Below, one piece after another: positions 1 through 64,000 of a DNA stretch of 64,000 nucleotides (position 1 is the first letter of the stretch; each line of letters opens with the position of its first letter). This stretch comes from an uncultured Ignavibacteria bacterium. GTDB lineage: Bacteria; Bacteroidota; Ignavibacteria; Kapaibacteriales; UBA2268. Location of the stretch: positions 1 through 64,000 of the forward strand of contig CAIOZA010000107.1 of NCBI GenBank assembly GCA_903862655.1, given 5' to 3'. The translations under genes and the position numbers were made by a program. The notes beneath the pieces were generated by a model. The model saw nothing but the letters and a program-made list of their open reading frames with translations, did not search any database and was not told where the DNA came from.

Positions 1-1157
1 CAACCTGGGTAGCTGCAGATGATAATAACAACGGAACAGCCTACACAGCAGGCACCGGAATAAATCTAGCCGGAGATACAATAGGCATAACCGCTGGCGG
101 AGTTACAGCAACCGAACTAGCATCAGACGCAGTCACAACAGTTAAACTAGCAACCGGAGCGGTAACAGAAGGCAAACTGGCATCAAACGCCGTAACTCAA
201 GCTAAAATTGCAGATGGCAATGTAATAACAGCCAAACTAGCAGATAATGCGGTAACAGAAGGCAAACTGGCAACTAATTCCGTAACTAGTGCTAAAATTG
301 CTGATGGCAATGTAACAACAGCCAAATTAGCAGATGGAGCAGTAACAGAAGGCAAGATGGCAGCAGATGCTGTCTCAATCGATGCATTAGCTGATGGAAT
401 ATCTGATGGTCAAACTACAGTATTTCTAGGTTATAATGCCGGATCCAATGATGATGGATCAGCAAACAACAATGTTGGTATTGGTGCTAGCTCATTAAAT
501 GCTAACACGACTGGAAATGCCAATGTTGCCGTGGGGCGCAATTCAATGAGTGGTAACACTTCGGGTTATAATAATATAGCAATTGGAGATGGGGCAGGAT
601 CAAATCTGAGAACAGGATATAATAATATCTATATTGATAATAATGGTGTTGCTGCGGAAAACGGTAAAATAAGAATCGGCGATGGCAATGAAAATGCATG
701 CTATATTGCAGGAATTTATTCCAACACAACCGCAACCGCTTCAAATTTGTTTGTTGATGAGAATGGGCAGTTAATGCGTTCAACATCATCGGCAAGATAC
801 AAAACAGCTATAACGGATATCAAAATCAATACAGAGGATATTTTCAAATTGAGACCTGTAAGTTATTTATCAAAAGCTGACGGCAAAGAGTATTTCGGTT
901 TGATAGCAGAGGAAGTAGCAGTTACAATACCTCTGTTAGCCTCCTACGCAAGGGAAAAAGACGTCGTAAAGGGTAGCACAAGCGAGAAACTTATACCAGA
1001 CGCAGTTCAGTATCCAATGCTAGCAGTTTTACTTCTGAATGAAATCAAGAAGCAGAAAACCGAATTGGACGCACAAAAGAAAATCAATAAAGAGCTCTTG
1101 TTAAGACTTGAGAAATTAGAGCAAATGCTGAATAAGCTGATAGAGAATAAAAAATAA
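1..1157 (+). CDS. Tail-fibre/adhesin-like protein with S74 intramolecular chaperone, 5'-truncated
   Basis: The reading frame is open from base 3 and runs off the left edge, so the true start lies upstream; the internal ATG at 357 is not the start. The N-terminal visible part has about ten-residue repeats of the type AVTEGKLASNAVTQAKIADG, which form trimeric beta/coiled shafts in phage tail fibres and bacterial adhesins. Next comes a Gly/Asn-rich region with hexapeptide-like repeats (GNANVAVG, GYNNIAIG), then the C-terminal chaperone starting at the SARYK motif, with LRPVSYLSK, YFGLIAEEVA and the closing coiled coil LLLRLEKLEQMLNKL. In the S74 (endosialidase chaperone) family this domain trimerises the fibre and then cuts itself off at a serine near SxRxK. 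No phage structural genes are visible nearby, so a chromosomal surface fibre is as likely as a prophage fragment. Decayed copies of its tail follow downstream. Confidence 0.8.
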   Translation, partial: TWVAADDNNNGTAYTAGTGINLAGDTIGITAGGVTATELASDAVTTVKLATGAVTEGKLASNAVTQAKIADGNVITAKLADNAVTEGKLATNSVTSAKIADGNVTTAKLADGAVTEGKMAADAVSIDALADGISDGQTTVFLGYNAGSNDDGSANNNVGIGASSLNANTTGNANVAVGRNSMSGNTSGYNNIAIGDGAGSNLRTGYNNIYIDNNGVAAENGKIRIGDGNENACYIAGIYSNTTATASNLFVDENGQLMRSTSSARYKTAITDIKINTEDIFKLRPVSYLSKADGKEYFGLIAEEVAVTIPLLASYAREKDVVKGSTSEKLIPDAVQYPMLAVLLLNEIKKQKTELDAQKKINKELLLRLEKLEQMLNKLIENKK

Positions 1158-1209
1158 ATAACGGCATCAACGAGAGTACAATTTTTATGATGATGCAGGG
1201 TTAAAAGTA

Positions 1210-1413
1210 ATGACGGATAAGGATTACAGAAGAATAGGCGCAATCTCAGCTTTGAATAATGTCGAGTCCAGGGTTTTACATAATCTATGCGAAACCCTGG
1301 CAATCGACAATCCTACTTTTATTAAGGGGAAGGATCAGTCAATAGAATATATGTATAGCCGAGCCTGGTCAGAAATGCCTATAGTAGATGAAGAAAAATA
1401 TAATTATTTGTAA
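1210..1413 (+). CDS. Small hypothetical protein, paralogue of the one at 1763
   Basis: This 67-residue protein starts MTDKDYRRIG, contains AIDNPTFIKG and ends in a conserved EYMYSRAWSEM block. I recognise no family. The strongest support for its being real is a second copy at 1763-1969 that shares the start, the (S/A)IDNP(T/F)FIK motif and the EYMYSR(A/G)W(S/T)EM block, with conserved DNA between the copies. It lies about 50 bases after the S74 fibre gene on the same strand, so it may be co-transcribed with it. It has no signal peptide or membrane segment and is probably cytoplasmic. Confidence 0.55.
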   Translation: MTDKDYRRIGAISALNNVESRVLHNLCETLAIDNPTFIKGKDQSIEYMYSRAWSEMPIVDEEKYNYL

Positions 1414-1449
1414 TGAAAGTTTTTATTCATTATTAAAGAAAATATTAAT

Positions 1450-1647
1450 ATGAATTATAATCAAAATGAACAAAGTTATATATTGGAAAATCAGCAGATT
1501 GATCAAAACTCTTCTGAATTATTCCATTATGAATTCAATTCTGGTCAGTCAGAACAGGAAACTCTTAAATGTTTGACTTCTGAGAATGAACAGGACTTGG
1601 AAGAACTCCTTATCAAAAGAAATATGTTGAGATCAGACTCAATCTGA
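1450..1647 (+). CDS. Small Gln/Glu/Asn-rich hypothetical ORF, possibly frameshifted
   Basis: This is a 65-codon reading frame between the two paralogous small genes, polar and rich in Gln, Glu, Asn and Ser, without a recognisable domain. Just past its stop, another frame continues with SEQDLDYYKIKQQLNKWKSK up to a stop at 1720. That stretch resembles both the ORF's own NEQDLEELLIK segment and the coiled-coil tail of the S74 protein. A frameshifted remnant of a longer coiled-coil protein is therefore as likely as an intact gene. The ribosome binding site is weak. Confidence 0.3.
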   Translation: MNYNQNEQSYILENQQIDQNSSELFHYEFNSGQSEQETLKCLTSENEQDLEELLIKRNMLRSDSI

Positions 1648-1674
1648 GCAAGATTTGGATTATTATAAAATTAA

Positions 1675-1720
1675 GCAACAGCTGAACAAGTGGAAAAGCA
1701 AATCTAGAAAAACCGGGTAG
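1675..1720 (+). repeat. Decayed copy A of the S74 coiled-coil tail
   Basis: The bases at 1675-1693 match the S74 gene's tail at 1121-1139 (native core reads QMLNKL; here QQLNKW) and the frame ends in a stop at 1718-1720. No upstream chaperone sequence is joined to it. The match is seen by eye and is short, so homology is an inference supported by two further copies downstream. Confidence 0.45.
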
Positions 1721-1762
1721 TTAACTGGAAAAAAACATTTTCACTAGGATTAGTAAAAAAAA

Positions 1763-1969
1763 ATGACGGATAAGGATTACAGACGAATAGGTGAAATATT
1801 AGCTAGGAACAATGTCAAGCCCAAGGTTATACACGATCTATGTGATATACTTTCAATTGACAATCCTTTCTTTATTAAGGCCCAGTTAATTGAATATATG
1901 TATAGCCGAGGGTGGACAGAAATGTCTTGGCTTAAAAAACAGGAATTTGAAATTCTGAATCAGCAATGA
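1763..1969 (+). CDS. Small hypothetical protein, paralogue of the one at 1210
   Basis: This 68-residue protein is a second copy of the 1210 gene. It opens with the identical MTDKDYRRIG, carries VIHDLCDILSIDNPFFIK and ends with LIEYMYSRGWTEMSWLKKQE. The two copies differ mainly at mid-protein positions and in the C-terminal dozen residues, and this one lacks three residues of the GKDQS stretch. The pattern of conserved ends and motif suggests selection on the protein rather than a recent neutral duplication. Function and family are unknown. It sits among S74 tail remnants, which implies that fibre gene and small gene were duplicated together as a unit. Confidence 0.55.
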   Translation: MTDKDYRRIGEILARNNVKPKVIHDLCDILSIDNPFFIKAQLIEYMYSRGWTEMSWLKKQEFEILNQQ

Positions 1970-2097
1970 TGTAAATATTGATGTTGAATTTTAGAAAGAT
2001 TTAAATTATATCTGATTAGTCACAGCGAAAAATTTCTTCTCGACGGGAAATCAAAAAGTTTTATGTTATGTGTTATTATTAAGCTGAGGTTTAATGA

Positions 2098-2210
2098 CAA
2101 TAAAAAATCACAAGAGACTAAGAGGCTAGAGCGATTACAATCTGAGCTACATTGGGATCGCTTTAACAATGGTGCAACAGCTGAATAAGCTGCAAGAAAA
2201 AGTAAGGTAA
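2098..2210 (+). repeat. Decayed copy B of the S74 coiled-coil tail
   Basis: One frame reads KSQETKRLERLQSEL, a coiled-coil pattern. After a frame change the sequence reads QQLNKLQEKVR followed by a stop at 2208-2210. The core at 2174-2192 shares the run gctgaataagctg with the intact gene (1127-1139). Stops and frame changes show it is not translated as a unit. Confidence 0.45.
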
Positions 2211-2314
2211 AATTCACATTTAAGTTGAGGTATTATGAATCCAAAAAACATATTAATGAATTGCTTCAAGTGAAAAAATACACCTAGCAAATTTTCATCT
2301 TTTTAAAAACTTGC

Positions 2315-2354
2315 GCAACTGCTGAATAAGCTGCAATTAACAAAAATCAATTAG
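2315..2354 (+). repeat. Decayed copy C of the S74 coiled-coil tail
   Basis: The core at 2315-2333 again carries gctgaataagctg and reads QLLNKLQLTKIN before a stop at 2352-2354. It lies directly before the terminator hairpin at 2361, the position expected of the last codons of a gene. The rest of the gap 1970-2534 holds no convincing ORF. Confidence 0.45.
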
Positions 2355-2360
2355 AGGAAG

Positions 2361-2399
2361 TGGTCCTGAAGTTCTATTTAGAATTTTGGGACCATTTTT
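2361..2399 (+). terminator. Rho-independent terminator ending the S74 region
   Basis: TGGTCC at 2361-2366 pairs with GGACCA at 2389-2394, with an inner TTCT/AGAA pairing, and is followed by a T run at 2395-2399. It falls directly after the last decayed S74 tail, consistent with the ancestral 3' end of that transcription unit. Confidence 0.65.
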
Positions 2400-2534
2400 A
2401 ATTAAACTTATGTTAACGCGAGCTAATAATTTTGATCCTAAGGCTTGAAGTCCAAATGTCTCCCGATATCCATGATTCTTACTAAAATCAGAATGTCATT
2501 TGAATGAGTGAGTTTTTTTGATATTTCTGTAGGC

Positions 2535-3698
2535 TCAGGATTGTATATCCCAAGACCAAGGAAGTGTAATTATAACTTCAGCCCCTATTAAATTGTTCTT
2601 GACTTCTATATGTCCATTGTGTGCATCCAGTATTAGTTTTACAAGAGCAAGGCTTAGTCCGATTCCGTTAGAATGATTGTTAATATCGTCAGAATGAAAA
2701 ATCTTAAATAGATTGTCAAGAGTCTCACTAGTGAATCCTTTGCCCTGATCCGCAATGCTGATTAAAATTAGATCTTCAACTTTATTTACATTTATTGTAA
2801 TCACTGAATCCATTGTTGAGAAGTTAGCGGAATTATCAAGAATTGAATCAAAAGCTAAACTGATTAAATAATTATCAGCAATGGTAAAGTGATTACCTGG
2901 TTGGATTCTCTTATCGATTGTAATGTTTTTTTCCTTAATCTTCTTCTGACACGTCAAAATTGAACTGTCAAGAACTTCATTAATAGAAATCTGATTAAAA
3001 TTCATTTCATACTTATCAATACGAATTTTAGCTATGATTAGTGACAGTGCCGTGATTCGCTTCAATTTGCTGGCAGAACTATTAATTATTTCCGAGAAGA
3101 AAATAATAGAATCCAAGTCCTTTTTATCCTTAATTAGAGCCGAGAAATTCAATATTGAATTGAGAGGTGTATTGAGTTCATGTGCGAGTAGATTGAGAAA
3201 ATAATTCTTAGAAATATCCAGTGATCTAAGGTCTTTGTTAGCTTCTTCGAGTTCATTTTTGTATTTAATTAGCTGCTTATTCTTATTGTATATTGATAAT
3301 GCTGATTTAATAGTAAGAATAAAATCTTGGGGTTCCCACGGTTTTGTAATATACCGGAATAATTTTGCATTATTGACTGCATTGGTTATTCCTTCTAGAG
3401 TGGCAGCACCGGTTAACATTATCAGAACAATATCGGGGTATTTGTCATAGATAATTTTCAGAAATTCATCGCCTCTCAGCTCAGGCATTATATTGTCTGT
3501 AATAACCAACGGAACATCATAGCCATTTAGAATGTAATTATCGATTAGTTCTATAGCTTCAGAAGCTCTTTCGCAGATTTCAATTATGAATTCATCGTTG
3601 AATTCCATCTTCAATTGAAATCTTAAACCACTCAAGACAATTTTCTCATCGTCTACTGCGACAATTACCTGTTTTAAACTATTATTACTTTTTCTCAC
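2535..3698 (-). CDS. Receiver-histidine kinase hybrid (REC-HisKA-HATPase)
   Basis: The 387-residue protein has an N-terminal receiver domain (residues about 10-135) with the acidic pair D16-D17, phospho-acceptor D68 in VITDNIMP, T96 and K119 in ITKPWE. A helical linker leads to a HisKA dimerisation domain with H173 in LLAHELNTPLN, and an HATPase_c domain with N289, ADQGKG (D317) and NGIGLSLALV. It has no membrane segments or sensory input domain, so it is a soluble kinase whose activity is presumably set by phosphorylation of its own receiver. It is last in a three-gene minus-strand operon, 30 bases after the receiver/HD-GYP-like gene. Its likely input is the large PAS kinase at the head of the operon. 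Confidence 0.9.
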   Translation of the reverse strand: MRKSNNSLKQVIVAVDDEKIVLSGLRFQLKMEFNDEFIIEICERASEAIELIDNYILNGYDVPLVITDNIMPELRGDEFLKIIYDKYPDIVLIMLTGAATLEGITNAVNNAKLFRYITKPWEPQDFILTIKSALSIYNKNKQLIKYKNELEEANKDLRSLDISKNYFLNLLAHELNTPLNSILNFSALIKDKKDLDSIIFFSEIINSSASKLKRITALSLIIAKIRIDKYEMNFNQISINEVLDSSILTCQKKIKEKNITIDKRIQPGNHFTIADNYLISLAFDSILDNSANFSTMDSVITINVNKVEDLILISIADQGKGFTSETLDNLFKIFHSDDINNHSNGIGLSLALVKLILDAHNGHIEVKNNLIGAEVIITLPWSWDIQS

Positions 3699-3728
3699 AA
3701 ACTAGCCACCCCTCTTTAGACTCTCTGA

Positions 3729-5015
3729 TTATCCATATACAAAAATTGGTTCTTTGATTTCTCCGAGTATATTATACTTCATCAATGAGATAATAAGATC
3801 GTCAGATATTTCTAATCCTTCAGATACCAATTTCATATTTGAAGTGTCGTATATTGAATCAGCAAGCACCATCCCAAAAGCTAATTCTTTAAATGTAACA
3901 GCCTTAATGACACTTTTGATTTTTTCGGCTGGCTTTGGAATGTTCACATTATATGCTTTAAATGCATAGTCTTCATTTGAATTATCGCTCAGTACATTGA
4001 GATATGCAGCATGGTAGAACTGTGGGTTTATTGACATTTTTGCAAGTACTGCCGATGATGACATTCCATTAACAATATACTTGTCGTAATCGAATGTAAT
4101 TCTGATTATTTTGGCGATTTGTAGGGAGGGAATATCAATTGGAAATGGTTTTTCAAAATTGGACAGAGAATGGAAATAATACCTAACAGCATTGCCGACA
4201 TTACTGAAGCATGGTATTTTGAGTAATGAATCGAGAGCTGATAAATTGCTTTGAGCCAGTTGCTTAATTTCGTTTTTTGACAAATTATCAGAGTAAAAAT
4301 ACCGTTCAATTAGAGCATTGTCGATATTAATACATCCCAAATGAGAAAGAAGAACACCATAAGTGACATCAATACTATTTGAAAGATTTGATTGAGAAAG
4401 AATTTTATGGGAGTACAGCCTCATTCGCTGAATTTTATCTTTGACAATAGGATTAGAATTCAATTGGAGTTCAGCTAGAGCAAAGATTGCTTTTTCAAAT
4501 TGAGAAAGTATATCTAACTCTAAATCCTGAAGCTTTTTGGTTCTGGATTCAACTTTTTCTTGAAGCTCATTATTGAGTTTTTCAATCATTTCATCCTGCT
4601 GTTTCAGTATTTTAGCTTCAAAAAAAGCTTTAAATGCAGCAGTGATAGTTAGTTTGAGATCGTTCTTTTCCCAGGGTTTGGGAATGTAACGATAAAGATT
4701 AGCCCATTTGATTGAATTCTCAATTCCATCGAGTGATGCCTGACCTGTAAGGAGAATTGATTTTGTTTCGGGTGATCTGTCTTTGATAAGTCTCAGTAAC
4801 TCATCGCCATACATTTCGGGCATGATATAATCTGATATAACTAAAGGAATGTCATAATTATTTTGGAGAAAATCATCTACCAGCTCGAGTGCTTCGATGC
4901 CATTCTCAGCTGTAGCGATAAGTATTTTTCCATAAAATGCATTGTTAAGCTCAATTGCAAGACTGTCCAGAACAATTTTTTCGTCATCTACACAAATAAT
5001 TACAGGTTTTTTCAT
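3729..5015 (-). CDS. Response regulator with degenerate HD-GYP-like output domain
   Basis: This 428-residue protein starts with a receiver domain (VDDEK, phospho-acceptor in VISDYIMP, LLTGQA, IPKPWE; about residues 5-125), then a coiled coil (about 130-170), then a region laid out like an HD-GYP or HDOD phosphohydrolase. The C-terminal tail (KELAFGMVLADSIY, then a VSEGLEIS-type segment) is typical of receiver-HD regulators. Where active HD-GYP proteins have LHDIGK, this one reads LLSHLGCINI, and the later metal-binding histidines are not evident. It is therefore probably catalytically dead and may bind c-di-GMP or partner proteins instead. It starts 6 bases after the kinase stop codon, so the two are translationally coupled. 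Confidence 0.8.
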   Translation of the reverse strand: MKKPVIICVDDEKIVLDSLAIELNNAFYGKILIATAENGIEALELVDDFLQNNYDIPLVISDYIMPEMYGDELLRLIKDRSPETKSILLTGQASLDGIENSIKWANLYRYIPKPWEKNDLKLTITAAFKAFFEAKILKQQDEMIEKLNNELQEKVESRTKKLQDLELDILSQFEKAIFALAELQLNSNPIVKDKIQRMRLYSHKILSQSNLSNSIDVTYGVLLSHLGCINIDNALIERYFYSDNLSKNEIKQLAQSNLSALDSLLKIPCFSNVGNAVRYYFHSLSNFEKPFPIDIPSLQIAKIIRITFDYDKYIVNGMSSSAVLAKMSINPQFYHAAYLNVLSDNSNEDYAFKAYNVNIPKPAEKIKSVIKAVTFKELAFGMVLADSIYDTSNMKLVSEGLEISDDLIISLMKYNILGEIKEPIFVYG

Positions 5016-5021
5016 GATGTA

Positions 5022-8000
5022 TTAGTTTGTTTCTATTGGTATATATATTCTGAACTCAGTTCCAACGTTAATTTCGCTATCGAATTCGATTCTACCGCTA
5101 TGCTTTTCAATAATCTTTTTTACTATGTCAAGTCCTATCCCAGTACCTTCTCCCAAAGGTTTCGTTGTAAAGAAAGGATTGAATATCTTGTCTCTGATTT
5201 CAATGGGTATTCCGGCACCCGTATCTCTAAAAGTAATTACCACAGCCCCTTGGTTTTCTTGGGTGCCAATAAAAATCTTACCCTTGTAATCCATAGATTG
5301 AAGAGCATTTAGAATCAGGTTAGTCCAGACCTGATTCAGTTCATCGGGATAGCATCGGACTGGTTTGTTATACTCAAAGGACTTTGTAACTTCTACTCCC
5401 AACTTTGTAATATTAAGATAAAGGGTTAATACTGTATCCAGTCCGTCCTCAATCAAGTAATCAACTGATAAGGAATTATTGTCATATCTGGCATAATTTT
5501 TTAAGGCAAATACAATTTTATTTGCTCTTTCGGTAGCAGTCTTAATGATATTTGTACTTGTAAAAAGAGTAGAAATTTTTGATGCAATTCTGATTAGCTC
5601 TTCAAATTTTTCTGATTGAAAAATAGGAATAAATTTATCGTAGTCGGAATATATTCCCATTTCAATGAATTTACCAGCCATTTCGAAACTATCGGATATT
5701 CCTTTTTCCTCAAATTCAGCTTTCAAAGAGCTGATTAATTCTCTTTCTTCTCTGGTTGTCATGGTCATTGATTTGTTTTGTGCAATTTTGATAAGTTCGT
5801 GGAATACTTCAATAAACTCAGTAGAATACGTTCCAAAATTCCTTAAATTCCCTAGAAGAAAAAACATCGAATCGATAACTGATTCATTAGAAGCACGAAT
5901 AGCTCCTAAAGGAGAATTAATCTCATGAGCAACTCCAGCCACCAGCTGTCCTAAAGATGCGAGTTTTTCTGATTGAATTAGTTTTTCCTGAGTTTTTTTC
6001 AGATCTGATAAATCTTCAAAGAATGCTGCATAGTTCTTTTGATTTTCGACGTAAAATTCAGCAACTGACATATATGCAGGAAAAATGGTCCCATTCTTTT
6101 TTAATGCAGTTACTTCTAAAGTCTTTCCAACCATTGATTTATCATTAAAATCAGATTTATTAGTAAGAAACTGATCATGTTTTGGTCTTGAATCCATTGG
6201 TATGAGGACATTCATTGATTTATTCAATAATTCATCCTGTTCATAACCAAAAAGTCTATTAAGTGAGTCATTAACTGATATAATTCTGCCCTTATCATCA
6301 ATTGTCATAATCCCAACAAATGCACTGTCAATAATCGCTCTGATTTTTGCTTCGCTGACCTTGAGTGCTTCTTCGATTCGTTTCCTATCAGTAATGTCAA
6401 CCATGATAGTTAGCAATAACTTTTCATCCTGCATTTCGATCAGGTCAACAGAAAATAAACCAATTCTTATCTCGCCCGATTTAATCTTAATTTCTACTTC
6501 ATAATCCTGAACAGAACCTTTCTCTTGCATCATCTCAAGTGCTCTTGCTCTATCTTCGATATGAGCGAACAGGGAAAGATCTTCCGGTGATTTGCCGATT
6601 ACTTCGTCACGTGAATACCCCGTGACTTTTGAGAAAGCCTCATTAATATCCATGTAGCAGTTAGCATCAAGAGACGTCAAAGCCATTAATGCGCTATGAG
6701 AATGGAAGATTTTAGAGAATTTTTCCTCAGATTTTTTAATTGCCGAAATATCCTTAGTAATGCCAAAAAGTGCATTCTTGCCATTCCAAATACCTGGGAT
6801 TACTTTAGTTTCAACTGGTATCTGATTACCTTCTTTGGTGACAACAGGAACAGGACAACTTTCTGTAATACCCTGCAACATTTCCATAACTATTCTCCCT
6901 GCCTCATCGCGGCGTTCCGGAGGATGAACCATCAGTATATTCTTGCCAATAAGCTCTTCTTCAGAAAAATTCAATCTATCGGTCACAGTCTTATTGACTT
7001 TTATCATGTTGCCGGCTTCATCTAATACAAAAAGTAGATCATTATTGGTATTGAAAAACTTCGTAAAATTAGTTTCACTCTGTTTTATTTCAAGACCAGC
7101 TTCCATAATTTCTGAAATGTCAAAATTAATTCCAATCATCTTAACCGCTTCGCCATCCATGTTTCTGATAACATTAGCAGTAGCCTTGATATATCTGATT
7201 TTATTGCCCAATCCTATCGTTCTGAATTGCAGGTCATATTCTTTTTCACCCTTAATTGCCATATCAAGTGCTCGAACACATAAAGGCTGGTCTTCAGGAT
7301 GTACTTTTCCAAACCATGTGTCGAAAATACCTTCAAAGTTTTCTTCAGAAATATCATATAAAACATACATGGATTTATCCCAAATCAAGCTATTGTCCCC
7401 GATATTCCATTCCCAGATGCCAAGAGAAGAAGCATTGATTGCTAGTGTAAGCCTTTCATTCAGATCAAGAATAATTTGTTCGTGATTTTTTCGTACGGAG
7501 ATGTCTTCGAAAATGGCTGCAAAGTAATTAGGTGCGGGACTATAACAATTTACCCTGATGTGCTTATTGAAAGTTTGAGAAAAATATTCCATTTCGAATG
7601 GTTCACCTGTTAGGCCTACATTACAATATTTTTTGATCATATTGATGTCGGCATTAGGCATTAACTCCATGATAGTCTTACCTTTAACCGCTTCCGGTGA
7701 AAAACCGCTAAATGATTCGTAATAACTGTTTGATTCAATGAATCTGAAGTCAACGGGGATATTGTTTTCATCGGTGATAGCCTCATGCAAAACGAATCCG
7801 CTATTCATGTGCTCAAATAACTCACGGTATTTTTTTTCGCTTTCCTTAGTTGAAATCTCCATGCTTATCCTTTCGGATACATCGCGGGTAATTGCTATCA
7901 ATCCTCTTATTACTTTATTTGAATCATAAATCGCTCCACAACTGAATTCAGAATGAAAGTAAGATCCATCTTTTCTCTTTAGTTTGAATTTCAACTCTCT

Positions 8001-9125
8001 GCTGATGCCGGTTTCCATGATTTGCTGAATGGCTAATCCGGCCTCCATCTGTTCATCCTGAAGAAAGAATTCAAGGGCGTTCAGCCCGATCATCTCTGAC
8101 TCAGATTCATAGCCAAATAAATGAACTGCAAAGTCATTCATCATGACAACGTTAGCATAAGCATCGAAGTATCCGATAGCATCGGGTGAAGTTTCGATCA
8201 CAGTTCGATACTTCATTTCGCTTTCGGTGAGTGCCTTCTGAGAAGCAATGTTTTCGGAAATATCGTGATACATCCAAAGATGCCCAAAATTTATACCATC
8301 TATAGAGATAGGACTATAATCTCGTTGGAAAGTTCTTCCATCTTTCAGATTAAGGACTTCATTGGTCACCAATTTACGATCGGACAAGATTGTATTGACT
8401 CTTGAAATAAATTGAACCGGATCAACAAATAATTCTTTGGATTGATCTCCAGCAACGACGCAATCCATTCCGACTAAAGCTTCCGGTGGAGCAGGAATTG
8501 CAAACAATTCACAGAATTTTTGATTTGTAAGGACTATATTTCTGTCTTCATTCTCAACTAAAACACCTGAATGCATATCTGCAATTAATGCATTTGTACG
8601 GCTTAAGTTCTTTTTTATCTCCAGATTTGCAATAATATTCTGATAAGCAGATCCCGAAATATTGCAGACAAATGACAAATAAGCCTTGTCTTCTTCTGTG
8701 AATCTATTTGGGGTGGAGGATGTGATTCCGAAAGCTCCTACGCATTGATCTCCGGCAAAGACAGGCAAATAAAGTCTTGTTCTGACTGTAGCAGAGTTGA
8801 TGATGCTTTTTGAATGTCCATCTTTATCTTCTAATGTATCGCGGATATATAATTCTTGACCGGTCTGAAAAATTTTGCCGGGATGACGTTCGAATGCAGT
8901 TTTTTCTGCTTCCAATATTTGTTCTTCAGAAAATCCTTTTGCAACAAAAAGTTTAAGTTCTTTCAATACAGGATCGAACAGATACAATCCGTTGTTTTCG
9001 ACATCTATTAACTCACTGAGAATAGAGTCTACTTTTAAAGCTAATTCGTATAGAGAATTTGTTAAAGATATTGAAGTTGCAATTTCTTCCAACTTTTTTA
9101 TTAATTGTAAATTGGTTTCATTCAT
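5022..9125 (-). CDS. Large cytoplasmic sensor histidine kinase with GAF and seven PAS domains
   Basis: At 1367 residues this is an unusually long kinase. Domains in order are: GAF (about 10-165), then seven PAS units starting near residues 175, 305, 430, 555, 685, 805 and 925, most ending in a DIS/DVS/DIT element. The C-terminal HisKA has H1067 in GVAHEINSPLGAI, and the HATPase_c domain has N1273 in NLILNALQS, FRDTGAGIP and GTGIGLDIVKKIIE. Between H1067 and the ATPase lies a helical insertion of roughly 100 residues. There are no transmembrane helices, so it senses cytosolic signals, possibly redox, oxygen or a bound ligand; no heme or flavin ligand can be assigned by eye. It heads the minus-strand operon with the two receiver proteins, which are its probable phosphorylation partners. 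Confidence 0.9.
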   Translation of the reverse strand: MNETNLQLIKKLEEIATSISLTNSLYELALKVDSILSELIDVENNGLYLFDPVLKELKLFVAKGFSEEQILEAEKTAFERHPGKIFQTGQELYIRDTLEDKDGHSKSIINSATVRTRLYLPVFAGDQCVGAFGITSSTPNRFTEEDKAYLSFVCNISGSAYQNIIANLEIKKNLSRTNALIADMHSGVLVENEDRNIVLTNQKFCELFAIPAPPEALVGMDCVVAGDQSKELFVDPVQFISRVNTILSDRKLVTNEVLNLKDGRTFQRDYSPISIDGINFGHLWMYHDISENIASQKALTESEMKYRTVIETSPDAIGYFDAYANVVMMNDFAVHLFGYESESEMIGLNALEFFLQDEQMEAGLAIQQIMETGISRELKFKLKRKDGSYFHSEFSCGAIYDSNKVIRGLIAITRDVSERISMEISTKESEKKYRELFEHMNSGFVLHEAITDENNIPVDFRFIESNSYYESFSGFSPEAVKGKTIMELMPNADINMIKKYCNVGLTGEPFEMEYFSQTFNKHIRVNCYSPAPNYFAAIFEDISVRKNHEQIILDLNERLTLAINASSLGIWEWNIGDNSLIWDKSMYVLYDISEENFEGIFDTWFGKVHPEDQPLCVRALDMAIKGEKEYDLQFRTIGLGNKIRYIKATANVIRNMDGEAVKMIGINFDISEIMEAGLEIKQSETNFTKFFNTNNDLLFVLDEAGNMIKVNKTVTDRLNFSEEELIGKNILMVHPPERRDEAGRIVMEMLQGITESCPVPVVTKEGNQIPVETKVIPGIWNGKNALFGITKDISAIKKSEEKFSKIFHSHSALMALTSLDANCYMDINEAFSKVTGYSRDEVIGKSPEDLSLFAHIEDRARALEMMQEKGSVQDYEVEIKIKSGEIRIGLFSVDLIEMQDEKLLLTIMVDITDRKRIEEALKVSEAKIRAIIDSAFVGIMTIDDKGRIISVNDSLNRLFGYEQDELLNKSMNVLIPMDSRPKHDQFLTNKSDFNDKSMVGKTLEVTALKKNGTIFPAYMSVAEFYVENQKNYAAFFEDLSDLKKTQEKLIQSEKLASLGQLVAGVAHEINSPLGAIRASNESVIDSMFFLLGNLRNFGTYSTEFIEVFHELIKIAQNKSMTMTTREERELISSLKAEFEEKGISDSFEMAGKFIEMGIYSDYDKFIPIFQSEKFEELIRIASKISTLFTSTNIIKTATERANKIVFALKNYARYDNNSLSVDYLIEDGLDTVLTLYLNITKLGVEVTKSFEYNKPVRCYPDELNQVWTNLILNALQSMDYKGKIFIGTQENQGAVVITFRDTGAGIPIEIRDKIFNPFFTTKPLGEGTGIGLDIVKKIIEKHSGRIEFDSEINVGTEFRIYIPIETN

Positions 9126-9774
9126 ATCACTTATCCGTTGTTTGCCTGTTTTTGGGCATTAATGTATGTTTCTTTTGCGGAATATTTATTAATACTGCAA
9201 TGTTTCTAAAGATTCCGATTTTTTATATCTATAGATTCCAACATAAGGTATTCCTAAAGAAAATAAACTAGACCGAGAAATTGAAATCTGGGATAATTCG
9301 GAAACGAATAAATTGTTGCTGATTGAATCTACCATGAGAAGTTTATCGATCGATTATAAAAAATATGTAGCTTACGTTTCAAAATAAATTCTAATATATG
9401 CTTTCTTGTTTCATTAGAACGACAAACAATATAACAAAAAAATAATTTTAAAAAAAACATATATTACTTATTTGAAAAATAAAGCAATAAACCCATGATT
9501 TGTTGATACGCAGTGTATTAATTACGTAATATTTTGTTGGTTACTTGCTTGGTGAATAAATTTGGTGGTTAAGATTTTGTGAATAACAGTGGATTAAAAT
9601 TAATAGTTCTTTCAACCTGTACAAGAAAAAAAAATAAAGTTATCAGCAGAATTCGTTCGAATTATCTTTGCTAAACTAATGATTAGGTATTGAGTGTTTG
9701 GTAGTGTATAAGTTAGATGTAAAGGTGAACTCAAGAATGGAATCAAGAAGTAAATCATCATTTACGTCATCATT
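9126..9774. other. Intergenic region, very AT-rich, no gene seen
   Basis: This stretch lies between the divergently placed kinase operon and the tRNA-Leu terminator. I see no ORF with a ribosome binding site and no RNA gene. It should contain the kinase operon promoter near 9130-9250 on the minus strand, but no motif is convincing enough to place. Confidence 0.5.
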
Positions 9775-9816
9775 CAAAAAACAAACCCCTTGTAAGTATA
9801 TGTTTTACAAGGGGTT
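9775..9816 (-). terminator. Rho-independent terminator of tRNA-Leu
   Basis: A perfect 12-base-pair stem (9784-9795 with 9805-9816, 9-base loop) is followed on the minus strand by a T-rich tract (complement of 9775-9783). It lies 16 bases downstream of the tRNA-Leu 3' end. Confidence 0.85.
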
Positions 9817-9832
9817 GCGCTGTTTTTATCTG

Positions 9833-9916
9833 TACTCGGAGAGGGACTTGAACCCTCACGGGATTGCTCCCACAGGATTTTAAGTCCTGTGCGTCTACCG
9901 GTTCCGCCATCCGAGC
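9833..9916 (-). tRNA. tRNA-Leu (anticodon TAA)
   Basis: On the minus strand the 84-base sequence starts GCTCGGATGGCGGAACCGG, with a D-arm GTAGACGC box, an anticodon loop around TTAA within GGACTTAAAATCC, a class II long variable arm, the T-arm GGTTCAAGTCC and the closing acceptor strand TCCGAGT with discriminator A. The first acceptor pair is G-U. CCA is not encoded. A strong hairpin terminator follows. Confidence 0.95.
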
Positions 9917-10079
9917 GAACTGCAAATATACGGTAATTTTTATTTCTATAAAAATGTTTTTTCTTTCATTGTGGTTTCATTTTTTTGCTTTAAGTTTGCT
10001 TTCGAATAGTGATCGTTCACTTTTCTGCAACTATTTTATAACTTTTACGTTAATCCTATTATAATTAAGGAGGATTAAA

Positions 10080-11015
10080 ATGAAAATGACACTTTATTTC
10101 GCAATGTTTCTGGCAGGTTTTGCAGTAATGCTTAACGGATGTACAGTTAACAACGTTACACGCAACGAGTACTTCGGTTATACAAATAGTCCGAAGCATA
10201 TCGAAAAAGTTGCTCCACCACAATCCATTACCGATGATAATGCCGAATGGGTCAATCCTTTACGCGAAGAATATGACGATCGCGATAATTTCCAGATTTC
10301 ATACAGTGCCGGCTATATGCCGCCATACTACATGCCAGTCGTCGTGCCATGGTGGGATCGCACATATTCGTATTACAACAGACCTTTTTCCGGTATGTAT
10401 TTCAATATGGGCTGGGGTATGTATGATATCTATGATTGGTATTCCCCATTCTATTCCTATTGCCCGATTTATTATAGTCCTTGGATTTATAATCGCAATC
10501 CCTGGTGGGACTGGTACGGATATAACTATGGACATTACTATCGTCCGGGGCATGATAACGGCTGGAGACGTAACGATGACAACGAGAATCGCAGAAATAA
10601 CTATGCTATAAGAGATTTCGGACCCAGCAGAGGTACATATTCAACCATAGAAAAGCCTTATGCTGGAGGTACTTCTTCCAAAACTGTAAGAGGTGCAACG
10701 AAGTCATCACTTCCGGCTAAATCGCAGGGAATAAGCAAGCAGGAGCAGGCAGCACCAAAAATTATATACAAACCAACTACACCGGAGAGAAAAGCTACAG
10801 AATCTACTTCTCCGAGGGGTTCAAGTAAATCACCCAAGTCGGGAGAGAAAATTAAATACGACAACCCGAATAGCAATTCATCGGGTTCCGGATATAAACC
10901 AAGCCAGAGCACAGAGTCTAAACCCTCAAGCAGTTCAGGAAAGTCGGAGAGTTCGGGAAAGTCGGAGAGTTCGGGTTCTTCAAGTAATTCACCAAGAGGT
11001 TCCAAAACAAAGTGA
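10080..11015 (+). CDS. Trp/Tyr-rich lipoprotein with low-complexity Ser/Lys tail
   Basis: The 311-residue product begins with a lipoprotein signal peptide ending VMLNGC, which predicts lipidation of Cys21. A perfect AAGGAGG ribosome binding site (10067-10073) fixes the start. The middle (about residues 75-165) is exceptionally rich in Tyr, Trp, Pro and Gly (for example MPPYYMPVVVPWWDR), and the last 120 residues are low-complexity Ser/Gly/Lys/Pro with repeated GKSESS units. I recognise no domain. The next gene's ATG overlaps its stop by one base (TGATG), so the lipoprotein and the following barrel are translationally coupled and probably work together at the outer membrane. Confidence 0.75.
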   Translation: MKMTLYFAMFLAGFAVMLNGCTVNNVTRNEYFGYTNSPKHIEKVAPPQSITDDNAEWVNPLREEYDDRDNFQISYSAGYMPPYYMPVVVPWWDRTYSYYNRPFSGMYFNMGWGMYDIYDWYSPFYSYCPIYYSPWIYNRNPWWDWYGYNYGHYYRPGHDNGWRRNDDNENRRNNYAIRDFGPSRGTYSTIEKPYAGGTSSKTVRGATKSSLPAKSQGISKQEQAAPKIIYKPTTPERKATESTSPRGSSKSPKSGEKIKYDNPNSNSSGSGYKPSQSTESKPSSSSGKSESSGKSESSGSSSNSPRGSKTK

Positions 11016-12478
11016 TGAATATGATAAAGAAAGTTTTATTATCCGCAATTTTTATACTAAGCGGAACAGGAGTAGCTAATGCACAGTATATTGAAGATGC
11101 CTTGCGTTATTCAACACCTAACGGCATCAGTTCGGCGCGAGTCGGAGCATTGGGCGTAGCTTTCAATGGCATAAGCGATGATTTCAATGCGACAAATTAC
11201 AATCCAGCCGGGCTTTCACTTTTGGCTAAAACTGAGCTGAACATTGGACTGGATTTTCAACACAATCCAAATGAAGTCAATTTTCTTGGAAATATTTCAA
11301 ACTTCAGCTCGAACAACGTGAATTTCTCTCAGATTGGGATGGTTTTCCCTTTCAAGGCGGAAAATCACAATGCTGCTATTTCGATCGGTTATATTCAGGA
11401 AAGCAATTTTTCGAATAAGTATGATTATTCAGGTTTTAACTCACAGAATACATATACTGATTATCAGGCTCAGTATGGCACAAGAAATTATCAGGATAAC
11501 TGGGCTTACCATGTTTTTCTGGCAAGCCCTAATCTTAAGACGCCAGTTAAGGACAGCCTTCAGCAGTCAGCTTATGTTGATGAATCAGGTGGATTGCATA
11601 ACTTCGTTGTCGGTGGTGCCTTCGAAATTAATCCCAGCTTATCCGTTGGTGCTACATTGAACTACAAATGGGGCCACTACAAATATACTCGTGCTTTCAC
11701 TGAATCTGACACAAAAAATAAATATAACACATTCGATACACTTTTCTTTGAGAAATCAAATGTAAGTTCTGTAATTGTTGATGAAAGTATTGATCAAGAG
11801 GTAACAGGAATTTCAGGATCACTAGGTATAATTGGCAAGCTGTCCAACTTTATGAGACTGGGAGCAACTGTTAAGTTCCCGTCTTATTACTCTATCAAAG
11901 AAGATTATGGGATATATGCTGAAGCAAAGTTTAAATCTAGTTTTGAAGCTAATCCTTACGATCCGGTTCCTTCTGCAATGGATTATCATGTTACAACACC
12001 ATTCATTTTTTCAGGAGGTATGTCCTTGTATTTGCTTGGTCTAACCGTGTCAGCCGGAATTGAGTATATGGATGCTACTCAGGTTACATTCACAGCTCCT
12101 GACGGGACATATACAAATTTCAGAGAAATAAACGATCATTTCAATGGGCTCAATCGTACAATTGCAAGCAGCCTTCTGGGACAGGTGACCTGGGGATTAG
12201 GCTTTGAGTATGATTTACTCGTTGTTCCTGTCGTTATCCGTGGTAGCTATCAGTCAATATCGTCGCCATACTCAGACAACATTGACGGAGCAAACCGTCA
12301 GACAATTGGTTTTGGAGCTGGGCTATATGTTGGAGACAATGTCAGGATCGATGGACTTTACCGCTGGACATCATACTCGCAACTCAGAACAAACTATGGA
12401 ACTCAGGAAACAGGTTCACTCTATATCTTAAAGCAAACACCATCGAACATAGCAGTCCAACTGACTTATAGATATTAA
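11015..12478 (+). CDS. Outer-membrane barrel, FadL/PorV-type
   Basis: The 487-residue protein has a signal peptide (cleavage near GVANAQY) and then SARVGALGVAFNGISDDFNA with NPAGLSLL, the N-terminal signature of the FadL/OmpP1/PorV barrels. The rest consists of alternating amphipathic strands ending in an aromatic-rich terminus (QLTYRY). Members of this family transport hydrophobic compounds or serve as secretion accessory barrels; which applies here is not visible. The ATG at 11015 is preferred over the GTG at 11012 because of the TGATG overlap with the upstream lipoprotein gene. A terminator follows at 12497, closing a two-gene operon. Confidence 0.85.
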   Translation: MNMIKKVLLSAIFILSGTGVANAQYIEDALRYSTPNGISSARVGALGVAFNGISDDFNATNYNPAGLSLLAKTELNIGLDFQHNPNEVNFLGNISNFSSNNVNFSQIGMVFPFKAENHNAAISIGYIQESNFSNKYDYSGFNSQNTYTDYQAQYGTRNYQDNWAYHVFLASPNLKTPVKDSLQQSAYVDESGGLHNFVVGGAFEINPSLSVGATLNYKWGHYKYTRAFTESDTKNKYNTFDTLFFEKSNVSSVIVDESIDQEVTGISGSLGIIGKLSNFMRLGATVKFPSYYSIKEDYGIYAEAKFKSSFEANPYDPVPSAMDYHVTTPFIFSGGMSLYLLGLTVSAGIEYMDATQVTFTAPDGTYTNFREINDHFNGLNRTIASSLLGQVTWGLGFEYDLLVVPVVIRGSYQSISSPYSDNIDGANRQTIGFGAGLYVGDNVRIDGLYRWTSYSQLRTNYGTQETGSLYILKQTPSNIAVQLTYRY

Positions 12479-12496
12479 AGAAAAAATTATCATTTT

Positions 12497-12528
12497 AAAG
12501 GCGGATTTTCATCCGCCTTTTTTCTATT
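12497..12528 (+). terminator. Rho-independent terminator after the barrel gene
   Basis: AAAGGCGGAT (12497-12506) pairs with ATCCGCCTTT (12511-12520) around a four-base loop, followed by a T-rich run. Confidence 0.9.
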
Positions 12529-12592
12529 TTTTAAATCAATATTAAATCCAAAATTCTGTCTTAATTAGATTGACAAATATTTATTTTTAAAA

Positions 12593-14644
12593 ATGCCTGA
12601 TTTTAAGTTAATATCAAGTTATAGTCCTTCCGGTGATCAGCCTCAGGCGATAGTGGAGCTAAAGGAAGGTTTGGAGCGTGGCGATAAGTTCCAGACATTG
12701 CTTGGCATCACAGGTTCCGGAAAGACTTTTACAATTTCGAATGTTATTGAACAGGTGCAGAGACCTACTCTTGTAATTTCACCAAACAAGACTCTTGCTG
12801 CACAGCTCTATAGCGAGTTTAAAAATTTCTTTCCGAATAATGCGGTTGAATATTTTATTTCTTATTATGATTACTATCAGCCGGAGGCCTACATTCCTAC
12901 GACTGATACTTATATCGAGAAAGATTTCTCGATAAATGACGAAATAGACAGACTACGGTTAAAAGCATCTAGTTCATTGGTTGACGGCAGACGCGATGTG
13001 ATAATCGTTGCCTCGGTTAGTTGTATCTACTCTATCGGCCGTAAGGATGATTTCCTTTCTATGCTATATCCGATTCATATTGGGCAGAAACTATCACGTC
13101 AGAAATTGATTTATAAACTTGCTGAAATGCACTTCACGAGGAATGACTATGATTTTGTGCGTGGAACTTTCCGTGTTCGTGGGGATGTCATTGATCTGAT
13201 ACCTGCTTACGAAATGAGGACAGCACTAAGAATTGAGCTGTTCGGAGATGAAATAGATAAGATTTCTTGGGTAGATTCGGTAACAGGTAAGCTAATTGAG
13301 AAACTTGAAAAGATAACATTATATCCAGCGAAATTGTTCGCTACTTCCGAGAATCAGCTAAAAACAGCTATGGGATTGATCAAGGATGAACTTTATGAGA
13401 GATTGAAAGAACTGAGATCGATGGATAAGCTACTTGAAGCTCAAAGGCTGGAGCAAAGAACAATATTTGACCTGGAGATGATGAAGGAAGTCGGGTATTG
13501 TTCCGGGATAGAAAATTATTCAATGCACCTTTCGGGCCGAAATTTTGGAGATACTCCTGAAACTTTGTTTCATTACTTCCCAAAAGATTTTCTGTTGATA
13601 ATCGATGAAAGCCACGTTACTGTTCCCCAGCTGAAGGCTATGTACAACGGTGACAGATCAAGGAAAACAACATTAGTAGAACATGGCTTCCGCTTGCCAT
13701 CGGCACTAGAGAATCGTCCATTGAAATTCGAAGAGATAGAAAAGGACATCAATCAGGTGATTTTTGTTAGTGCAACTCCTGGTGCATTCGAATTGGAACA
13801 ATGTGCCGGAGTAGTAACAGAGCAGGTGATAAGGCCAACAGGACTTCTGGACCCTCAGATAAGTGTGAGACCGGTTGCAAATCAGATTGATGATCTGATA
13901 CACGAAATTAGAGGTAGAACAGCCATGGGGCACAGGGTGCTCGTAACAACTCTCACCAAGCGCATGAGTGAGGATCTGACTGAATATTTGCAGAATCTTC
14001 AGATAAAAGTAACTTATATACATTCAGACGTCTTGTCTCTTGATAGAGTAGCCATAATAAGAGATTTGAGGATAGGGGAATATGATGTTCTTGTTGGGGT
14101 TAACCTTTTGCGTGAGGGGCTTGATTTACCGGAAGTATCTCTGGTGGCGATTCTTGATGCGGACAAGGAAGGTTTCCTTCGAAGTGAGAGAGCTCTGCTT
14201 CAGATTGCCGGCAGAACAGCCAGAAATTCCGAAGGATTGGTTATACTTTATGCAGATAGGATAACTCGTTCAATGCAGGTACTGATAGATGAGACAAACC
14301 GTAGAAGGAAGCTTCAAGCTGAATACAACGAAGAACATGGGATTAATCCTGTGACAGTGTATAAATCTCTTGAGGAAATATTAAGTTCTACATCCGTTGC
14401 TGACATTCAGCATCAACGATTAGAAAGAATTGAAGAAGCCGGATCGAAGAAACTGATGAAAGCTGCTGAACCGGTTGTCAAGTACCTAACTCCTGATCAA
14501 AGGAACGAACTAGCAGACCAGCTGTTCACAGAGATGAAGAATGCTGCCAGAAATCTTGACTTTGAACGAGCGGCTGAGTTAAGGGATGAAATTCAAAGAA
14601 TCAAAGCTGCCGAAGGAAAAATTTCTAAAACAAAAAATGGCTAA
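12593..14644 (+). CDS. uvrB: Excinuclease ABC subunit B (UvrB)
   Basis: UvrB is the damage-verifying helicase-like subunit of nucleotide excision repair; UvrA loads it and it recruits UvrC. The 683 residues match the usual length. Visible motifs are Walker A GITGSGKT near residue 40, the beta-hairpin [12 protein letters not shown] that inserts between DNA strands, the DEAD-type box IDESH, the helicase motifs [13 protein letters not shown] and [12 protein letters not shown], and the C-terminal UVR motif ([11 protein letters not shown]) that binds UvrC. lipB follows 18 bases later on the same strand and is probably co-transcribed. uvrA and uvrC are not in the window. Confidence 0.97.
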
Positions 14645-14662
14645 AAATCAGGATATAGATTT

Positions 14663-15289
14663 ATGTTTCAAGTAGAAAACTGGGGGCTGATCGATTACGA
14701 GGAAGCTTGGGCAAGGCAGATGGAACTTGTTAAGTCTGTGCAGGAGAAGCGTGACAGAAATGTACTGGTGCTCTGCCAGCATCCGACAGTAATCACAATA
14801 GGCAAGAACGGCACAAGTAAAAATGTTATAGCGAATAGTAATTTTCTTAACATGATGGGAGTTAAAGTTATTGATATTGATCGTGGTGGAGATGTTACAC
14901 TGCACAATCCAGGTCAGATTGTTGGCTACCCAATATTCAATCTCAGCTCCTATAAAGAAGATCTGCATTGGTTTTTAAGGGAAATTGAACAAGCAATAAT
15001 TGACCTTTTATCCGTCTATAATATTGAAAGTGAACGTGTTGGGGGTATGACAGGTGTATGGGTTGAATCAAAAAGAAAAATCTGTGCAATGGGAATGCAT
15101 TGTTCACGCTGGGTAACTTATCATGGGTTTGCATTGAATGTGAACAATAATTTGAGAGAATTCGACTATATCGTACCCTGCGGAATTGAAGATAAAGGAG
15201 TTACGTCGATTGAAAATGAAACTGGCACGGTAATTGTACTTGATAATGTTGTAAATGAATGCATAAAGTCCTTTGAAAAGCATTTTTGA
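14663..15289 (+). CDS. lipB: Lipoyl(octanoyl) transferase (LipB)
   Basis: LipB transfers octanoate from acyl-carrier protein to lipoyl domains of 2-oxoacid dehydrogenases and the glycine cleavage H protein, in the cytoplasm. The 208-residue length is typical. Visible motifs are RGGDVTLHNPGQIVGYP, GVWVESKRKICAMG with the conserved lysine K139, and the catalytic cysteine C173 in YIVPCGI. It follows uvrB by 18 bases with an AGGA-type ribosome binding site. The partner lipoyl synthase gene lipA is not nearby. Confidence 0.96.
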   Translation: MFQVENWGLIDYEEAWARQMELVKSVQEKRDRNVLVLCQHPTVITIGKNGTSKNVIANSNFLNMMGVKVIDIDRGGDVTLHNPGQIVGYPIFNLSSYKEDLHWFLREIEQAIIDLLSVYNIESERVGGMTGVWVESKRKICAMGMHCSRWVTYHGFALNVNNNLREFDYIVPCGIEDKGVTSIENETGTVIVLDNVVNECIKSFEKHF

Positions 15290-15471
15290 GAGCTGGAGAA
15301 AAAGTTAAAAAAATGGACAATAAATGTCTTTTAATGAAAATCTGGCATACTAATTGCTTTTAGTTTTAGTGAAGTGGTGACGTTCTTTGATTTGGGAAAT
15401 AGAGCATTTTAAAAATATATTTGGAAAAACTTAATAAAGTGCTTATTTTTGTTTCCTAAAAAAAAATATAA

Positions 15472-15545
<74 letters not shown>

Positions 15546-15585
15546 GACGATGTAAGTCGTCACTTCCTCGTTATGCTGCATGCCT

Positions 15586-15621
15586 TGCCGTCATTCCCCC
15601 CGATGGTAGGGCATTTTTTTT
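15586..15621 (+). terminator. Weak terminator after tRNA-Gly
   Basis: TGCC at 15586-15589 pairs with GGCA at 15610-15613, with an inner CAT/ATG pairing across internal loops, followed by eight Ts. The stem is irregular, so this is tentative. Confidence 0.4.
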
Positions 15622-15883
15622 ACGAAGAAGTGATTGGGGTGTAACTTTTTTTCTTCTGATGTGTTATATAAACGTAGAAAATGAATAAAATAATTTGTTA
15701 TCTAAAGATTCTTAACTATTTTAGATATTAAATTTAACAAATTTTAACAAAATCTTATATTAAAAAGCCTATCGAAAAATAATTTTACCACAATATTTAG
15801 TCACAATTGAGACAGGTTCATTCTTGAATTCTGAGGTACTGTTTACATAATTAATATTGTGTTAGTACTTTTTTGGGTAAAAA
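15622..15883. other. Intergenic region upstream of porU
   Basis: AT-rich, no ORF or RNA gene seen. It must hold the porU promoter; no Bacteroidota-type -33/-7 pair (TTTG and TAnnTTTG) is clear enough to mark. Confidence 0.4.
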
Positions 15884-18800
15884 ATGAAAGCAGACGTGGT
15901 AAAATTCTCTTGCATATCAACATTGATTCTTATTTTATTTTTCGGGACGTTAATCGCCACGCCGGAAGATAATGGCTTTAAAGTAATCCGTTCGGATGCC
16001 AATAGTTTGATTGTTTCGTATAAACCTATCGTTGAGAGATGGGATACGATTATTACTGCAGATGGATATTTAACAATGTTGCCAGTGATTAAAGGATCAT
16101 TTAATAAATCCCGTATACCAGGTTCTCCTTCGCTTATCGCAATAAATGCCACAATTACTGTACCCGGTGAAAGTGGTTTTTATCTCAATAGTATTAACAT
16201 CACAGGATATCACCAGATTAGAGGATGGATGACACCATATCCTGAATTAAATCCAAACGACTGGAAGGCAAGTGAGAAATTCACAACTGAACCTTCTGTT
16301 TATGCAACTTATCCTTTGCAGGCAAATCCTGAGCTTGTTTATACCGGGATAGCCAGAGACAGGCATGTTGCTACATTGGAGCTGATAGTCGCTCGGTTCA
16401 ATTCTGTTAATCAATCTATAGAAATTCCGAACGAAATTATTTTTGAAGTCAGATTCGAACATAATAACATCAAAATCAATAATCAACCTGATGATACTCC
16501 AGCTTTCACACTTAATCACAATGAATCCAAAAACTGGAGAATTGCTACTACTTACAAAGTTATTGCAGGCGACAAGCATTCAAAAGATAAAACTCTTGGA
16601 ATCAGCGGTGGCAACTGGATTAAAATTACTATAAACAAAGAGGGAATCTATTCCATCGATGCTTCCTCGATATCATCAATAGGATTCGAAATCCCTAAAG
16701 ACCAGATCGGTACAATAAAGATATTTGGTAATGGTGGAATGGAACTCAGCGAAACTGTTGCAGATGCGGCAAAGAATATCTTGAATGAACAGCCAATAAT
16801 TGTCAAAACAAACGCTAGTGGGGACTTATCTTCAATTATCTTTTATGCTCTTGGACCTCAGGGATTCGCTTATGACGGAACTTCGTTCTCTGGTTGGTTT
16901 AATCATTATAGTGACAAAAGTTACTATCTGCTAACCTGGGGCGGAGATCTAGGCAAAAGAGCAGAACCTCAGTCGAGTAATCCCGGTCAGATAGTCAATT
17001 ACCCACAAACATATACTGAGAGAATTCTCTTCAAAGAAGAGCTTAATTGTGCATTAATGGGTGGATCCGGCCGAATATGGTTCGGAGGGTCAATTTTCCC
17101 AAGATCATTTAATAATAATTTGAATAACATTGACAGAATCAGCGATATCTTTTATAGAGTTTCTTTTGCACAGAGAGCATCAGATGTAGGTGAATTTACC
17201 GTTAGCGAAAGCGGCAACAAAATATCCAGCATCAGAATTCAGCCAAACGCTAATGAAGCATATTTAGATGGAAGGTCTGGGGTTGTTTCTGGAAAAATTA
17301 ACGGATCGTATATTGGACAGGACAACAGAAGTGTGCTCAATATGACTTATACAAATCCGATGATTTCAAGTGCAAGTCCATTTTTTAATTGGTATGAGAT
17401 TCATTATACAAGAAGTTTTGTACCGGTTGATAATCAGATTACATTCTGGACTGACGCCAATATTTTGGGGGGTACCCAATATAGTATTAATAATTTCTCC
17501 GGAGAAATGGTGGGATTCGATATCACCGAACCTGCAAAGCCATTCCAGATAACAAATGAATCAGTGACTGGTGGAATGTTTGTATTCGGAGTCAAAGCCG
17601 ATTCGAATAAACCTCATAAATATGCTGTGTCCGCATCATTCATGAAGCCTGAGTTAACTGTAACTTCCTTCGGGAATTTACGAGAAAAATTCGCTAATAG
17701 CGAAGTAATAATTATTACTCATCCACAGCTTTTAAATTCTGCTGAGAAATATCAAGAACTAAGAAAAGATCATAAATCCACAATTATCACAACAGACCTG
17801 ATATATAATGAATTTGGTTCAGGAATACCAGATCCAACTGCTATTCGTGATTTTATTTCTTTTGCCTTGGCTAACTGGGATACAAAACCAAAATATTTAG
17901 TCTTATGGGGCGATGGACACTACGATTTTAAAAATATATCAACAAAAGCTGTAAACTTCATCCCGCCTTATGAATCGGTTGAATATTCTGATTCTTACTC
18001 AGCTACCCAATCCTACTCAAGTGACGATTACTATGCCAGAGCAAGAGGCAATGATCCCTTTATAGACATTATGATTGGTAGATTACCTGTTGCCTCCGAC
18101 GAAGAGGGTTTGTGGATGGTTAAAAAGTTGGATATATACGACAATAGTTCCAGTGAAGATTACTGGAGAACTATGATGACACTCGTTGCTGACGATGGTC
18201 CAACAACAAATGGAGGCAGTGATCACAACACACATACACTTCAATCCGAGAAGCTTGCAAATGATGTTATAAAAGAATATATGCAGATCCGTAAGATTTA
18301 TTTGCCGGAATACCCCACTGAAAATATTCCTAACGGCAGACGCAAACCTAGAGTTACTGAGGATATAGTCTCATACGTAAATAATGCAGGAACACTAACT
18401 CTAAACTGGGTTGGTCACGGTAATCCACGTGTTTGGGCTCATGAAGAAATATTTGACCGTGATAAAACTATAGCTCAGTTCAACAATTTGAATAAATTAT
18501 TCTTTAATACTGCTGCAACTTGTGATTTTGCCAGATTCGACATGACTGATACGAGATCCGGTGCTGAAGCATTGCTCCTTGCCAGAAACGGTGGATCTAT
18601 TGGAGAGTTTTCGTCCACACGTGTTGTTTATTCCTATGATAATGCTATGATTAATGAGGCTTTCCATTCGCATCTTTTCGATCGGGTCGGTTCTACAAAA
18701 CGATATCAGGATCTGGGTGAAATCATGTTTGATGTTAAGCAGGAAAAATCAAATTCCAACGATGTGAAATATAATCTCTTCGGTGATCCGTTAACACATC

Positions 18801-19885
18801 TCCTGATGCCATACTATATTGTCAGAGTCGACTCGGTCAATGGTAAATATGCGAATACTCCAGGTGATACTATTAAACTTAAAGCATTATCTGAAGTAAG
18901 AGTCGTTGCTTCTGTAGTTAGTCCTGTAGATTCTTCGGTAGTAAAAGGCTTTAACGGTATTTCAACTCTTGTTATGAATGATGCTGATTATACTATAAAT
19001 GTGTTGGATGTAGATATACCTCCATCAACACATACGATCAATAAAATGGGTGGAGCATTGTCAAGAGGATCGTTCGAAGTTACCAATGGGAATATCAATG
19101 CTAGTTTCTATCTTCCGGAAGACATAAGCTTTATTAACGGAGCCGGAAGACTTTATATTTACGCTAAATCTGATGACAGCCTTTATGCTAACGGAGTTTT
19201 TAGAAAATTCAAACTAGTTGGAGTAGATTCTATCACATTTATTCCTTCTAAACCAAAATTGGATATTTTTCTGGATACACTTGCATTTAATTCAGGAGAT
19301 TATGTTAGTGATAATCCTATCTTGATAGTCCAAGCAAAAGATGATTACGGGATCAATACAACAGGATCTGGCATCGGTCACAGGATGGAAGCATGGATTG
19401 ACGATAATTCGGAAGCACTAGATCTCACATCCAAAGCTCAGGCTCTGCCGGGAAATGGTGGAATAGTTGAAGCCAGACAAACATTGTTCAACCTTAAACC
19501 CGGGATTCACAAAATACGCTCAAGAGTATGGAATGTATTCAATGAATATACGACTGCAGAGACTTATTTTAGAATAGCTGGTACCGGATTTATGATTACA
19601 GATATATTATGTGTCCCCAATCCGATGCGGAACACTACGATAGTCAGATTCCGCCATAACCAGAATCAGCCGTTTAATGCTACATTAAAGATATATGATA
19701 TGACTGGGAACATGGTTAGGCAAATTGATATGAATATAAGTTCCGTCCATACTTCAGAGATTATCTGGGATGGACTGGATATGAATAACAAACAGGTTTC
19801 ATCGGGAGAATACATTGTTTATCTTGATGTAAATGCCTCCGGAGAACGAACTAATGCGACAACTGGCGTAATTGTGATAAAATAA
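15884..19885 (+). CDS. porU: Type IX secretion system sortase PorU (C25 peptidase)
   Basis: PorU is the outer-membrane cysteine transpeptidase that removes the C-terminal sorting domain of T9SS cargo and attaches the cargo to a lipid anchor. The 1333-residue protein has an N-terminal hydrophobic signal, a gingipain-type N-terminal region, and the C25 peptidase core at about residues 600-960. The core shows YLVLWGDGHYDF, the catalytic H845 in NWVGHGNPRVWAHEE and catalytic C880 in NTAATCDFARFD. The C-terminus (about 1240-1333, NPMRNTTIVRF to YIVYLDVNASGE) is a FlgD-like Ig or CTD-type fold. It lies 75 bases upstream of porV, its known functional partner, in a probable operon. Confidence 0.92.
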   Translation: MKADVVKFSCISTLILILFFGTLIATPEDNGFKVIRSDANSLIVSYKPIVERWDTIITADGYLTMLPVIKGSFNKSRIPGSPSLIAINATITVPGESGFYLNSINITGYHQIRGWMTPYPELNPNDWKASEKFTTEPSVYATYPLQANPELVYTGIARDRHVATLELIVARFNSVNQSIEIPNEIIFEVRFEHNNIKINNQPDDTPAFTLNHNESKNWRIATTYKVIAGDKHSKDKTLGISGGNWIKITINKEGIYSIDASSISSIGFEIPKDQIGTIKIFGNGGMELSETVADAAKNILNEQPIIVKTNASGDLSSIIFYALGPQGFAYDGTSFSGWFNHYSDKSYYLLTWGGDLGKRAEPQSSNPGQIVNYPQTYTERILFKEELNCALMGGSGRIWFGGSIFPRSFNNNLNNIDRISDIFYRVSFAQRASDVGEFTVSESGNKISSIRIQPNANEAYLDGRSGVVSGKINGSYIGQDNRSVLNMTYTNPMISSASPFFNWYEIHYTRSFVPVDNQITFWTDANILGGTQYSINNFSGEMVGFDITEPAKPFQITNESVTGGMFVFGVKADSNKPHKYAVSASFMKPELTVTSFGNLREKFANSEVIIITHPQLLNSAEKYQELRKDHKSTIITTDLIYNEFGSGIPDPTAIRDFISFALANWDTKPKYLVLWGDGHYDFKNISTKAVNFIPPYESVEYSDSYSATQSYSSDDYYARARGNDPFIDIMIGRLPVASDEEGLWMVKKLDIYDNSSSEDYWRTMMTLVADDGPTTNGGSDHNTHTLQSEKLANDVIKEYMQIRKIYLPEYPTENIPNGRRKPRVTEDIVSYVNNAGTLTLNWVGHGNPRVWAHEEIFDRDKTIAQFNNLNKLFFNTAATCDFARFDMTDTRSGAEALLLARNGGSIGEFSSTRVVYSYDNAMINEAFHSHLFDRVGSTKRYQDLGEIMFDVKQEKSNSNDVKYNLFGDPLTHLLMPYYIVRVDSVNGKYANTPGDTIKLKALSEVRVVASVVSPVDSSVVKGFNGISTLVMNDADYTINVLDVDIPPSTHTINKMGGALSRGSFEVTNGNINASFYLPEDISFINGAGRLYIYAKSDDSLYANGVFRKFKLVGVDSITFIPSKPKLDIFLDTLAFNSGDYVSDNPILIVQAKDDYGINTTGSGIGHRMEAWIDDNSEALDLTSKAQALPGNGGIVEARQTLFNLKPGIHKIRSRVWNVFNEYTTAETYFRIAGTGFMITDILCVPNPMRNTTIVRFRHNQNQPFNATLKIYDMTGNMVRQIDMNISSVHTSEIIWDGLDMNNKQVSSGEYIVYLDVNASGERTNATTGVIVIK

Positions 19886-19960
19886 TTTTAGCCGGGTTGA
19901 ATTTTTAGCACAAATATTGATAATAAACATTATTTATAATCCTTGTTTTGAGAAATAGAA

Positions 19961-21091
19961 ATGAAAAATTGGAGTAACAAACAGATGAGCATTAAAATCA
20001 GAATGGGCCTTTATTTTGCTTCGATAGCAGTGGCGATGTTCTCATCAATGAATATGTACGGTCAAGCCGGCGGTGCTGCTGTACCATTCCTGACGATTTC
20101 GCCGGACGCACGTTCGAGTGGAATGGGAGAAGTAGGAACAGCTGTAGCTGATGATATCTTTGCAGTTTATTGGAATCCAGCCGGACTTGCATTCCATGAT
20201 TATGTGGACGATGGATCAGATCCAGAGCACAGAATCCCATTTAGGCAGATATCTCTTGCTTTCTCGAAATGGCTCCCACAGTTCAATGCTGATTTATACT
20301 ACAGCTATGGAACTTTTGGGCAATATTTCCCGAGTCTCGATGGTACTCTGGCTTTTAATGCTACATACATGCATCTTGGAGAGTTCACAAGAACTTATGA
20401 GAATGGTAAAGTAGCAGGTACATTCCTTTCCAATGAATTTGCGCTTGGTGTTTCTTATGCTACCATTATTGCTACTGATCTTGGCGTAGGTGTTCAGCTG
20501 AAATACATTCAGTCAAACCTGGCTCCTGCAACAACTGCGGCTGATGTAGCAGGTATTGGCAGAAGTGGTGGATTCGATTTTTCTGTTATGTGGAAACCCC
20601 AGCAATTAAACGTTTTTGGGCTGGATATGGCCGACAACCTTTCTCTTGGACTCAATTTACAGAATATTGGGCCTAAAGTTACTTACAGAAGTGAATCTGA
20701 TCCTTTGCCTACAACACTCAGAATAGGCTCTGCATATACTATTGTTAGGGATGATTATAATGATCTGAAGGTTGCTCTCGACGTATCGAAACTTCTGGTT
20801 TATCGCGACAGTCTTGGTTCGGACGCTCTTCCGGGATCATTGATTTCAGGCTGGAAGAATCCTGGAATGGAAGTTGCCGGTGGTTTAGAATACTGGTATA
20901 GTCAGGTCATAGCATTGAGGGCAGGATATTTCTATGAACCATCGCTTATCGGTGGAAGACAATTCTGGAACTTTGGTGCGAGTGTTCGTTACGATATCTT
21001 CAGAGCAGATTTCAGCTTTATCAATACTATTGAGCAGAATCATCCATTAGCTAACACTATGAGATTCTCACTCATTATTGATTGGAGATAA
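19961..21091 (+). CDS. porV: Type IX secretion system shuttle barrel PorV (LptO)
   Basis: PorV is the outer-membrane barrel that takes cargo from the T9SS translocon to the PorU sortase. The 376-residue protein has a signal peptide (cleavage near YGQAGG), the family signature PFLTISPDARSSGMGEVGTA followed by YWNPAGLAF, and about 14 amphipathic strands ending in RFSLIIDWR. Length and motifs fit PorV rather than a general FadL barrel, and its position directly after porU supports this. A strong terminator follows at 21128. No other T9SS core gene (porK, L, M, N, sov, porP) is present in the window. Confidence 0.92.
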   Translation: MKNWSNKQMSIKIRMGLYFASIAVAMFSSMNMYGQAGGAAVPFLTISPDARSSGMGEVGTAVADDIFAVYWNPAGLAFHDYVDDGSDPEHRIPFRQISLAFSKWLPQFNADLYYSYGTFGQYFPSLDGTLAFNATYMHLGEFTRTYENGKVAGTFLSNEFALGVSYATIIATDLGVGVQLKYIQSNLAPATTAADVAGIGRSGGFDFSVMWKPQQLNVFGLDMADNLSLGLNLQNIGPKVTYRSESDPLPTTLRIGSAYTIVRDDYNDLKVALDVSKLLVYRDSLGSDALPGSLISGWKNPGMEVAGGLEYWYSQVIALRAGYFYEPSLIGGRQFWNFGASVRYDIFRADFSFINTIEQNHPLANTMRFSLIIDWR

Positions 21092-21127
21092 TTCAAATAA
21101 ATATTAATTAATATGATAAGATTTATA

Positions 21128-21156
21128 AATGACTGCTTTGAGCAGTCATTTTTTTT
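21128..21156 (+). terminator. Rho-independent terminator of the porU-porV operon
   Basis: A perfect 10-base-pair stem (21128-21137 with 21141-21150, three-base loop) is followed by a run of Ts to 21156. Confidence 0.92.
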
Positions 21157-21221
21157 AAAGTTAATATAACTCCTACCGATAATGATTTAAAAGGAAGTAA
21201 TTATTAATCATAGGAGTTAAA

Positions 21222-21926
21222 ATGAGAGAAAAAATTAGAATTTTTATTGTCGCTACAGTATTGGTATCGATGATTGCCGTCTTTTCGAATATTACAAGTG
21301 CAGAAAACCCGCCTCTGGGCAAACAGTCAAGTCATAAAGCCGAAACTGACAACACTCTTTCCGATGGAAATAAGAGATTTGTTCAGAACAAGAATATGAA
21401 ATATGATTTCCCAAAAGAAAGAGAAGAGCTATCTAAAGGGCAGCATCCGAGTACAATCATTGTAACATGTTCGGATTCCCGCGTAGCACCTGAATATATA
21501 TTCGATCAGGGGCTGGGAAGTTTATTTGTTGTTAGGGTTGCCGGTAATGTGATCGATGATGTGGCTTTAGGCTCGATAGAGTATGCTGCTGAGCACCTTC
21601 ATGCTAAAAACCTGTTCATATTAGGTCATAGCTCCTGCGGTGCTGTAACGGCAGCTTTGAGCGGTAAAACTGAATCTCCCTATATTAATGCGATTTTGGA
21701 ACTTATCGAGCCATCAGTTATGAGAGTAAAATCTCAGAAAGTGAATAAGAATGAGGTTCTCGATGAAACAATTAAAGACAATGTTATAGAGCAGATTCAG
21801 AGAGCAATGAAGAGTAAAATTGTAAAGGAATTGTTTGAGAAAAAGGAGCTAACAATTTCTGGAGGGGTTTATAGCCTAAAGACAGGTAAAGTTGAAGTAG
21901 TCTTCAATCTTGACAAATTGGATTAG
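21222..21926 (+). CDS. Exported beta-class carbonic anhydrase
   Basis: It interconverts CO2 and bicarbonate. The 234-residue protein has an N-terminal signal peptide (hydrophobic residues 7-22, cleavage near TSAEN), so it acts in the periplasm, which is less common for this class. The zinc and catalytic residues are visible: C83, D85 and R87 in TCSDSR, and H136 and C139 in GHSSCGAV. The rest follows the family (DQGLGSLFVVRVAGN, ALGSIEYAAEHL). An AGGAG ribosome binding site fixes the start. It is flanked by terminators at 21128 and 21965, so it is probably a single-gene unit. Confidence 0.95.
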   Translation: MREKIRIFIVATVLVSMIAVFSNITSAENPPLGKQSSHKAETDNTLSDGNKRFVQNKNMKYDFPKEREELSKGQHPSTIIVTCSDSRVAPEYIFDQGLGSLFVVRVAGNVIDDVALGSIEYAAEHLHAKNLFILGHSSCGAVTAALSGKTESPYINAILELIEPSVMRVKSQKVNKNEVLDETIKDNVIEQIQRAMKSKIVKELFEKKELTISGGVYSLKTGKVEVVFNLDKLD

Positions 21927-21964
21927 ATGATCCAAATTGAACTTAATTCCTTCTACCATTGTAT

Positions 21965-21994
21965 GGGCGGTGTATTTGATCCGCCCTTTTTTTT
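21965..21994 (+). terminator. Rho-independent terminator of the carbonic anhydrase gene
   Basis: GGGCGG (21965-21970) pairs with CCGCCC (21981-21986), followed by eight Ts. Confidence 0.9.
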
Positions 21995-22349
21995 GAAAAG
22001 AAAATTATTAAAACTATGTGAAAATATAATAAGAGAAATTAGGTAATATGTGCATGACACATGATTTAAAAGTGTATTTTATACATTAAAAACATAAGAT
22101 AATAGTCTTATTGTAAGATTCAAAACAATTTAAATTTTCATTTTTAAAATGTTTTTTTTTTGCTTTTGTAACAAAACTCAAACAAAAACATTGTTACCTT
22201 TAAGTCACGATAATAATTAAATTAATACAGACTAAAAATTTATTTGTTCATCAATTTGATTAGAATAATAATTCAATCAAGGGACAATATTTGAAACGTT
22301 ACTTTACCCGTACTCGATAATTATTTTATCCAAAAATAGATCAAGCACA
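21995..22349. other. Promoter-bearing intergenic region of the redox operon
   Basis: A very AT-rich gap with no ORF. A sequence near 22194 (TACCTTTA) resembles the Bacteroidota -7 box TAnnTTTG, but the upstream TTTTG lies further away than the usual spacing, so I do not mark a promoter. Nothing else is recognisable. Confidence 0.35.
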
Positions 22350-23603
22350 ATGAGAAGAAAAATCTTAGCGATAATGACTGCTGTGTTAATCATTTCAGCA
22401 TTTTATGTCATTAATCTCCATTCCAGACCGGAATATACACTGGTTACCGGTAACAACTGCGCCAACTGCCACATGAATCCTCAAGGAGGCGGTCAACGCA
22501 CCTACGATGGAAGGTATTTCAGAAATCAGACAAGTTTAATCGGCAAAAAATTGAGTTTTTTCAAGAATTGGAACGAAGGAGAAAGTTCTTTAGATCAATA
22601 CATGTTATGGGGTTTCGATTATCGTATGCAGGATGCTATGCTCGGTAGCGAAAGAAGACTGTTCTCTATGCAGTTTACTCCATACGTGTCAATTATGCCT
22701 ACTAACTGGATGACATTATCGCTTCAGTACAATTTAATAGGAGTTTTGCACGATGCATTTAAAAATGATCCGACAATGAGTAAATTCTATATAGGTTTAT
22801 ACCCGGGTCAGAAAGGACTCCAGACAAGCGTAAGTTTCAAGCCATCAAAGGAATTGCCTACATTGAAAGTTGGATATTTCCAACCTGCAATCGGAATGAG
22901 ATATGATGATCATACTATGCTGAACAGGCAAATTAATTATACTTTCCCACCGATTTTACCACCTGACAATTCAGAGCTTGGTGCAGAAGTTAATTATGAT
23001 TATGGTCTCGATCTGCAGCTGACAGGCGGAGTATATGGTGCAAAGTCAATGTCGGAAATCATTTTTACGTATTACGACAAATTATTTATAAGACATGATG
23101 TACCTATTGTCGGAACAGGTAGCACAAGTTATCTTGGAAAAGTTGTGTATTCTCCTCGATTTGCTGAGAACTTCGTAAATACATTTGTTGGTGCGAGTTA
23201 CTTAGTTAATAGTGATTACTCACTGATGAATGCTTTTGTAGGTGTTGGACTGACTGATTATGTATCTTTATCGGGAGAGTATGTAATCTCTAACAAGAAA
23301 GATTTCAAGAAATCGAATGTTATTATGGCACAATTGCTATATCAGCCTGTTACAGCGGTTAACGTTTTTGTGAGATATGAGAATTCCGTTACTCAGGATC
23401 ATGCAATACCATCCGAAACCAACAATCCTGCTTATAGTGAGTTCACAAACGAAAAGATAGTGCTTGGTCTGGGAGTATTTGTCATTCCCAATCTTGAATT
23501 AAAACCGGAATACCGAATGCTGAGTTATAAAAATACAGCCGGCCCTAACTATGTTATGGATCCCTCGAACGAGTGGGCTTTACAATTGCATCTATACTAT
23601 TAA
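22350..23603 (+). CDS. Monoheme cytochrome-porin fusion, Cyc2-like architecture
   Basis: The 417-residue protein has a signal peptide (hydrophobic residues 5-22), then one c-type heme site, C37-A-N-C-H41, within TGNNCANCHMNPQGGG. The remaining ~350 residues are alternating amphipathic strands with aromatic girdles and a C-terminal ...WALQLHLYY, as in outer-membrane barrels. A heme plug followed by a porin in one chain is the architecture of Cyc2, an outer-membrane electron conduit of iron oxidisers. The Cyc2 N-terminal signature itself is not clearly matched, so this is a similarity of plan only. It leads a tight four-gene operon with a YceI-like protein and a Rieske protein, which supports an electron-transfer role. 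An alternative is a porin with a structural heme. Confidence 0.7.
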   Translation: MRRKILAIMTAVLIISAFYVINLHSRPEYTLVTGNNCANCHMNPQGGGQRTYDGRYFRNQTSLIGKKLSFFKNWNEGESSLDQYMLWGFDYRMQDAMLGSERRLFSMQFTPYVSIMPTNWMTLSLQYNLIGVLHDAFKNDPTMSKFYIGLYPGQKGLQTSVSFKPSKELPTLKVGYFQPAIGMRYDDHTMLNRQINYTFPPILPPDNSELGAEVNYDYGLDLQLTGGVYGAKSMSEIIFTYYDKLFIRHDVPIVGTGSTSYLGKVVYSPRFAENFVNTFVGASYLVNSDYSLMNAFVGVGLTDYVSLSGEYVISNKKDFKKSNVIMAQLLYQPVTAVNVFVRYENSVTQDHAIPSETNNPAYSEFTNEKIVLGLGVFVIPNLELKPEYRMLSYKNTAGPNYVMDPSNEWALQLHLYY

Positions 23604-23615
23604 GGAGATATGATT

Positions 23616-23945
23616 ATGAAATGGAAAGTATTAGCTGTTATTTGTCTTGTTATGATCATCCCATTACTTGGTGTATGGCTTCATGACTCAAATGACTATG
23701 GATCGAAGCTGTTCTTCAGCAAGGAGAAAAAAGAGATAACAACAACTGTAAAAGATGATCTCTTTGGCGGTAATGTTTCAAAATCTGAATGGAAAGAAGG
23801 ATTCTGGCTTGGACTTCTTCCACCGACCGATAAACTTTCTTACAGAATAATGCTCGGAGTGGTGCCACTTGGCTCCACGTTATTAGGGTTAGGTGCTATT
23901 TGCTTATTTATAGATTACAGAAAAAAAATTACAAATAAAAAATAA
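23616..23945 (+). CDS. Small membrane protein with two terminal helices
   Basis: The product is about 109 residues, with a membrane segment at the N-terminus (WKVLAVICLVMIIPLLGVWL) and one near the C-terminus (GVVPLGSTLLGLGAICLFI). A soluble loop of about 60 residues between them must face the periplasm if both ends are cytoplasmic. The ATG at 23616 is chosen over 23610 because the AAGGAG site is properly spaced from the former. It starts 12 bases after the cytochrome-porin gene and ends 11 bases before the YceI gene, so it belongs to this operon. I recognise no family; it could link the periplasmic and inner-membrane parts of the redox chain. Confidence 0.65.
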   Translation: MKWKVLAVICLVMIIPLLGVWLHDSNDYGSKLFFSKEKKEITTTVKDDLFGGNVSKSEWKEGFWLGLLPPTDKLSYRIMLGVVPLGSTLLGLGAICLFIDYRKKITNKK

Positions 23946-23956
23946 AGGGTATTTCG

Positions 23957-24625
23957 ATGAAAAATTTACTTAGAATAAGCCTGTTAATGTTTCTGATAAC
24001 CGCATTTCTTGTCAATAGTTCTTATTCAACAGATCTGAAGTTAGGCGTATCAGGCAAAAAGCAATTTAAAACAAACAAGGCAGTCGGGCCTCTGGAACTG
24101 AAATTTGTAAGCACAGCTCCACTCGAAGAAATAAGAGGATCCGTTAGTGATAAGAACATCCAAAGCACAGTTTATCTTGATCCTGCTAATCTTGAAGGAA
24201 TAAACGGTAAAGTCAGCTATCAGACAAAAAATCTCGAAACAGGTCTTAAGACCAGGGACGAACATCTAAAAAGTGACGAATGGCTCGATGCCGATAAATA
24301 TCCGGAAATATTCTTTGAAGTCAAGGGAATGAAAGATATTAAAATCATTAGTTCTGATGGCGGTAAGGCTACTATAGAAGCCACAGTTATGGGCATTTAC
24401 AGCATGCATGGAAAAACAAAATCAATCACAGTCCCAATCAAACTTATTTATATCAAGGAATCAGAAAGCTCAAAGAAGAGAGCATCCGGTGACTTTCTTT
24501 CAGTTGAGGGTAAGTTCCAGATTGCACTCAAGGATTTTGAGGTCGGTGGGAAGATGTCGACGGTAGGAAGCAAAGTTGGCGAAAAGATTGATATTAATTT
24601 TAGATTATTCTATAACATACAATAA
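23957..24625 (+). CDS. YceI-family periplasmic protein
   Basis: The 222-residue protein has a signal peptide (cleavage near NSSYSTD) and a YceI-like lipocalin-type fold: AVGPLELKFVSTAPLEEIRG at the start, then TRDEHLKSDEWLDADKYPEIFF and MGIYSMHGKTKSITVP. YceI proteins bind polyisoprenoids such as quinones. Its place between a membrane protein and a Rieske protein suggests handling of an isoprenoid quinone or a related lipid in the periplasm, though this is inference. Confidence 0.88.
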   Translation: MKNLLRISLLMFLITAFLVNSSYSTDLKLGVSGKKQFKTNKAVGPLELKFVSTAPLEEIRGSVSDKNIQSTVYLDPANLEGINGKVSYQTKNLETGLKTRDEHLKSDEWLDADKYPEIFFEVKGMKDIKIISSDGGKATIEATVMGIYSMHGKTKSITVPIKLIYIKESESSKKRASGDFLSVEGKFQIALKDFEVGGKMSTVGSKVGEKIDINFRLFYNIQ

Positions 24626-24645
24626 AGATAATGAAAGGTGCTAAT

Positions 24646-25101
24646 ATGGCTGAGGAAATTAAAAATAACAGGCGCGAGTTCCTGAAAAAAAGTGGTATGG
24701 TTGTTGGATTTGGGCTTATGTTACCAGTTTTACCGTCGTTCTTGAGTTCTTGCAGTTCTAATTCTACTGGACCAACAGAGATAACTGTTAAAATTTCCGA
24801 TTATCCTGGATTGAGCGTTAATGGCACTCCTGTCTTTGTTTCACAATCAGGTTTTAACTCAGGTTCACCGGTAATAGTTACAAGAGTATCATCGAGCGTA
24901 TTTACTATATATTCTGCTAAGTGTACTCATGAAGGTGCTACAGTTAATTTGCCATCTGGCAGTACTATCAGGTGCTCCCAACATGGCGCAGTATTCTCCG
25001 CGGCAGATGGCTCTGTAATTAGCGGACCGGCTAACTCACCATTACAGAAATTTAATGGCACTTATGATTCTGTGAATAATACACTATTGATAAGCGTTTA
25101 G
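24646..25101 (+). CDS. Tat-exported Rieske [2Fe-2S] lipoprotein
   Basis: The 151-residue protein starts with a twin-arginine signal (NNRREFLKKSG) followed by a hydrophobic stretch and a lipobox-like LSSC, so it is probably folded with its cluster, exported by Tat and then lipidated. The Rieske ligands are visible: KCTHEG (C and H) and RCSQHG (C and H), followed by the loop GPANSPLQKF typical of the family. The ATG at 24646 is preferred to 24631 because GAAAGG lies at ribosome-binding distance before it. No cytochrome b partner is adjacent, so it is not part of a bc1 complex here. It closes the redox operon. Confidence 0.9.
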   Translation: MAEEIKNNRREFLKKSGMVVGFGLMLPVLPSFLSSCSSNSTGPTEITVKISDYPGLSVNGTPVFVSQSGFNSGSPVIVTRVSSSVFTIYSAKCTHEGATVNLPSGSTIRCSQHGAVFSAADGSVISGPANSPLQKFNGTYDSVNNTLLISV

Positions 25102-25274
25102 GAAAACACAAGAAATTGAATTAAAGGCTGTCTCACAAGGGTAGCTTTTTTTGTTGTGAGTCTCTGAGTAAAATGAAGAGCGTTAGGCTCTCTGCGAAGT
25201 GAATCTTTTTAACGAGTCATCCCTGTCTGGGCAGGTATGAAAGAGCAGAACAGCGATTTGTCTGTCATGGCTTT

Positions 25275-25679
25275 TTACTTATACCCCACGATGTACCAGT
25301 CGTCTTTGATTTTCTTGGTGTCGAAGTGCATTTTGCGGGTATAGTCAATTTGCATAAAGACACTGCACAAATTTTCATCGAGAGTGTCAGTTTTGTAAGA
25401 AGTGATGCTCTTTTTGCCGATTATTCGGCTGAGCCTCGACAAATCATCATTCAATTCCACTTTCTCTATTGCAAGATATGTATCGCCGGATGGTCGGAGA
25501 AACAGATGTGATGCATCGTTTATTTTATTGCTGTCGAGTTTCGCTTTAAAGAGGAAAACTGTACCGATAGGCGACTTTTGGCTAACTTCTATCGAAGGGG
25601 CACGTTTAGTGCCTATCTCAATCAGCTCACAGCCGGTCAAGTAGAGAATGCAGATGCAATAGATAGAGTACTTTTTCAT
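25275..25679 (-). CDS. Small lipoprotein of unknown function
   Basis: The 134-residue protein has a lipoprotein signal ending LTGC (Cys17), then a mixed alpha/beta domain with no motif I recognise; it ends IKDDWYIVGYK, a pattern seen in NTF2/DUF4878-type small folds. Its start overlaps the stop of the upstream alpha/beta hydrolase gene by four bases (ATGA), so the two are translationally coupled. The 170 bases downstream (25102-25274) hold a CTCACAA/TTGTGAG hairpin at 25132-25160 and no gene. Confidence 0.7.
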   Translation of the reverse strand: MKKYSIYCICILYLTGCELIEIGTKRAPSIEVSQKSPIGTVFLFKAKLDSNKINDASHLFLRPSGDTYLAIEKVELNDDLSRLSRIIGKKSITSYKTDTLDENLCSVFMQIDYTRKMHFDTKKIKDDWYIVGYK

Positions 25680-26524
25680 TGAATTTCAAAAAAGGTTGCA
25701 GTTTTGGATATTATCGAATTTAGAACATCCCCCGCTGATATAAACGGATGATTAATGCCAAACGTGTGTCCGGTTCGTTCAATTATTTCAATTTTTTTAT
25801 TTTTATGCTGAATAGCATCAAAAAGGGTTTCACTTTCTTTAGCTAATACTGTCATATCCTGCTTGCCATGGAGGAAAATCGCTGGCATTGTGAGCATTGA
25901 TGAGGCTTTTATCAGATCGAAATTGTCATTATTTTCGATGTCATCTATGTAGCTTTTCTTAATATATAATTCGCGTTTGCTCTGAGCATCTGTAAAAGTA
26001 AACTTACCCTCATTTATCCAAAGTTCTTTTTGCCGTGCTGAAACTCTAATAAATCTCGCAATGGGAGCCCAAAGAGCCAATCCATTGATGCCTTCAATTC
26101 TCGATGCAACAATGATTGCTATAGCTCCGCCTCTGGAATGACCAATAATAAAAATCCGTCCATCCCAATGTGATGAAAGATCGATTTCTTCGATGCTGTT
26201 GAGTTTGATAGAAGTTATTACATTAATCACATCTTCAATCTGTTGAGTCACAGTTCCGTTTGAGAATTCTTCTACTTTATCAATGAAATCAGATCCGGGG
26301 GTAACACCGCAATGGCTGAAGCTGATATTGACTGAAATATATTCCGCTGTTGCCATTTGCTCGGAAACATAAGGGAAGAAGCCCCAATCTTTCCATGACT
26401 TAAAACCATGGAGAATCAAAACGATGGGATATCTGCCGGCTTCTGAAGGCTGGCGGATATCCCCGTAGATTATAGTGTTGTCTGTATTTATAAGCTGAAA
26501 ACTATGATGCTCGTATGCTGACAT
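25676..26524 (-). CDS. Alpha/beta hydrolase (esterase/peptidase type)
   Basis: The 282-residue cytoplasmic protein shows an alpha/beta-hydrolase core: oxyanion strand YPIVLILHGFKSWKDWG, nucleophile elbow IIGHSRGG with S130, and a late acid/histidine pair in FLHGKQDMTVL and RTGHTFG. It has no signal peptide. The substrate is not evident; relatives are annotated as dienelactone hydrolase or serine aminopeptidase. It is 10 bases downstream of the M28 peptidase gene in a minus-strand operon and overlaps the following lipoprotein gene. Confidence 0.88.
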   Translation of the reverse strand: MSAYEHHSFQLINTDNTIIYGDIRQPSEAGRYPIVLILHGFKSWKDWGFFPYVSEQMATAEYISVNISFSHCGVTPGSDFIDKVEEFSNGTVTQQIEDVINVITSIKLNSIEEIDLSSHWDGRIFIIGHSRGGAIAIIVASRIEGINGLALWAPIARFIRVSARQKELWINEGKFTFTDAQSKRELYIKKSYIDDIENNDNFDLIKASSMLTMPAIFLHGKQDMTVLAKESETLFDAIQHKNKKIEIIERTGHTFGINHPFISAGDVLNSIISKTATFFEIQ

Positions 26525-26534
26525 TTTTTAAGAC

Positions 26535-28373
26535 TCAATTTCCTTTTTTGGCTAATTCAACTTCTTTTACTTCAACTTTGCCGTCTCTAATAAACGAAAC
26601 TTTGACCTTATCGCCGGGACTATGCTCTTTTAGAGCACGAGAAAAGTCCCCAAGATTCTTTATGGTATTTTCTCCGATTTGAGTGATAATATCGCCGGCT
26701 TTCAATCCTGCTTTTTCTGCAGGACTACCAGGAGAACATCCATTAATTACAAATCCTTTGGGATTCTCAGCAAAATCGGGGATAGCCCCAAACCAAACTT
26801 TTGGCTTATCGCTACGTTTTTCTGGTTGATCTGTGGGCGGTGTAATTACTCCTGCAAATTCGGGTTTCACCTTGTACGAATCAACTGCTCTGACTGCACC
26901 TTCGGTGAAGTCACAGACTTTCGCCATTCCCTCAAAATTTATCTTATCCCAGTCATCGCTTGGTGTATGATAATCAAGATGGACTCCTGTAAACATAAAT
27001 AACACAGGAATCTTTTGATTGTAGAATGAAGCATGATCGCTTGGACCATAGCCTTCTGCATTCTTAATAACTGTAACAGTATCTGCGATACCAAGTGAAT
27101 CGATTAGTTTATCCAGCAAAGCAGCTGAATTTACACCGAAAACAGTGATTTTGTTGTCTTTTAGTCTGCCAACCATATCGAGATTGACCATCAGAGCTAT
27201 CTTTTCGCTTGGTACAACAGGATTCTTTACGAAATATGAGGAGCCAAGAACTCCCATTTCCTCACAGTTGAAAGCAACGAATACAACATTTCGATTTAAT
27301 GGATTGAGCTTAATTTTTCGGGCTAGCTCAATCAATGCTGATGTACCTGATGCATTGTCGTCAGCACCATTGTGTATCTGAGGAGTTTTTCCTTTGTAAT
27401 TAGAGTTGAATTCACCCCCGCCAATATGATCATAATGAGCACCAATAACGATGTATTCATCAGCAAGAGCCGGATCAGTTCCTTTAACCTCACCGATGAT
27501 GTTGTTAACGGAAGCCTGTTCAAATTCCAGATCAACAGTCATAGTGAGTTTGGTTGAGGGAAGGACAAAACTTTTGGGCTTCCCGGATTTCAACATTTCC
27601 ATTTCAATTGGATATAAATTCTTATCCTTTGGGAAGAATTTTGCTAACTCTGTTCTATTTGCCTGGATAGCCACCATACCTGAGTTACCGGAAATCCTCT
27701 CAATCTTAAGGCGATAGAACACATTAGCAGAATCGCTCAATCTTTTTATGAAGATTACTCCGATCGCTCCGTGATCTCTTGCATTGGATGCTTTATACTT
27801 TAAATTTGCATAATTTTCGAATTTTGCCTGGTGTGGCTTTCCATCTAGTGAGTCAGAAAATATGATTACAATTTTACCTTTTACGTCAATGCCTTCGTAA
27901 TCATCGTAACTCAATTCTTTAGCACTGATGCCATAGCCAACAAATGCTACTTCACCGCTTACAGTGGCATTCTCTGAGATGGACACAGGGTAATAATCTG
28001 TTCCAGGATTCCACTTCCTGTCTGCCTTAGTCCACATTTCGGGGGGTAATCCGGCTTTTTCGACAATTTTAGTGAATGTAACGTTTGTCTTTTCAGTAAC
28101 TTTAATTTTGTTGTTAATCTTAAATTCCTGAGTGCTGACACCATTAATAGGCAATAAACCAATCATTCGGAATTGATTAAGGATGTAGTCAGCGGCTTTC
28201 TGATTGCCGGGTGTTCCCGGTAAACGTCCCTCAAGGTCATCTGAGGAAAGGAATACTACATTTGCCTTGATTGCTTCTGCCCGATCCGAAAGCTTCTTTT
28301 CGGAGATAGATGGAATATAGGCAATTGCGATAAATAGAATAATAAGTGCTGCGTTGGCTAATCTGGATTTCAT
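26535..28373 (-). CDS. Secreted M28 aminopeptidase with PA and PDZ domains
   Basis: The 612-residue protein has an N-terminal signal or anchor helix (ANAALIILFIAIAYI), a protease-associated insert (about 120-260), the M28 zinc-peptidase core (about 300-500) and a C-terminal PDZ domain (about 530-605, AGLKAGDIITQIGENTIKN). The metal and catalytic residues are visible: H313 in GAHYDHIGG, D339 in GADDNASG, E371/E372 in NCEEMG, D399 in NLDMVGR and H469 in DYHTPSDD. Family members release N-terminal residues from peptides in the periplasm or outside the cell. The PDZ domain may bind protein C-termini. It leads an operon with a hydrolase and a lipoprotein. Confidence 0.93.
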   Translation of the reverse strand: MKSRLANAALIILFIAIAYIPSISEKKLSDRAEAIKANVVFLSSDDLEGRLPGTPGNQKAADYILNQFRMIGLLPINGVSTQEFKINNKIKVTEKTNVTFTKIVEKAGLPPEMWTKADRKWNPGTDYYPVSISENATVSGEVAFVGYGISAKELSYDDYEGIDVKGKIVIIFSDSLDGKPHQAKFENYANLKYKASNARDHGAIGVIFIKRLSDSANVFYRLKIERISGNSGMVAIQANRTELAKFFPKDKNLYPIEMEMLKSGKPKSFVLPSTKLTMTVDLEFEQASVNNIIGEVKGTDPALADEYIVIGAHYDHIGGGEFNSNYKGKTPQIHNGADDNASGTSALIELARKIKLNPLNRNVVFVAFNCEEMGVLGSSYFVKNPVVPSEKIALMVNLDMVGRLKDNKITVFGVNSAALLDKLIDSLGIADTVTVIKNAEGYGPSDHASFYNQKIPVLFMFTGVHLDYHTPSDDWDKINFEGMAKVCDFTEGAVRAVDSYKVKPEFAGVITPPTDQPEKRSDKPKVWFGAIPDFAENPKGFVINGCSPGSPAEKAGLKAGDIITQIGENTIKNLGDFSRALKEHSPGDKVKVSFIRDGKVEVKEVELAKKGN

Positions 28374-28538
28374 TTATTTACCTGCATATTCGTGATTATC
28401 GTTTGAATTTTGATAATTGATTCAACTACAAACTTATTTCATAACTAATTCAATATCAAATAAATATTAATGGAAATTGAAGAATTAATAAAGAATCACA
28501 TCTAATTCGAAGGTTCAAATCAATAAAACTGAAATCTA

Positions 28539-29027
28539 TCAATTCCTTATCAGTATTTGCAACAGATCTTCTTCCCATGTAGTCTTGGGGAATTCGACAA
28601 TACGTCCTTTTTCTTTTCCGTTTACGTAGATGATAAGTGTGGGTACTTTGTCTATGTCCATTCGGTCGGCGTAACCGCTGGTGTCGCGTTTGTCACGGTC
28701 AACCCCCCAGAGTTCGTAATCCGATGGATCAAGTCCAATCTGATCAAAAAGCTTGAATATTTTAGGAACCTCTGTTTTAGAATCTCCGCACCAGTTGCCG
28801 GCAAATAATATAAATTTATGCTTTGTTGCACTATTTACTTCTTTGATTTGTCCAACTAGAAACTCATTCGGAGAATATTCCTCAGCTTTGTAATCGGTCC
28901 AAAGGGCTTCCTTTTGCCATGATTCCCATGTAAATTTACCATAGAGATACTTCTCGTTGCGGTTCTTAGTTGTTGAACATGATGTAATAAGAATTGCAGA
29001 AATAAATATAAGAGCACAGATTCTCAT
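28539..29027 (-). CDS. Thioredoxin-fold lipoprotein with CGDS site
   Basis: The 162-residue protein has a lipoprotein signal (ILITSC, Cys17) and a thioredoxin-like domain with FAGNWCGDSKTEVPK, then KVPTLIIYVNGKE, which contains the family cis-proline. The second cysteine of the usual CxxC is a serine, so it cannot be an ordinary disulfide oxidoreductase by itself; such single-cysteine variants may act in isomerisation, as a peroxidase, or as structural proteins. Its start overlaps the glycosyltransferase stop by four bases, so the two are co-translated. Confidence 0.83.
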   Translation of the reverse strand: MRICALIFISAILITSCSTTKNRNEKYLYGKFTWESWQKEALWTDYKAEEYSPNEFLVGQIKEVNSATKHKFILFAGNWCGDSKTEVPKIFKLFDQIGLDPSDYELWGVDRDKRDTSGYADRMDIDKVPTLIIYVNGKEKGRIVEFPKTTWEEDLLQILIRN

Positions 29028-30352
29028 TTCTTGTTCCTAAGTAATATAGAATCGAGCAGAGAAGCCAGTTTTCGTGCAGATTCTCGTCTTTCGAAAGAGT
29101 TAATAAGCTCGGTGTCTGGTCTGAAATCACCGGAGCCTGTTTTCCATTGTGTGAAGTACTCCAGTACAATGGAAGCAATCTTGTCGATATTGCTCTGATG
29201 GGCAACTATTCCGGCACGGGTTTCATGCATTAATCCAGCAATGGCACTTTTTTCTGGTGCAATGGCTATGATAGGGATTTTCGTACCCATATATTCGTAA
29301 ACTTTACCAGGCACTATTTCTTCACTCTCTTTCGATTCATCCACTATTAGCAGAAGCAAATCGGATTGCATAAGATACTCAATGCTCTCATGATGCGGGA
29401 TGTATGATATAAGTTCAATTGATTCGCGGAAGGAAGCTGATTCGAACATCTCGTGGACTTCTGTGCCGAATCTACCTATGAAACGGAGACATATTTCGTC
29501 TTGCTTTAGGCTACCATCGGCAATTAATCTCTCGATTGCTTCGAATAGAGCCGCTGGATTGCGTCTGCCGTACATAGAACCTGTATAGGTCAGTGTAAAT
29601 CTCTCATTTCTTGATTTCTCGACAGTAGGATAGTCAGCAGAATCGAATCCGTTTGGAACATGATGGAACTTACCTGCATCAATTTCGGGATACTTTCCAA
29701 GAGCATCCTTGATAATGCCCTTCCATGCACATTCAACTTCGTCTGCTTCTGTGAATACAGATCTTTCCATAGCTCTGTCTATAGCCGATGGAATTGACCA
29801 GCGTTTCGGGGAAGAAATGAATCCGGTCCATGGATCTCGAAATCCGGCAACCCATGGCAACCCATGCTTGCGTTTGGCATATCTCGCTATCAGAGAACAG
29901 GTATAAGGTGGCGAAGAGCTGTAAACAGCATCAATACCCAATTTTGCAACAAGTTGATCCACAGCTTTGGGTGCCGAGAGCATCCATCCTACCCTTGCAT
30001 CAGGAATGAAAAATGTTGCACGGATGAATTCAGCTAATTTATCGGTGAAACCTGACTTTTGACCATCCTTTTTGATAACATTGACATCTATTGCCGTTCC
30101 TTTTTTCTTACCGGTCAATAACCGATAGATATCATAAGGTTCATAGATATGAGTCCGTTCCACATGCATCCCTTCGGGGATTTCCTTCATCAGCGATTCG
30201 TCGCGCGCAGGGAAGTCTCCATTTGATACTGTAAGAACAATTGGATTCCAACCAAATTCAGGCAGATAACGAACGTGCTTAAGAACACGCTGAACGCCGG
30301 GTCCGCCGGATGGAGGAAAATAATATGCAACAATCAGCAGATTTTTATTCAT
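29024..30352 (-). CDS. GT4-type glycosyltransferase
   Basis: The 442-residue protein has the GT-B fold layout: N-terminal LIVAYYFPPSGGPGVQRVLK with the glycine-rich acceptor-binding loop, then SSSPPYTCSLIARYAKR and GFRDPWTG, and a C-terminal nucleotide-sugar domain with LTYTGSMYGRRNP, FIGRFG and VPGKVYEYMGTKIPIIAI. It should transfer a sugar to a surface glycan or lipid on the cytoplasmic face. Sugar and acceptor are not predictable. No other glycan genes adjoin it; it is coupled to the thioredoxin-like lipoprotein. Confidence 0.9.
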   Translation of the reverse strand: MNKNLLIVAYYFPPSGGPGVQRVLKHVRYLPEFGWNPIVLTVSNGDFPARDESLMKEIPEGMHVERTHIYEPYDIYRLLTGKKKGTAIDVNVIKKDGQKSGFTDKLAEFIRATFFIPDARVGWMLSAPKAVDQLVAKLGIDAVYSSSPPYTCSLIARYAKRKHGLPWVAGFRDPWTGFISSPKRWSIPSAIDRAMERSVFTEADEVECAWKGIIKDALGKYPEIDAGKFHHVPNGFDSADYPTVEKSRNERFTLTYTGSMYGRRNPAALFEAIERLIADGSLKQDEICLRFIGRFGTEVHEMFESASFRESIELISYIPHHESIEYLMQSDLLLLIVDESKESEEIVPGKVYEYMGTKIPIIAIAPEKSAIAGLMHETRAGIVAHQSNIDKIASIVLEYFTQWKTGSGDFRPDTELINSFERRESARKLASLLDSILLRNKK

Positions 30353-30640
30353 TTTCTTTGTTTAAGGTTAAATCAAATCTTTTCAAATTAACTTTTTTTA
30401 TCTAATTTGACAAAACTAAGAGCTAATTGTGAGTTTTCTCTTGTGAAAGAAAATATTAATAAATACGCAGAAACTGTGATTACATTTATATCTTAGGAGG
30501 TATTATCTTTCTTGAGTCTTATAATCAAATGTTTTATTTACATTATTTTATTATAGTGTGTAACTTTTTGTAAATTCAGAACGTCTTATGAAAAACCTTT
30601 TTTGCAAAAAAAATAAAATTGTATAAAATTAGATTGTATA

Positions 30641-33600
30641 ATGTTTAAAAAACTTAAGAATAAAACCGTCATCAGCGCAATAATAATTGCCTTTTCATTA
30701 TTAATGTCCACTAGTGGAGCCCAATCACAGCTTTTGGTAGAAACTATCCAGCAGGGATCATTTGATAGTGACGTTAATACCGACTACTATCCGCGTTTCA
30801 ACTCATACGTTAGAGCCACTGACCAAGGAAAAAAAATTGTTCTGACCAAGAAGAATGTTCTGATAATGGAAGACAACTTCACAGCCATCCCTGAAAGCGT
30901 TGGAGCACCCAATGGCCAGGGATATCAGAAAGTGGAATGGGTAACAACTCTTCGTTCGCGTTCAGATACAGCCGGAACAAATCTGGATTTAATGTATATA
31001 ACTGTTACAGCCAACAATAAGACCGGAATGGCAGTGGCGACTTATCGTCTTCCGAGTGTAACCATATTATCCATTGTTTCGCTTGTTGAAATGAAGCCAA
31101 AGATAATCTATGAGCTCGATTTCGGTGATTTACCTGTAGGGCAATCTACAAATCTCCCTTTTAACTTAAGCCCACAGGCTGCAAGAAAGGAAAATGGTAA
31201 CGAGGTTCCATTTCCTGTCGACTCGATAGTGATGAAATCAAATAATTTTACTTATTTCGATGTCGATGGACCACCTTTCATGATGACATCACCAAAATTA
31301 CACTATGCTGATATAATCTTTGTTCCTAAAACTGCAAGCTTTATTAGAGAAAATATTTCTATTTACTATGAAGGCGGACGCAAACTTGATATGCCAATAA
31401 TAGGGCAGCACTATGACATGGCTCGATCAACAATGCTAAATGTAATCCAACCGAATGGTGGAGAAAAGCTAACCCCATGCCAATATTACAGAATAAAATG
31501 GTCTGGATTTATAAGGGGAATGACTACTCTTATTGAATATACAACAGATCAGGGAGTTAATTGGAATAAAATTGCTGCAGTCTCAGATTCTGTTTTTGAC
31601 TGGCTCGTACCAAATGTTATAAGTGGTGATGTTAAGATACGCGTAAGTCAACTCCTTCAGGATGGCGAGAAGCGTACATTGACTAAAGATGAGGTGCCAA
31701 ACACAAAAGTCTGTTTTAATCTTGATGCTTCCAAACTGCTATCGGCAACACGAGATGGCAGAATACTTGACTGGAATCTCAAGACTTATGATGTTGATTT
31801 TACATATAAAATTGGTCAAGTGGATTATCCGGGAGAAGCTACAGATTCTAAGGGATTAATATTCTTCGATCAAGAAACTAAATTCGTAGCTGCTTATGAC
31901 CGATTCTATATGTACCCCTATAATGATCCTGACACTTTGGCTTTCTTCAATGTCGGCTCAGCCGATCCATATTTGAAAATAGGAGTTGACTATCAGGTAA
32001 AAGAGATTTCAAGTGATTCCAGAAGGCAGTTTATTGTCGTAACTGCTGAAATGGATAATAAAATTTACCTTTATTCAACAACTGATGGATCATTGATCAA
32101 AACCATTGATTTTACTTATCCTGTTACAACGATTAACTTTAATCCTCAGAAAGATGAAGCAATTGTAGTTCTTCTCAATAATGATATTATAGTGCTCGAC
32201 GTACCTGCATTCACCGTTAAATCGAGCTTTAACTATAATCAGCTTCCACGTATAATAAAAGCTGCTTTAGCTCCGAATGGTCTTTATTTTTCGTTCGGTT
32301 GCAGAATTCCTGACAAACCCGAGTATGTTGGTTTGTTGAATGAAATTCATGTAGCTCTCCGCTCCGATGGAACAATCGTCAGATCATTCCGTAAAGCTGG
32401 GAGTAATCCTGTGAACCTGACTTTTAGCCCGACATCGAATATCCTGGTTCTTGGATATGAAGGTCAGCCACAAATTTCATTCTGGGATTTATCTTCCAGC
32501 GGATTTGCAGGTGGTTTACAGGGCAATGAAGGCTTTCTGACAGACATGAAGGTTTCACCCGGTGGTAATGCGATAGCGTCTACTTCATTCACAACCGACA
32601 ATCTGACTTTAAGAAGATTCTCTTATCCCGAAATGGATTTATCCGATAATTCTTTCGCTATTGTTAAACCTGCTGTGGATGTTCAGGCATCGATAGTTCC
32701 CGAAAAGTACATTGGTTCTGATAACTTAATACATATTGACAAGAAATTCTGCAATAAAGGTGAAGTGCCCATTCTTATTGACAATGCAGACTTTCAGTCC
32801 GGAAAGAATTTCCGATTGGCACAGCCGATCACTAATGACACACTATTTCCAGGTGAATGTCTGAGTTTCGATATTGTCTATCATCCAATTGATACCGGTG
32901 TTGTTCGCGATACAATCATATTTTATTCTTGTGCTGGTACTTTCCTGATGCCCTTTGAATCATACTCAAAGATGAGACATATTACTTTTCTTTCTGATCC
33001 GTTTGATTTCGGAGAGCTATGCATAGGGCTTAGCACAGAAAAGGACTTTATGTTTATCAGAAATGAAGATCCAGTCCCAATCAAGATTAACTTTATTACA
33101 TTTGATATTACGGATAAAAACCCATTTTATGTTGCAGGGAAGTTGAGCGATACGATAGTTCCGCCGGGACAGGTTTTACAGGTAAGACTTGGATTTGCAC
33201 CACAGCTGACCGGGATTCAGAGCAATAATCTGGTTGTTACTCATTCCGATCTGGGTGCATATCAATTCAAAGGGAATATTTCTGGACGTGGAATTGGTAC
33301 GGATATTAAGCTTAGCCATTCTGATCTTAGATTTATTCCAGAGATCAAGTCGAGAACTGTCAATATTAAAAATCTATCTGACAATACTATTAGGATTATA
33401 AAAGCCAATATATCACCTTTTAATAATTATAAATTTGTTACACCTCTACCGATTGAGATTTTAGGCAAAGGTGAAGCCAATATTCAGATTGACTGGGATG
33501 GTGTTCCGACTGCTGACGATTCACTCTATCTGGAAGCGGAACCCTGCGTTAGAAGGACTTATGTAACTCTTGGACAGTACAAAGGACAGTCAACATTAAG

Positions 33601-34276
33601 TATTCCTGATGTTCAGGCTGATCCCAATGGTGAAGCTACAATTAAAGTGCGTTTCCAGACAAATGAGAACAGTCCCTACAATGGGGATAGATTCTTTGAG
33701 TCAGAAATTACAATTAATCCAAGGATTTTTCTGCCCCAGAGCGTCTCAAGCGAATTTGGCAATGGAACACTGATAAGAAATGATATTGTCAATGACCGAA
33801 GAATAATAGGTTTCAGAGTTGAAGGTAATTTCACGACAACTGGTATTGTTGCCGACATCAAAGGAATTGCAGGATTAGCTGAAATTGATACCTCTGTGAT
33901 CCGTTTTGTACCTCAATCTTTGAATTGGGGCACAGCAGTAGCTACAACTACTCAACCCGGTGTATTCAGATTAATAAATCTATGCGGAGATAGAAGGATA
34001 ATTCAGCCAACAGGATCTCTAAAACAGCTAAGCATCTCTCCCAATCCTTCGTCAGGTTTGTTCAGAGTAAGTTTCTATAGTGAATCCGAAGGAACAGGAT
34101 CGATTGATATCATCGACAACCTTGGTCTGAAGATCATGAGTGTTTCAAATATTAATATGGTCAAGGGATTGAATGAGGTAGATCTATTAGGCAATCTGCT
34201 GTCTCCTGGAACTTATACGGTAATTGTGAAGCTGGGCTCGGAATTTATATCACAGCAGATAATAATAATAAAATAA
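30641..34276 (+). CDS. Large T9SS-secreted protein with propeller-like and ASH domains
   Basis: The 1211-residue protein has a signal peptide (cleavage near GAQSQ). Domains by eye: two Ig/ASH-like units early (YELDFGDLPVGQS), a GPI-anchor/Kre9-like module (NVIQPNGGEKL, residues about 265-345), a WD40-like propeller (about 350-690, for example LLSATRDGRILDWNL and FSPTSNILVLGYEG), more 'choice-of-anchor D'/ASH units (about 770-960), and a typical T9SS type-A sorting domain at the end (SISPNPSSGLFRVSF to SPGTYTVIVKLG). It should be exported through the T9SS and attached to the surface by PorU. It is probably co-transcribed with the OmpA-type gene 20 bases downstream. Confidence 0.85.
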   Translation: MFKKLKNKTVISAIIIAFSLLMSTSGAQSQLLVETIQQGSFDSDVNTDYYPRFNSYVRATDQGKKIVLTKKNVLIMEDNFTAIPESVGAPNGQGYQKVEWVTTLRSRSDTAGTNLDLMYITVTANNKTGMAVATYRLPSVTILSIVSLVEMKPKIIYELDFGDLPVGQSTNLPFNLSPQAARKENGNEVPFPVDSIVMKSNNFTYFDVDGPPFMMTSPKLHYADIIFVPKTASFIRENISIYYEGGRKLDMPIIGQHYDMARSTMLNVIQPNGGEKLTPCQYYRIKWSGFIRGMTTLIEYTTDQGVNWNKIAAVSDSVFDWLVPNVISGDVKIRVSQLLQDGEKRTLTKDEVPNTKVCFNLDASKLLSATRDGRILDWNLKTYDVDFTYKIGQVDYPGEATDSKGLIFFDQETKFVAAYDRFYMYPYNDPDTLAFFNVGSADPYLKIGVDYQVKEISSDSRRQFIVVTAEMDNKIYLYSTTDGSLIKTIDFTYPVTTINFNPQKDEAIVVLLNNDIIVLDVPAFTVKSSFNYNQLPRIIKAALAPNGLYFSFGCRIPDKPEYVGLLNEIHVALRSDGTIVRSFRKAGSNPVNLTFSPTSNILVLGYEGQPQISFWDLSSSGFAGGLQGNEGFLTDMKVSPGGNAIASTSFTTDNLTLRRFSYPEMDLSDNSFAIVKPAVDVQASIVPEKYIGSDNLIHIDKKFCNKGEVPILIDNADFQSGKNFRLAQPITNDTLFPGECLSFDIVYHPIDTGVVRDTIIFYSCAGTFLMPFESYSKMRHITFLSDPFDFGELCIGLSTEKDFMFIRNEDPVPIKINFITFDITDKNPFYVAGKLSDTIVPPGQVLQVRLGFAPQLTGIQSNNLVVTHSDLGAYQFKGNISGRGIGTDIKLSHSDLRFIPEIKSRTVNIKNLSDNTIRIIKANISPFNNYKFVTPLPIEILGKGEANIQIDWDGVPTADDSLYLEAEPCVRRTYVTLGQYKGQSTLSIPDVQADPNGEATIKVRFQTNENSPYNGDRFFESEITINPRIFLPQSVSSEFGNGTLIRNDIVNDRRIIGFRVEGNFTTTGIVADIKGIAGLAEIDTSVIRFVPQSLNWGTAVATTTQPGVFRLINLCGDRRIIQPTGSLKQLSISPNPSSGLFRVSFYSESEGTGSIDIIDNLGLKIMSVSNINMVKGLNEVDLLGNLLSPGTYTVIVKLGSEFISQQIIIIK

Positions 34277-34296
34277 CTTATTGAATCGGAACAAAT

Positions 34297-36228
34297 TTGA
34301 AAAAGCTTTTAATCTACATATTTATACTGGTTTTCTTTGTTAATGTAGCTCATTTATATTCACAGAGCAAGATAACTAACAGCTTCATTACAGCTGGTGG
34401 CGACATTAACGGCATTCTCTATTTTGCAAATTTTAAGCAGTTCGAGGGTGTAGATAATTGTTGCACAAACTTTAAAAATTCATTTGGGTTGAATTATAAT
34501 ATTCATGCCGGATATGAACTGAATTTTACCAAGCCATGGCTTGGAATGAAACTCAGGCTTGATTTGTCTGCCGCTTATGCAGGGTTATCAGTTACAATGA
34601 GTGAGCAGGATGCATTCGCCAATATCATAACAGGGAATACATATACAAAAGCAGTTTCAGAATTTAAGATTGATCCAAGTATTAGCACTGTAAAATTTGA
34701 TCCAGGAATGTTTTTCTATCCTTTTGACGAGATTCCATTAGCTTTCAGACTGGGGTTTCAGGCAGGAATACTTTCCGGCAAGACTTATACTCAAAGTGAG
34801 ACCTTAATTTCACCATCAAATGCTTTTTTTGAAAACGGAGCTAAGACAAGAGGATTTCATACTGGAACCATTCCTAATGCAACTTCAATGATATTTGCAT
34901 TATCAGTCGGAGCCAGATATGAAGCATGGAAATCAGGCAATTTTACTGTTAATCCTCAGATAAGGTTTAATTTTGGATTGAATAATATTGTTAGTGGGCT
35001 GAACTGGAAAGCAAGCGAGATGCATGCTGGTGTTACAATTGCCTATAATATTCCAAAGGCAGATATAATCCCTCCTTTCCCTCCTCCTGGATTACAGATG
35101 CCTCAAGCTCCTGTGCCACCACAGCCAGGAAAACTCGATCTGACCATTAAAGCTTATTATAATGGAGAAGAACAAAAAGGTAACCTTATTAATATTCCTC
35201 TTATTAGTACTGTTCACACAAAGACTGAATACTATCTTCCAATTATTTTCTTTAAACCAAATACAGCAGAAGTTGTCAATCCTGAAGAGGATTCACAATA
35301 TTCATCAAAGATCCTTAATTTTATTACAGGTTATTTTAAATCTGCAGACAAAGTAACAACTCTGACAATCAAGTCATCTTCACTTCCGGACGAGGATACA
35401 ACAATTGTTAACAGAAGGATTAGTGAATACGTATCAATCCTTGCTCCAATAGCAGGAATAGGCAGAATTCATGTTGAAAAGGAAGAATTTACTCCCGGTC
35501 GTCAACCTCAGGAAGTGATTGATGAAAAATCGAATATCAGCTTTGTTTTGTCCGATGGAACAAATCTTTTTAAGGATAATTCAATCATCTCCCAGAAATA
35601 CGATTATCTCGAAAAAGATAATACTCTTATGATCAAACCATTTGTGAGTGCCGATAGTGCATATTCATTTGCTGCTAGCATTGATATTGGCGGAAAGTCA
35701 GCACCTCTTCCTGAATCAGGATTCAGTTTAAATCAAAGAGCTGCCTTGGGACAAGAGCCACATGAAGTCACATATAGAGCAAAAGCCACAGTTTCCGATT
35801 TCTTCAACAGAAAGCTCGAAAAAGATACCGAAATTAGGGTTATTCCCAGAATTACTCAAACAATTATCCATGATAATGAAGCCTCAGATGGCGACAAGAC
35901 TTATTCGGAGTATATACTTTGCTATTTTGATTTCAATAGCTATGAAGTTTCACTATCCATACCCGAAGTATTGAAGCTCGCACAGCAAGCAATTGGAGAA
36001 GGTAGAAAAATCACTTTGATTCCATCGACAGATTTCATTGGAACAGAGAAATTCAACAAGGCTCTTGCAGTCAATCGTGCAAAAGCCGCCATCGAGCTGG
36101 TCCAAAGTGCCGACCGGCTGAATTCAGAACTTGTTTCTATAAATTATCCCGATAATTTCAAATACTCAAACTTAACCCCAATTGGAAGACATCTGAATAG
36201 AACAGTCCAAGTCAGAATTTATAGGTAA
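34297..36228 (+). CDS. OmpA-family outer-membrane protein with N-terminal barrel
   Basis: The 643-residue protein begins at a TTG codon with an upstream CGGA-type site and has a signal peptide (cleavage near LYSQS). Residues about 25-245 form alternating barrel strands, a proline-rich linker (PPFPPPGLQMPQAPVPPQPG) follows, then a middle domain, and a C-terminal OmpA-like peptidoglycan-binding domain (about 540-643) with ILCYFDFNSYEVSLS, and ALAVNRAKAAIELVQS then GRHLNRTVQVRIYR. Such proteins tie the outer membrane to the cell wall. It follows the T9SS cargo gene by 20 bases and may anchor or assist it. Confidence 0.85.
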   Translation: MKKLLIYIFILVFFVNVAHLYSQSKITNSFITAGGDINGILYFANFKQFEGVDNCCTNFKNSFGLNYNIHAGYELNFTKPWLGMKLRLDLSAAYAGLSVTMSEQDAFANIITGNTYTKAVSEFKIDPSISTVKFDPGMFFYPFDEIPLAFRLGFQAGILSGKTYTQSETLISPSNAFFENGAKTRGFHTGTIPNATSMIFALSVGARYEAWKSGNFTVNPQIRFNFGLNNIVSGLNWKASEMHAGVTIAYNIPKADIIPPFPPPGLQMPQAPVPPQPGKLDLTIKAYYNGEEQKGNLINIPLISTVHTKTEYYLPIIFFKPNTAEVVNPEEDSQYSSKILNFITGYFKSADKVTTLTIKSSSLPDEDTTIVNRRISEYVSILAPIAGIGRIHVEKEEFTPGRQPQEVIDEKSNISFVLSDGTNLFKDNSIISQKYDYLEKDNTLMIKPFVSADSAYSFAASIDIGGKSAPLPESGFSLNQRAALGQEPHEVTYRAKATVSDFFNRKLEKDTEIRVIPRITQTIIHDNEASDGDKTYSEYILCYFDFNSYEVSLSIPEVLKLAQQAIGEGRKITLIPSTDFIGTEKFNKALAVNRAKAAIELVQSADRLNSELVSINYPDNFKYSNLTPIGRHLNRTVQVRIYR

Positions 36229-36488
36229 AACTAAATCAAACTTTTGATTGGTTAAGTCAGTAGGGTATGTGTCTGATCTTTTCGGATTGCATATTCTTAT
36301 GTTTAATTCTCTTTACCAGAAAAAATAAGATACTTTAAAATAAACTTAAATTCTATTAAACAAAAAAAATAATTAAGCCAACCAAAAAAATATTTGAAAA
36401 TTCAAATATCTTTAATTATATTACTTCACAACCATTTTAAAAATATGATAATTAACTAATTTTTATTGTAATGCGACGGGAGTTCACC

Positions 36489-39400
36489 ATGAAAAAGTTC
36501 CTCTGTCTCTGCATTTTAATAATTTTATCCTACACTTCGCAATCTTCAATTTGTTACTCCCAGTCTTGGAAAGAGTTGAGTGACAGTACTAAATCTTACA
36601 ATGAAAAGCGAGACTTGAATTCTGCTTTGAAATGGGCCAGACTTGCTCTTACTAAAGCTGAAATGGAATTTGGTAAAACGGATTCTAATTATGTCTCTAC
36701 CCTTGATTTTATTTCTACCACATTTTATTCTATGGGAAAGATTGATTCTGCCATTTATTATGAAGAAAATTGTCTTAATGCTTCTAGATCTCTTTACAAA
36801 GAGGATCACGCCTTTCTAGCAGAAATTATTAATAATTTGGGTGTATTTTATAAGACCATAGGCGATTTTAAAAGCGCGGAACCTTTGTATAAAGAAGCTC
36901 TTGAAATGAGAAGGCGCTTATTCCATGGCGATCATGAAGAATTAGCCGTAACTATTAACAATGTTGCACTTCTATATCATGCCCTAGGTGATTTTAAGAA
37001 GGCAGAACCTTTATATAAAGAAGCTCTTGAGATGTATCGGCGCATCTTCAAAGGCGACAATACAAATCTGGCGAATAGTATCATGAGCATGGGATTCTTT
37101 TATAATGCTATTGGCAACTATGAGCAGGCTGAGCCTTATTTGAAAGAATCTGTTGATATGGCTAGACGTTTATACAAAGAAGATAACCCATATTTAGCAA
37201 GCTACATCAACAACTTTGCTGTATTCTTTTCAAATCTTGGTCGATTTAAGGAATCTGAACCTTTATTAATTGAAGCACTAGAAATGAATCGGCGCTTGTA
37301 TAAAGATGATAATTCTAATTTAGCTCGTTCTTTAAATAGTTTGGCTACCTGCTATAATAGTATGGGGCGATATACAGAAGCAGAACCTTTATACAAAGAA
37401 GCATTAGAAATGAGAAGACGTTTATTCAAAGGAGACCATCCTGAATTAGCTAATTCTATCAATAATATGGGATCGTTCTATGAAGATTTTGGTCGTTCTG
37501 AACAGGCAGAAACTTTATATAAAGAAGCAATTGCAATGTGTAGACGCTTATACAAAGGCGACCATCCGGATCTAGCCACAAAAATTAGTAATATAGCACT
37601 GTTTTTTTTTACTAAGGGACGTTATGCAGAAGCAGAGCCTATATTCAAAGAAGCATTAGAGATGAGGAGACGCATATTTAAAGATGGTCATACTGATTTA
37701 GCCACCATAATCAATAATATTGCATCTTTCTACAATGACATGGGATTTTATACCGATGCTGAGCCCTTATACAAGGAAGCTTTGGAAATGAACAGAAAAA
37801 TATTCAAAAAAGACCACCCAAATTTAGCTGGCTCTTTATTAAGTATGGCATATTACTACGATGGCAGAGGTCGGTATACAGAAGCGGAGCCTTTGTTGAC
37901 AGCCGCCTTGCAGATGAACAGAAGGCTATACAAGGGGGATCATATTAATTTAGAAGGTTCAATCAATAATATGGCATTGTTTTATAAGGAAAAAGGACGT
38001 TTTGATAAAGCTGAACCTTTGTTTAAAGAAGCACTCGAAATGTCAAGACGGCTATTTAAAAATGAAAACCGAGTTTTAGCAACATCGATAAATAACATGG
38101 CATTTTTTTACGAAGCCGTTGGACGATTAGGCGAAGCAGAGCCACTATTAAAAGAAGCATTAGATATGAGAAGACGTTTGTACAGTGTCGATCATCCTGA
38201 CTTAGCTAATTCTATTAATAATATGGCTGGTTTACTGGATGAAGAAGGTAATCATAAAATAGCCGAACCATTATATAAAGAAGCATTAGAAATGAGAAAA
38301 CGCTTATTTAAAATTGCTCATCCGAGTTTAGCCCAATCTATATATGAAATGGCTATGTTTGAAAATGACAGGGAAAATTTTACCGATGCAGAGGCTTTAT
38401 TCAAGGAAGCATTAGAGATGAGGAGAAAGTTATTTAAAGATGCTCACCCAGATCTATCAAAATCGATTAATTGCATGGCAAATTATTTCGAAGACAGAGT
38501 GCGTTATATCGAAGCAGAATCATTATATGCCGAGGGACTTAAAGTAAATATTAATATTCTTAATAACTATTTTCCTTCTCTTTCCGAAAAAGAGAAAAAG
38601 CAATTCTGGAATACATTAAGCAATGATTTTGAAGCATTTAACAACTTTGCAGTTAAAAGATATAAGGAAAATCCTTCAATTATCAGCAATATGTATGATA
38701 ATCAACTTTATTCAAAAGCACTTTTGCTTAATTCTTCCAATAGAGTAAAATCCAGAATCATGAATTCCGGGGATTCATTACTCATTGATAAATTCAGAAC
38801 ATGGTCCGATAAAAAGGAATTCCTTGTAAAGCTATATAAAATGACAAATGATGAACTAAAGAAAAAGAACTTTAAAATCGATTCAATTGAAAATGTTGCA
38901 AATGATCTCGAAAAAGAACTTACATTAAAATCAGAAGTATTCAAACAAAGTTATGAAAAGAAAAAGGTGAACTGGAAATCAATTCAAACTCTGCTTAAAC
39001 CTGACGAAGCTGCAGTTGAGGTAGTAAGGTTCAGATATAAGGATAAAAACAAATTCACAGATACTATTTATTATGCTTTTCTTATAATCAATGAGCAGAC
39101 CGAAGAGCATCCCGATATGGTAGTAATCGAGACTGGAAACGAACTTGAAAATAAGTATTATGCTGAATATAGAAACAATACACGAAGCAAAACTGAGGAT
39201 AAAAAATCATTTGAAAGATACTGGTCTAAGCTTTATGAAAAAACCAAAGGATATAAAAAGATATTCTTCTCTGCTGATGGAGTTTATAATAAGCTTAATC
39301 CTTCAACATTGATGCTTCCGGATGGAAAATTCCTAATCGATATTCAGGATATTCAGCAGGTAAATACTACAAAAGACCTGTTAACAGGATATTACCAGAC

Positions 39401-40208
39401 CAAACAGGAGAGCAACATTTACAACAGCGCATTATTGATTGGTAATCCAAATTTTTCCCTTTCGGAAGAGCAGGTTCAGCAGGCCAGCAGAAAAATTAGA
39501 GGGAACAAAGATGAGGATAAGTCTTATGAACCGTTAGCAAGCACTCGTGGAATTAATTTAACAAAACTACCGGGAACAGAAAAGGAAATAAATGATATCG
39601 CAAAATTTTTGAAAGACAAAAAGTGGGAAGTATACTCTTACCTCCGAGACAGTGCTTTGAAGACTGCTGTTAAAACAGCTAATAATCCAAGAGTATTGCA
39701 TATAGCTACTCATGGACTATTCCTCGAAGATGTAAAGCGGGAATCAAAAGGAATTTTTGGTTTTGACGAGAAAAAGATGATTGAGAATCCTTTACTCCGA
39801 TCTGGTCTGTTCTTTACTGGAGCTGACAACTATCTGAAAAAAGAAAATCCTAACTTAAACGATGCCGAAGACAACGGTCTTCTCACGGCTTACGAAGCCA
39901 TGAATCTTGATTTAGATAAAACAGAACTTGTTGTCCTCTCTGCATGCGAAACAGGTCTTGGAGAAATCCAGAACGGTGAAGGAGTTTTCGGACTCAGACG
40001 TGCTTTTCAGCAAGCCGGAGCAAAGACAATCATGATGTCTCTCTGGAAGGTTAACGATGATGCAACTCAGCAGTTAATGAGTTCATTCTACAAGAACTGG
40101 GTAACCGGAATGACCAAACGTGATGCTTTCAGCAAAGCACAGCAGGAAGTTCGATCAAAATACAAAGATCCATACTATTGGGGTGCATTCGTGATGGTGG
40201 GAGAGTAA
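36489..40208 (+). CDS. Exported TPR-CHAT caspase-like protein 1
   Basis: The protein of about 1239 residues has a signal peptide (KKFLCLCILIILSYTSQSS, cleavage near CYSQS), at least thirteen consecutive 42-residue TPRs of the kinesin-light-chain type (core AEPLYKEALEMRRRLF), a helical linker from about 675 with ILNNYFPSLSEKEKKQFW, and a C-terminal CHAT peptidase domain. The catalytic pair is H1075 in HIATHGLF and C1153 in LSACETG. CHAT domains are caspase-family proteases; the TPRs probably recognise the substrate. The ATG at 36489 is preferred to 36471 because GGGAG precedes it. The signal peptide implies periplasmic or surface location, unlike intracellular CHAT proteins of defence systems. 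A paralogue follows. Confidence 0.92.
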   Translation: MKKFLCLCILIILSYTSQSSICYSQSWKELSDSTKSYNEKRDLNSALKWARLALTKAEMEFGKTDSNYVSTLDFISTTFYSMGKIDSAIYYEENCLNASRSLYKEDHAFLAEIINNLGVFYKTIGDFKSAEPLYKEALEMRRRLFHGDHEELAVTINNVALLYHALGDFKKAEPLYKEALEMYRRIFKGDNTNLANSIMSMGFFYNAIGNYEQAEPYLKESVDMARRLYKEDNPYLASYINNFAVFFSNLGRFKESEPLLIEALEMNRRLYKDDNSNLARSLNSLATCYNSMGRYTEAEPLYKEALEMRRRLFKGDHPELANSINNMGSFYEDFGRSEQAETLYKEAIAMCRRLYKGDHPDLATKISNIALFFFTKGRYAEAEPIFKEALEMRRRIFKDGHTDLATIINNIASFYNDMGFYTDAEPLYKEALEMNRKIFKKDHPNLAGSLLSMAYYYDGRGRYTEAEPLLTAALQMNRRLYKGDHINLEGSINNMALFYKEKGRFDKAEPLFKEALEMSRRLFKNENRVLATSINNMAFFYEAVGRLGEAEPLLKEALDMRRRLYSVDHPDLANSINNMAGLLDEEGNHKIAEPLYKEALEMRKRLFKIAHPSLAQSIYEMAMFENDRENFTDAEALFKEALEMRRKLFKDAHPDLSKSINCMANYFEDRVRYIEAESLYAEGLKVNINILNNYFPSLSEKEKKQFWNTLSNDFEAFNNFAVKRYKENPSIISNMYDNQLYSKALLLNSSNRVKSRIMNSGDSLLIDKFRTWSDKKEFLVKLYKMTNDELKKKNFKIDSIENVANDLEKELTLKSEVFKQSYEKKKVNWKSIQTLLKPDEAAVEVVRFRYKDKNKFTDTIYYAFLIINEQTEEHPDMVVIETGNELENKYYAEYRNNTRSKTEDKKSFERYWSKLYEKTKGYKKIFFSADGVYNKLNPSTLMLPDGKFLIDIQDIQQVNTTKDLLTGYYQTKQESNIYNSALLIGNPNFSLSEEQVQQASRKIRGNKDEDKSYEPLASTRGINLTKLPGTEKEINDIAKFLKDKKWEVYSYLRDSALKTAVKTANNPRVLHIATHGLFLEDVKRESKGIFGFDEKKMIENPLLRSGLFFTGADNYLKKENPNLNDAEDNGLLTAYEAMNLDLDKTELVVLSACETGLGEIQNGEGVFGLRRAFQQAGAKTIMMSLWKVNDDATQQLMSSFYKNWVTGMTKRDAFSKAQQEVRSKYKDPYYWGAFVMVGE

Positions 40209-40255
40209 GATAATTAATAATTGAGAATTAGGAATTTACGATGGAAAGAGAATTG

Positions 40256-40285
40256 TAATAGTCTGATGAGAAAATCAGACTATTA
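40256..40285 (+). terminator. Hairpin between the two TPR-CHAT genes
   Basis: A perfect 12-base-pair stem (40256-40267 with 40274-40285, loop GAGAAA). The following T tract is short, so termination may be partial or the hairpin may act as a processing site. Confidence 0.55.
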
Positions 40286-40406
40286 CTGTTTAAAAACACA
40301 AGTCATCTTAAGTTATTTTACGAAAAATAAAATAATTTGGTTAAACAAAATAATAATTTAGTATAAACGAAATATATCATACTAATCTTTATTATAAGGA
40401 TATATT

Positions 40407-43400
40407 ATGTTGATTAAAAATACACTCTTTTCAATAGCATTGATATTTTTATCTATTACAAGTGTTAAGGCTCAAACCTGGAAGGATCTGATGGACAGTT
40501 CGAAAGCCTTGCAAGCTAAGAAAAAACCTAAAGCTGCATTTGAATTGGCTGAAAAAGCTATTGCTATTGCAGAAAAGCAATATGGTAAGTCGGATACTAA
40601 TTATGCAGATAATATTTTTTTATTGGCTGATTTGTATGATGATATGGATAATGATGAAAAAGCTATTGAATTGGGAACAATATCACTAAATATCTACAGG
40701 GAAAATTACAAACAAGATAATATTAAAATTGCAGATATTATCAGACGTCTGGGTTACTGGAATAGGAGATTGAAGAATTATGACAAAGCCGAGATGTACT
40801 ATAAAGAATCTTTAGACATTTATAGACGGCATTTTAAATCAGATCAAATTGAGTTAGCAACATCAATTTATTATTTAGCAAACTTTTATCAAGAAATTGA
40901 TGACCCCAAGAACGCTGTACCTTTGTTAAAAGAACTCCTTGATATCAAACGTCGAATTATCAAAGGTGATAATCCCGAATTGACTGCCATAATTAACAAT
41001 TTGGCTTATAATTATGATAGAATCGGTGAATTTAAGTTAGCCGAACCATTATTTGTTGAAGCTCTAGAGATGAATAGACGTATCTACACCACTGACAATT
41101 CAGCTTTAGCAAACAGTATTAATAATATGGCTTATTTCTACAACTGCAGAGGAAATTACAAACAAGCTGAACCATTATATAAAGAATCCCTAACGATGCT
41201 AAGAAGATTATTTCCAGAAGATAATTCTGAGTTAGTAAACAGCATTGGGAATATTGCTAACTTTTATGATGAAATCGGGGATTTTAAACAGGCAGGCCAA
41301 TTTTTTAAAGAAGCATTGGAAATGAACAGACGGCTATACAAAGGTGACAATATACGGTTTGCAAGTAGTATTAACAATATGGCACTCTTTTATTTTGACC
41401 GTGGAGATTACCATTTGGCTGAACCTTTATTAAAAGAAGCACTGGAGATGAATAGACGATTAAACACTAGAGATAATAGTACTTTAAGTAACAGTATTAG
41501 CGGTATGGCTTCTTTCCTTGATAGCAGAGGAGATTACAGACAGGCAGAGACTTTGTATAAAGAATCTCTTGAAATGGATAGAAGAATCTATGCAGGTGTT
41601 GACCATACAAGTGTTGCAACCAGTATGAATAATATGGCTGGTTTCTATAATGATAGAGGGGATTATAAACAAGCTGAACCGTTGTTTAAAGAGGCGCTGG
41701 AGATGAGAAGACGTTTGTTTAAGAATGATCATCCTTCTTTAGTGATTGCGATTAGAAGGATGGCTGGATTTTATATTAATAGAGGAAATTATATCCAAGG
41801 GTTACAACTTCTTCAAGAAGCTCTGGATATGGGACGAAGGCTCTTTCATGGTGATCATCCGGATCTTGCAATGTCAATTATTTCAATGGCTGATTATTAT
41901 ACAAAAGTAGGTGATTATCAAAAAGCAGAGCCTTTCTATAAAGAAGCTCTTGAGATGAATAGAAGAATATATAAAACAGACCATCCATATTTAGCTGTTT
42001 GTATTAATAGTTGTGCCGTTTTTTATTTTGAGATGGAAAAATATGAACAGGCTGAACCATTGCTAATAGAGTCTCTGGAGATGAGAAGACGTCTCTACAA
42101 AGGATACCATACCAGTTTAGCGAGCAGTATTATGGGTTTATCCGGTTATTACTATTACACCGGAGATTTAAATAAAGCAGAACCTTTATACAAAGAATCA
42201 TTGGAAATGTATATAAATATCCTAAATAATTATTTCCCATCATTATCAGAAAATGAAAAGAAGCTCTTCTGGAATAAAGTGAGTTATATGTTTGAAGCAT
42301 TCAATACTTTTGCAATCAAAAGATACCCGCAGAATGAATCAATAACATGTAATATGTTTGATCTGCAACTATATACAAAAGCACTTCTATTCAATTCAAC
42401 AAGCAAAATTAAGAGAAGAATTCAAAATTCTAATGATACAGCATTAATAGAGAAGAATAAAGAACTTTCTTCTAAAAAGGAATTACTTGTCAAACTATAT
42501 TCTATGTCAGATGAAACTAGAAAAACTAAGGGGTTTAACATTGATTCAATTGAGAAAGTATCAAATGATTTGGAAAAGGAAATAAGTCTGAAATCTGAAT
42601 TGTATATGCAAAATTATGAGAAAAAGAAAATCAACTGGAGATCTATTCAAACAATTTTGCAACCTGGTGAAGCTGCTGTTGAAGTAGTCAGATTCAGATA
42701 TAGAGAAAAAAACAAATTTACAGATAGCGTATGCTATGCTTTCCTTATTGTTAGCGATAAGACTGAAGACCACCCAGATCTCGTACTTATAGATAATGGA
42801 AATGACTTGGAAAACGTTCATTATAATAATTATCGCAAGATGATTAAAGAGAAAAAAGAAGATACAGCTTCTTTCCAGAATTATTGGGGTAAGGTTTATA
42901 ATAAGCTAAAAGGATACAAAAAAATATACTTCTCTGCGGATGGTATTTATAACAAACTGAATCCGGCTACACTTCTTATTCCTAATGGTAAATACCTATT
43001 AGAAGAACAGGATATTCAACAAGTTAATAGTACCAAAGACATAATAATGAGTTATTATCAGACAAAGCAGGAGAGTAATATATTCAATAGTGCTGTATTA
43101 ATAGGTAATCCGAATTTCTCGCTCTCAGAATCTTTGGTAAGGGAATCAAGTAAAAAAATGAGAGGTCAAAAGGAAGAAGAAAATAATTATGAACTAATAG
43201 CTGAAACTAGAGGAATTGAATTAAATCGTCTTCCTGGAACTGAAAAGGAAATTAAAGATATTGAAAAATTTCTAAAAGATAAAAAGTGGGAAGTTAATAG
43301 TTTCGTTGGCGACATGGCACTAAAGACTGCCGTAAAAACAGCAAAAAATCCAAGAGTTTTACATATTGCTACTCATGGGATGTTTCTTGAAGATGTTAGG

Positions 43401-43868
43401 CTAGAAAATAAAGAAACATTCGGCTTTGAAACACAAAAGGTGATTGATAATCCATTACTTAGATCGGGACTTTTCTTTACCGGTGCTGACAACTATTTGA
43501 AATCAGAATCAGAAAAACCAACAGGTGATGTTAATGGTCTTTTAACTGCCTATGAAGCTATGAATCTAGATCTAGACAAAACTGAACTTGTTGTACTCTC
43601 GGCTTGCGAAACGGGGTTAGGTGAAATTAAAAATGGAGAAGGTGTTTTTGGCTTACGTAGAGCTTTCCAACAGGCTGGAGCAAAAACTATCATTATGTCT
43701 CTCTGGGCTGTTAGCGATCAAGCTACACAGGAATTAATGAGCCATTTCTACAAGAACTGGGTAACCGGAATGACCAAGCGTGATGCTTTCAGCAAAGCTC
43801 AGCAGGAAGTACGAACCAAATACAAAGACCCATACTACTGGGGAGCTTTCGTGATGGTTGGAGAGTAA
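40407..43868 (+). CDS. Exported TPR-CHAT caspase-like protein 2
   Basis: This 1153-residue paralogue has the same plan: signal peptide (FSIALIFLSITSVKAQ), about eleven 42-residue TPRs (one of 43 residues near 40407+1180), the linker ILNNYFPSLSENEKKLFW and a CHAT domain with H990 in HIATHGMF and C1067 in LSACETG. It differs from the first copy mainly in TPR number and sequence, as expected if the repeats set substrate choice while the protease is kept. An AAGGA site precedes the start. A bidirectional hairpin closes the unit at 43880. Confidence 0.92.
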   Translation: MLIKNTLFSIALIFLSITSVKAQTWKDLMDSSKALQAKKKPKAAFELAEKAIAIAEKQYGKSDTNYADNIFLLADLYDDMDNDEKAIELGTISLNIYRENYKQDNIKIADIIRRLGYWNRRLKNYDKAEMYYKESLDIYRRHFKSDQIELATSIYYLANFYQEIDDPKNAVPLLKELLDIKRRIIKGDNPELTAIINNLAYNYDRIGEFKLAEPLFVEALEMNRRIYTTDNSALANSINNMAYFYNCRGNYKQAEPLYKESLTMLRRLFPEDNSELVNSIGNIANFYDEIGDFKQAGQFFKEALEMNRRLYKGDNIRFASSINNMALFYFDRGDYHLAEPLLKEALEMNRRLNTRDNSTLSNSISGMASFLDSRGDYRQAETLYKESLEMDRRIYAGVDHTSVATSMNNMAGFYNDRGDYKQAEPLFKEALEMRRRLFKNDHPSLVIAIRRMAGFYINRGNYIQGLQLLQEALDMGRRLFHGDHPDLAMSIISMADYYTKVGDYQKAEPFYKEALEMNRRIYKTDHPYLAVCINSCAVFYFEMEKYEQAEPLLIESLEMRRRLYKGYHTSLASSIMGLSGYYYYTGDLNKAEPLYKESLEMYINILNNYFPSLSENEKKLFWNKVSYMFEAFNTFAIKRYPQNESITCNMFDLQLYTKALLFNSTSKIKRRIQNSNDTALIEKNKELSSKKELLVKLYSMSDETRKTKGFNIDSIEKVSNDLEKEISLKSELYMQNYEKKKINWRSIQTILQPGEAAVEVVRFRYREKNKFTDSVCYAFLIVSDKTEDHPDLVLIDNGNDLENVHYNNYRKMIKEKKEDTASFQNYWGKVYNKLKGYKKIYFSADGIYNKLNPATLLIPNGKYLLEEQDIQQVNSTKDIIMSYYQTKQESNIFNSAVLIGNPNFSLSESLVRESSKKMRGQKEEENNYELIAETRGIELNRLPGTEKEIKDIEKFLKDKKWEVNSFVGDMALKTAVKTAKNPRVLHIATHGMFLEDVRLENKETFGFETQKVIDNPLLRSGLFFTGADNYLKSESEKPTGDVNGLLTAYEAMNLDLDKTELVVLSACETGLGEIKNGEGVFGLRRAFQQAGAKTIIMSLWAVSDQATQELMSHFYKNWVTGMTKRDAFSKAQQEVRTKYKDPYYWGAFVMVGE

Positions 43869-43879
43869 AAATATTAAAT

Positions 43880-43912
43880 AATCATACGATGACTCTGAGT
43901 CATCGTATGATT
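43880..43912. terminator. Bidirectional terminator between converging genes
   Basis: A perfect 15-base-pair stem (43880-43894 with 43898-43912, three-base loop) lies between the second TPR-CHAT gene and the converging small gene. Both flanks are T-rich only in part. Confidence 0.75.
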
Positions 43913-43944
43913 TGTAGTTGTTTAGATAAGCCAAGTTTCAAATA

Positions 43945-44184
43945 CTAATCAGCGAATGATTCTTTGGTCTTAACGGTCTGTGTTTCGCTTTGTTCTTCCT
44001 TGACAATAGTTCCATTTTGCTGAGCCATTAGGTCTTTAGCATTCTCTGATAGGAAAAGAGAGTCCTGTTTAGCTTTTTGTGTTGCATTAGCTACATTACT
44101 CTCGAGCTGACTTTGAAGTTTACCCAACAGATTCACATTTGGAGTTGCCATTTCGGCTGAACTTCCAACACTATTTATAGCCAT
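43945..44184 (-). CDS. Small helical protein of unknown function
   Basis: The product is 79 residues from the ATG at 44184, which sits 8 bases after a perfect GGAGGTG site (an upstream in-frame ATG at 44199 lies inside that site region). It is polar and helical (LLGKLQSQLESNVANATQKAKQ) and ends KESFAD. It has no signal peptide or membrane segment. I recognise no family. The strong ribosome binding site indicates a well-translated gene. Another small minus-strand protein at 46921 is similar in character and also ends in FAD, so the two may be related. Confidence 0.6.
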   Translation of the reverse strand: MAINSVGSSAEMATPNVNLLGKLQSQLESNVANATQKAKQDSLFLSENAKDLMAQQNGTIVKEEQSETQTVKTKESFAD

Positions 44185-44471
44185 TTTAACCACCTCCATA
44201 AAGATAAAGAAAATCTAAATAATATTACAGATATCTCTGCTATCGACAAAATTTTATAATCCTTTAGTTTTGTTAATTAGTTTGTTCTGGATTTGTTCTA
44301 ACATATACGGATACAATGGTGCTTGCTATATTATCAGTAGGATAATCATACTCGTTAAAGAATTTTTAAAAATTTATCTTAGCCTACCTATAAAACTGTT
44401 AGAATAAATCCAAAGTCCATATATTTGATAAAATTTGAAAAGGACAATTAAAATTTACTATTAAAATTAAT

Positions 44472-44693
44472 ATGGAACCAAATTCACAGATTCTTTTGCA
44501 GTTAGTATCGATGAAGATGCCTTTTGGCAAATACGCAGGAAGTTTGATATGCAATTTGCCTGTTTCATATCTCGAATGGTTCAATCGTAAGGGATTCCCA
44601 AAGGGAACTCTTGGAATGCTTTTGGAGACAATGTATGAAATAAAATTAAATGGGCTAGAAGATTTACTGAAGCCACTGAAAAGAAGTTATTAA
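44472..44693 (+). CDS. DUF3820-family small protein
   Basis: The 73-residue protein matches the DUF3820 pattern well: MPFGKYAGSLICNLPVSYLEWF, then RKGFPKGTLGMLL and the C-terminal EIKLNGLEDLLKPL. The family (once called putative quorum-sensing-regulated virulence factor) is widespread, cytoplasmic and without a settled function. It stands alone between two minus-strand genes. Confidence 0.88.
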   Translation: MEPNSQILLQLVSMKMPFGKYAGSLICNLPVSYLEWFNRKGFPKGTLGMLLETMYEIKLNGLEDLLKPLKRSY

Positions 44694-44694
44694 G

Positions 44695-44725
44695 CAAAAA
44701 AAAGGGTTGCTTTTAGGGCAACCCT
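44695..44725 (-). terminator. Rho-independent terminator of the metallopeptidase gene
   Basis: AGGGTTGC (44703-44710) pairs with GCAACCCT (44718-44725); on the minus strand the hairpin is followed by a run of eight Ts (complement of 44695-44702). Confidence 0.85.
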
Positions 44726-44749
44726 GGAAGCTAGCAGTATTTGGTTTGA

Positions 44750-46789
44750 TTAATTCTTAATTATTTTGAGTGCATCTTCTGTTGCATTAATAGTTGCTTC
44801 CACAGATATTTCCTTTCCGACAGCACCCTTCATCCAAATTTGAGGAATCAGTCTGCCCTGTACGAGCATTTTTGTGATCTCATCGGCAAAAACTTTTCCT
44901 TTAGAGTACTGGTCAATCTGGAACTCAATCAGGTGTCCTACCGGATAGGCCGATAGATAAAGAGGATACTCTATCATGTGGGAATAAATTGCCAGCAATG
45001 GCTGGTCTTTCACACCAAAAACCGGAGCATAGTATTTGTTCCAAATATCTTTAGCTATGCTGATTGTTTCATTCTTCAGCTCTTCGACTGTGCAGTCGGG
45101 ATGAGCATAGAGCCATTTCCATAAATTCATATCGACTAACGATACGCCCATTATCTCATAGGCAGACCAGAAATTGTCAAGAGCCATCATCAGGTCTTTG
45201 TTCGAATCGTCATTCTTAATGCCGAGTAGATCTAAGTCTCTTTTTTGGAACAGAAAGGCAATTGCTTCGGTAAATGCTGTGTTCGGTACACCTGACATCA
45301 TAAAGTAATCGACATCATGTAAAGTAATTGTTTGCTCAGTGTTGTGACCAAATTCATGAACGGCAATGTTGTACCCTTTGTAATCCATTCCCAAATCGCT
45401 TACACGAGTACGTAAATGGGCTTTATCTGTTTTCATTTGAGCGCCTATTGCATGCCCGGCACCCCGAGATGGATCGACCTGCACCTTAGAAGCAATTTCA
45501 TTAGCTTTTGTTGAGCTAAAGCCTAGTTTTGTGAGAATTGTGCTCATATCTGTAGCAAATGCTTCTGCGTTTGGATATTTACTTCTGGTTCGTTCAGATA
45601 AGTTTTCGTCTGTCATTGTACTGCGAGCCTTGAATCCGTCATACCAGATGTCGAAGGGTTGCAGATCACGGCCTAAACGTCTTTTGATCAATTCACCGAT
45701 CTTAAGAACGGTTGGCGAGGAGACAAGCTTCACGAACAAATCTTCTACCTGCTTCTGAGGAATCTCAAGTCCCTGACTGAAAGCTCTGTCGATGTATGTC
45801 GGATAGCTTGGGCAGTATTTGTCCATAGCCTGCCTTGCTTTAAAATTATTCAGTAAGAACTCATATCTTGTGTTAGGTTCAGGTGTTGAACTGACTTCTT
45901 TACCACTTTTGAAGACTTTATTTTTATAGGGATCCCACGTATAGTCGCTCGAGCTAATAACTTGCGAAGGAATAGTCTGAGTGATAATTCTCTTCATCAC
46001 TTCGTAAATCATGTTCTGGCGTACAAGTCCATCAGGATTTGAATATTGAGATTTGATCTCGTCTCGCAAATTCCAGTGAGTGATAAGCTTTTTCTCCTTA
46101 TCAAAAAATGTATTTCCTTTGTCATCGACAAGATAGCCAACGTGAATATTATACTTCGTAATATAGAGTTCTGCTTTTGATGAAGCTTCTGCTATTTTCT
46201 GAAGTACATCTGAGGGTACTCTCGATGTGAAAATATCGCCCATTCTGGCGTAAGCCCATTCCTTACGGGTCCATTTTGAGCCAAACTCTTGTTTCTGTTC
46301 AAGGGAGTAGAACGGAAAATTCAGAATCACATAAAAAGCGATTTTATTTTTATAGAAATCATTGGACAAGTTTGCAGTGGGATCATATCCACCAAAGAAC
46401 GAATCGATTGCAAGCTCTTCGTCGCCTACCACCTGAAGTGGCCAGTTGAGTTCGACAATCAGTTTGTTATTCAGACCGTAAATGGATTCAAAGTTGCGTG
46501 AAAGACGCATAAATACTTTATTTAGAGAATCCTGGGTATTAACAAAATTGTCGAGACAGAACTGAATAAAATCTTTTTTGGAACCATCTTCTTTAGTCCA
46601 GAATGAAGCTGCTTGGGGCACCGAAAGTTTGAATCTCTCGATACTCTGAGTGCCAAACTTAGTCTCCAAAGCCTTAATGGTTTTAATAATTGTTTGCTTG
46701 TCGATAAAGTTCATTTTCTCTTCATCCTTTTTTGTACATGCTGTAAATAGGATTATTGATGCAACAATTAGAATTAACAAGTGTTTCAT
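44750..46789 (-). CDS. Lipoprotein zinc metallopeptidase (HEXXH gluzincin)
   Basis: The 679-residue protein starts at the ATG at 46789, preceded by GGAGTG; the in-frame upstream extension to 46861 lacks a site. A lipoprotein signal ends LFTAC (Cys18). The zinc site is H478EFGH482 in AVHEFGHNTEQ, with a probable third ligand E508 in AFTEAIAFL, 26 residues later, as in gluzincin peptidases of the M3/M13 type. The region around residues 300-400 is helical, which suits a deep M3-like cleft. I know relatives only as uncharacterised. It probably works in the periplasm or on the outer membrane on peptides. Confidence 0.85.
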   Translation of the reverse strand: MKHLLILIVASIILFTACTKKDEEKMNFIDKQTIIKTIKALETKFGTQSIERFKLSVPQAASFWTKEDGSKKDFIQFCLDNFVNTQDSLNKVFMRLSRNFESIYGLNNKLIVELNWPLQVVGDEELAIDSFFGGYDPTANLSNDFYKNKIAFYVILNFPFYSLEQKQEFGSKWTRKEWAYARMGDIFTSRVPSDVLQKIAEASSKAELYITKYNIHVGYLVDDKGNTFFDKEKKLITHWNLRDEIKSQYSNPDGLVRQNMIYEVMKRIITQTIPSQVISSSDYTWDPYKNKVFKSGKEVSSTPEPNTRYEFLLNNFKARQAMDKYCPSYPTYIDRAFSQGLEIPQKQVEDLFVKLVSSPTVLKIGELIKRRLGRDLQPFDIWYDGFKARSTMTDENLSERTRSKYPNAEAFATDMSTILTKLGFSSTKANEIASKVQVDPSRGAGHAIGAQMKTDKAHLRTRVSDLGMDYKGYNIAVHEFGHNTEQTITLHDVDYFMMSGVPNTAFTEAIAFLFQKRDLDLLGIKNDDSNKDLMMALDNFWSAYEIMGVSLVDMNLWKWLYAHPDCTVEELKNETISIAKDIWNKYYAPVFGVKDQPLLAIYSHMIEYPLYLSAYPVGHLIEFQIDQYSKGKVFADEITKMLVQGRLIPQIWMKGAVGKEISVEATINATEDALKIIKN

Positions 46790-46866
46790 TCTACACTCCG
46801 AATTATTAGTAAGTGAAATATGACAATAATACTTTGGAAAATTACTAAAAATCCAAGTCATTTAAT

Positions 46867-46898
46867 AAAAAAAAAGGCTGACACCTAAAGAATCAGCC
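46867..46898 (-). terminator. Terminator of the 46921 small gene
   Basis: GGCTGA (46876-46881) pairs with TCAGCC (46893-46898), and on the minus strand nine Ts follow (complement of 46867-46875). Confidence 0.85.
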
Positions 46899-46920
46899 GA
46901 GAAAAATTAAATTTTAGCAT

Positions 46921-47265
46921 TTAATCAGCAAACAAAGCCATAAATGATTCGTGTGTTACATTAGCCTGAACATTTGAGGCAACGTTTCTGTATTCTGGAG
47001 TGTTGAAATATCCTAATAAACTTTTTGCTTCGATCATTGTTTCAATAGGTTTATAGTCGGCTCTTCCAAGCGGATGATTATTATCCAATTGTTTACTATT
47101 ATCCAAACTATCGGCTAAAAAAGAAACTTTTTTATCAAATATATCAATACTTTGGGTTGAAGCTGCTAAGCTTTTGTCTAGCGTTTTTACTTTACTATTT
47201 AATTTATTAGCAATTAATTGCTCTGGTGGCAGCACTACAGCTTGTAATACTTTTGAGATTTCCAT
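46921..47265 (-). CDS. Small helical protein of unknown function ending in FAD
   Basis: The 114-residue protein has an N-terminal helix (LPPEQLIANKLNSKVKTLDK), a central polar coiled-coil-like part (SQSIDIFDKKVSFLADSLD) and a C-terminal segment LLGYFNTPEYRNVASNVQAN ending SFMALFAD. It has no signal peptide. It forms a single-gene unit with its own terminator. It shares size class, strand, helical polar character and the FAD end with the 79-residue protein at 43945. A structural or secreted role related to motility is possible but unproven. Confidence 0.55.
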   Translation of the reverse strand: MEISKVLQAVVLPPEQLIANKLNSKVKTLDKSLAASTQSIDIFDKKVSFLADSLDNSKQLDNNHPLGRADYKPIETMIEAKSLLGYFNTPEYRNVASNVQANVTHESFMALFAD

Positions 47266-47454
47266 AATTGTTCCATCCGAATATTTTTAAACACTAATTA
47301 CGTATTGTATTTGCAATTAATGTACCAAGTCTAAATTAATTGAAAATTTCTACAAATAAAATTATTTTTAAAAAAAAGAAAATATATATTGAATATTGCA
47401 AGAAAATTTACGATATTTACATATTAAATTTTTAAATTCGGTAGGAGTAATTAT

Positions 47455-47967
47455 ATGGTCAGAGTAACTACTATATTGTTAGCGATTCTTTTATTCTCTG
47501 CATGCTCACCAACGCGTGAACCATTGAACCCGGAAGAGATGTCCAGAGAAAAAGATGCGGTTGTCGAAGTCATGAAAGCCTATAACAAAGCATTCCAGGA
47601 AAAGAATTTTGCTGGGATTCTGCCAACATTGTCAGACGAAGTAATCTTCTTTGGTACTGATTCCTCTGAAGTAATCAAAAACCTAAGTGATTTCAAAAAG
47701 AAAATTACAGATCAGTTTAGTTCACTAGAAAAAATGGAGTATGGTGAAATGAGAGATATTTCTGTGCAGATGGATCCTTATGGCACATATTCATCTATCA
47801 TATTCGGTGTTGGAGTCAATGTCTCGCATCTGGGCAAATCAGAACATATGTTCTTACGTGCCGCACGAAATCTTCGTAAGGAAGATGGCAAATGGGTCAT
47901 TGTGAGTGGTATCATTGGCAGGGCTGGTGGAGCTGGTGGTATTACACCTGATACAGTTAAACCATAG
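47455..47967 (+). CDS. SnoaL/NTF2-like lipoprotein
   Basis: The 170-residue protein has a lipoprotein signal (LLFSAC, Cys17) and an NTF2-like (SnoaL-type) domain: helices EVMKAYNKAFQEKNFAGILP, the strand TLSDEVIFFGTDSSEVIKNL and the end DGKWVIVSGIIGR. Such domains bind small ligands or act as enzymes; no catalytic residues can be assigned. An AGGAG site precedes the start and a terminator follows. Confidence 0.85.
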   Translation: MVRVTTILLAILLFSACSPTREPLNPEEMSREKDAVVEVMKAYNKAFQEKNFAGILPTLSDEVIFFGTDSSEVIKNLSDFKKKITDQFSSLEKMEYGEMRDISVQMDPYGTYSSIIFGVGVNVSHLGKSEHMFLRAARNLRKEDGKWVIVSGIIGRAGGAGGITPDTVKP

Positions 47968-48005
47968 TGAGTTTTGCAATAATTAAATTTATTAATAATA
48001 AATTA

Positions 48006-48037
48006 ATGCCTGCTTTTTTATAAGTAGGCATTTTTTT
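48006..48037 (+). terminator. Rho-independent terminator of the SnoaL-like gene
   Basis: ATGCCTGCTT (48006-48015) pairs with AAGTAGGCAT (48022-48031) with one G-U pair, followed by seven Ts. Confidence 0.88.
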
Positions 48038-48131
48038 CTTATTTTTGTGTTTCCAAAAAACAGAGAATTTCAAATTCTTTCAGAAATTACATCTTATTTT
48101 TTATTTATTAATAAATCCCGGAGGATTCTTT

Positions 48132-50528
48132 ATGTTCTATAAAAAGCTCTTGTCTTTTATTATTTTAGGATTAGTAGCTCCGCTAATTGCATTTGCTAGT
48201 GAAGCAGATCTGAAAATTCCTGAATTAAGTTCTTATCAGAATAACCTTTTGATGTACGGTTTCATAGTCTGTTTTCTGGGCTTGGTCTTTGGTCTTTACC
48301 AGTATGTTAAAGTTAAGAACATCAAAGCCCACAAATCAATGCTTGAAATAGGTCATGTAATTTTTGAAACATGTAAGACATACCTGATTCAACAAGGTAA
48401 ATTCCTTATTATCCTAGAAGTTTTCATTGCAGTTTGTATCGGATTCTATTTCGGTTTTCTTCAGGGTAACTCAGTCGGAGGCGTGCTTCTGATTCTTGCT
48501 TGGTCTGTTATCGGTATACTTGGTTCTTATGGTGTAGCTTGGTTTGGAATCAGAATGAACACATTAGCTAACAGTCGCATGGCATTTGCATCACTCAGGC
48601 ACAACCCACTAAATTTGCTTAATATACCACTTCAGTCTGGTATGAGTATTGGCGTTGTGTTGATTTGCGTTGAGCTTATGATGATGTTAATAATTTTGCT
48701 GTTTATTCCCAAACATTTGGCTGGCGCATGCTTTATCGGATTTGCTATCGGTGAATCTCTTGGAGCTTCTGCTCTTCGTATTGCAGGTGGTATCTTCACA
48801 AAGATTGCCGATATTGGTTCAGATTTAATGAAGGTTATCTTTAAAATTAAAGAAGATGATCCTAGAAATCCAGGTGTTATTGCCGATTGTACTGGCGATA
48901 ATGCTGGCGATAGTGTTGGACCAACAGCTGATGGATTCGAAACCTATGGTGTTACCGGTGTTGCTTTGATTACATTCATTGTTCTCGGAGTATTTCCTCA
49001 ATACCAGGCTGAATTGATTACCTGGATATTTGTAATGCGTGTGCTTATGATTGTAACTTCAGTCGCTTCATACGGTATCAATCATCTTCTAAGTTCAGCA
49101 TTATATACAAACAAAGAACATATTGATTTCGAAAGGCCATTGACTAATCTCGTTTGGATTACATCAATTCTTTCAATTATTGTTACTTTTGGTGTCAGCT
49201 ACTGGCAGCTTGGAAATTTACCAAACAACCTCTGGTTTACATTATCTATTATTATTAGTTGCGGAACATTGGGCGCGGCTCTTATCCCTGAATTCACAAA
49301 GATATTTACTTCAAGCAAATCAAAGCATGTTGAAGAAGTTGTTAATGCTTCAAGAGAAGGCGGAGCTTCACTCAACATTTTGTCTGGTCTCGTAGCTGGT
49401 AACTTCAGTGCTTTCTGGCAGGGTATGGTTTTCTTTGGTTTGATGTTTGCTGCTTATTACACTAGTCAGTTCGGTCTTTCTAACTTCATGGGTTATGCCC
49501 CGATTTTCGCATTCGGTCTAGTTGCATTTGGTTTCCTCGGTATGGGACCTGTTACAATTGCTGTGGACAGCTATGGTCCCGTAACAGATAATGCACAGTC
49601 AGTATATGAATTATCATTGATCGAAGAAATTCCCAATATTAGTGATGAAATTGAAAGAGATTTTGGCTTTAAACCAGACTTTGAAGGGGCAAAGCAATAT
49701 CTCGAAGAGAACGATAGTGCCGGAAACACTTTCAAGGCTACAGCAAAACCTGTTCTTATTGGTACAGCTGTTGTCGGTGCTACCACTATGATTTTCTCTT
49801 TAATCCTTGTTCTCAAGAATACATTACATATTCAGCCAGAATCTGTACTTACATTGCTCAATCCTTACACATTGTTAGGTTTGATCTGTGGTGGTTCTGT
49901 CATTTACTGGTTCACAGGTGCTTCAATGCAGGCTGTAACTACTGGAGCTTATAGAGCTGTAGAATATATCAAAAAGAATATCAAACTTGATGAAAATGCT
50001 GAAAAGAGAGCATCAATCGAAACATCCAAAGAGGTTGTTAAGATCTGTACTCAATATGCACAGAACGGTATGATGAACATATTCATTGCCATCTTCTCAT
50101 TTGCTCTCGCATTTGCTTTCATGGCTGCACCTACTACAGCCGCACCAGAATCGGCTTCTTTCTTTATCAGTTATCTGATTTCAATCGCCGTATTCGGTTT
50201 ATTCCAGGCAATATTTATGGCTAATGCCGGTGGTTGCTGGGATAATGCTAAAAAGGTTGTTGAAGTGAATCTTAAAGAAAAAGGAACTCCGCTTCACGAT
50301 GCTTGCGTTGTTGGTGATACAGTTGGCGATCCTTACAAGGATACATCATCGGTTTCATTGAACCCAGTCATCAAATTTACGACCTTATTCGGTTTATTAG
50401 CTATGGAAATTGCTATATCGGATAGCTTCAAATATCAGGCACCATATATTGGTGTCGGATTCCTTGTAGTTGCTCTATACTTCGTATGGAGATCATTCTA
50501 CAAGATGCGTATCACAGTAGCAAAATAA
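48132..50528 (+). CDS. hppA: Membrane-bound proton-pumping pyrophosphatase, divergent type
   Basis: The protein hydrolyses pyrophosphate and pumps H+ (or Na+) across the membrane. It has 798 residues from the ATG at 48132, chosen for its GGAGG site; the 29-codon upstream extension is not supported. About 16 membrane helices are visible. The hydrolytic site is present: DDPRNPGVIADCTGDNAGDS, YGPVTDNAQSVYELS, and NAGGCWDNAKK with VGDTVGDPYKDTS near the C-terminus. The GNTFKA motif has K535 where potassium-dependent enzymes have Ala, which predicts K+ independence. An insertion of about 30 residues precedes GNTFKA, and several motif positions differ from the usual family, so it belongs to a divergent branch. 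Confidence 0.93.
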   Translation: MFYKKLLSFIILGLVAPLIAFASEADLKIPELSSYQNNLLMYGFIVCFLGLVFGLYQYVKVKNIKAHKSMLEIGHVIFETCKTYLIQQGKFLIILEVFIAVCIGFYFGFLQGNSVGGVLLILAWSVIGILGSYGVAWFGIRMNTLANSRMAFASLRHNPLNLLNIPLQSGMSIGVVLICVELMMMLIILLFIPKHLAGACFIGFAIGESLGASALRIAGGIFTKIADIGSDLMKVIFKIKEDDPRNPGVIADCTGDNAGDSVGPTADGFETYGVTGVALITFIVLGVFPQYQAELITWIFVMRVLMIVTSVASYGINHLLSSALYTNKEHIDFERPLTNLVWITSILSIIVTFGVSYWQLGNLPNNLWFTLSIIISCGTLGAALIPEFTKIFTSSKSKHVEEVVNASREGGASLNILSGLVAGNFSAFWQGMVFFGLMFAAYYTSQFGLSNFMGYAPIFAFGLVAFGFLGMGPVTIAVDSYGPVTDNAQSVYELSLIEEIPNISDEIERDFGFKPDFEGAKQYLEENDSAGNTFKATAKPVLIGTAVVGATTMIFSLILVLKNTLHIQPESVLTLLNPYTLLGLICGGSVIYWFTGASMQAVTTGAYRAVEYIKKNIKLDENAEKRASIETSKEVVKICTQYAQNGMMNIFIAIFSFALAFAFMAAPTTAAPESASFFISYLISIAVFGLFQAIFMANAGGCWDNAKKVVEVNLKEKGTPLHDACVVGDTVGDPYKDTSSVSLNPVIKFTTLFGLLAMEIAISDSFKYQAPYIGVGFLVVALYFVWRSFYKMRITVAK

Positions 50529-50548
50529 ATTTTCGCTCCTTTTGTATT

Positions 50549-50586
50549 AATCCCGGTGAATTTTACATTCATCGGGATTTTTTTTT
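50549..50586 (+). terminator. Rho-independent terminator of hppA
   Basis: AATCCCGGTGAA (50549-50560) pairs with TTCATCGGGATT (50568-50579) with one G-U pair, followed by a T run to 50586. Confidence 0.9.
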
Positions 50587-50690
50587 GATGATTATTATAA
50601 ATTTTATTTTATATAAAATAGTTTTTGATAATTTCGTGTTAAATCATTATTAGATTTAAATGAAAATTGATATGAAACGGAGATTTTTAT

Positions 50691-51074
50691 ATGGGGATGT
50701 TTAAAAAGAAAGTTAAAGTAGCAAATCCTCACGATACTTCTAGATATTTCGTAGAAGAATTTTGGATTGATACCGGTGCATTATACTCATTTATTCCTGA
50801 AGATTATCTAGAACAAATTGGATTTGAGCCGAGTGAAACCAGATCAATGGTTTTTGCTGATGGCAGAGTAGGCAGATGTCCATTTGGTTACTGTAATTTT
50901 GAAATCGAGGGTATTGAAGCAATGAATATTTGTCCTGTTGTTGCAGGAACGCGAGGATCAATGTTCCTTTTAGGTGCAACAGCTTTGGAGAATTTTGGAG
51001 TTGAAGCCGACCCTGTAAATAAAAAGCTAAATCCTGTTTTAGCTATCATTGGTGGATTTATTTCTTCAAGATAG
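50691..51074 (+). CDS. Retropepsin-like aspartic protease (clan AA)
   Basis: The 127-residue protein carries one aspartic-protease signature, WIDTGALYSFIPEDYLEQIG, followed by the flap-like VFADGRVGRCPFG and the second-half motif MFLLGATALENFG, as in small retroviral-type proteases that work as dimers. There is no signal peptide, so the site is cytoplasmic. The usual DTGA(S/T) turn reads DTGALYS, close to family variants. A GGAG site precedes the start. The substrate is unknown and the neighbours (hppA, motB) do not indicate one. Confidence 0.85.
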   Translation: MGMFKKKVKVANPHDTSRYFVEEFWIDTGALYSFIPEDYLEQIGFEPSETRSMVFADGRVGRCPFGYCNFEIEGIEAMNICPVVAGTRGSMFLLGATALENFGVEADPVNKKLNPVLAIIGGFISSR

Positions 51075-51254
51075 AGTAATACTTTACAAAATATTGTTTA
51101 TTGTAGCCCTCAATAAGATCTGCAGACATCGTTTGATCTAATAAATATCTTCCTAGTGTAAATTGAGATTTAAAATTATTTATAAAAATTATCACAGTTT
51201 TAGAATTATCATCCGATAATTGTTAAGTATTCTTTCTCTCTTTATTATTATATA

Positions 51255-52109
51255 ATGCAAAATCGTCGAATACATAAAGAAATTTCGGATGAAAAACCCA
51301 ATCTTGACAGGTATCTAATCACTTATGCTGATTTAATTACACTGCTTTTGGGTCTGTTCGTTATTCTCTATGCCGCTTCGCAGGTTGATGAGGGTAAGTA
51401 TAAAGAGTTTGCCAATGCTTTCTCTCAGTACTTTAAACCAGCTGCAGTTCAGGGAGCTTCACCTACCAAAGGCTTATATAATAATCCCAAAAACTCAATA
51501 CCTGAACCCATTTTTCCTCATGAGAATACAAAATCAATAGAAGAGATAAAGAAAGAAACAGAAAAATCTTTGAGTAAATTTATAGAAAAAGGTCTTCTGT
51601 CGGTAACAGCAACAGAAAATGGAATAATTGTTACCCTTCCTGAAAAGCTTTTGTTTCAGAGTGGGAGTGCAGATGTCCAACCTGAGGGTAGATATGTTCT
51701 CGATTCATTGTCGGTAATCTTGGCTGGTATCAATAAAATGATTACAATCGACGGACACACAGACTCGAAGCCAATCAAGACATTTCGCTTCGAATCAAAC
51801 TGGCATTTATCTGTTGCTAGAGCATTGAATGTCGGCTATTCTTTGATTAGCAAGGGTCTACCGGAAGAAAATGTAATAATTCGTGGATTTGGTGCACAGC
51901 AACCAGTTGCCGAAAACTCATCAAATGATGGCAGAGCCAAAAACAGAAGAGTGGATATCACAATTACTGATCCAAATATGAAACTTGAACAGGCATTACC
52001 TGTAGATATTCCTGTAACACAACCACAATTAAGAAATATAAAATCATTTCACTCAAAGCCAAATTCTGGCAAACAAATTGATTATAATTTAAGTTCAAAT
52101 AAAAAATAA
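51255..52109 (+). CDS. motB: MotB-type flagellar motor stator protein
   Basis: MotB anchors the stator to peptidoglycan and carries the ion-channel aspartate. The 284-residue protein has one N-terminal membrane helix with D26 in LITYADLITLLLGLFVILYA, a plug/linker (about 45-115) and a C-terminal OmpA-like domain (IDGHTDSKPIKT, VIIRGFGAQQPVA, DGRAKNRRVDITI). No motA lies next to it, which is unusual because motA and motB are normally adjacent. It is followed within 20 bases by fliW and then csrA, so the block is a motility unit. An alternative is a non-flagellar OmpA/MotB-like protein, but the helix signature favours a stator. Confidence 0.88.
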   Translation: MQNRRIHKEISDEKPNLDRYLITYADLITLLLGLFVILYAASQVDEGKYKEFANAFSQYFKPAAVQGASPTKGLYNNPKNSIPEPIFPHENTKSIEEIKKETEKSLSKFIEKGLLSVTATENGIIVTLPEKLLFQSGSADVQPEGRYVLDSLSVILAGINKMITIDGHTDSKPIKTFRFESNWHLSVARALNVGYSLISKGLPEENVIIRGFGAQQPVAENSSNDGRAKNRRVDITITDPNMKLEQALPVDIPVTQPQLRNIKSFHSKPNSGKQIDYNLSSNKK

Positions 52110-52126
52110 AATATCCGGTGAACAGT

Positions 52127-52537
52127 ATGGAAGCTGAAAAAATAAAAATAATAACTCAGGACTTCGGAGAATTGGAAATCGAAAAAGAGCACATCTTTAC
52201 TTTCGAAGGTGGGATTCTTGGATTTGATGAATTGCACCAGTTTGTTTTAATTAGTGATGAATCTACCGAACCATTAAAATGGCTTATTTCCGTAGAGAAT
52301 CCTGAAATAGGTTTTCCTTTGATAAGTCCATGGCATATTGATTTGTCTTATGAACCTGGAAGAGATTATGATCCGGACACAGAAGTTGCAATGACTGTTG
52401 TTACCTTGGGTCACGAAGAAGGTAATCTTTCTGTTAATCTTAAAGCACCAATTTTGTTTAATATCGAGAATAACACAGGTAAGCAGCTTATTTTGCCTAC
52501 TGATAAATATTCTCCTTCTCATGTTATCAAAAAATAA
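52127..52537 (+). CDS. fliW: Flagellar assembly factor FliW
   Basis: FliW binds CsrA and relieves its repression of flagellin translation until flagellin titrates FliW away. The protein has 136 residues from the ATG at 52127 (a GTG start at 52118 would add three). Family signatures are visible: IFTFEGGILGFDELHQFVLI, PLKWLISVENPEIGFPLI and the C-terminal VNLKAPILFN. It is 17 bases after motB and 71 bases before csrA, giving the usual fliW-csrA pair. Confidence 0.95.
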   Translation: MEAEKIKIITQDFGELEIEKEHIFTFEGGILGFDELHQFVLISDESTEPLKWLISVENPEIGFPLISPWHIDLSYEPGRDYDPDTEVAMTVVTLGHEEGNLSVNLKAPILFNIENNTGKQLILPTDKYSPSHVIKK

Positions 52538-52608
52538 CGTATTTTTGACAATAGATTAATTTAAATAATTTATAATTTAAATAATAATTCAATGTTTTTG
52601 GCGGTTAT

Positions 52609-52911
52609 ATGTTAGTTCTATCAAGGAAGATAGGTGAAGTAATCACAATTGGCTCATCAGTCAAGGTAACAGTTCTTAGCTTTGACAGGGGTGTGGTTAG
52701 ATTGGGTATAGAGGCTCCTAAATCCATTCCTGTACATAGAAAAGAAGTTCACGATAAAATTGTCGAAATGAATAAACAGGCATCAAAAGCTGAAGTTTCT
52801 ACAATGGTGAAAGCATTATCAATGAATGGTGTTGTCTTCAACCAAAACAATACAGACAAACGGATAGTTAAGTCTGCAAAATTGTCGATACTTTCATCAA
52901 ATAAAAAGTAA
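52609..52911 (+). CDS. csrA: Carbon storage regulator CsrA with long C-terminal extension
   Basis: CsrA is a dimeric RNA-binding protein that blocks ribosome binding at GGA-containing hairpins, classically in flagellin mRNA. Residues 1-52 are standard: MLVLSRKIGEVITIG, then VVRLGIEAPKSIPVHRKEV, whose VHR arginine contacts RNA. The protein is 100 residues, against about 60-75 in most species; the last 35 or so residues (ALSMNGVVFNQNNTDKRIVK) have no parallel I know. It lies downstream of fliW, its antagonist. Confidence 0.95.
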   Translation: MLVLSRKIGEVITIGSSVKVTVLSFDRGVVRLGIEAPKSIPVHRKEVHDKIVEMNKQASKAEVSTMVKALSMNGVVFNQNNTDKRIVKSAKLSILSSNKK

Positions 52912-52956
52912 TTTTGTTTATCGTACACGGATGTTTAACTATTTGAAATTAATGCA

Positions 52957-53532
52957 ATGACACGTTACAGCGCTTTAATAATTGATGACGATATCTGGAT
53001 GCAGAGAATTCTCAGCAAGACTCTGCAAAGCTACGGTTTTAAAACCATCTTTCTCGCTTCTAATGGATTCGAGGGCGTCGATCACGCTGTCGAAAATAAA
53101 CCTGATATAATTATATTAGATATATTAATGCCTGAGCTCTCAGGACATCTTACTCTCAAAATTCTTAAGCATATTCAAAGAACAAAGAATATTCCTGTCT
53201 TAATGGTATCTGCTCTTTCCGATACTGAAAACCTTGGTCTGGCTGTAAAAAGCGGAACTGCAGGATTTGTTTCGAAACCATTCACACGTGCTACTGTTTA
53301 CGAAAAACTTGCTATTATTTTTGGCAAGGAAAAGTTGGATGCTATTATCAAAGGTGAATCAGTGCAACTCAATCCCTCAATGAGCGATACAGATATTGAT
53401 CAGTACATAATGAGAGATTCTAATGAAGAGCCTAATAACAACATCACAATAGAGGATTACAGAACGGATTTGATTGAAGATAAAAGCAATCTCGATAATA
53501 TCCGTAAATTCCTGTCTAAAGTTCGAAAATAG
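52957..53532 (+). CDS. Single-domain response regulator with acidic tail
   Basis: The 191-residue protein has a complete receiver domain (about 5-120): the acidic triad at D10-D12, phospho-acceptor D55 in IIILDILMPE, the switch residue S in LMVSALS and the lysine in VSKPFT. The C-terminal 65 residues are acidic and polar (DTDIDQYIMRDSNEE) and contain no DNA-binding or enzymatic domain. It probably acts through protein contacts, like CheY. It follows csrA by 45 bases in the motility block, so a motor or flagellar output is plausible. Confidence 0.85.
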   Translation: MTRYSALIIDDDIWMQRILSKTLQSYGFKTIFLASNGFEGVDHAVENKPDIIILDILMPELSGHLTLKILKHIQRTKNIPVLMVSALSDTENLGLAVKSGTAGFVSKPFTRATVYEKLAIIFGKEKLDAIIKGESVQLNPSMSDTDIDQYIMRDSNEEPNNNITIEDYRTDLIEDKSNLDNIRKFLSKVRK

Positions 53533-53644
53533 AAATTCAATATAATTCAGAAGCTACAATCAAAATTATTGGAATGCCCAACCCAATCTGTCATTCCTAT
53601 GGATACGCAGTAGAATCGAAGCTAATGCAGGAATCTTTTTAATC

Positions 53645-53725
53645 TCATATTTTCACAAACTTCTCTACTCGATCACCAATCCTCACAAAATACATTCCAA
53701 GAGTCAAGCCGGAGACATCGATTCT
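53645..53725 (-). pseudogene. Remnant of a T9SS C-terminal sorting domain
   Basis: On the minus strand this stretch reads RIDVSGLTLGMYFVRIG then DRVEKFVKI and a stop at 53645-53647. This is nearly the end of the intact cargo gene at 54233 (RIDVSGLPPGMYFVRIG, DRVSKFIKV), and the DNA is also similar. No signal peptide or body of a gene is joined to it, so it is the 3' stub of a lost or deleted paralogue. Confidence 0.8.
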
Positions 53726-53769
53726 TTGTACTCAGAGGGGAAGATAGTTAGACTATTTGCATCATATTA

Positions 53770-53802
53770 CTGCATCTTTTGCAATTTTTTTTGCATCTTT
53801 TG
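53770..53802 (+). repeat. Short direct repeat
   Basis: GCATCTTTTGCA occurs at 53770-53781 and again at 53791-53802, separated by an oligo-T stretch. It lies in a 700-base gap (53533-54232) without genes. Its role is unknown. Confidence 0.5.
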
Positions 53803-53914
53803 CACTATTTTAATGAACAATAAGGCATATAAAAAGCTTGTAACTTCTTTAAAATTAAATCATATTTCTTTTGGGTTTGCACTTTTGCATTAATTTCAAA
53901 GCTTTTTTTGATTT

Positions 53915-53986
53915 CGGGTCGCTCCGATGGAGCTTTGGTTCGTTCAGTTATTTTTTTTCTACAAACAGTTCGTTACAACGTAGCTC
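53915..53986. repeat. Hairpin-bearing repeat-like element
   Basis: GCTCC and GGAGC (53921-53925, 53929-53933) form a small hairpin; a second, weaker structure follows around 53968-53986. I recall similar GTCGCTCC...GGAGC and ACAAACAGTTCG units in related genomes, but this is from memory and cannot be checked here. Confidence 0.35.
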
Positions 53987-54046
53987 ATTTCAAGGAACAA
54001 CGAGCAAGGATTAATAACCAATAAATACAGAATTATCCTTACCCTT

Positions 54047-54071
54047 TCCCTCTCCGACGATCGGGGAGGGA
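54047..54071. repeat. REP-like hairpin 1
   Basis: A 10-base-pair imperfect stem (54047-54056 with 54062-54071, loop ACGAT, one G-U pair) in GC-rich sequence that stands out from the AT-rich surroundings. Similar CCCTCTCC-type hairpins are dispersed in many genomes. Confidence 0.5.
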
Positions 54072-54181
54072 ATAAACACATTGCAATTTGCAAAAAAGTA
54101 TGGATTTTTTCAAAGAAACGGTTTATAAAGGAAATATATTTAATTTATTTTCCTTTTATATAAACATTGGGAATCGTGTGC

Positions 54182-54214
54182 CAACCTCACCCCGACCCTC
54201 TCCATGCTTGGAGA
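54182..54214. repeat. REP-like hairpin 2
   Basis: The sequence starts CAACCTCACCCCGACCCTC and forms a TCTCC/GGAGA hairpin (54199-54203 with 54210-54214). The CCTCACCCCGACCCTCTCC head resembles widely dispersed short repeats. It lies just beyond the 3' end of the cargo gene at 54233, close to the CTD remnant. Confidence 0.5.
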
Positions 54215-54232
54215 TGGACTTCCCAAGCCATT

Positions 54233-55552
54233 TCACACTTTTATAAATTTACTAACTCTATCCCCAATCCGCACAAAATACATGCCCGGAGGCAAGCCTG
54301 AGACATCGATTCTTATGGGGTCAAAATTTTGAACCCCTACAGTCATGAGTTTTTGACCAAATACATTAAAAACTTTTATGCTGCTTTGTAAGGGCGAACG
54401 GTCGTTCGCCCCAACGGATATTCCTATGAAATCGTAGGCAGGATTGGGTGAAATCATCTGATCTGAATCAGGCACATCATCCTCCACATCTGTAGTGAGA
54501 TATGATCTCCAAATCCTGTTTTTCCAGTCCCCAATTAGGGCTGTGTTCTCTCCAAGGATACAAACTCTCAATGTTGCAGGTATTCCATCTTCAATTAAAG
54601 TGTTTGAGTCTCTTTGCCAAGAATTTCCACCATCGTGTGTCCAATATATTTTGCCAAATTGACCGACAGCTATTGCCGTATTTCTATCAAGAATGTCAAT
54701 ATCCTGTAATCCATAAGGAGGCCAACATAAAGTATCAAGAACTTTATCCCAAGTTTTTCCACCATTTGATGTCCTATATATCAAATCATATCTATTATCA
54801 CCTAGTCCTGTGCTTGCACTCCCAGCTGTATAGCCGAATAAAGTATCAATGAAACAAATTTTCCTAGGGAATATATAATCAGGATAGTAATACTCAGTCC
54901 ATGACTCACCTCCATCTGAGGATTTGAAGAATTTTTCATCATAATTTGGGTTGCCGTCGTAATATACAGTCATGGCAAAAATGAAATTTGAGGATAACAT
55001 TTGAAAATCAAGGACAGGTACATAAACAGGAAAGTAGATTTGCTTATATGTTTCGAATCCATCATGTGAAATGAAGAGTTTTTTGCTCCCATATATCAAC
55101 CCATTATTCTTATCAAACATTGTTACCATAGTCGTGAAATTCTCAGAATGAAGCTCCTTTATATCACCTTTTTGCCATTTTGCTCCACCATCATTCGTTT
55201 TAAGAAAAGTACCTGAATCACACATAACAATTGCAAAATCTTTTTCGGGATAAGACATACTAAATGGATAATGAACAGGAAGAATAAAAGTAGTATCATT
55301 AAAGATAATATTCCAACTTTTACCTGCATCTATTGATTTTAATACCTGAGTATAAAAACCACCAATCCCAACAAGAGCCATTAAATTTGAAGTATCGGCT
55401 TTGTCTATTTCTAAAATATAATAACTATTGTGTTCAAACCAGACTTTTTCCCAAAGGATTTTTGCATCAACATTTGAAAATAATGCTAAAGAACAAAGTA
55501 ATATCGTTATATAGCTTTTCATCATATTCTTAATAAGATTGCGATGGGGCAT
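54233..55552 (-). CDS. T9SS-secreted BNR/YCF48-type propeller protein
   Basis: The 439-residue protein has a signal peptide (SYITILLCSLALFSNVDA); starts at 55552 or at MMKSY (55525/55522) are both possible. The body is a beta-propeller with five Asp-box motifs (SIDAGKSW, TNDGGAKW, SSDGGESW, TSNGGKTW, THDGGNSW), as in sialidases and YCF48 proteins. The C-terminal CTD (NPAYDFIGIS to VSGLPPGMYFVRIG) marks it for T9SS export and PorU attachment. A palindromic repeat at 54392-54411 lies within the sequence that encodes the CTD (GANDRSPLQ). The ligand or substrate is unknown. Confidence 0.85.
   Translation of the reverse strand: MPHRNLIKNMMKSYITILLCSLALFSNVDAKILWEKVWFEHNSYYILEIDKADTSNLMALVGIGGFYTQVLKSIDAGKSWNIIFNDTTFILPVHYPFSMSYPEKDFAIVMCDSGTFLKTNDGGAKWQKGDIKELHSENFTTMVTMFDKNNGLIYGSKKLFISHDGFETYKQIYFPVYVPVLDFQMLSSNFIFAMTVYYDGNPNYDEKFFKSSDGGESWTEYYYPDYIFPRKICFIDTLFGYTAGSASTGLGDNRYDLIYRTSNGGKTWDKVLDTLCWPPYGLQDIDILDRNTAIAVGQFGKIYWTHDGGNSWQRDSNTLIEDGIPATLRVCILGENTALIGDWKNRIWRSYLTTDVEDDVPDSDQMISPNPAYDFIGISVGANDRSPLQSSIKVFNVFGQKLMTVGVQNFDPIRIDVSGLPPGMYFVRIGDRVSKFIKV
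54392..54411. repeat. GC-rich palindrome inside a coding sequence
   Basis: GGGCGAACG (54392-54400) and CGTTCGCCC (54403-54411) form a 9-base-pair palindrome around two bases. It reads in frame in the cargo gene at 54233 and encodes part of GANDRSPLQ. I recall GGGCGAACG-type palindromes as dispersed repeats in other genomes; the CTD paralogue stub does not extend far enough to test whether it was inserted here. Confidence 0.6.
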
Positions 55553-55580
55553 AAAACCCCATCACAATTTGGTTGATAAA

Positions 55581-55725
55581 TTATTTAATAATCTTGCCTG
55601 TTCCAGCCAATACTCCATCAATATAGATTCTATAGAAAAATAAACCCTTTGTAGTTATAACGTTTGAAATGTCAATTTCATTCGAAAGTTCGAAAATAGA
55701 AATTCTATTCTTTCCAGACAAGATC
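55581..55725 (-). pseudogene. Second remnant of a T9SS C-terminal sorting domain
   Basis: On the minus strand, in a frame different from ccmB, the sequence reads RISIFELSNEIDISNV, then GLFFYRIYIDGVLAGTGKII and a stop at 55581-55583. The last part has the form of a CTD end (YFYRI..DG...GTGKIIK). No start codon or gene body precedes it; its upstream part overlaps the last codons of ccmB. It is therefore the stub of a cargo gene whose front is missing. Confidence 0.75.
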
Positions 55726-56376
55726 GAAGAGTATATAGGACAGGGATATAATAATTCCGCAGAATGCCAGCATCAACTGTATATCGCTCCAGGCGTCTGC
55801 CTGCATTTTTCCTTCCAGAGCTATCTTTGTAGCATCGATACCGATAAAAATTAATGGCAGAAGAATCGGAAATGCAAGCACGGGGAATAATGCACCTTTT
55901 GTATTGGCTTTGGCTATTATTGCAGAAATAATATTGGATGCGGCAGCAATACCTATACTGCCTAAGATGTGAGTAAGAAGAAAAATATTGAAGAATTTTA
56001 TACTCTGATGATAGATAAACAAAAAGAACAAAATCACGGCAAGTGAGTTAAGCACTATACTAAGTATAACATTAAATATCAGTTTCCCATAGTAAACTGA
56101 TGAAGAACTGACTGAAAGTTGAAGTAGAAAACTGGTTCCTCGTTCTTCTTCGCTTACAAAAGCACGCGAAAGACCCATCATTGAGCTGAAGAACATAATC
56201 ACCCAAATTATGCCGGCTGCCAGCCCAGATTCTATATCCTCACCTTTGGTGCCGATTAGGATCATTGTTACTGTTGTCAAGATGAAGAGAAAAACAGCAG
56301 AAATGGCATATCGTGAGCGCATTTCGCTCATTAAATCTTTCTCAAGTACAGCCATTATAGTGTTTTTATTAGTCAT
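55705..56376 (-). CDS. ccmB: Heme exporter subunit CcmB
   Basis: CcmB is the membrane subunit of the CcmAB transporter of cytochrome c maturation. The protein has 223 residues from the ATG at 56376 (an ATG at 56418 would overlap the upstream gene by 35 bases), with six hydrophobic helices. Family signatures: the N-terminal MAVLEKDLMSEMRSRYAISA, the loop SRAFVSEEERGTSFLLQLS and FPVLAFPILLPLIFIGIDA. ccmA, ccmC, ccmE and ccmF are absent, so it is separated from the rest of the system. The CXXCH protein at 22350 shows that the cell needs such a system. Confidence 0.9.
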   Translation of the reverse strand: MTNKNTIMAVLEKDLMSEMRSRYAISAVFLFILTTVTMILIGTKGEDIESGLAAGIIWVIMFFSSMMGLSRAFVSEEERGTSFLLQLSVSSSSVYYGKLIFNVILSIVLNSLAVILFFLFIYHQSIKFFNIFLLTHILGSIGIAAASNIISAIIAKANTKGALFPVLAFPILLPLIFIGIDATKIALEGKMQADAWSDIQLMLAFCGIIISLSYILFDLVWKE

Positions 56377-56383
56377 AGACGTG

Positions 56384-58777
56384 TCAAATCCTGTATCTTG
56401 CACCGAGTTGAATACCAAGCTGATTTATCTTCCAGTCTCCGTCATTAATCATATTGCTAAGCGGAAGATGGTAAAAAAGTTCTGTGAAAACTGAAATCTG
56501 ATAATTTATCGGTATATTAACTCCAACCCCCCCAAGTAGTCCGAGTCTGAGTGTATTTATTGAATTCAAAGTTGTGATTCCTTGTGGATCAGGAATTTCA
56601 CGCTGTCCATTGGGATATGTTGTATAAGCCGGAATCAATATTCTGGATTTGAGATCTGCAGATTTTGATAACTGTATTGTAATGTCAAATCCTCCGAAAG
56701 CGTACAAATATGTCTTGAAATAATATTCTGCAGCAAATGACAGGGACATCGATACTCCATTTATGTCCAGTACTTTTGCTTCCTGAAAAGGTGTGAGTGT
56801 ATTGTCGGTTTTACGGATATTTGAAATTACCGAATCAGGTGCTACGAGAGTTCCGGGATAATTCTCAAATGATAGTCTGCCTGTCAGAGTAATATCGGAA
56901 GTAATTCTTCTGCCTATTAATAATCCGAAATATCCACCGAAAGCTGAAGCTGAGGAAAATTTTCCCTTTGCTGTCATATTGCCGGAGCTTGAGAAATCTG
57001 CGCTGTGCAGATTCGAAGCAACTTTTGCATATACTCCCAGCTGAAATCCAGGATCGGGCATGCAGTCGTCAATTATGCCTTCTCTGACGGAGAATAAATA
57101 TTTTTCGGATTTTCCATCAAAGTAATAGCAAATAGTAAGTATTTTTTCATTTAAAGCCATATCGCGAACCTTAATGACAGCACGTCCGGAATTGTCAGAA
57201 TTGACAGGCTTCAATTGTAACTGAATCTGAGGTGCACCTTCTTCAATCTTAGGAATTTTGATGTCAATTCCTAGATTATCCATCTCACTTATATCCTTCA
57301 GTCCAGTATCGTCAACCCTGTCATCTCTTGCAATCATGTAGAATTTGCCGTCAATCAGCTTATTTTCAACCATTGGCGGTAAAGTATCCGCTGCTGGCTC
57401 ATAATCTACGAAGGACTGACCAGCCATGTTACCATAAGCATCATAGGAATCATTGCCAAATCCAAAGCCATAAGAATACATTCCAAAAGGCAGATCGCTT
57501 TCAATAACGTGTGACCCATAAGGAACATTAATGGTTGCAATCGAGTAACGGCTTATTCCAAGAGGTGAGAACTGCTTCTGATCTAATGGTTGTCCGTTCA
57601 GCCTCATCGATTGGATGCCCTGATTGGGAACAATAACATTAATATTATGTTTCCACGATCCATTGATTGGTGTTGCAAACCTGTACTGACGTAAAAACTG
57701 CTGAGTCGGACTAATTAACAGCATCATCGGATCGCCGATTGAATCTCCATTCTTGAATCCTTGTGAAAATTCAGCTACAAGAATTGGTTTGTTTGCTGTG
57801 ATCTGTGCATTTCTTTTTAAAGTGCTATCCCAGTATTGTCCTGCTCCGAGAGTACGGATTAGTTTTGCATCAAGGAAAATTCTTGTACTATTCTCATTTG
57901 CCAAAACCCTGAATGTATAATTCGATCTTGGTTTGAGAAGACCTATATAAAAGTGTTTACCCCATGCAGGAATCGGTGGAATTTGTTCTACCAAATGGTT
58001 GCATGCCATGATAGTTGGTGGAACATAAGCACACTGATGTCCGCTAAAAACTGATATTTTCTTTGTTGACCGGATGTAAGAGCCCGTTAAATCGCATGGG
58101 CTCTTCCTGTCGTTGAATGCCGCCACCTGGTATACATCGCCTTTATTCAATGATATTGTGAATGGGACATTCACCTTGTGCGTACCTGTGTTAGCACTCG
58201 GAGTAATTTCAACATCAGTTGCATTCTCAGTTGCTACTATGGCAAATTGGGACATTAGTCCCTCTGAGACAGTGTAGCACATAGTTCTGTACTCAGTACC
58301 CAATACTGAAGATGGCAATCCAAGATAAGTATCTGTTGTTTGAAATCTTCTGTTTAATCCATAAACTGCAACCGGTTTGTCTGAAGTGATATGAACTGCT
58401 AGTCGTTCCTTAACTTCATCACTTTTAATCTGGGCTTCTGACGGAATTTTAATGTTCTTAACGGCACCAGCCGGTACTTTGACGGTTTGATCAAAACCTA
58501 TTCCATCGATAACTATTCTGGCAACTGCATCTTCGTCGCTTGTGATAAAGAATTCCAGATGTAATTCGGTCTGTGGAGTTACAGTTTTACTGTCTTTATA
58601 ATTGCGCTGAAAACACAGCCAAAACTCTGTACCTTCGGAATTTGCATTTCTAAGTTTTCGGTTCGCTACAATTGCTGAATCTCGAGTAGATATCTGTGAA
58701 AATAATAAATCAGGAATCAACAAAGTAATGATGACTAAGATTAAAGCAAAAAGTATATATGATTTATTATTTCTCAT
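56384..58777 (-). CDS. IgGFc-binding-like surface protein with C-terminal barrel
   Basis: The 797-residue protein has a signal peptide (LFALILVIITLLIPDLLFSQ) and an IgGFc_binding-type domain (about 45-450): GTEFWLCFQRNY, PAGAVKNIKIPSEAQ, PVAVYGLNRRFQTTDTYLGL and DLTGSYIRSTKKISVFSGHQ. A middle Ig-like segment (about 480-565) follows, then a region of alternating strands (about 580-797, ...IQLGARYRI) that looks like an outer-membrane barrel. Fusion of this adhesion-type domain to a barrel would place it on the outer face. Its start overlaps the stop of the upstream CTD protein by four bases (ATGA), so the two are co-translated. Confidence 0.82.
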   Translation of the reverse strand: MRNNKSYILFALILVIITLLIPDLLFSQISTRDSAIVANRKLRNANSEGTEFWLCFQRNYKDSKTVTPQTELHLEFFITSDEDAVARIVIDGIGFDQTVKVPAGAVKNIKIPSEAQIKSDEVKERLAVHITSDKPVAVYGLNRRFQTTDTYLGLPSSVLGTEYRTMCYTVSEGLMSQFAIVATENATDVEITPSANTGTHKVNVPFTISLNKGDVYQVAAFNDRKSPCDLTGSYIRSTKKISVFSGHQCAYVPPTIMACNHLVEQIPPIPAWGKHFYIGLLKPRSNYTFRVLANENSTRIFLDAKLIRTLGAGQYWDSTLKRNAQITANKPILVAEFSQGFKNGDSIGDPMMLLISPTQQFLRQYRFATPINGSWKHNINVIVPNQGIQSMRLNGQPLDQKQFSPLGISRYSIATINVPYGSHVIESDLPFGMYSYGFGFGNDSYDAYGNMAGQSFVDYEPAADTLPPMVENKLIDGKFYMIARDDRVDDTGLKDISEMDNLGIDIKIPKIEEGAPQIQLQLKPVNSDNSGRAVIKVRDMALNEKILTICYYFDGKSEKYLFSVREGIIDDCMPDPGFQLGVYAKVASNLHSADFSSSGNMTAKGKFSSASAFGGYFGLLIGRRITSDITLTGRLSFENYPGTLVAPDSVISNIRKTDNTLTPFQEAKVLDINGVSMSLSFAAEYYFKTYLYAFGGFDITIQLSKSADLKSRILIPAYTTYPNGQREIPDPQGITTLNSINTLRLGLLGGVGVNIPINYQISVFTELFYHLPLSNMINDGDWKINQLGIQLGARYRI

Positions 58778-59592
58778 TTAATATAAATGAAGTTTCTGTT
58801 GTAAACACTTCTGTCTGTTTTCATAACAATGATATATAATCCACCTGAAATTAATGTTGCGTCAGGTGTATAGGTCATTTTATATGAACCTTTGCTTAAT
58901 AAACCCGACAAATCTGTTATCGGCTTGTTGTTGATCTCGTCAGTAATAGAAAACATTTCGGGATTAGTTAAACTTGAAACTACTTGTCTTCCCTTGATAG
59001 AATAGATTAAAAATTCTGTTTTTGAATTCTTTTCAATATTAAAATTAAAATGTATTGCGTAATCAAAAGGATTGGGATAACCATAATCGAAATTATCAGG
59101 GAAGTTTGGAAGTATCGATAATCCATTGACTATAATTCTGCCATTTATGAATTGTGAATTTGTAATAAGATTCCCATTAATCCACATTCGTATAGGTTGA
59201 ATATATGCAATAGAATCAGAATATGCCAGCCCTTCTACTTGCAGAAGGCAAAGTGTATCGTTTGTAACTGATTTTACTTTTTTACCAACAACAACAAACG
59301 AAGTAGAGTCAAGTTTTATATAGTCATTAGAATATGTTAGAACTGAATCCTGTATCGCCATGGACTCAGAGCCCGATGCTGATTTTATATCTATTATTCT
59401 GGCATCATAGTTAAATGTCAATATGATTTCATTGATTTGTCCTGGTGGCAGGGAACCTATGACAGGTAAATTGTATGTTCGTGCACGCTCTATTCTGGCT
59501 GATGGTGCCTGAACACTAATCTGTGACAGAACCGGATCAACCAATAAAACGATTAAAACTATGATATAAATGAATAGGTACTTAAATCTCAT
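58774..59592 (-). CDS. Secreted protein with cohesin-like domain and T9SS CTD
   Basis: The 272-residue protein has a signal peptide (YLFIYIIVLIVLLVDPVLSQ), a beta-sandwich domain (about 30-160) resembling cohesins in its LTFNYDARIIDI strand and KKVKSVTNDTLCLLQVEGLA, and a C-terminal CTD (NPFDYAIHFNFNIEK to YIIVMKTDRSVYNRNF). It should be T9SS cargo. Coupling by the ATGA overlap to the IgGFc-binding-like barrel suggests that the two form one surface complex, with the cargo held by the barrel protein. Confidence 0.8.
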   Translation of the reverse strand: MRFKYLFIYIIVLIVLLVDPVLSQISVQAPSARIERARTYNLPVIGSLPPGQINEIILTFNYDARIIDIKSASGSESMAIQDSVLTYSNDYIKLDSTSFVVVGKKVKSVTNDTLCLLQVEGLAYSDSIAYIQPIRMWINGNLITNSQFINGRIIVNGLSILPNFPDNFDYGYPNPFDYAIHFNFNIEKNSKTEFLIYSIKGRQVVSSLTNPEMFSITDEINNKPITDLSGLLSKGSYKMTYTPDATLISGGLYIIVMKTDRSVYNRNFIYIK

Positions 59593-59739
59593 TATTTATT
59601 TAGTGCTTTTTTTGTCAAATACTTAATCACAATGCAACAATCAGGAATTTCAATATCCTAAATTTTTTTTATTATTACAATTAAATTTCAGTGATTACCT
59701 GTCAAATATGATACCAAAATTGATAAGCATGGGAGCTTT

Positions 59740-61002
59740 TTAGGTCTTTTGCTTCTTCTTTTTTGCAGCCGGGAAAAGTATGTTGTTCAATATTAATCTA
59801 TAACCAGGCGAATTTTTAAACAATTTTAGATCTGTAGGTGGATCGCCAACTGCATGCTGATAATCCTCCGGGTCATGCCCACCGTAATAAGTAAACATTC
59901 CTCTTCCTACATTCCCATGCAGATACTTCACTTCATCAGTGCCGTCTCGCATACCAAGCTGTATAACTGATTTTTTTATTAAGTCTTTATGAAAGGCAGT
60001 CGTCTGACCGAGAAAACCGTGAATCACATTGGCATGATCCTGAGTTAGCATTGTTGGAACAGGATCCCATTTGGCTGAGAAATTGAATAAAGTAAAGTAA
60101 TCAGCCTCAGGATTCTGCAATCCTGTTGGTCCCACGTCAATACTTGAAAACTCGTAAACATAGGGATCAAGCACTAATTTGTAGTTTTCAAATGCGAATG
60201 TCTGAGAGTAATCAAGTTTGTCGTTAGCCCTGACATCATAACCATCGCCGTCAAACATTTGGTCGCAGATATCAATATTTAATACTGAAAGTGCTACATC
60301 GTAAGTATCCGTAGCACTGCACATAGCAAACATGAATCCGCCGTTTGATACATACTGTCTTATTTTCAACGCAACTGCACGTTTTAATTCAGAAACTTTA
60401 GGATATCCCATTTTCTTTGCCATGCCTTCATTCAATGCAACCTGCTCGATATACCATGGTGCATTAGCAAAGTTTGCCCAGAATTTTCCATATTGACCTG
60501 TAAAATCCTCATGATGCAGATGAAGCCAGTCATACTTATCCAGCTTGCCCATGAGCACTTCTTCATCCCAGATTATATCATGCTTTATCTCAGCATAATC
60601 AAGCACAAGTCTTACGGCATCGTCCCACGGCTGAGATCCGGGTGGTGCATAAACAGCTATCTTTGGAGGTTTTTCCAACTTAACTGCATCCATATTATTA
60701 TTATCGCCCTGAACTTCCGCATAAATACCTGCAGCTACAGAACCATCGATAGTTTCGAAGAACACGCCGCGTATTCTGCATTCAGCTGCTATCATATCGG
60801 TATAATCCATCATGAAAGAGCCACCGCGATAGTTCAATAGCCAGTCTGCAGTTTTACCCTGTTCTAATACCCAATAAGTAATACCATAAGCTTTGAGGTG
60901 ATCGGTCTGAGCCAGATCCATCGGTATCAGCAGTTTTTGGGAGAACACTTGAGCTAAACTTGAGACTAATAAAATTATAATTATGGATATTTTTTTTGTC
61001 AA
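59740..61002 (-). CDS. Exported protein of the family mislabelled 'asparagine synthetase B'
   Basis: The 420-residue protein has a signal peptide (IIIILLVSSLAQVFSQ) and starts its body LLIPMDLAQTDHLKAYGITY, then WLLNYRGGSFMMDYTDM; related Bacteroidota proteins are labelled asparagine synthetase B in databases, as I recall. I see no amidotransferase Cys2 and no ATP-pyrophosphatase motif, so that label is not supported. The middle (IAVYAPPGSQPWDDAVRLVL, QYVSNGGFMFAMCSATD) resembles class I glutamine-amidotransferase-like or ThuA-type folds, and GMFTYYGGHDPEDYQHAVGD near the end is well conserved in the family. The function is unknown. It is a single gene. Confidence 0.75.
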   Translation of the reverse strand: MTKKISIIIILLVSSLAQVFSQKLLIPMDLAQTDHLKAYGITYWVLEQGKTADWLLNYRGGSFMMDYTDMIAAECRIRGVFFETIDGSVAAGIYAEVQGDNNNMDAVKLEKPPKIAVYAPPGSQPWDDAVRLVLDYAEIKHDIIWDEEVLMGKLDKYDWLHLHHEDFTGQYGKFWANFANAPWYIEQVALNEGMAKKMGYPKVSELKRAVALKIRQYVSNGGFMFAMCSATDTYDVALSVLNIDICDQMFDGDGYDVRANDKLDYSQTFAFENYKLVLDPYVYEFSSIDVGPTGLQNPEADYFTLFNFSAKWDPVPTMLTQDHANVIHGFLGQTTAFHKDLIKKSVIQLGMRDGTDEVKYLHGNVGRGMFTYYGGHDPEDYQHAVGDPPTDLKLFKNSPGYRLILNNILFPAAKKKKQKT

Positions 61003-61060
61003 TTTGTAATAATCTGTAACATAAAAGAATGATAAACGTTAGAACCGCATAAATATTAAT

Positions 61061-61087
61061 AAAAAAGGCTTCCCGATAAGGAAGCCT
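61061..61087 (-). terminator. Terminator of the 61109 lipoprotein gene
   Basis: AGGCTTCC (61066-61073) pairs with GGAAGCCT (61080-61087), and on the minus strand a T run follows (complement of 61061-61066). Confidence 0.88.
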
Positions 61088-61108
61088 ATAAATTAGCTAC
61101 ATTTAAAT

Positions 61109-61726
61109 CTATTTAACAGAGTATGATGCAAGAAACTTCTTGAAAGAAGCCAGTTCATCAGAAAGTGTTGATTTTGGTCCAACCATTTTGAAGAAGTATG
61201 GACCATTATTTGTTTTAACAATTGCTGCTAACATCATATAGTTTGTTACTTCAGAAAATTCTTCTGACATCATCGATGCTTTTTTCATGAATGTACCTGT
61301 GATAGTAACCATGATAACCTGACCACCGGATAATTCAACTTTGTCAGTTTTTTCTGTCTTTGAAAATTGATCCTTCCATCTCTGAATGTTAGCATCAACC
61401 ATTTCATCACGTTTTCCGAAATATGAGCCTACGATAGTAATTTCTTCATCATTTTTAAGGAAATACTGAACAGCGCGCATACTTGAAGTGGGTTTTTCGT
61501 TTACCCAGCTGTCAGGAGTTGTTAATTTAACATTTTCAAGCTCTAATATATTTCCTGTTACTTTAACATTGGATTTGGGACCTTCTTCAGCCATACCTGC
61601 GCCTGGTTGAGCTCCGCCCATTCCCGGAGGCATTTGACCGCCTGCATGAGGATCTTTTGGTGGTTCAGTCTTATTGCATGATATTAACAAGATTGCAGAT
61701 AATAGACACATTGTCAGTAATTTCAT
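61109..61726 (-). CDS. Lipoprotein with Gly/Pro/Met-rich linker
   Basis: The 205-residue protein has a lipoprotein signal (AILLISC, Cys17), a flexible linker (about 25-50, GGQMPPGMGGAQPGAGMAEE) and a compact C-terminal domain (about 55-205) of the PsbP/DUF1795-like kind, with LTTPDSWVNEKPTSSMRAVQ, IVGSYFGK and YFFKMVGPK. The domain match is by pattern only. It is probably an outer-membrane or periplasmic lipoprotein of unknown role, and a single-gene unit ended by the hairpin at 61061. Confidence 0.7.
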   Translation of the reverse strand: MKLLTMCLLSAILLISCNKTEPPKDPHAGGQMPPGMGGAQPGAGMAEEGPKSNVKVTGNILELENVKLTTPDSWVNEKPTSSMRAVQYFLKNDEEITIVGSYFGKRDEMVDANIQRWKDQFSKTEKTDKVELSGGQVIMVTITGTFMKKASMMSEEFSEVTNYMMLAAIVKTNNGPYFFKMVGPKSTLSDELASFKKFLASYSVK

Positions 61727-61863
61727 AGTAACTCCATAGATAAATAATAATAAATTGAAATAATCAGGATTTTTTGACGCAAAACTTAGTTAATAATTAT
61801 ATTACTATCGGTATCTTCACGTCCTAAGATTTAAATTTTAAAAAGAATTTTCAAAATTGCAAA

Positions 61864-63543
61864 ATGACAGACAACAAACTAATAAAAATATTGAAAAATA
61901 TAGCAATTCTTCTTGAGATTAATGGTGACAATCCATTTAAATTCCGAGCATATTCAGCCGCCGCTGATATGTTAGAAGATGAACAGATTGATGTTGCCGA
62001 AGAATTTGCCAATGGAACTTTATCTTCAATCAAAAGTATCGGACCTGCTCTGACAACCAAAATAGCCGAATACATTGAAACAGGAAAAATAGCTTTTTAT
62101 GAGGAGCTGATCAGTGAAATTCCCGAATCCTTGGTTGATATAACTAAAATTTCACAGATTGGTCCCAAGCGTGCAAAATTAATTTGGGATAAACTTGGCA
62201 TAACAACTATAGATGATCTCCAGAAAGTCTGCGAAAATGATACTCTGAGTAAACTCAAGGGCTTCAGTGCTAAATCTCAGGAATTGGTGCTAAACAGTAT
62301 TTATCATAAAAAAGCATCAAAGGGGCTGCACCTGCAAAGTGTAGCAATCACTGAAGCTGAAGAATTACTGCGTATTCTGCATACTTCCGGTATTGTTAAA
62401 CGAGCTGAGATAACTGGCAGTTATCGTCGTTTCAGCGAAACCGTTGATCTGATTGAATTTGTTGCTGAAGCGAACAGTGCCGATGAATTAGTCACTCTGC
62501 TTGCTACTAAGTATGATTTAAAGACTGAAAACGAGATAATATCTTTTAACACTAAAAGTGAACTTCCTGCAAAGATCTACATTTGCAATCAGGAAAATTA
62601 TATTCAAATACTGCATGAAACCACTGGCAATGAACAATATCTCAATGCTCTGGATATTTATTGTGATTCTTTTGAACAACCTTCAGTTACAGATGATTCT
62701 GAAATTATTTCTGAGGAAAATATATATCGTAACATTGGTCTACAGTTCATTCCACCTGAGCTAAGAGAAAGCGGTAAGGCTATAGCTGCTGCTAAAGACG
62801 GATTGATTCCTGAACTGATTCAACCGGCAGACCTCAAAGGTATGCTCCATGTGCATACAAATTGGAGCGATGGCAAACATACAATTGAGGAAATGGCTCT
62901 TTCGGCTAAAGCCATGGGTTTCGAGTACATTGCAATCTGTGATCACAGCCGGACTGCAGGGTATGCCGGCGGACTGTCAATCGAAAGAGTCCATGAGCAA
63001 ATGAAAGAAATCGACAGAATTAATGTACAGATTGATGGAATAAAAATTCTGAAAGGCATCGAATCAGACATTCTGCCTGATGGTTCACTCGATTATCCCG
63101 ATGATATTCTCGGATTATTCGATATTGTCGTTGCATCGGTTCATTCAAATTTTAATATGAAACAGACTGAGATGACAAGACGGATTGTTTATGCTCTCAT
63201 GAGCCCCTACACAACTATACTTGGTCATCCAACCGGAAGGCTTCTGCTCGCCCGCGATGCTTATGAAATTGATATAAGGGAAGTGATTGATGCTGCTGCT
63301 GATCTGGGCAAAGTCATCGAGATCAATGCAAATCCTTATAGATTGGATCTGACATGGGAAAATGTAATCTATGCCAAAGAAAAAGGAATGAAACTAGCAA
63401 TCAATCCGGATTCTCACAGGCATGACACGATGAAGGATATTTATATCGGAGTCAAAGCCGCCCGAAAAGGCTGGCTCACAAAAGAAGATGTTATCAATTG
63501 CTTAAGTTTGGACGATTTTATGCAGAAAATTGTGAAAAAATGA
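61864..63543 (+). CDS. polX: DNA polymerase X/PHP protein with probable loss of polymerase activity
   Basis: The 559-residue protein has the bacterial PolX layout: N-terminal helix-hairpin-helix units (IKSIGPALTTKIAEYI, ISQIGPKRAKLIWDKL), a polymerase X core (about 170-285) and a C-terminal PHP phosphoesterase (about 320-555). The PHP metal motifs look intact: HVHTNWSDG, CDHS, GIESDILPDGSLDYP, ASVHS, GHPTGRLL and NPDSHR. In the palm, active enzymes have ETxxDxDF; here it reads ETVDLIEFV, and the third aspartate strand reads AKIYIC instead of VDF. At most one of three catalytic aspartates remains, so it is probably a PHP exonuclease or 3' phosphatase acting on gaps rather than a polymerase. 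Confidence 0.9.
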   Translation: MTDNKLIKILKNIAILLEINGDNPFKFRAYSAAADMLEDEQIDVAEEFANGTLSSIKSIGPALTTKIAEYIETGKIAFYEELISEIPESLVDITKISQIGPKRAKLIWDKLGITTIDDLQKVCENDTLSKLKGFSAKSQELVLNSIYHKKASKGLHLQSVAITEAEELLRILHTSGIVKRAEITGSYRRFSETVDLIEFVAEANSADELVTLLATKYDLKTENEIISFNTKSELPAKIYICNQENYIQILHETTGNEQYLNALDIYCDSFEQPSVTDDSEIISEENIYRNIGLQFIPPELRESGKAIAAAKDGLIPELIQPADLKGMLHVHTNWSDGKHTIEEMALSAKAMGFEYIAICDHSRTAGYAGGLSIERVHEQMKEIDRINVQIDGIKILKGIESDILPDGSLDYPDDILGLFDIVVASVHSNFNMKQTEMTRRIVYALMSPYTTILGHPTGRLLLARDAYEIDIREVIDAAADLGKVIEINANPYRLDLTWENVIYAKEKGMKLAINPDSHRHDTMKDIYIGVKAARKGWLTKEDVINCLSLDDFMQKIVKK

Positions 63544-63628
63544 GATTAACTTTAGCTTTTATCAATAAACTGTTTTATTTTAGACAGAATTTAATTAGAT
63601 TTGGGAAAAATAATAATCGAGGCTATAA

Positions 63629-64000
63629 ATGAAGTTTAAATTAATTTGTACAATTTTATCATTTGTTCTTGTTGGATTTCTTACGGCACAGAACAGCGAC
63701 AGCTATATGCAGAGTGCTAATAATGCTATCCAGGCAAAAAATTTCCAGCTTGCAGTTGATAATTACACAAAAGCTATCGACCAGCAGCCGGGTTTTGCTC
63801 CGGCTTACTACGGCAGAGGCCTTGCTCTATCCTACATGGATAAATTGAATGACGCTGTTGCAGATCTTTCAAAATCAATCAATCTCGATCCTAAATATCA
63901 TCAGGCATATTATTCACGTGGTTTATGCTACAACAAACTTCAAAAGTATGATCTTGCTGAAGCTGACTTCAGCCGAGCCATTGATTTAAGCCCCAATATG
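63629..64000 (+). CDS. Exported TPR protein, 3'-truncated
   Basis: The frame starts at 63629 and runs off the right edge (124 codons visible). A signal peptide (CTILSFVLVGFLTAQ) is followed by consecutive 34-residue TPR units: AKNFQLAVDNYTKAIDQQPG, LNDAVADLSKSINLDPKYHQ and YDLAEADFSRAIDLSPN. This is a different TPR class from the 42-residue type in the TPR-CHAT proteins. It should lie in the periplasm or at the outer membrane as a scaffold; the rest of the protein is not visible. Confidence 0.85.
   Translation, partial: MKFKLICTILSFVLVGFLTAQNSDSYMQSANNAIQAKNFQLAVDNYTKAIDQQPGFAPAYYGRGLALSYMDKLNDAVADLSKSINLDPKYHQAYYSRGLCYNKLQKYDLAEADFSRAIDLSPNM

Follow-up and report, generated by a model that had tools for sequence, protein, structure and literature searches.

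A conserved and apparently undescribed set of genes for a Cyc2-like family of predicted heme-barrel proteins and their neighbours in Kapabacteria and relatives

How might an outer-membrane barrel with a single fused heme work together with a Rieske protein, a YceI lipocalin and a small membrane protein? The question is raised by four co-directional open reading frames on the forward strand at 22350-25101 of the window (the whole 64,000-nucleotide stretch that was analysed), arranged in the order CYT-TM-YceI-RSK with gaps of 5-11 bp. Here CYT denotes the monoheme barrel protein, TM the two-helix membrane protein and RSK the Rieske lipoprotein; the source genome comprises 4.07 Mb in 148 contigs. 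All four genes named in a preliminary description of this DNA were recovered as open reading frames at that place and on that strand. They belong to a conserved gene set, seemingly not described before, that centres on a Cyc2-like family and is most likely an outer-membrane electron-transfer module.

22350..23603, + strand: CYT, 417-aa monoheme protein, predicted outer-membrane barrel, Cyc2-like (open reading frame; AlphaFold2; profile match to Cyc2)
23610..23945, + strand: TM, 111 aa, two transmembrane helices with a predicted beta hairpin between them (open reading frame; AlphaFold2, pLDDT 67.5)
23957..24625, + strand: YceI-family lipocalin with signal peptide (Pfam PF04264, 1.2e-21)
24631..25101, + strand: RSK, Tat-type Rieske [2Fe-2S] lipoprotein (Pfam PF00355, 1.4e-8; RREFLKK, then an LSSC lipobox)
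25123..25149, + strand: terminator-like stem with T tail just 3' of the last gene (consensus scan, 3 found versus 1.7 expected, a weak signal)

A promoter scan of the DNA gave fewer matches than in shuffles. On the 5' side, the window encodes PorU, the type IX secretion sortase (NCBIfam, 4e-224), with a protein of the PorV/PorQ family after it (15884-21088), and then a carbonic anhydrase with signal peptide (21222-21926, same strand, 424 bp 5' of CYT), for which no match adjoins CYT in the relatives examined.

A predicted heme-bearing barrel distantly related to Cyc2

CYT has a signal peptide, one CXXCH and a C terminus that reads ...LHLYY. The following features lie within its gene.

22458..22472, + strand: CANCH, residues 37-41, sole c-type heme site of CYT, directly after the signal peptide (sequence)
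22602..23597, + strand: 16 barrel strands, residues 85-416 (AlphaFold2 and DSSP)
22668..22670, + strand: Met107, strand 2, invariant 64/64, candidate heme ligand
22908..22913, + strand: Asp187-His188, long loop after strand 5, each invariant 64/64, candidate distal heme ligand or metal site

As a raw DNA pattern, CXXCH is not above chance in the window (5 seen versus 3.3 expected). Within CYT, C37, C40 and H41 are invariant in all 64 distinct homologues, and the single site right after the signal peptide, already remarked on in the preliminary description, is thus a constant of the family. No Pfam or NCBIfam family matches CYT above cut-off, and no PDB sequence is significantly similar to it (best E 0.1). 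The AlphaFold2 model (47 sequences) is a 16-strand barrel with pLDDT 79.6 and pTM 0.79, so that the full barrel claimed earlier is predicted here for residues 85-416. Its closest solved structures are OprP and OprO (2o4v, 4rjw; Z 23.8, 3.5 Å over 287 residues), and general porins rank after them (Z 20-22). The heme-bearing segment, residues 22-80, has pLDDT values of 39-52, too low to place the heme relative to the barrel. In classical porins, the loop L3 constricts the pore. The loop after strand 5 of CYT (residues 178-208 in the AlphaFold2 strand order) would correspond to L3 by porin strand order, with both termini periplasmic, and its His188 could serve as second heme ligand. The invariance of His188 and Met107 makes the question of a heme in the pore open to direct test.

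The similarity to ordinary porins, at Z about 20, could also point to a substrate porin, in which the heme would be a redox gate or a structural plug and YceI, TM and RSK would be maintenance or maturation factors instead of an electron path. The seven of the 68 CYT loci tallied below that have no RSK, TM or YceI nearby would agree with this. However, one would hardly expect a passive porin to conserve CXXCH strictly along with two more potential ligands, or to have a Rieske gene beside it in most loci, and we regard this explanation as decidedly unlikely.

The gene for Cyc2, which a short motif identifies, is used as a marker of iron oxidation. Cyc2 is a fusion of a monoheme cytochrome and a 16-strand OprO/OprP-like porin, modelled on those porins by Keffer 2021, and its heme site is preceded by the motif AXPXFAR[QK][TY] and followed by PXL (PMC8406198). 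CYT resembles it in having a signal peptide followed by one N-terminal-proximal CXXCH, a 16-strand barrel that is OprO/OprP-like both in the AlphaFold2 model and by its best PDB matches, and a size of about 400 aa, its 417 aa exceeding the Cyc2 minimum of 365 aa. Both motifs are absent from the window CYT, which reads SRPEYTLVTGNNCANCH upstream of CXXCH, and CHMNPQGGG where PXL would stand four residues downstream. In their place, CYT has P-[QE]-[YF]-[ST] and CxxCHxx-QGGGxR, and it differs from Cyc2 also in the invariant His188 and Met107. We therefore rejected the assignment of CYT to Cyc2 and treat it as a separate Cyc2-like family. Its partners differ as well, being Rieske, TM and YceI genes versus cyc1, rusticyanin and aa3 in the rus operon of Acidithiobacillus (PMC10654088).

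We compared CYT by hhalign with a profile of motif-bearing Cyc2-like proteins, drawn from related genomes and plasmid records, and obtained 98.4% (E 5.7e-15, 333 columns). Taken by part, the heme portion gave 96.7%, the barrel 95.8% and the mature protein 97.5%, versus 0.1-1.1% for reversed-Cyc2 controls. Judging from these alignments, the CYT and Cyc2 families are very likely homologous but distinct, distant rather than close kin. Of the Cyc2-like plan first proposed for this protein, the single heme, the 16-strand OprP/OprO-like barrel and a distant, full-length profile homology have held up, but neither of the Cyc2 motifs was found. Bacteroidota relatives also carry a second Cyc2-like group, consisting of Cyc2-size monoheme proteins with FAR[KQ]Y and one CXXCH (L155-L163, L166, L167; e.g., in genomes G008, G019 and G131).

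The shared architecture and distant homology could be taken to mean that CYT is a Cyc2-type Fe(II) oxidase, passing electrons from dissolved Fe2+ via RSK to the respiratory chain, and the invariant D187-H188 in the predicted pore loop could bind metal. Against this stand the absence of both motifs and a paralogous gene cluster, described below, whose b561-NapC protein makes it look at least as suited to electron export. On the sequences at hand, we rate Fe(II) oxidation by CYT as very unlikely.

Gene order and the partners of CYT

We found CYT in 119 of 149 related genomes. Gene order was tallied for the 68 distinct CYT loci with at least 2 kb downstream. A Rieske gene lies downstream of CYT, on the same strand and within 2.5 kb, in 52 of them; TM is found in 43 and YceI in 26, and TM, YceI and RSK are all present in the window order in 20. 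The four-gene order is thus conserved in other genomes rather than scattered, which the preliminary description had left to be checked. Across the taxonomic order, the complete arrangement is present in at least seven families (f1, f3, f5, f7, f8, f9, f10), with CYT-TM-RSK in another (f2). A scan of genome contigs with an 8-sequence CYT alignment gave named homologous loci from genomes assembled from metagenomes of Candidatus Kapabacteria, Ignavibacteria, Chlorobiota and Latescibacterota, CYT and TM occurring together in Latescibacterota too; the window DNA presumably stems from a kapabacterium. Shorter arrangements are also common, with CYT-RSK in 14 of the 68 loci and CYT-TM-RSK in another 14. 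Homologues of TM occupy 87 places in the 149 genomes, 59 of them directly after CYT; the other places that were fetched are mostly TM-YceI pairs at a distance from CYT, in some cases next to genes for ABC transporters (pairs with neither CYT nor Rieske include L117-L121 and L124). We rejected a single obligate four-gene unit, since TM-YceI exists without CYT and CYT-RSK without TM-YceI. There are two modules, a CYT-RSK core and a separable TM-YceI pair. The literature searched contains no description of a CYT-YceI-Rieske set, in line with the initial impression that it was undescribed, although this is weak evidence of absence.

Further heme-site proteins occur around the cluster in relatives. 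Two loci encode long secreted proteins with an N-terminal GCxxCH downstream of it (L061:10097-12907, with Ig-type domains, and L079:10104-12893). Upstream of CYT, several loci encode a small lipoprotein-like protein that has a C-x(2-4)-CH heme site and matches Haem_bd or PSCyt1 weakly, as at L069:4486-4893 and L090:4724-5119.

The two-helix membrane protein and the YceI-like protein expected after CYT are both present. TM matches no Pfam or NCBIfam family above cut-off. Its AlphaFold2 model shows helix, beta hairpin and helix with low to moderate confidence, the hairpin being tentative. Judging by the positive residues at either end, the protein would have its two termini in the cytoplasm and its hairpin in the periplasm. 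The YceI gene, single copy in the source genome, is identified by PF04264 at 78 bits versus a cut-off of 23.7, and its product matches YceI proteins of the PDB at 1e-6. YceI lipocalins bind ubiquinone-8 and octaprenyl lipids, and BcnA together with the cytochrome b561 LcoA protects from lipid peroxyl radicals (PMC9113575). These properties give rise both to the idea of a quinone carrier and to its main rival, an envelope antioxidant system, in which YceI-bound quinol would quench lipid peroxyl radicals of the outer membrane, as proposed for BcnA-LcoA, while TM, RSK and CYT recycle the quinol or drain electrons, with no part in energy metabolism. The pairing of a YceI lipocalin with a redox partner in the membrane is known from detoxification (PMC9113575), and here too a YceI lipocalin adjoins a small membrane protein, also as a stand-alone pair without CYT. 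An aerobic way of life would agree with the single haem-copper oxidase gene (COX1) and the four NrfD-type proteins of the genome. However, the set contains no cytochrome b561. TM, unlike LcoA, does not belong to that family and shows no obvious pattern of heme ligands, and a Rieske protein and a heme barrel are added to the pair. Moreover, CYT-RSK without YceI is common, in the two shorter arrangements counted above, and the paralogous CYT-RSK pair described below adjoins multiheme cytochromes, not YceI. We consider a purely antioxidant role unlikely.

RSK is a Rieske protein by PF00355 (35 bits versus a cut-off of 20.3) and matches b6f-type Rieske chains of the PDB at 5e-6; with the RREFLKK motif and the LSSC lipobox, this agrees with the Tat-exported Rieske lipoprotein proposed earlier.

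24922..24984, + strand: Rieske cluster ligands CTH...CSQH (sequence)

It is like the Rieske subunits of bc1/b6f complexes and arsenite oxidase in its [2Fe-2S] ligand boxes and Tat-like signal, but differs from them in being a lipoprotein with no cytochrome b or molybdenum enzyme adjoining. In Rieske proteins of the bc1/b6f type, an extra pair of cysteines makes a disulfide next to the cluster. This pair is present in 36 of 54 related Rieske proteins; the window copy has Ala and Gln there, and by comparison with known Rieske types its potential may therefore be lower.

Many related Rieske lipoproteins (e.g., in L034, L044 and L046) have C-E-[KQ]-[DN]-E directly after the lipobox Cys. Within six positions of the lipid-anchored Cys, 47 of 50 members of the Rieske family have at least one acid and 33 at least two; among 39 other lipoproteins encoded in these loci, the counts are 26 and 3. 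The tag resembles the K-(D/E)2 signal for surface export of lipoproteins in Bacteroidetes (PMC5080379), and if it functions here, many related Rieske proteins would face outward. A periplasmic location of the Rieske protein is therefore only putative. It could even be that a surface-flipped RSK is, in most members, the outer electron port in place of a multiheme cytochrome, with CYT as its partner and YceI ferrying quinone through the periplasm, in Kapabacteria, Ignavibacteria and Latescibacterota; we think this rather unlikely, and the window RSK (CSSNSTG) itself has no acidic tag.

A paralogous pair and the proposed electron path

The strongest hint of a role for CYT-RSK in transmembrane electron transfer comes from a second such pair in the source genome (G000:C20, locus L041, 1-7492), which lies in a multiheme cytochrome cluster. 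There, CYT and RSK come after a 5-heme lipoprotein that has an MtrC/MtrF-type domain and are followed by a monoheme c, a 13-heme c and a cytochrome b561-NapC multiheme protein. At least six further loci (L027, L034, L044, L046, L047 and L055) repeat this order, the successive gene products having 5-6, 1, 0, 1, 13 and 3-6 hemes; in L041 and L047 the last gene is cut by the end of the locus. In the CYT tree, the proteins of L041, L043, L046, L047, L048, L055 and L056 group as a single clade (SH-aLRT 100%). Possibly, this paralogous cluster is more interesting than the window set. Like MtrCAB, MtoAB and the OmbB/OmaB/OmcB system of Geobacter, these genes join an outer-membrane barrel to c-type heme, and the paralogous cluster further resembles porin-cytochrome conduits in its multiheme cytochromes, one with the MtrC/MtrF-type domain. 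The MtoB/PioB barrel has 26 strands (PMC10654088). MtrAB-type conduits are defined by a separate multiheme cytochrome held in such a wide barrel, an arrangement absent from the window CYT, which has 16 strands and one fused heme instead.

On balance, we favor reading the window genes as an outer-membrane electron-transfer module composed of the heme barrel, a Rieske partner, a YceI carrier and TM, and hold this to be somewhat probable. The most likely place for the heme would be at the pore or inside it, with His41 as one ligand and perhaps His188 of loop L3, or Met107, as another, and CYT would carry single electrons across the outer membrane. Since CYT and RSK are the most conserved pair, RSK may be the immediate redox partner of CYT. 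YceI, held or loaded by TM at the inner membrane, would probably ferry an isoprenoid or quinone between the membranes. Counting against the module is that no multiheme partner adjoins the window set, and one heme alone may not suffice to span the membrane. The window CYT is moreover a long branch (1.57) in the CYT tree, and neither the disulfide cysteines nor the acidic tag of related Rieske proteins is found in the RSK beside it; the function of this copy may therefore have shifted. As the window copy evolves fast and is missing some traits of its kin, the argument draws more on the family than on this copy itself.

What stands out is a widespread family related to Cyc2, with the architecture of Cyc2 but not its motif, and with a different constant partner, a Rieske lipoprotein. 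Kapabacteria and their relatives are lineages with very few cultured members. If the electron-transfer reading is true, a minimal conduit would consist of one heme and one iron-sulfur cluster, and, provided that CYT carries electrons through the outer membrane, current marker searches would understate how common extracellular electron transfer is among Kapabacteria, Ignavibacteria and Latescibacterota.
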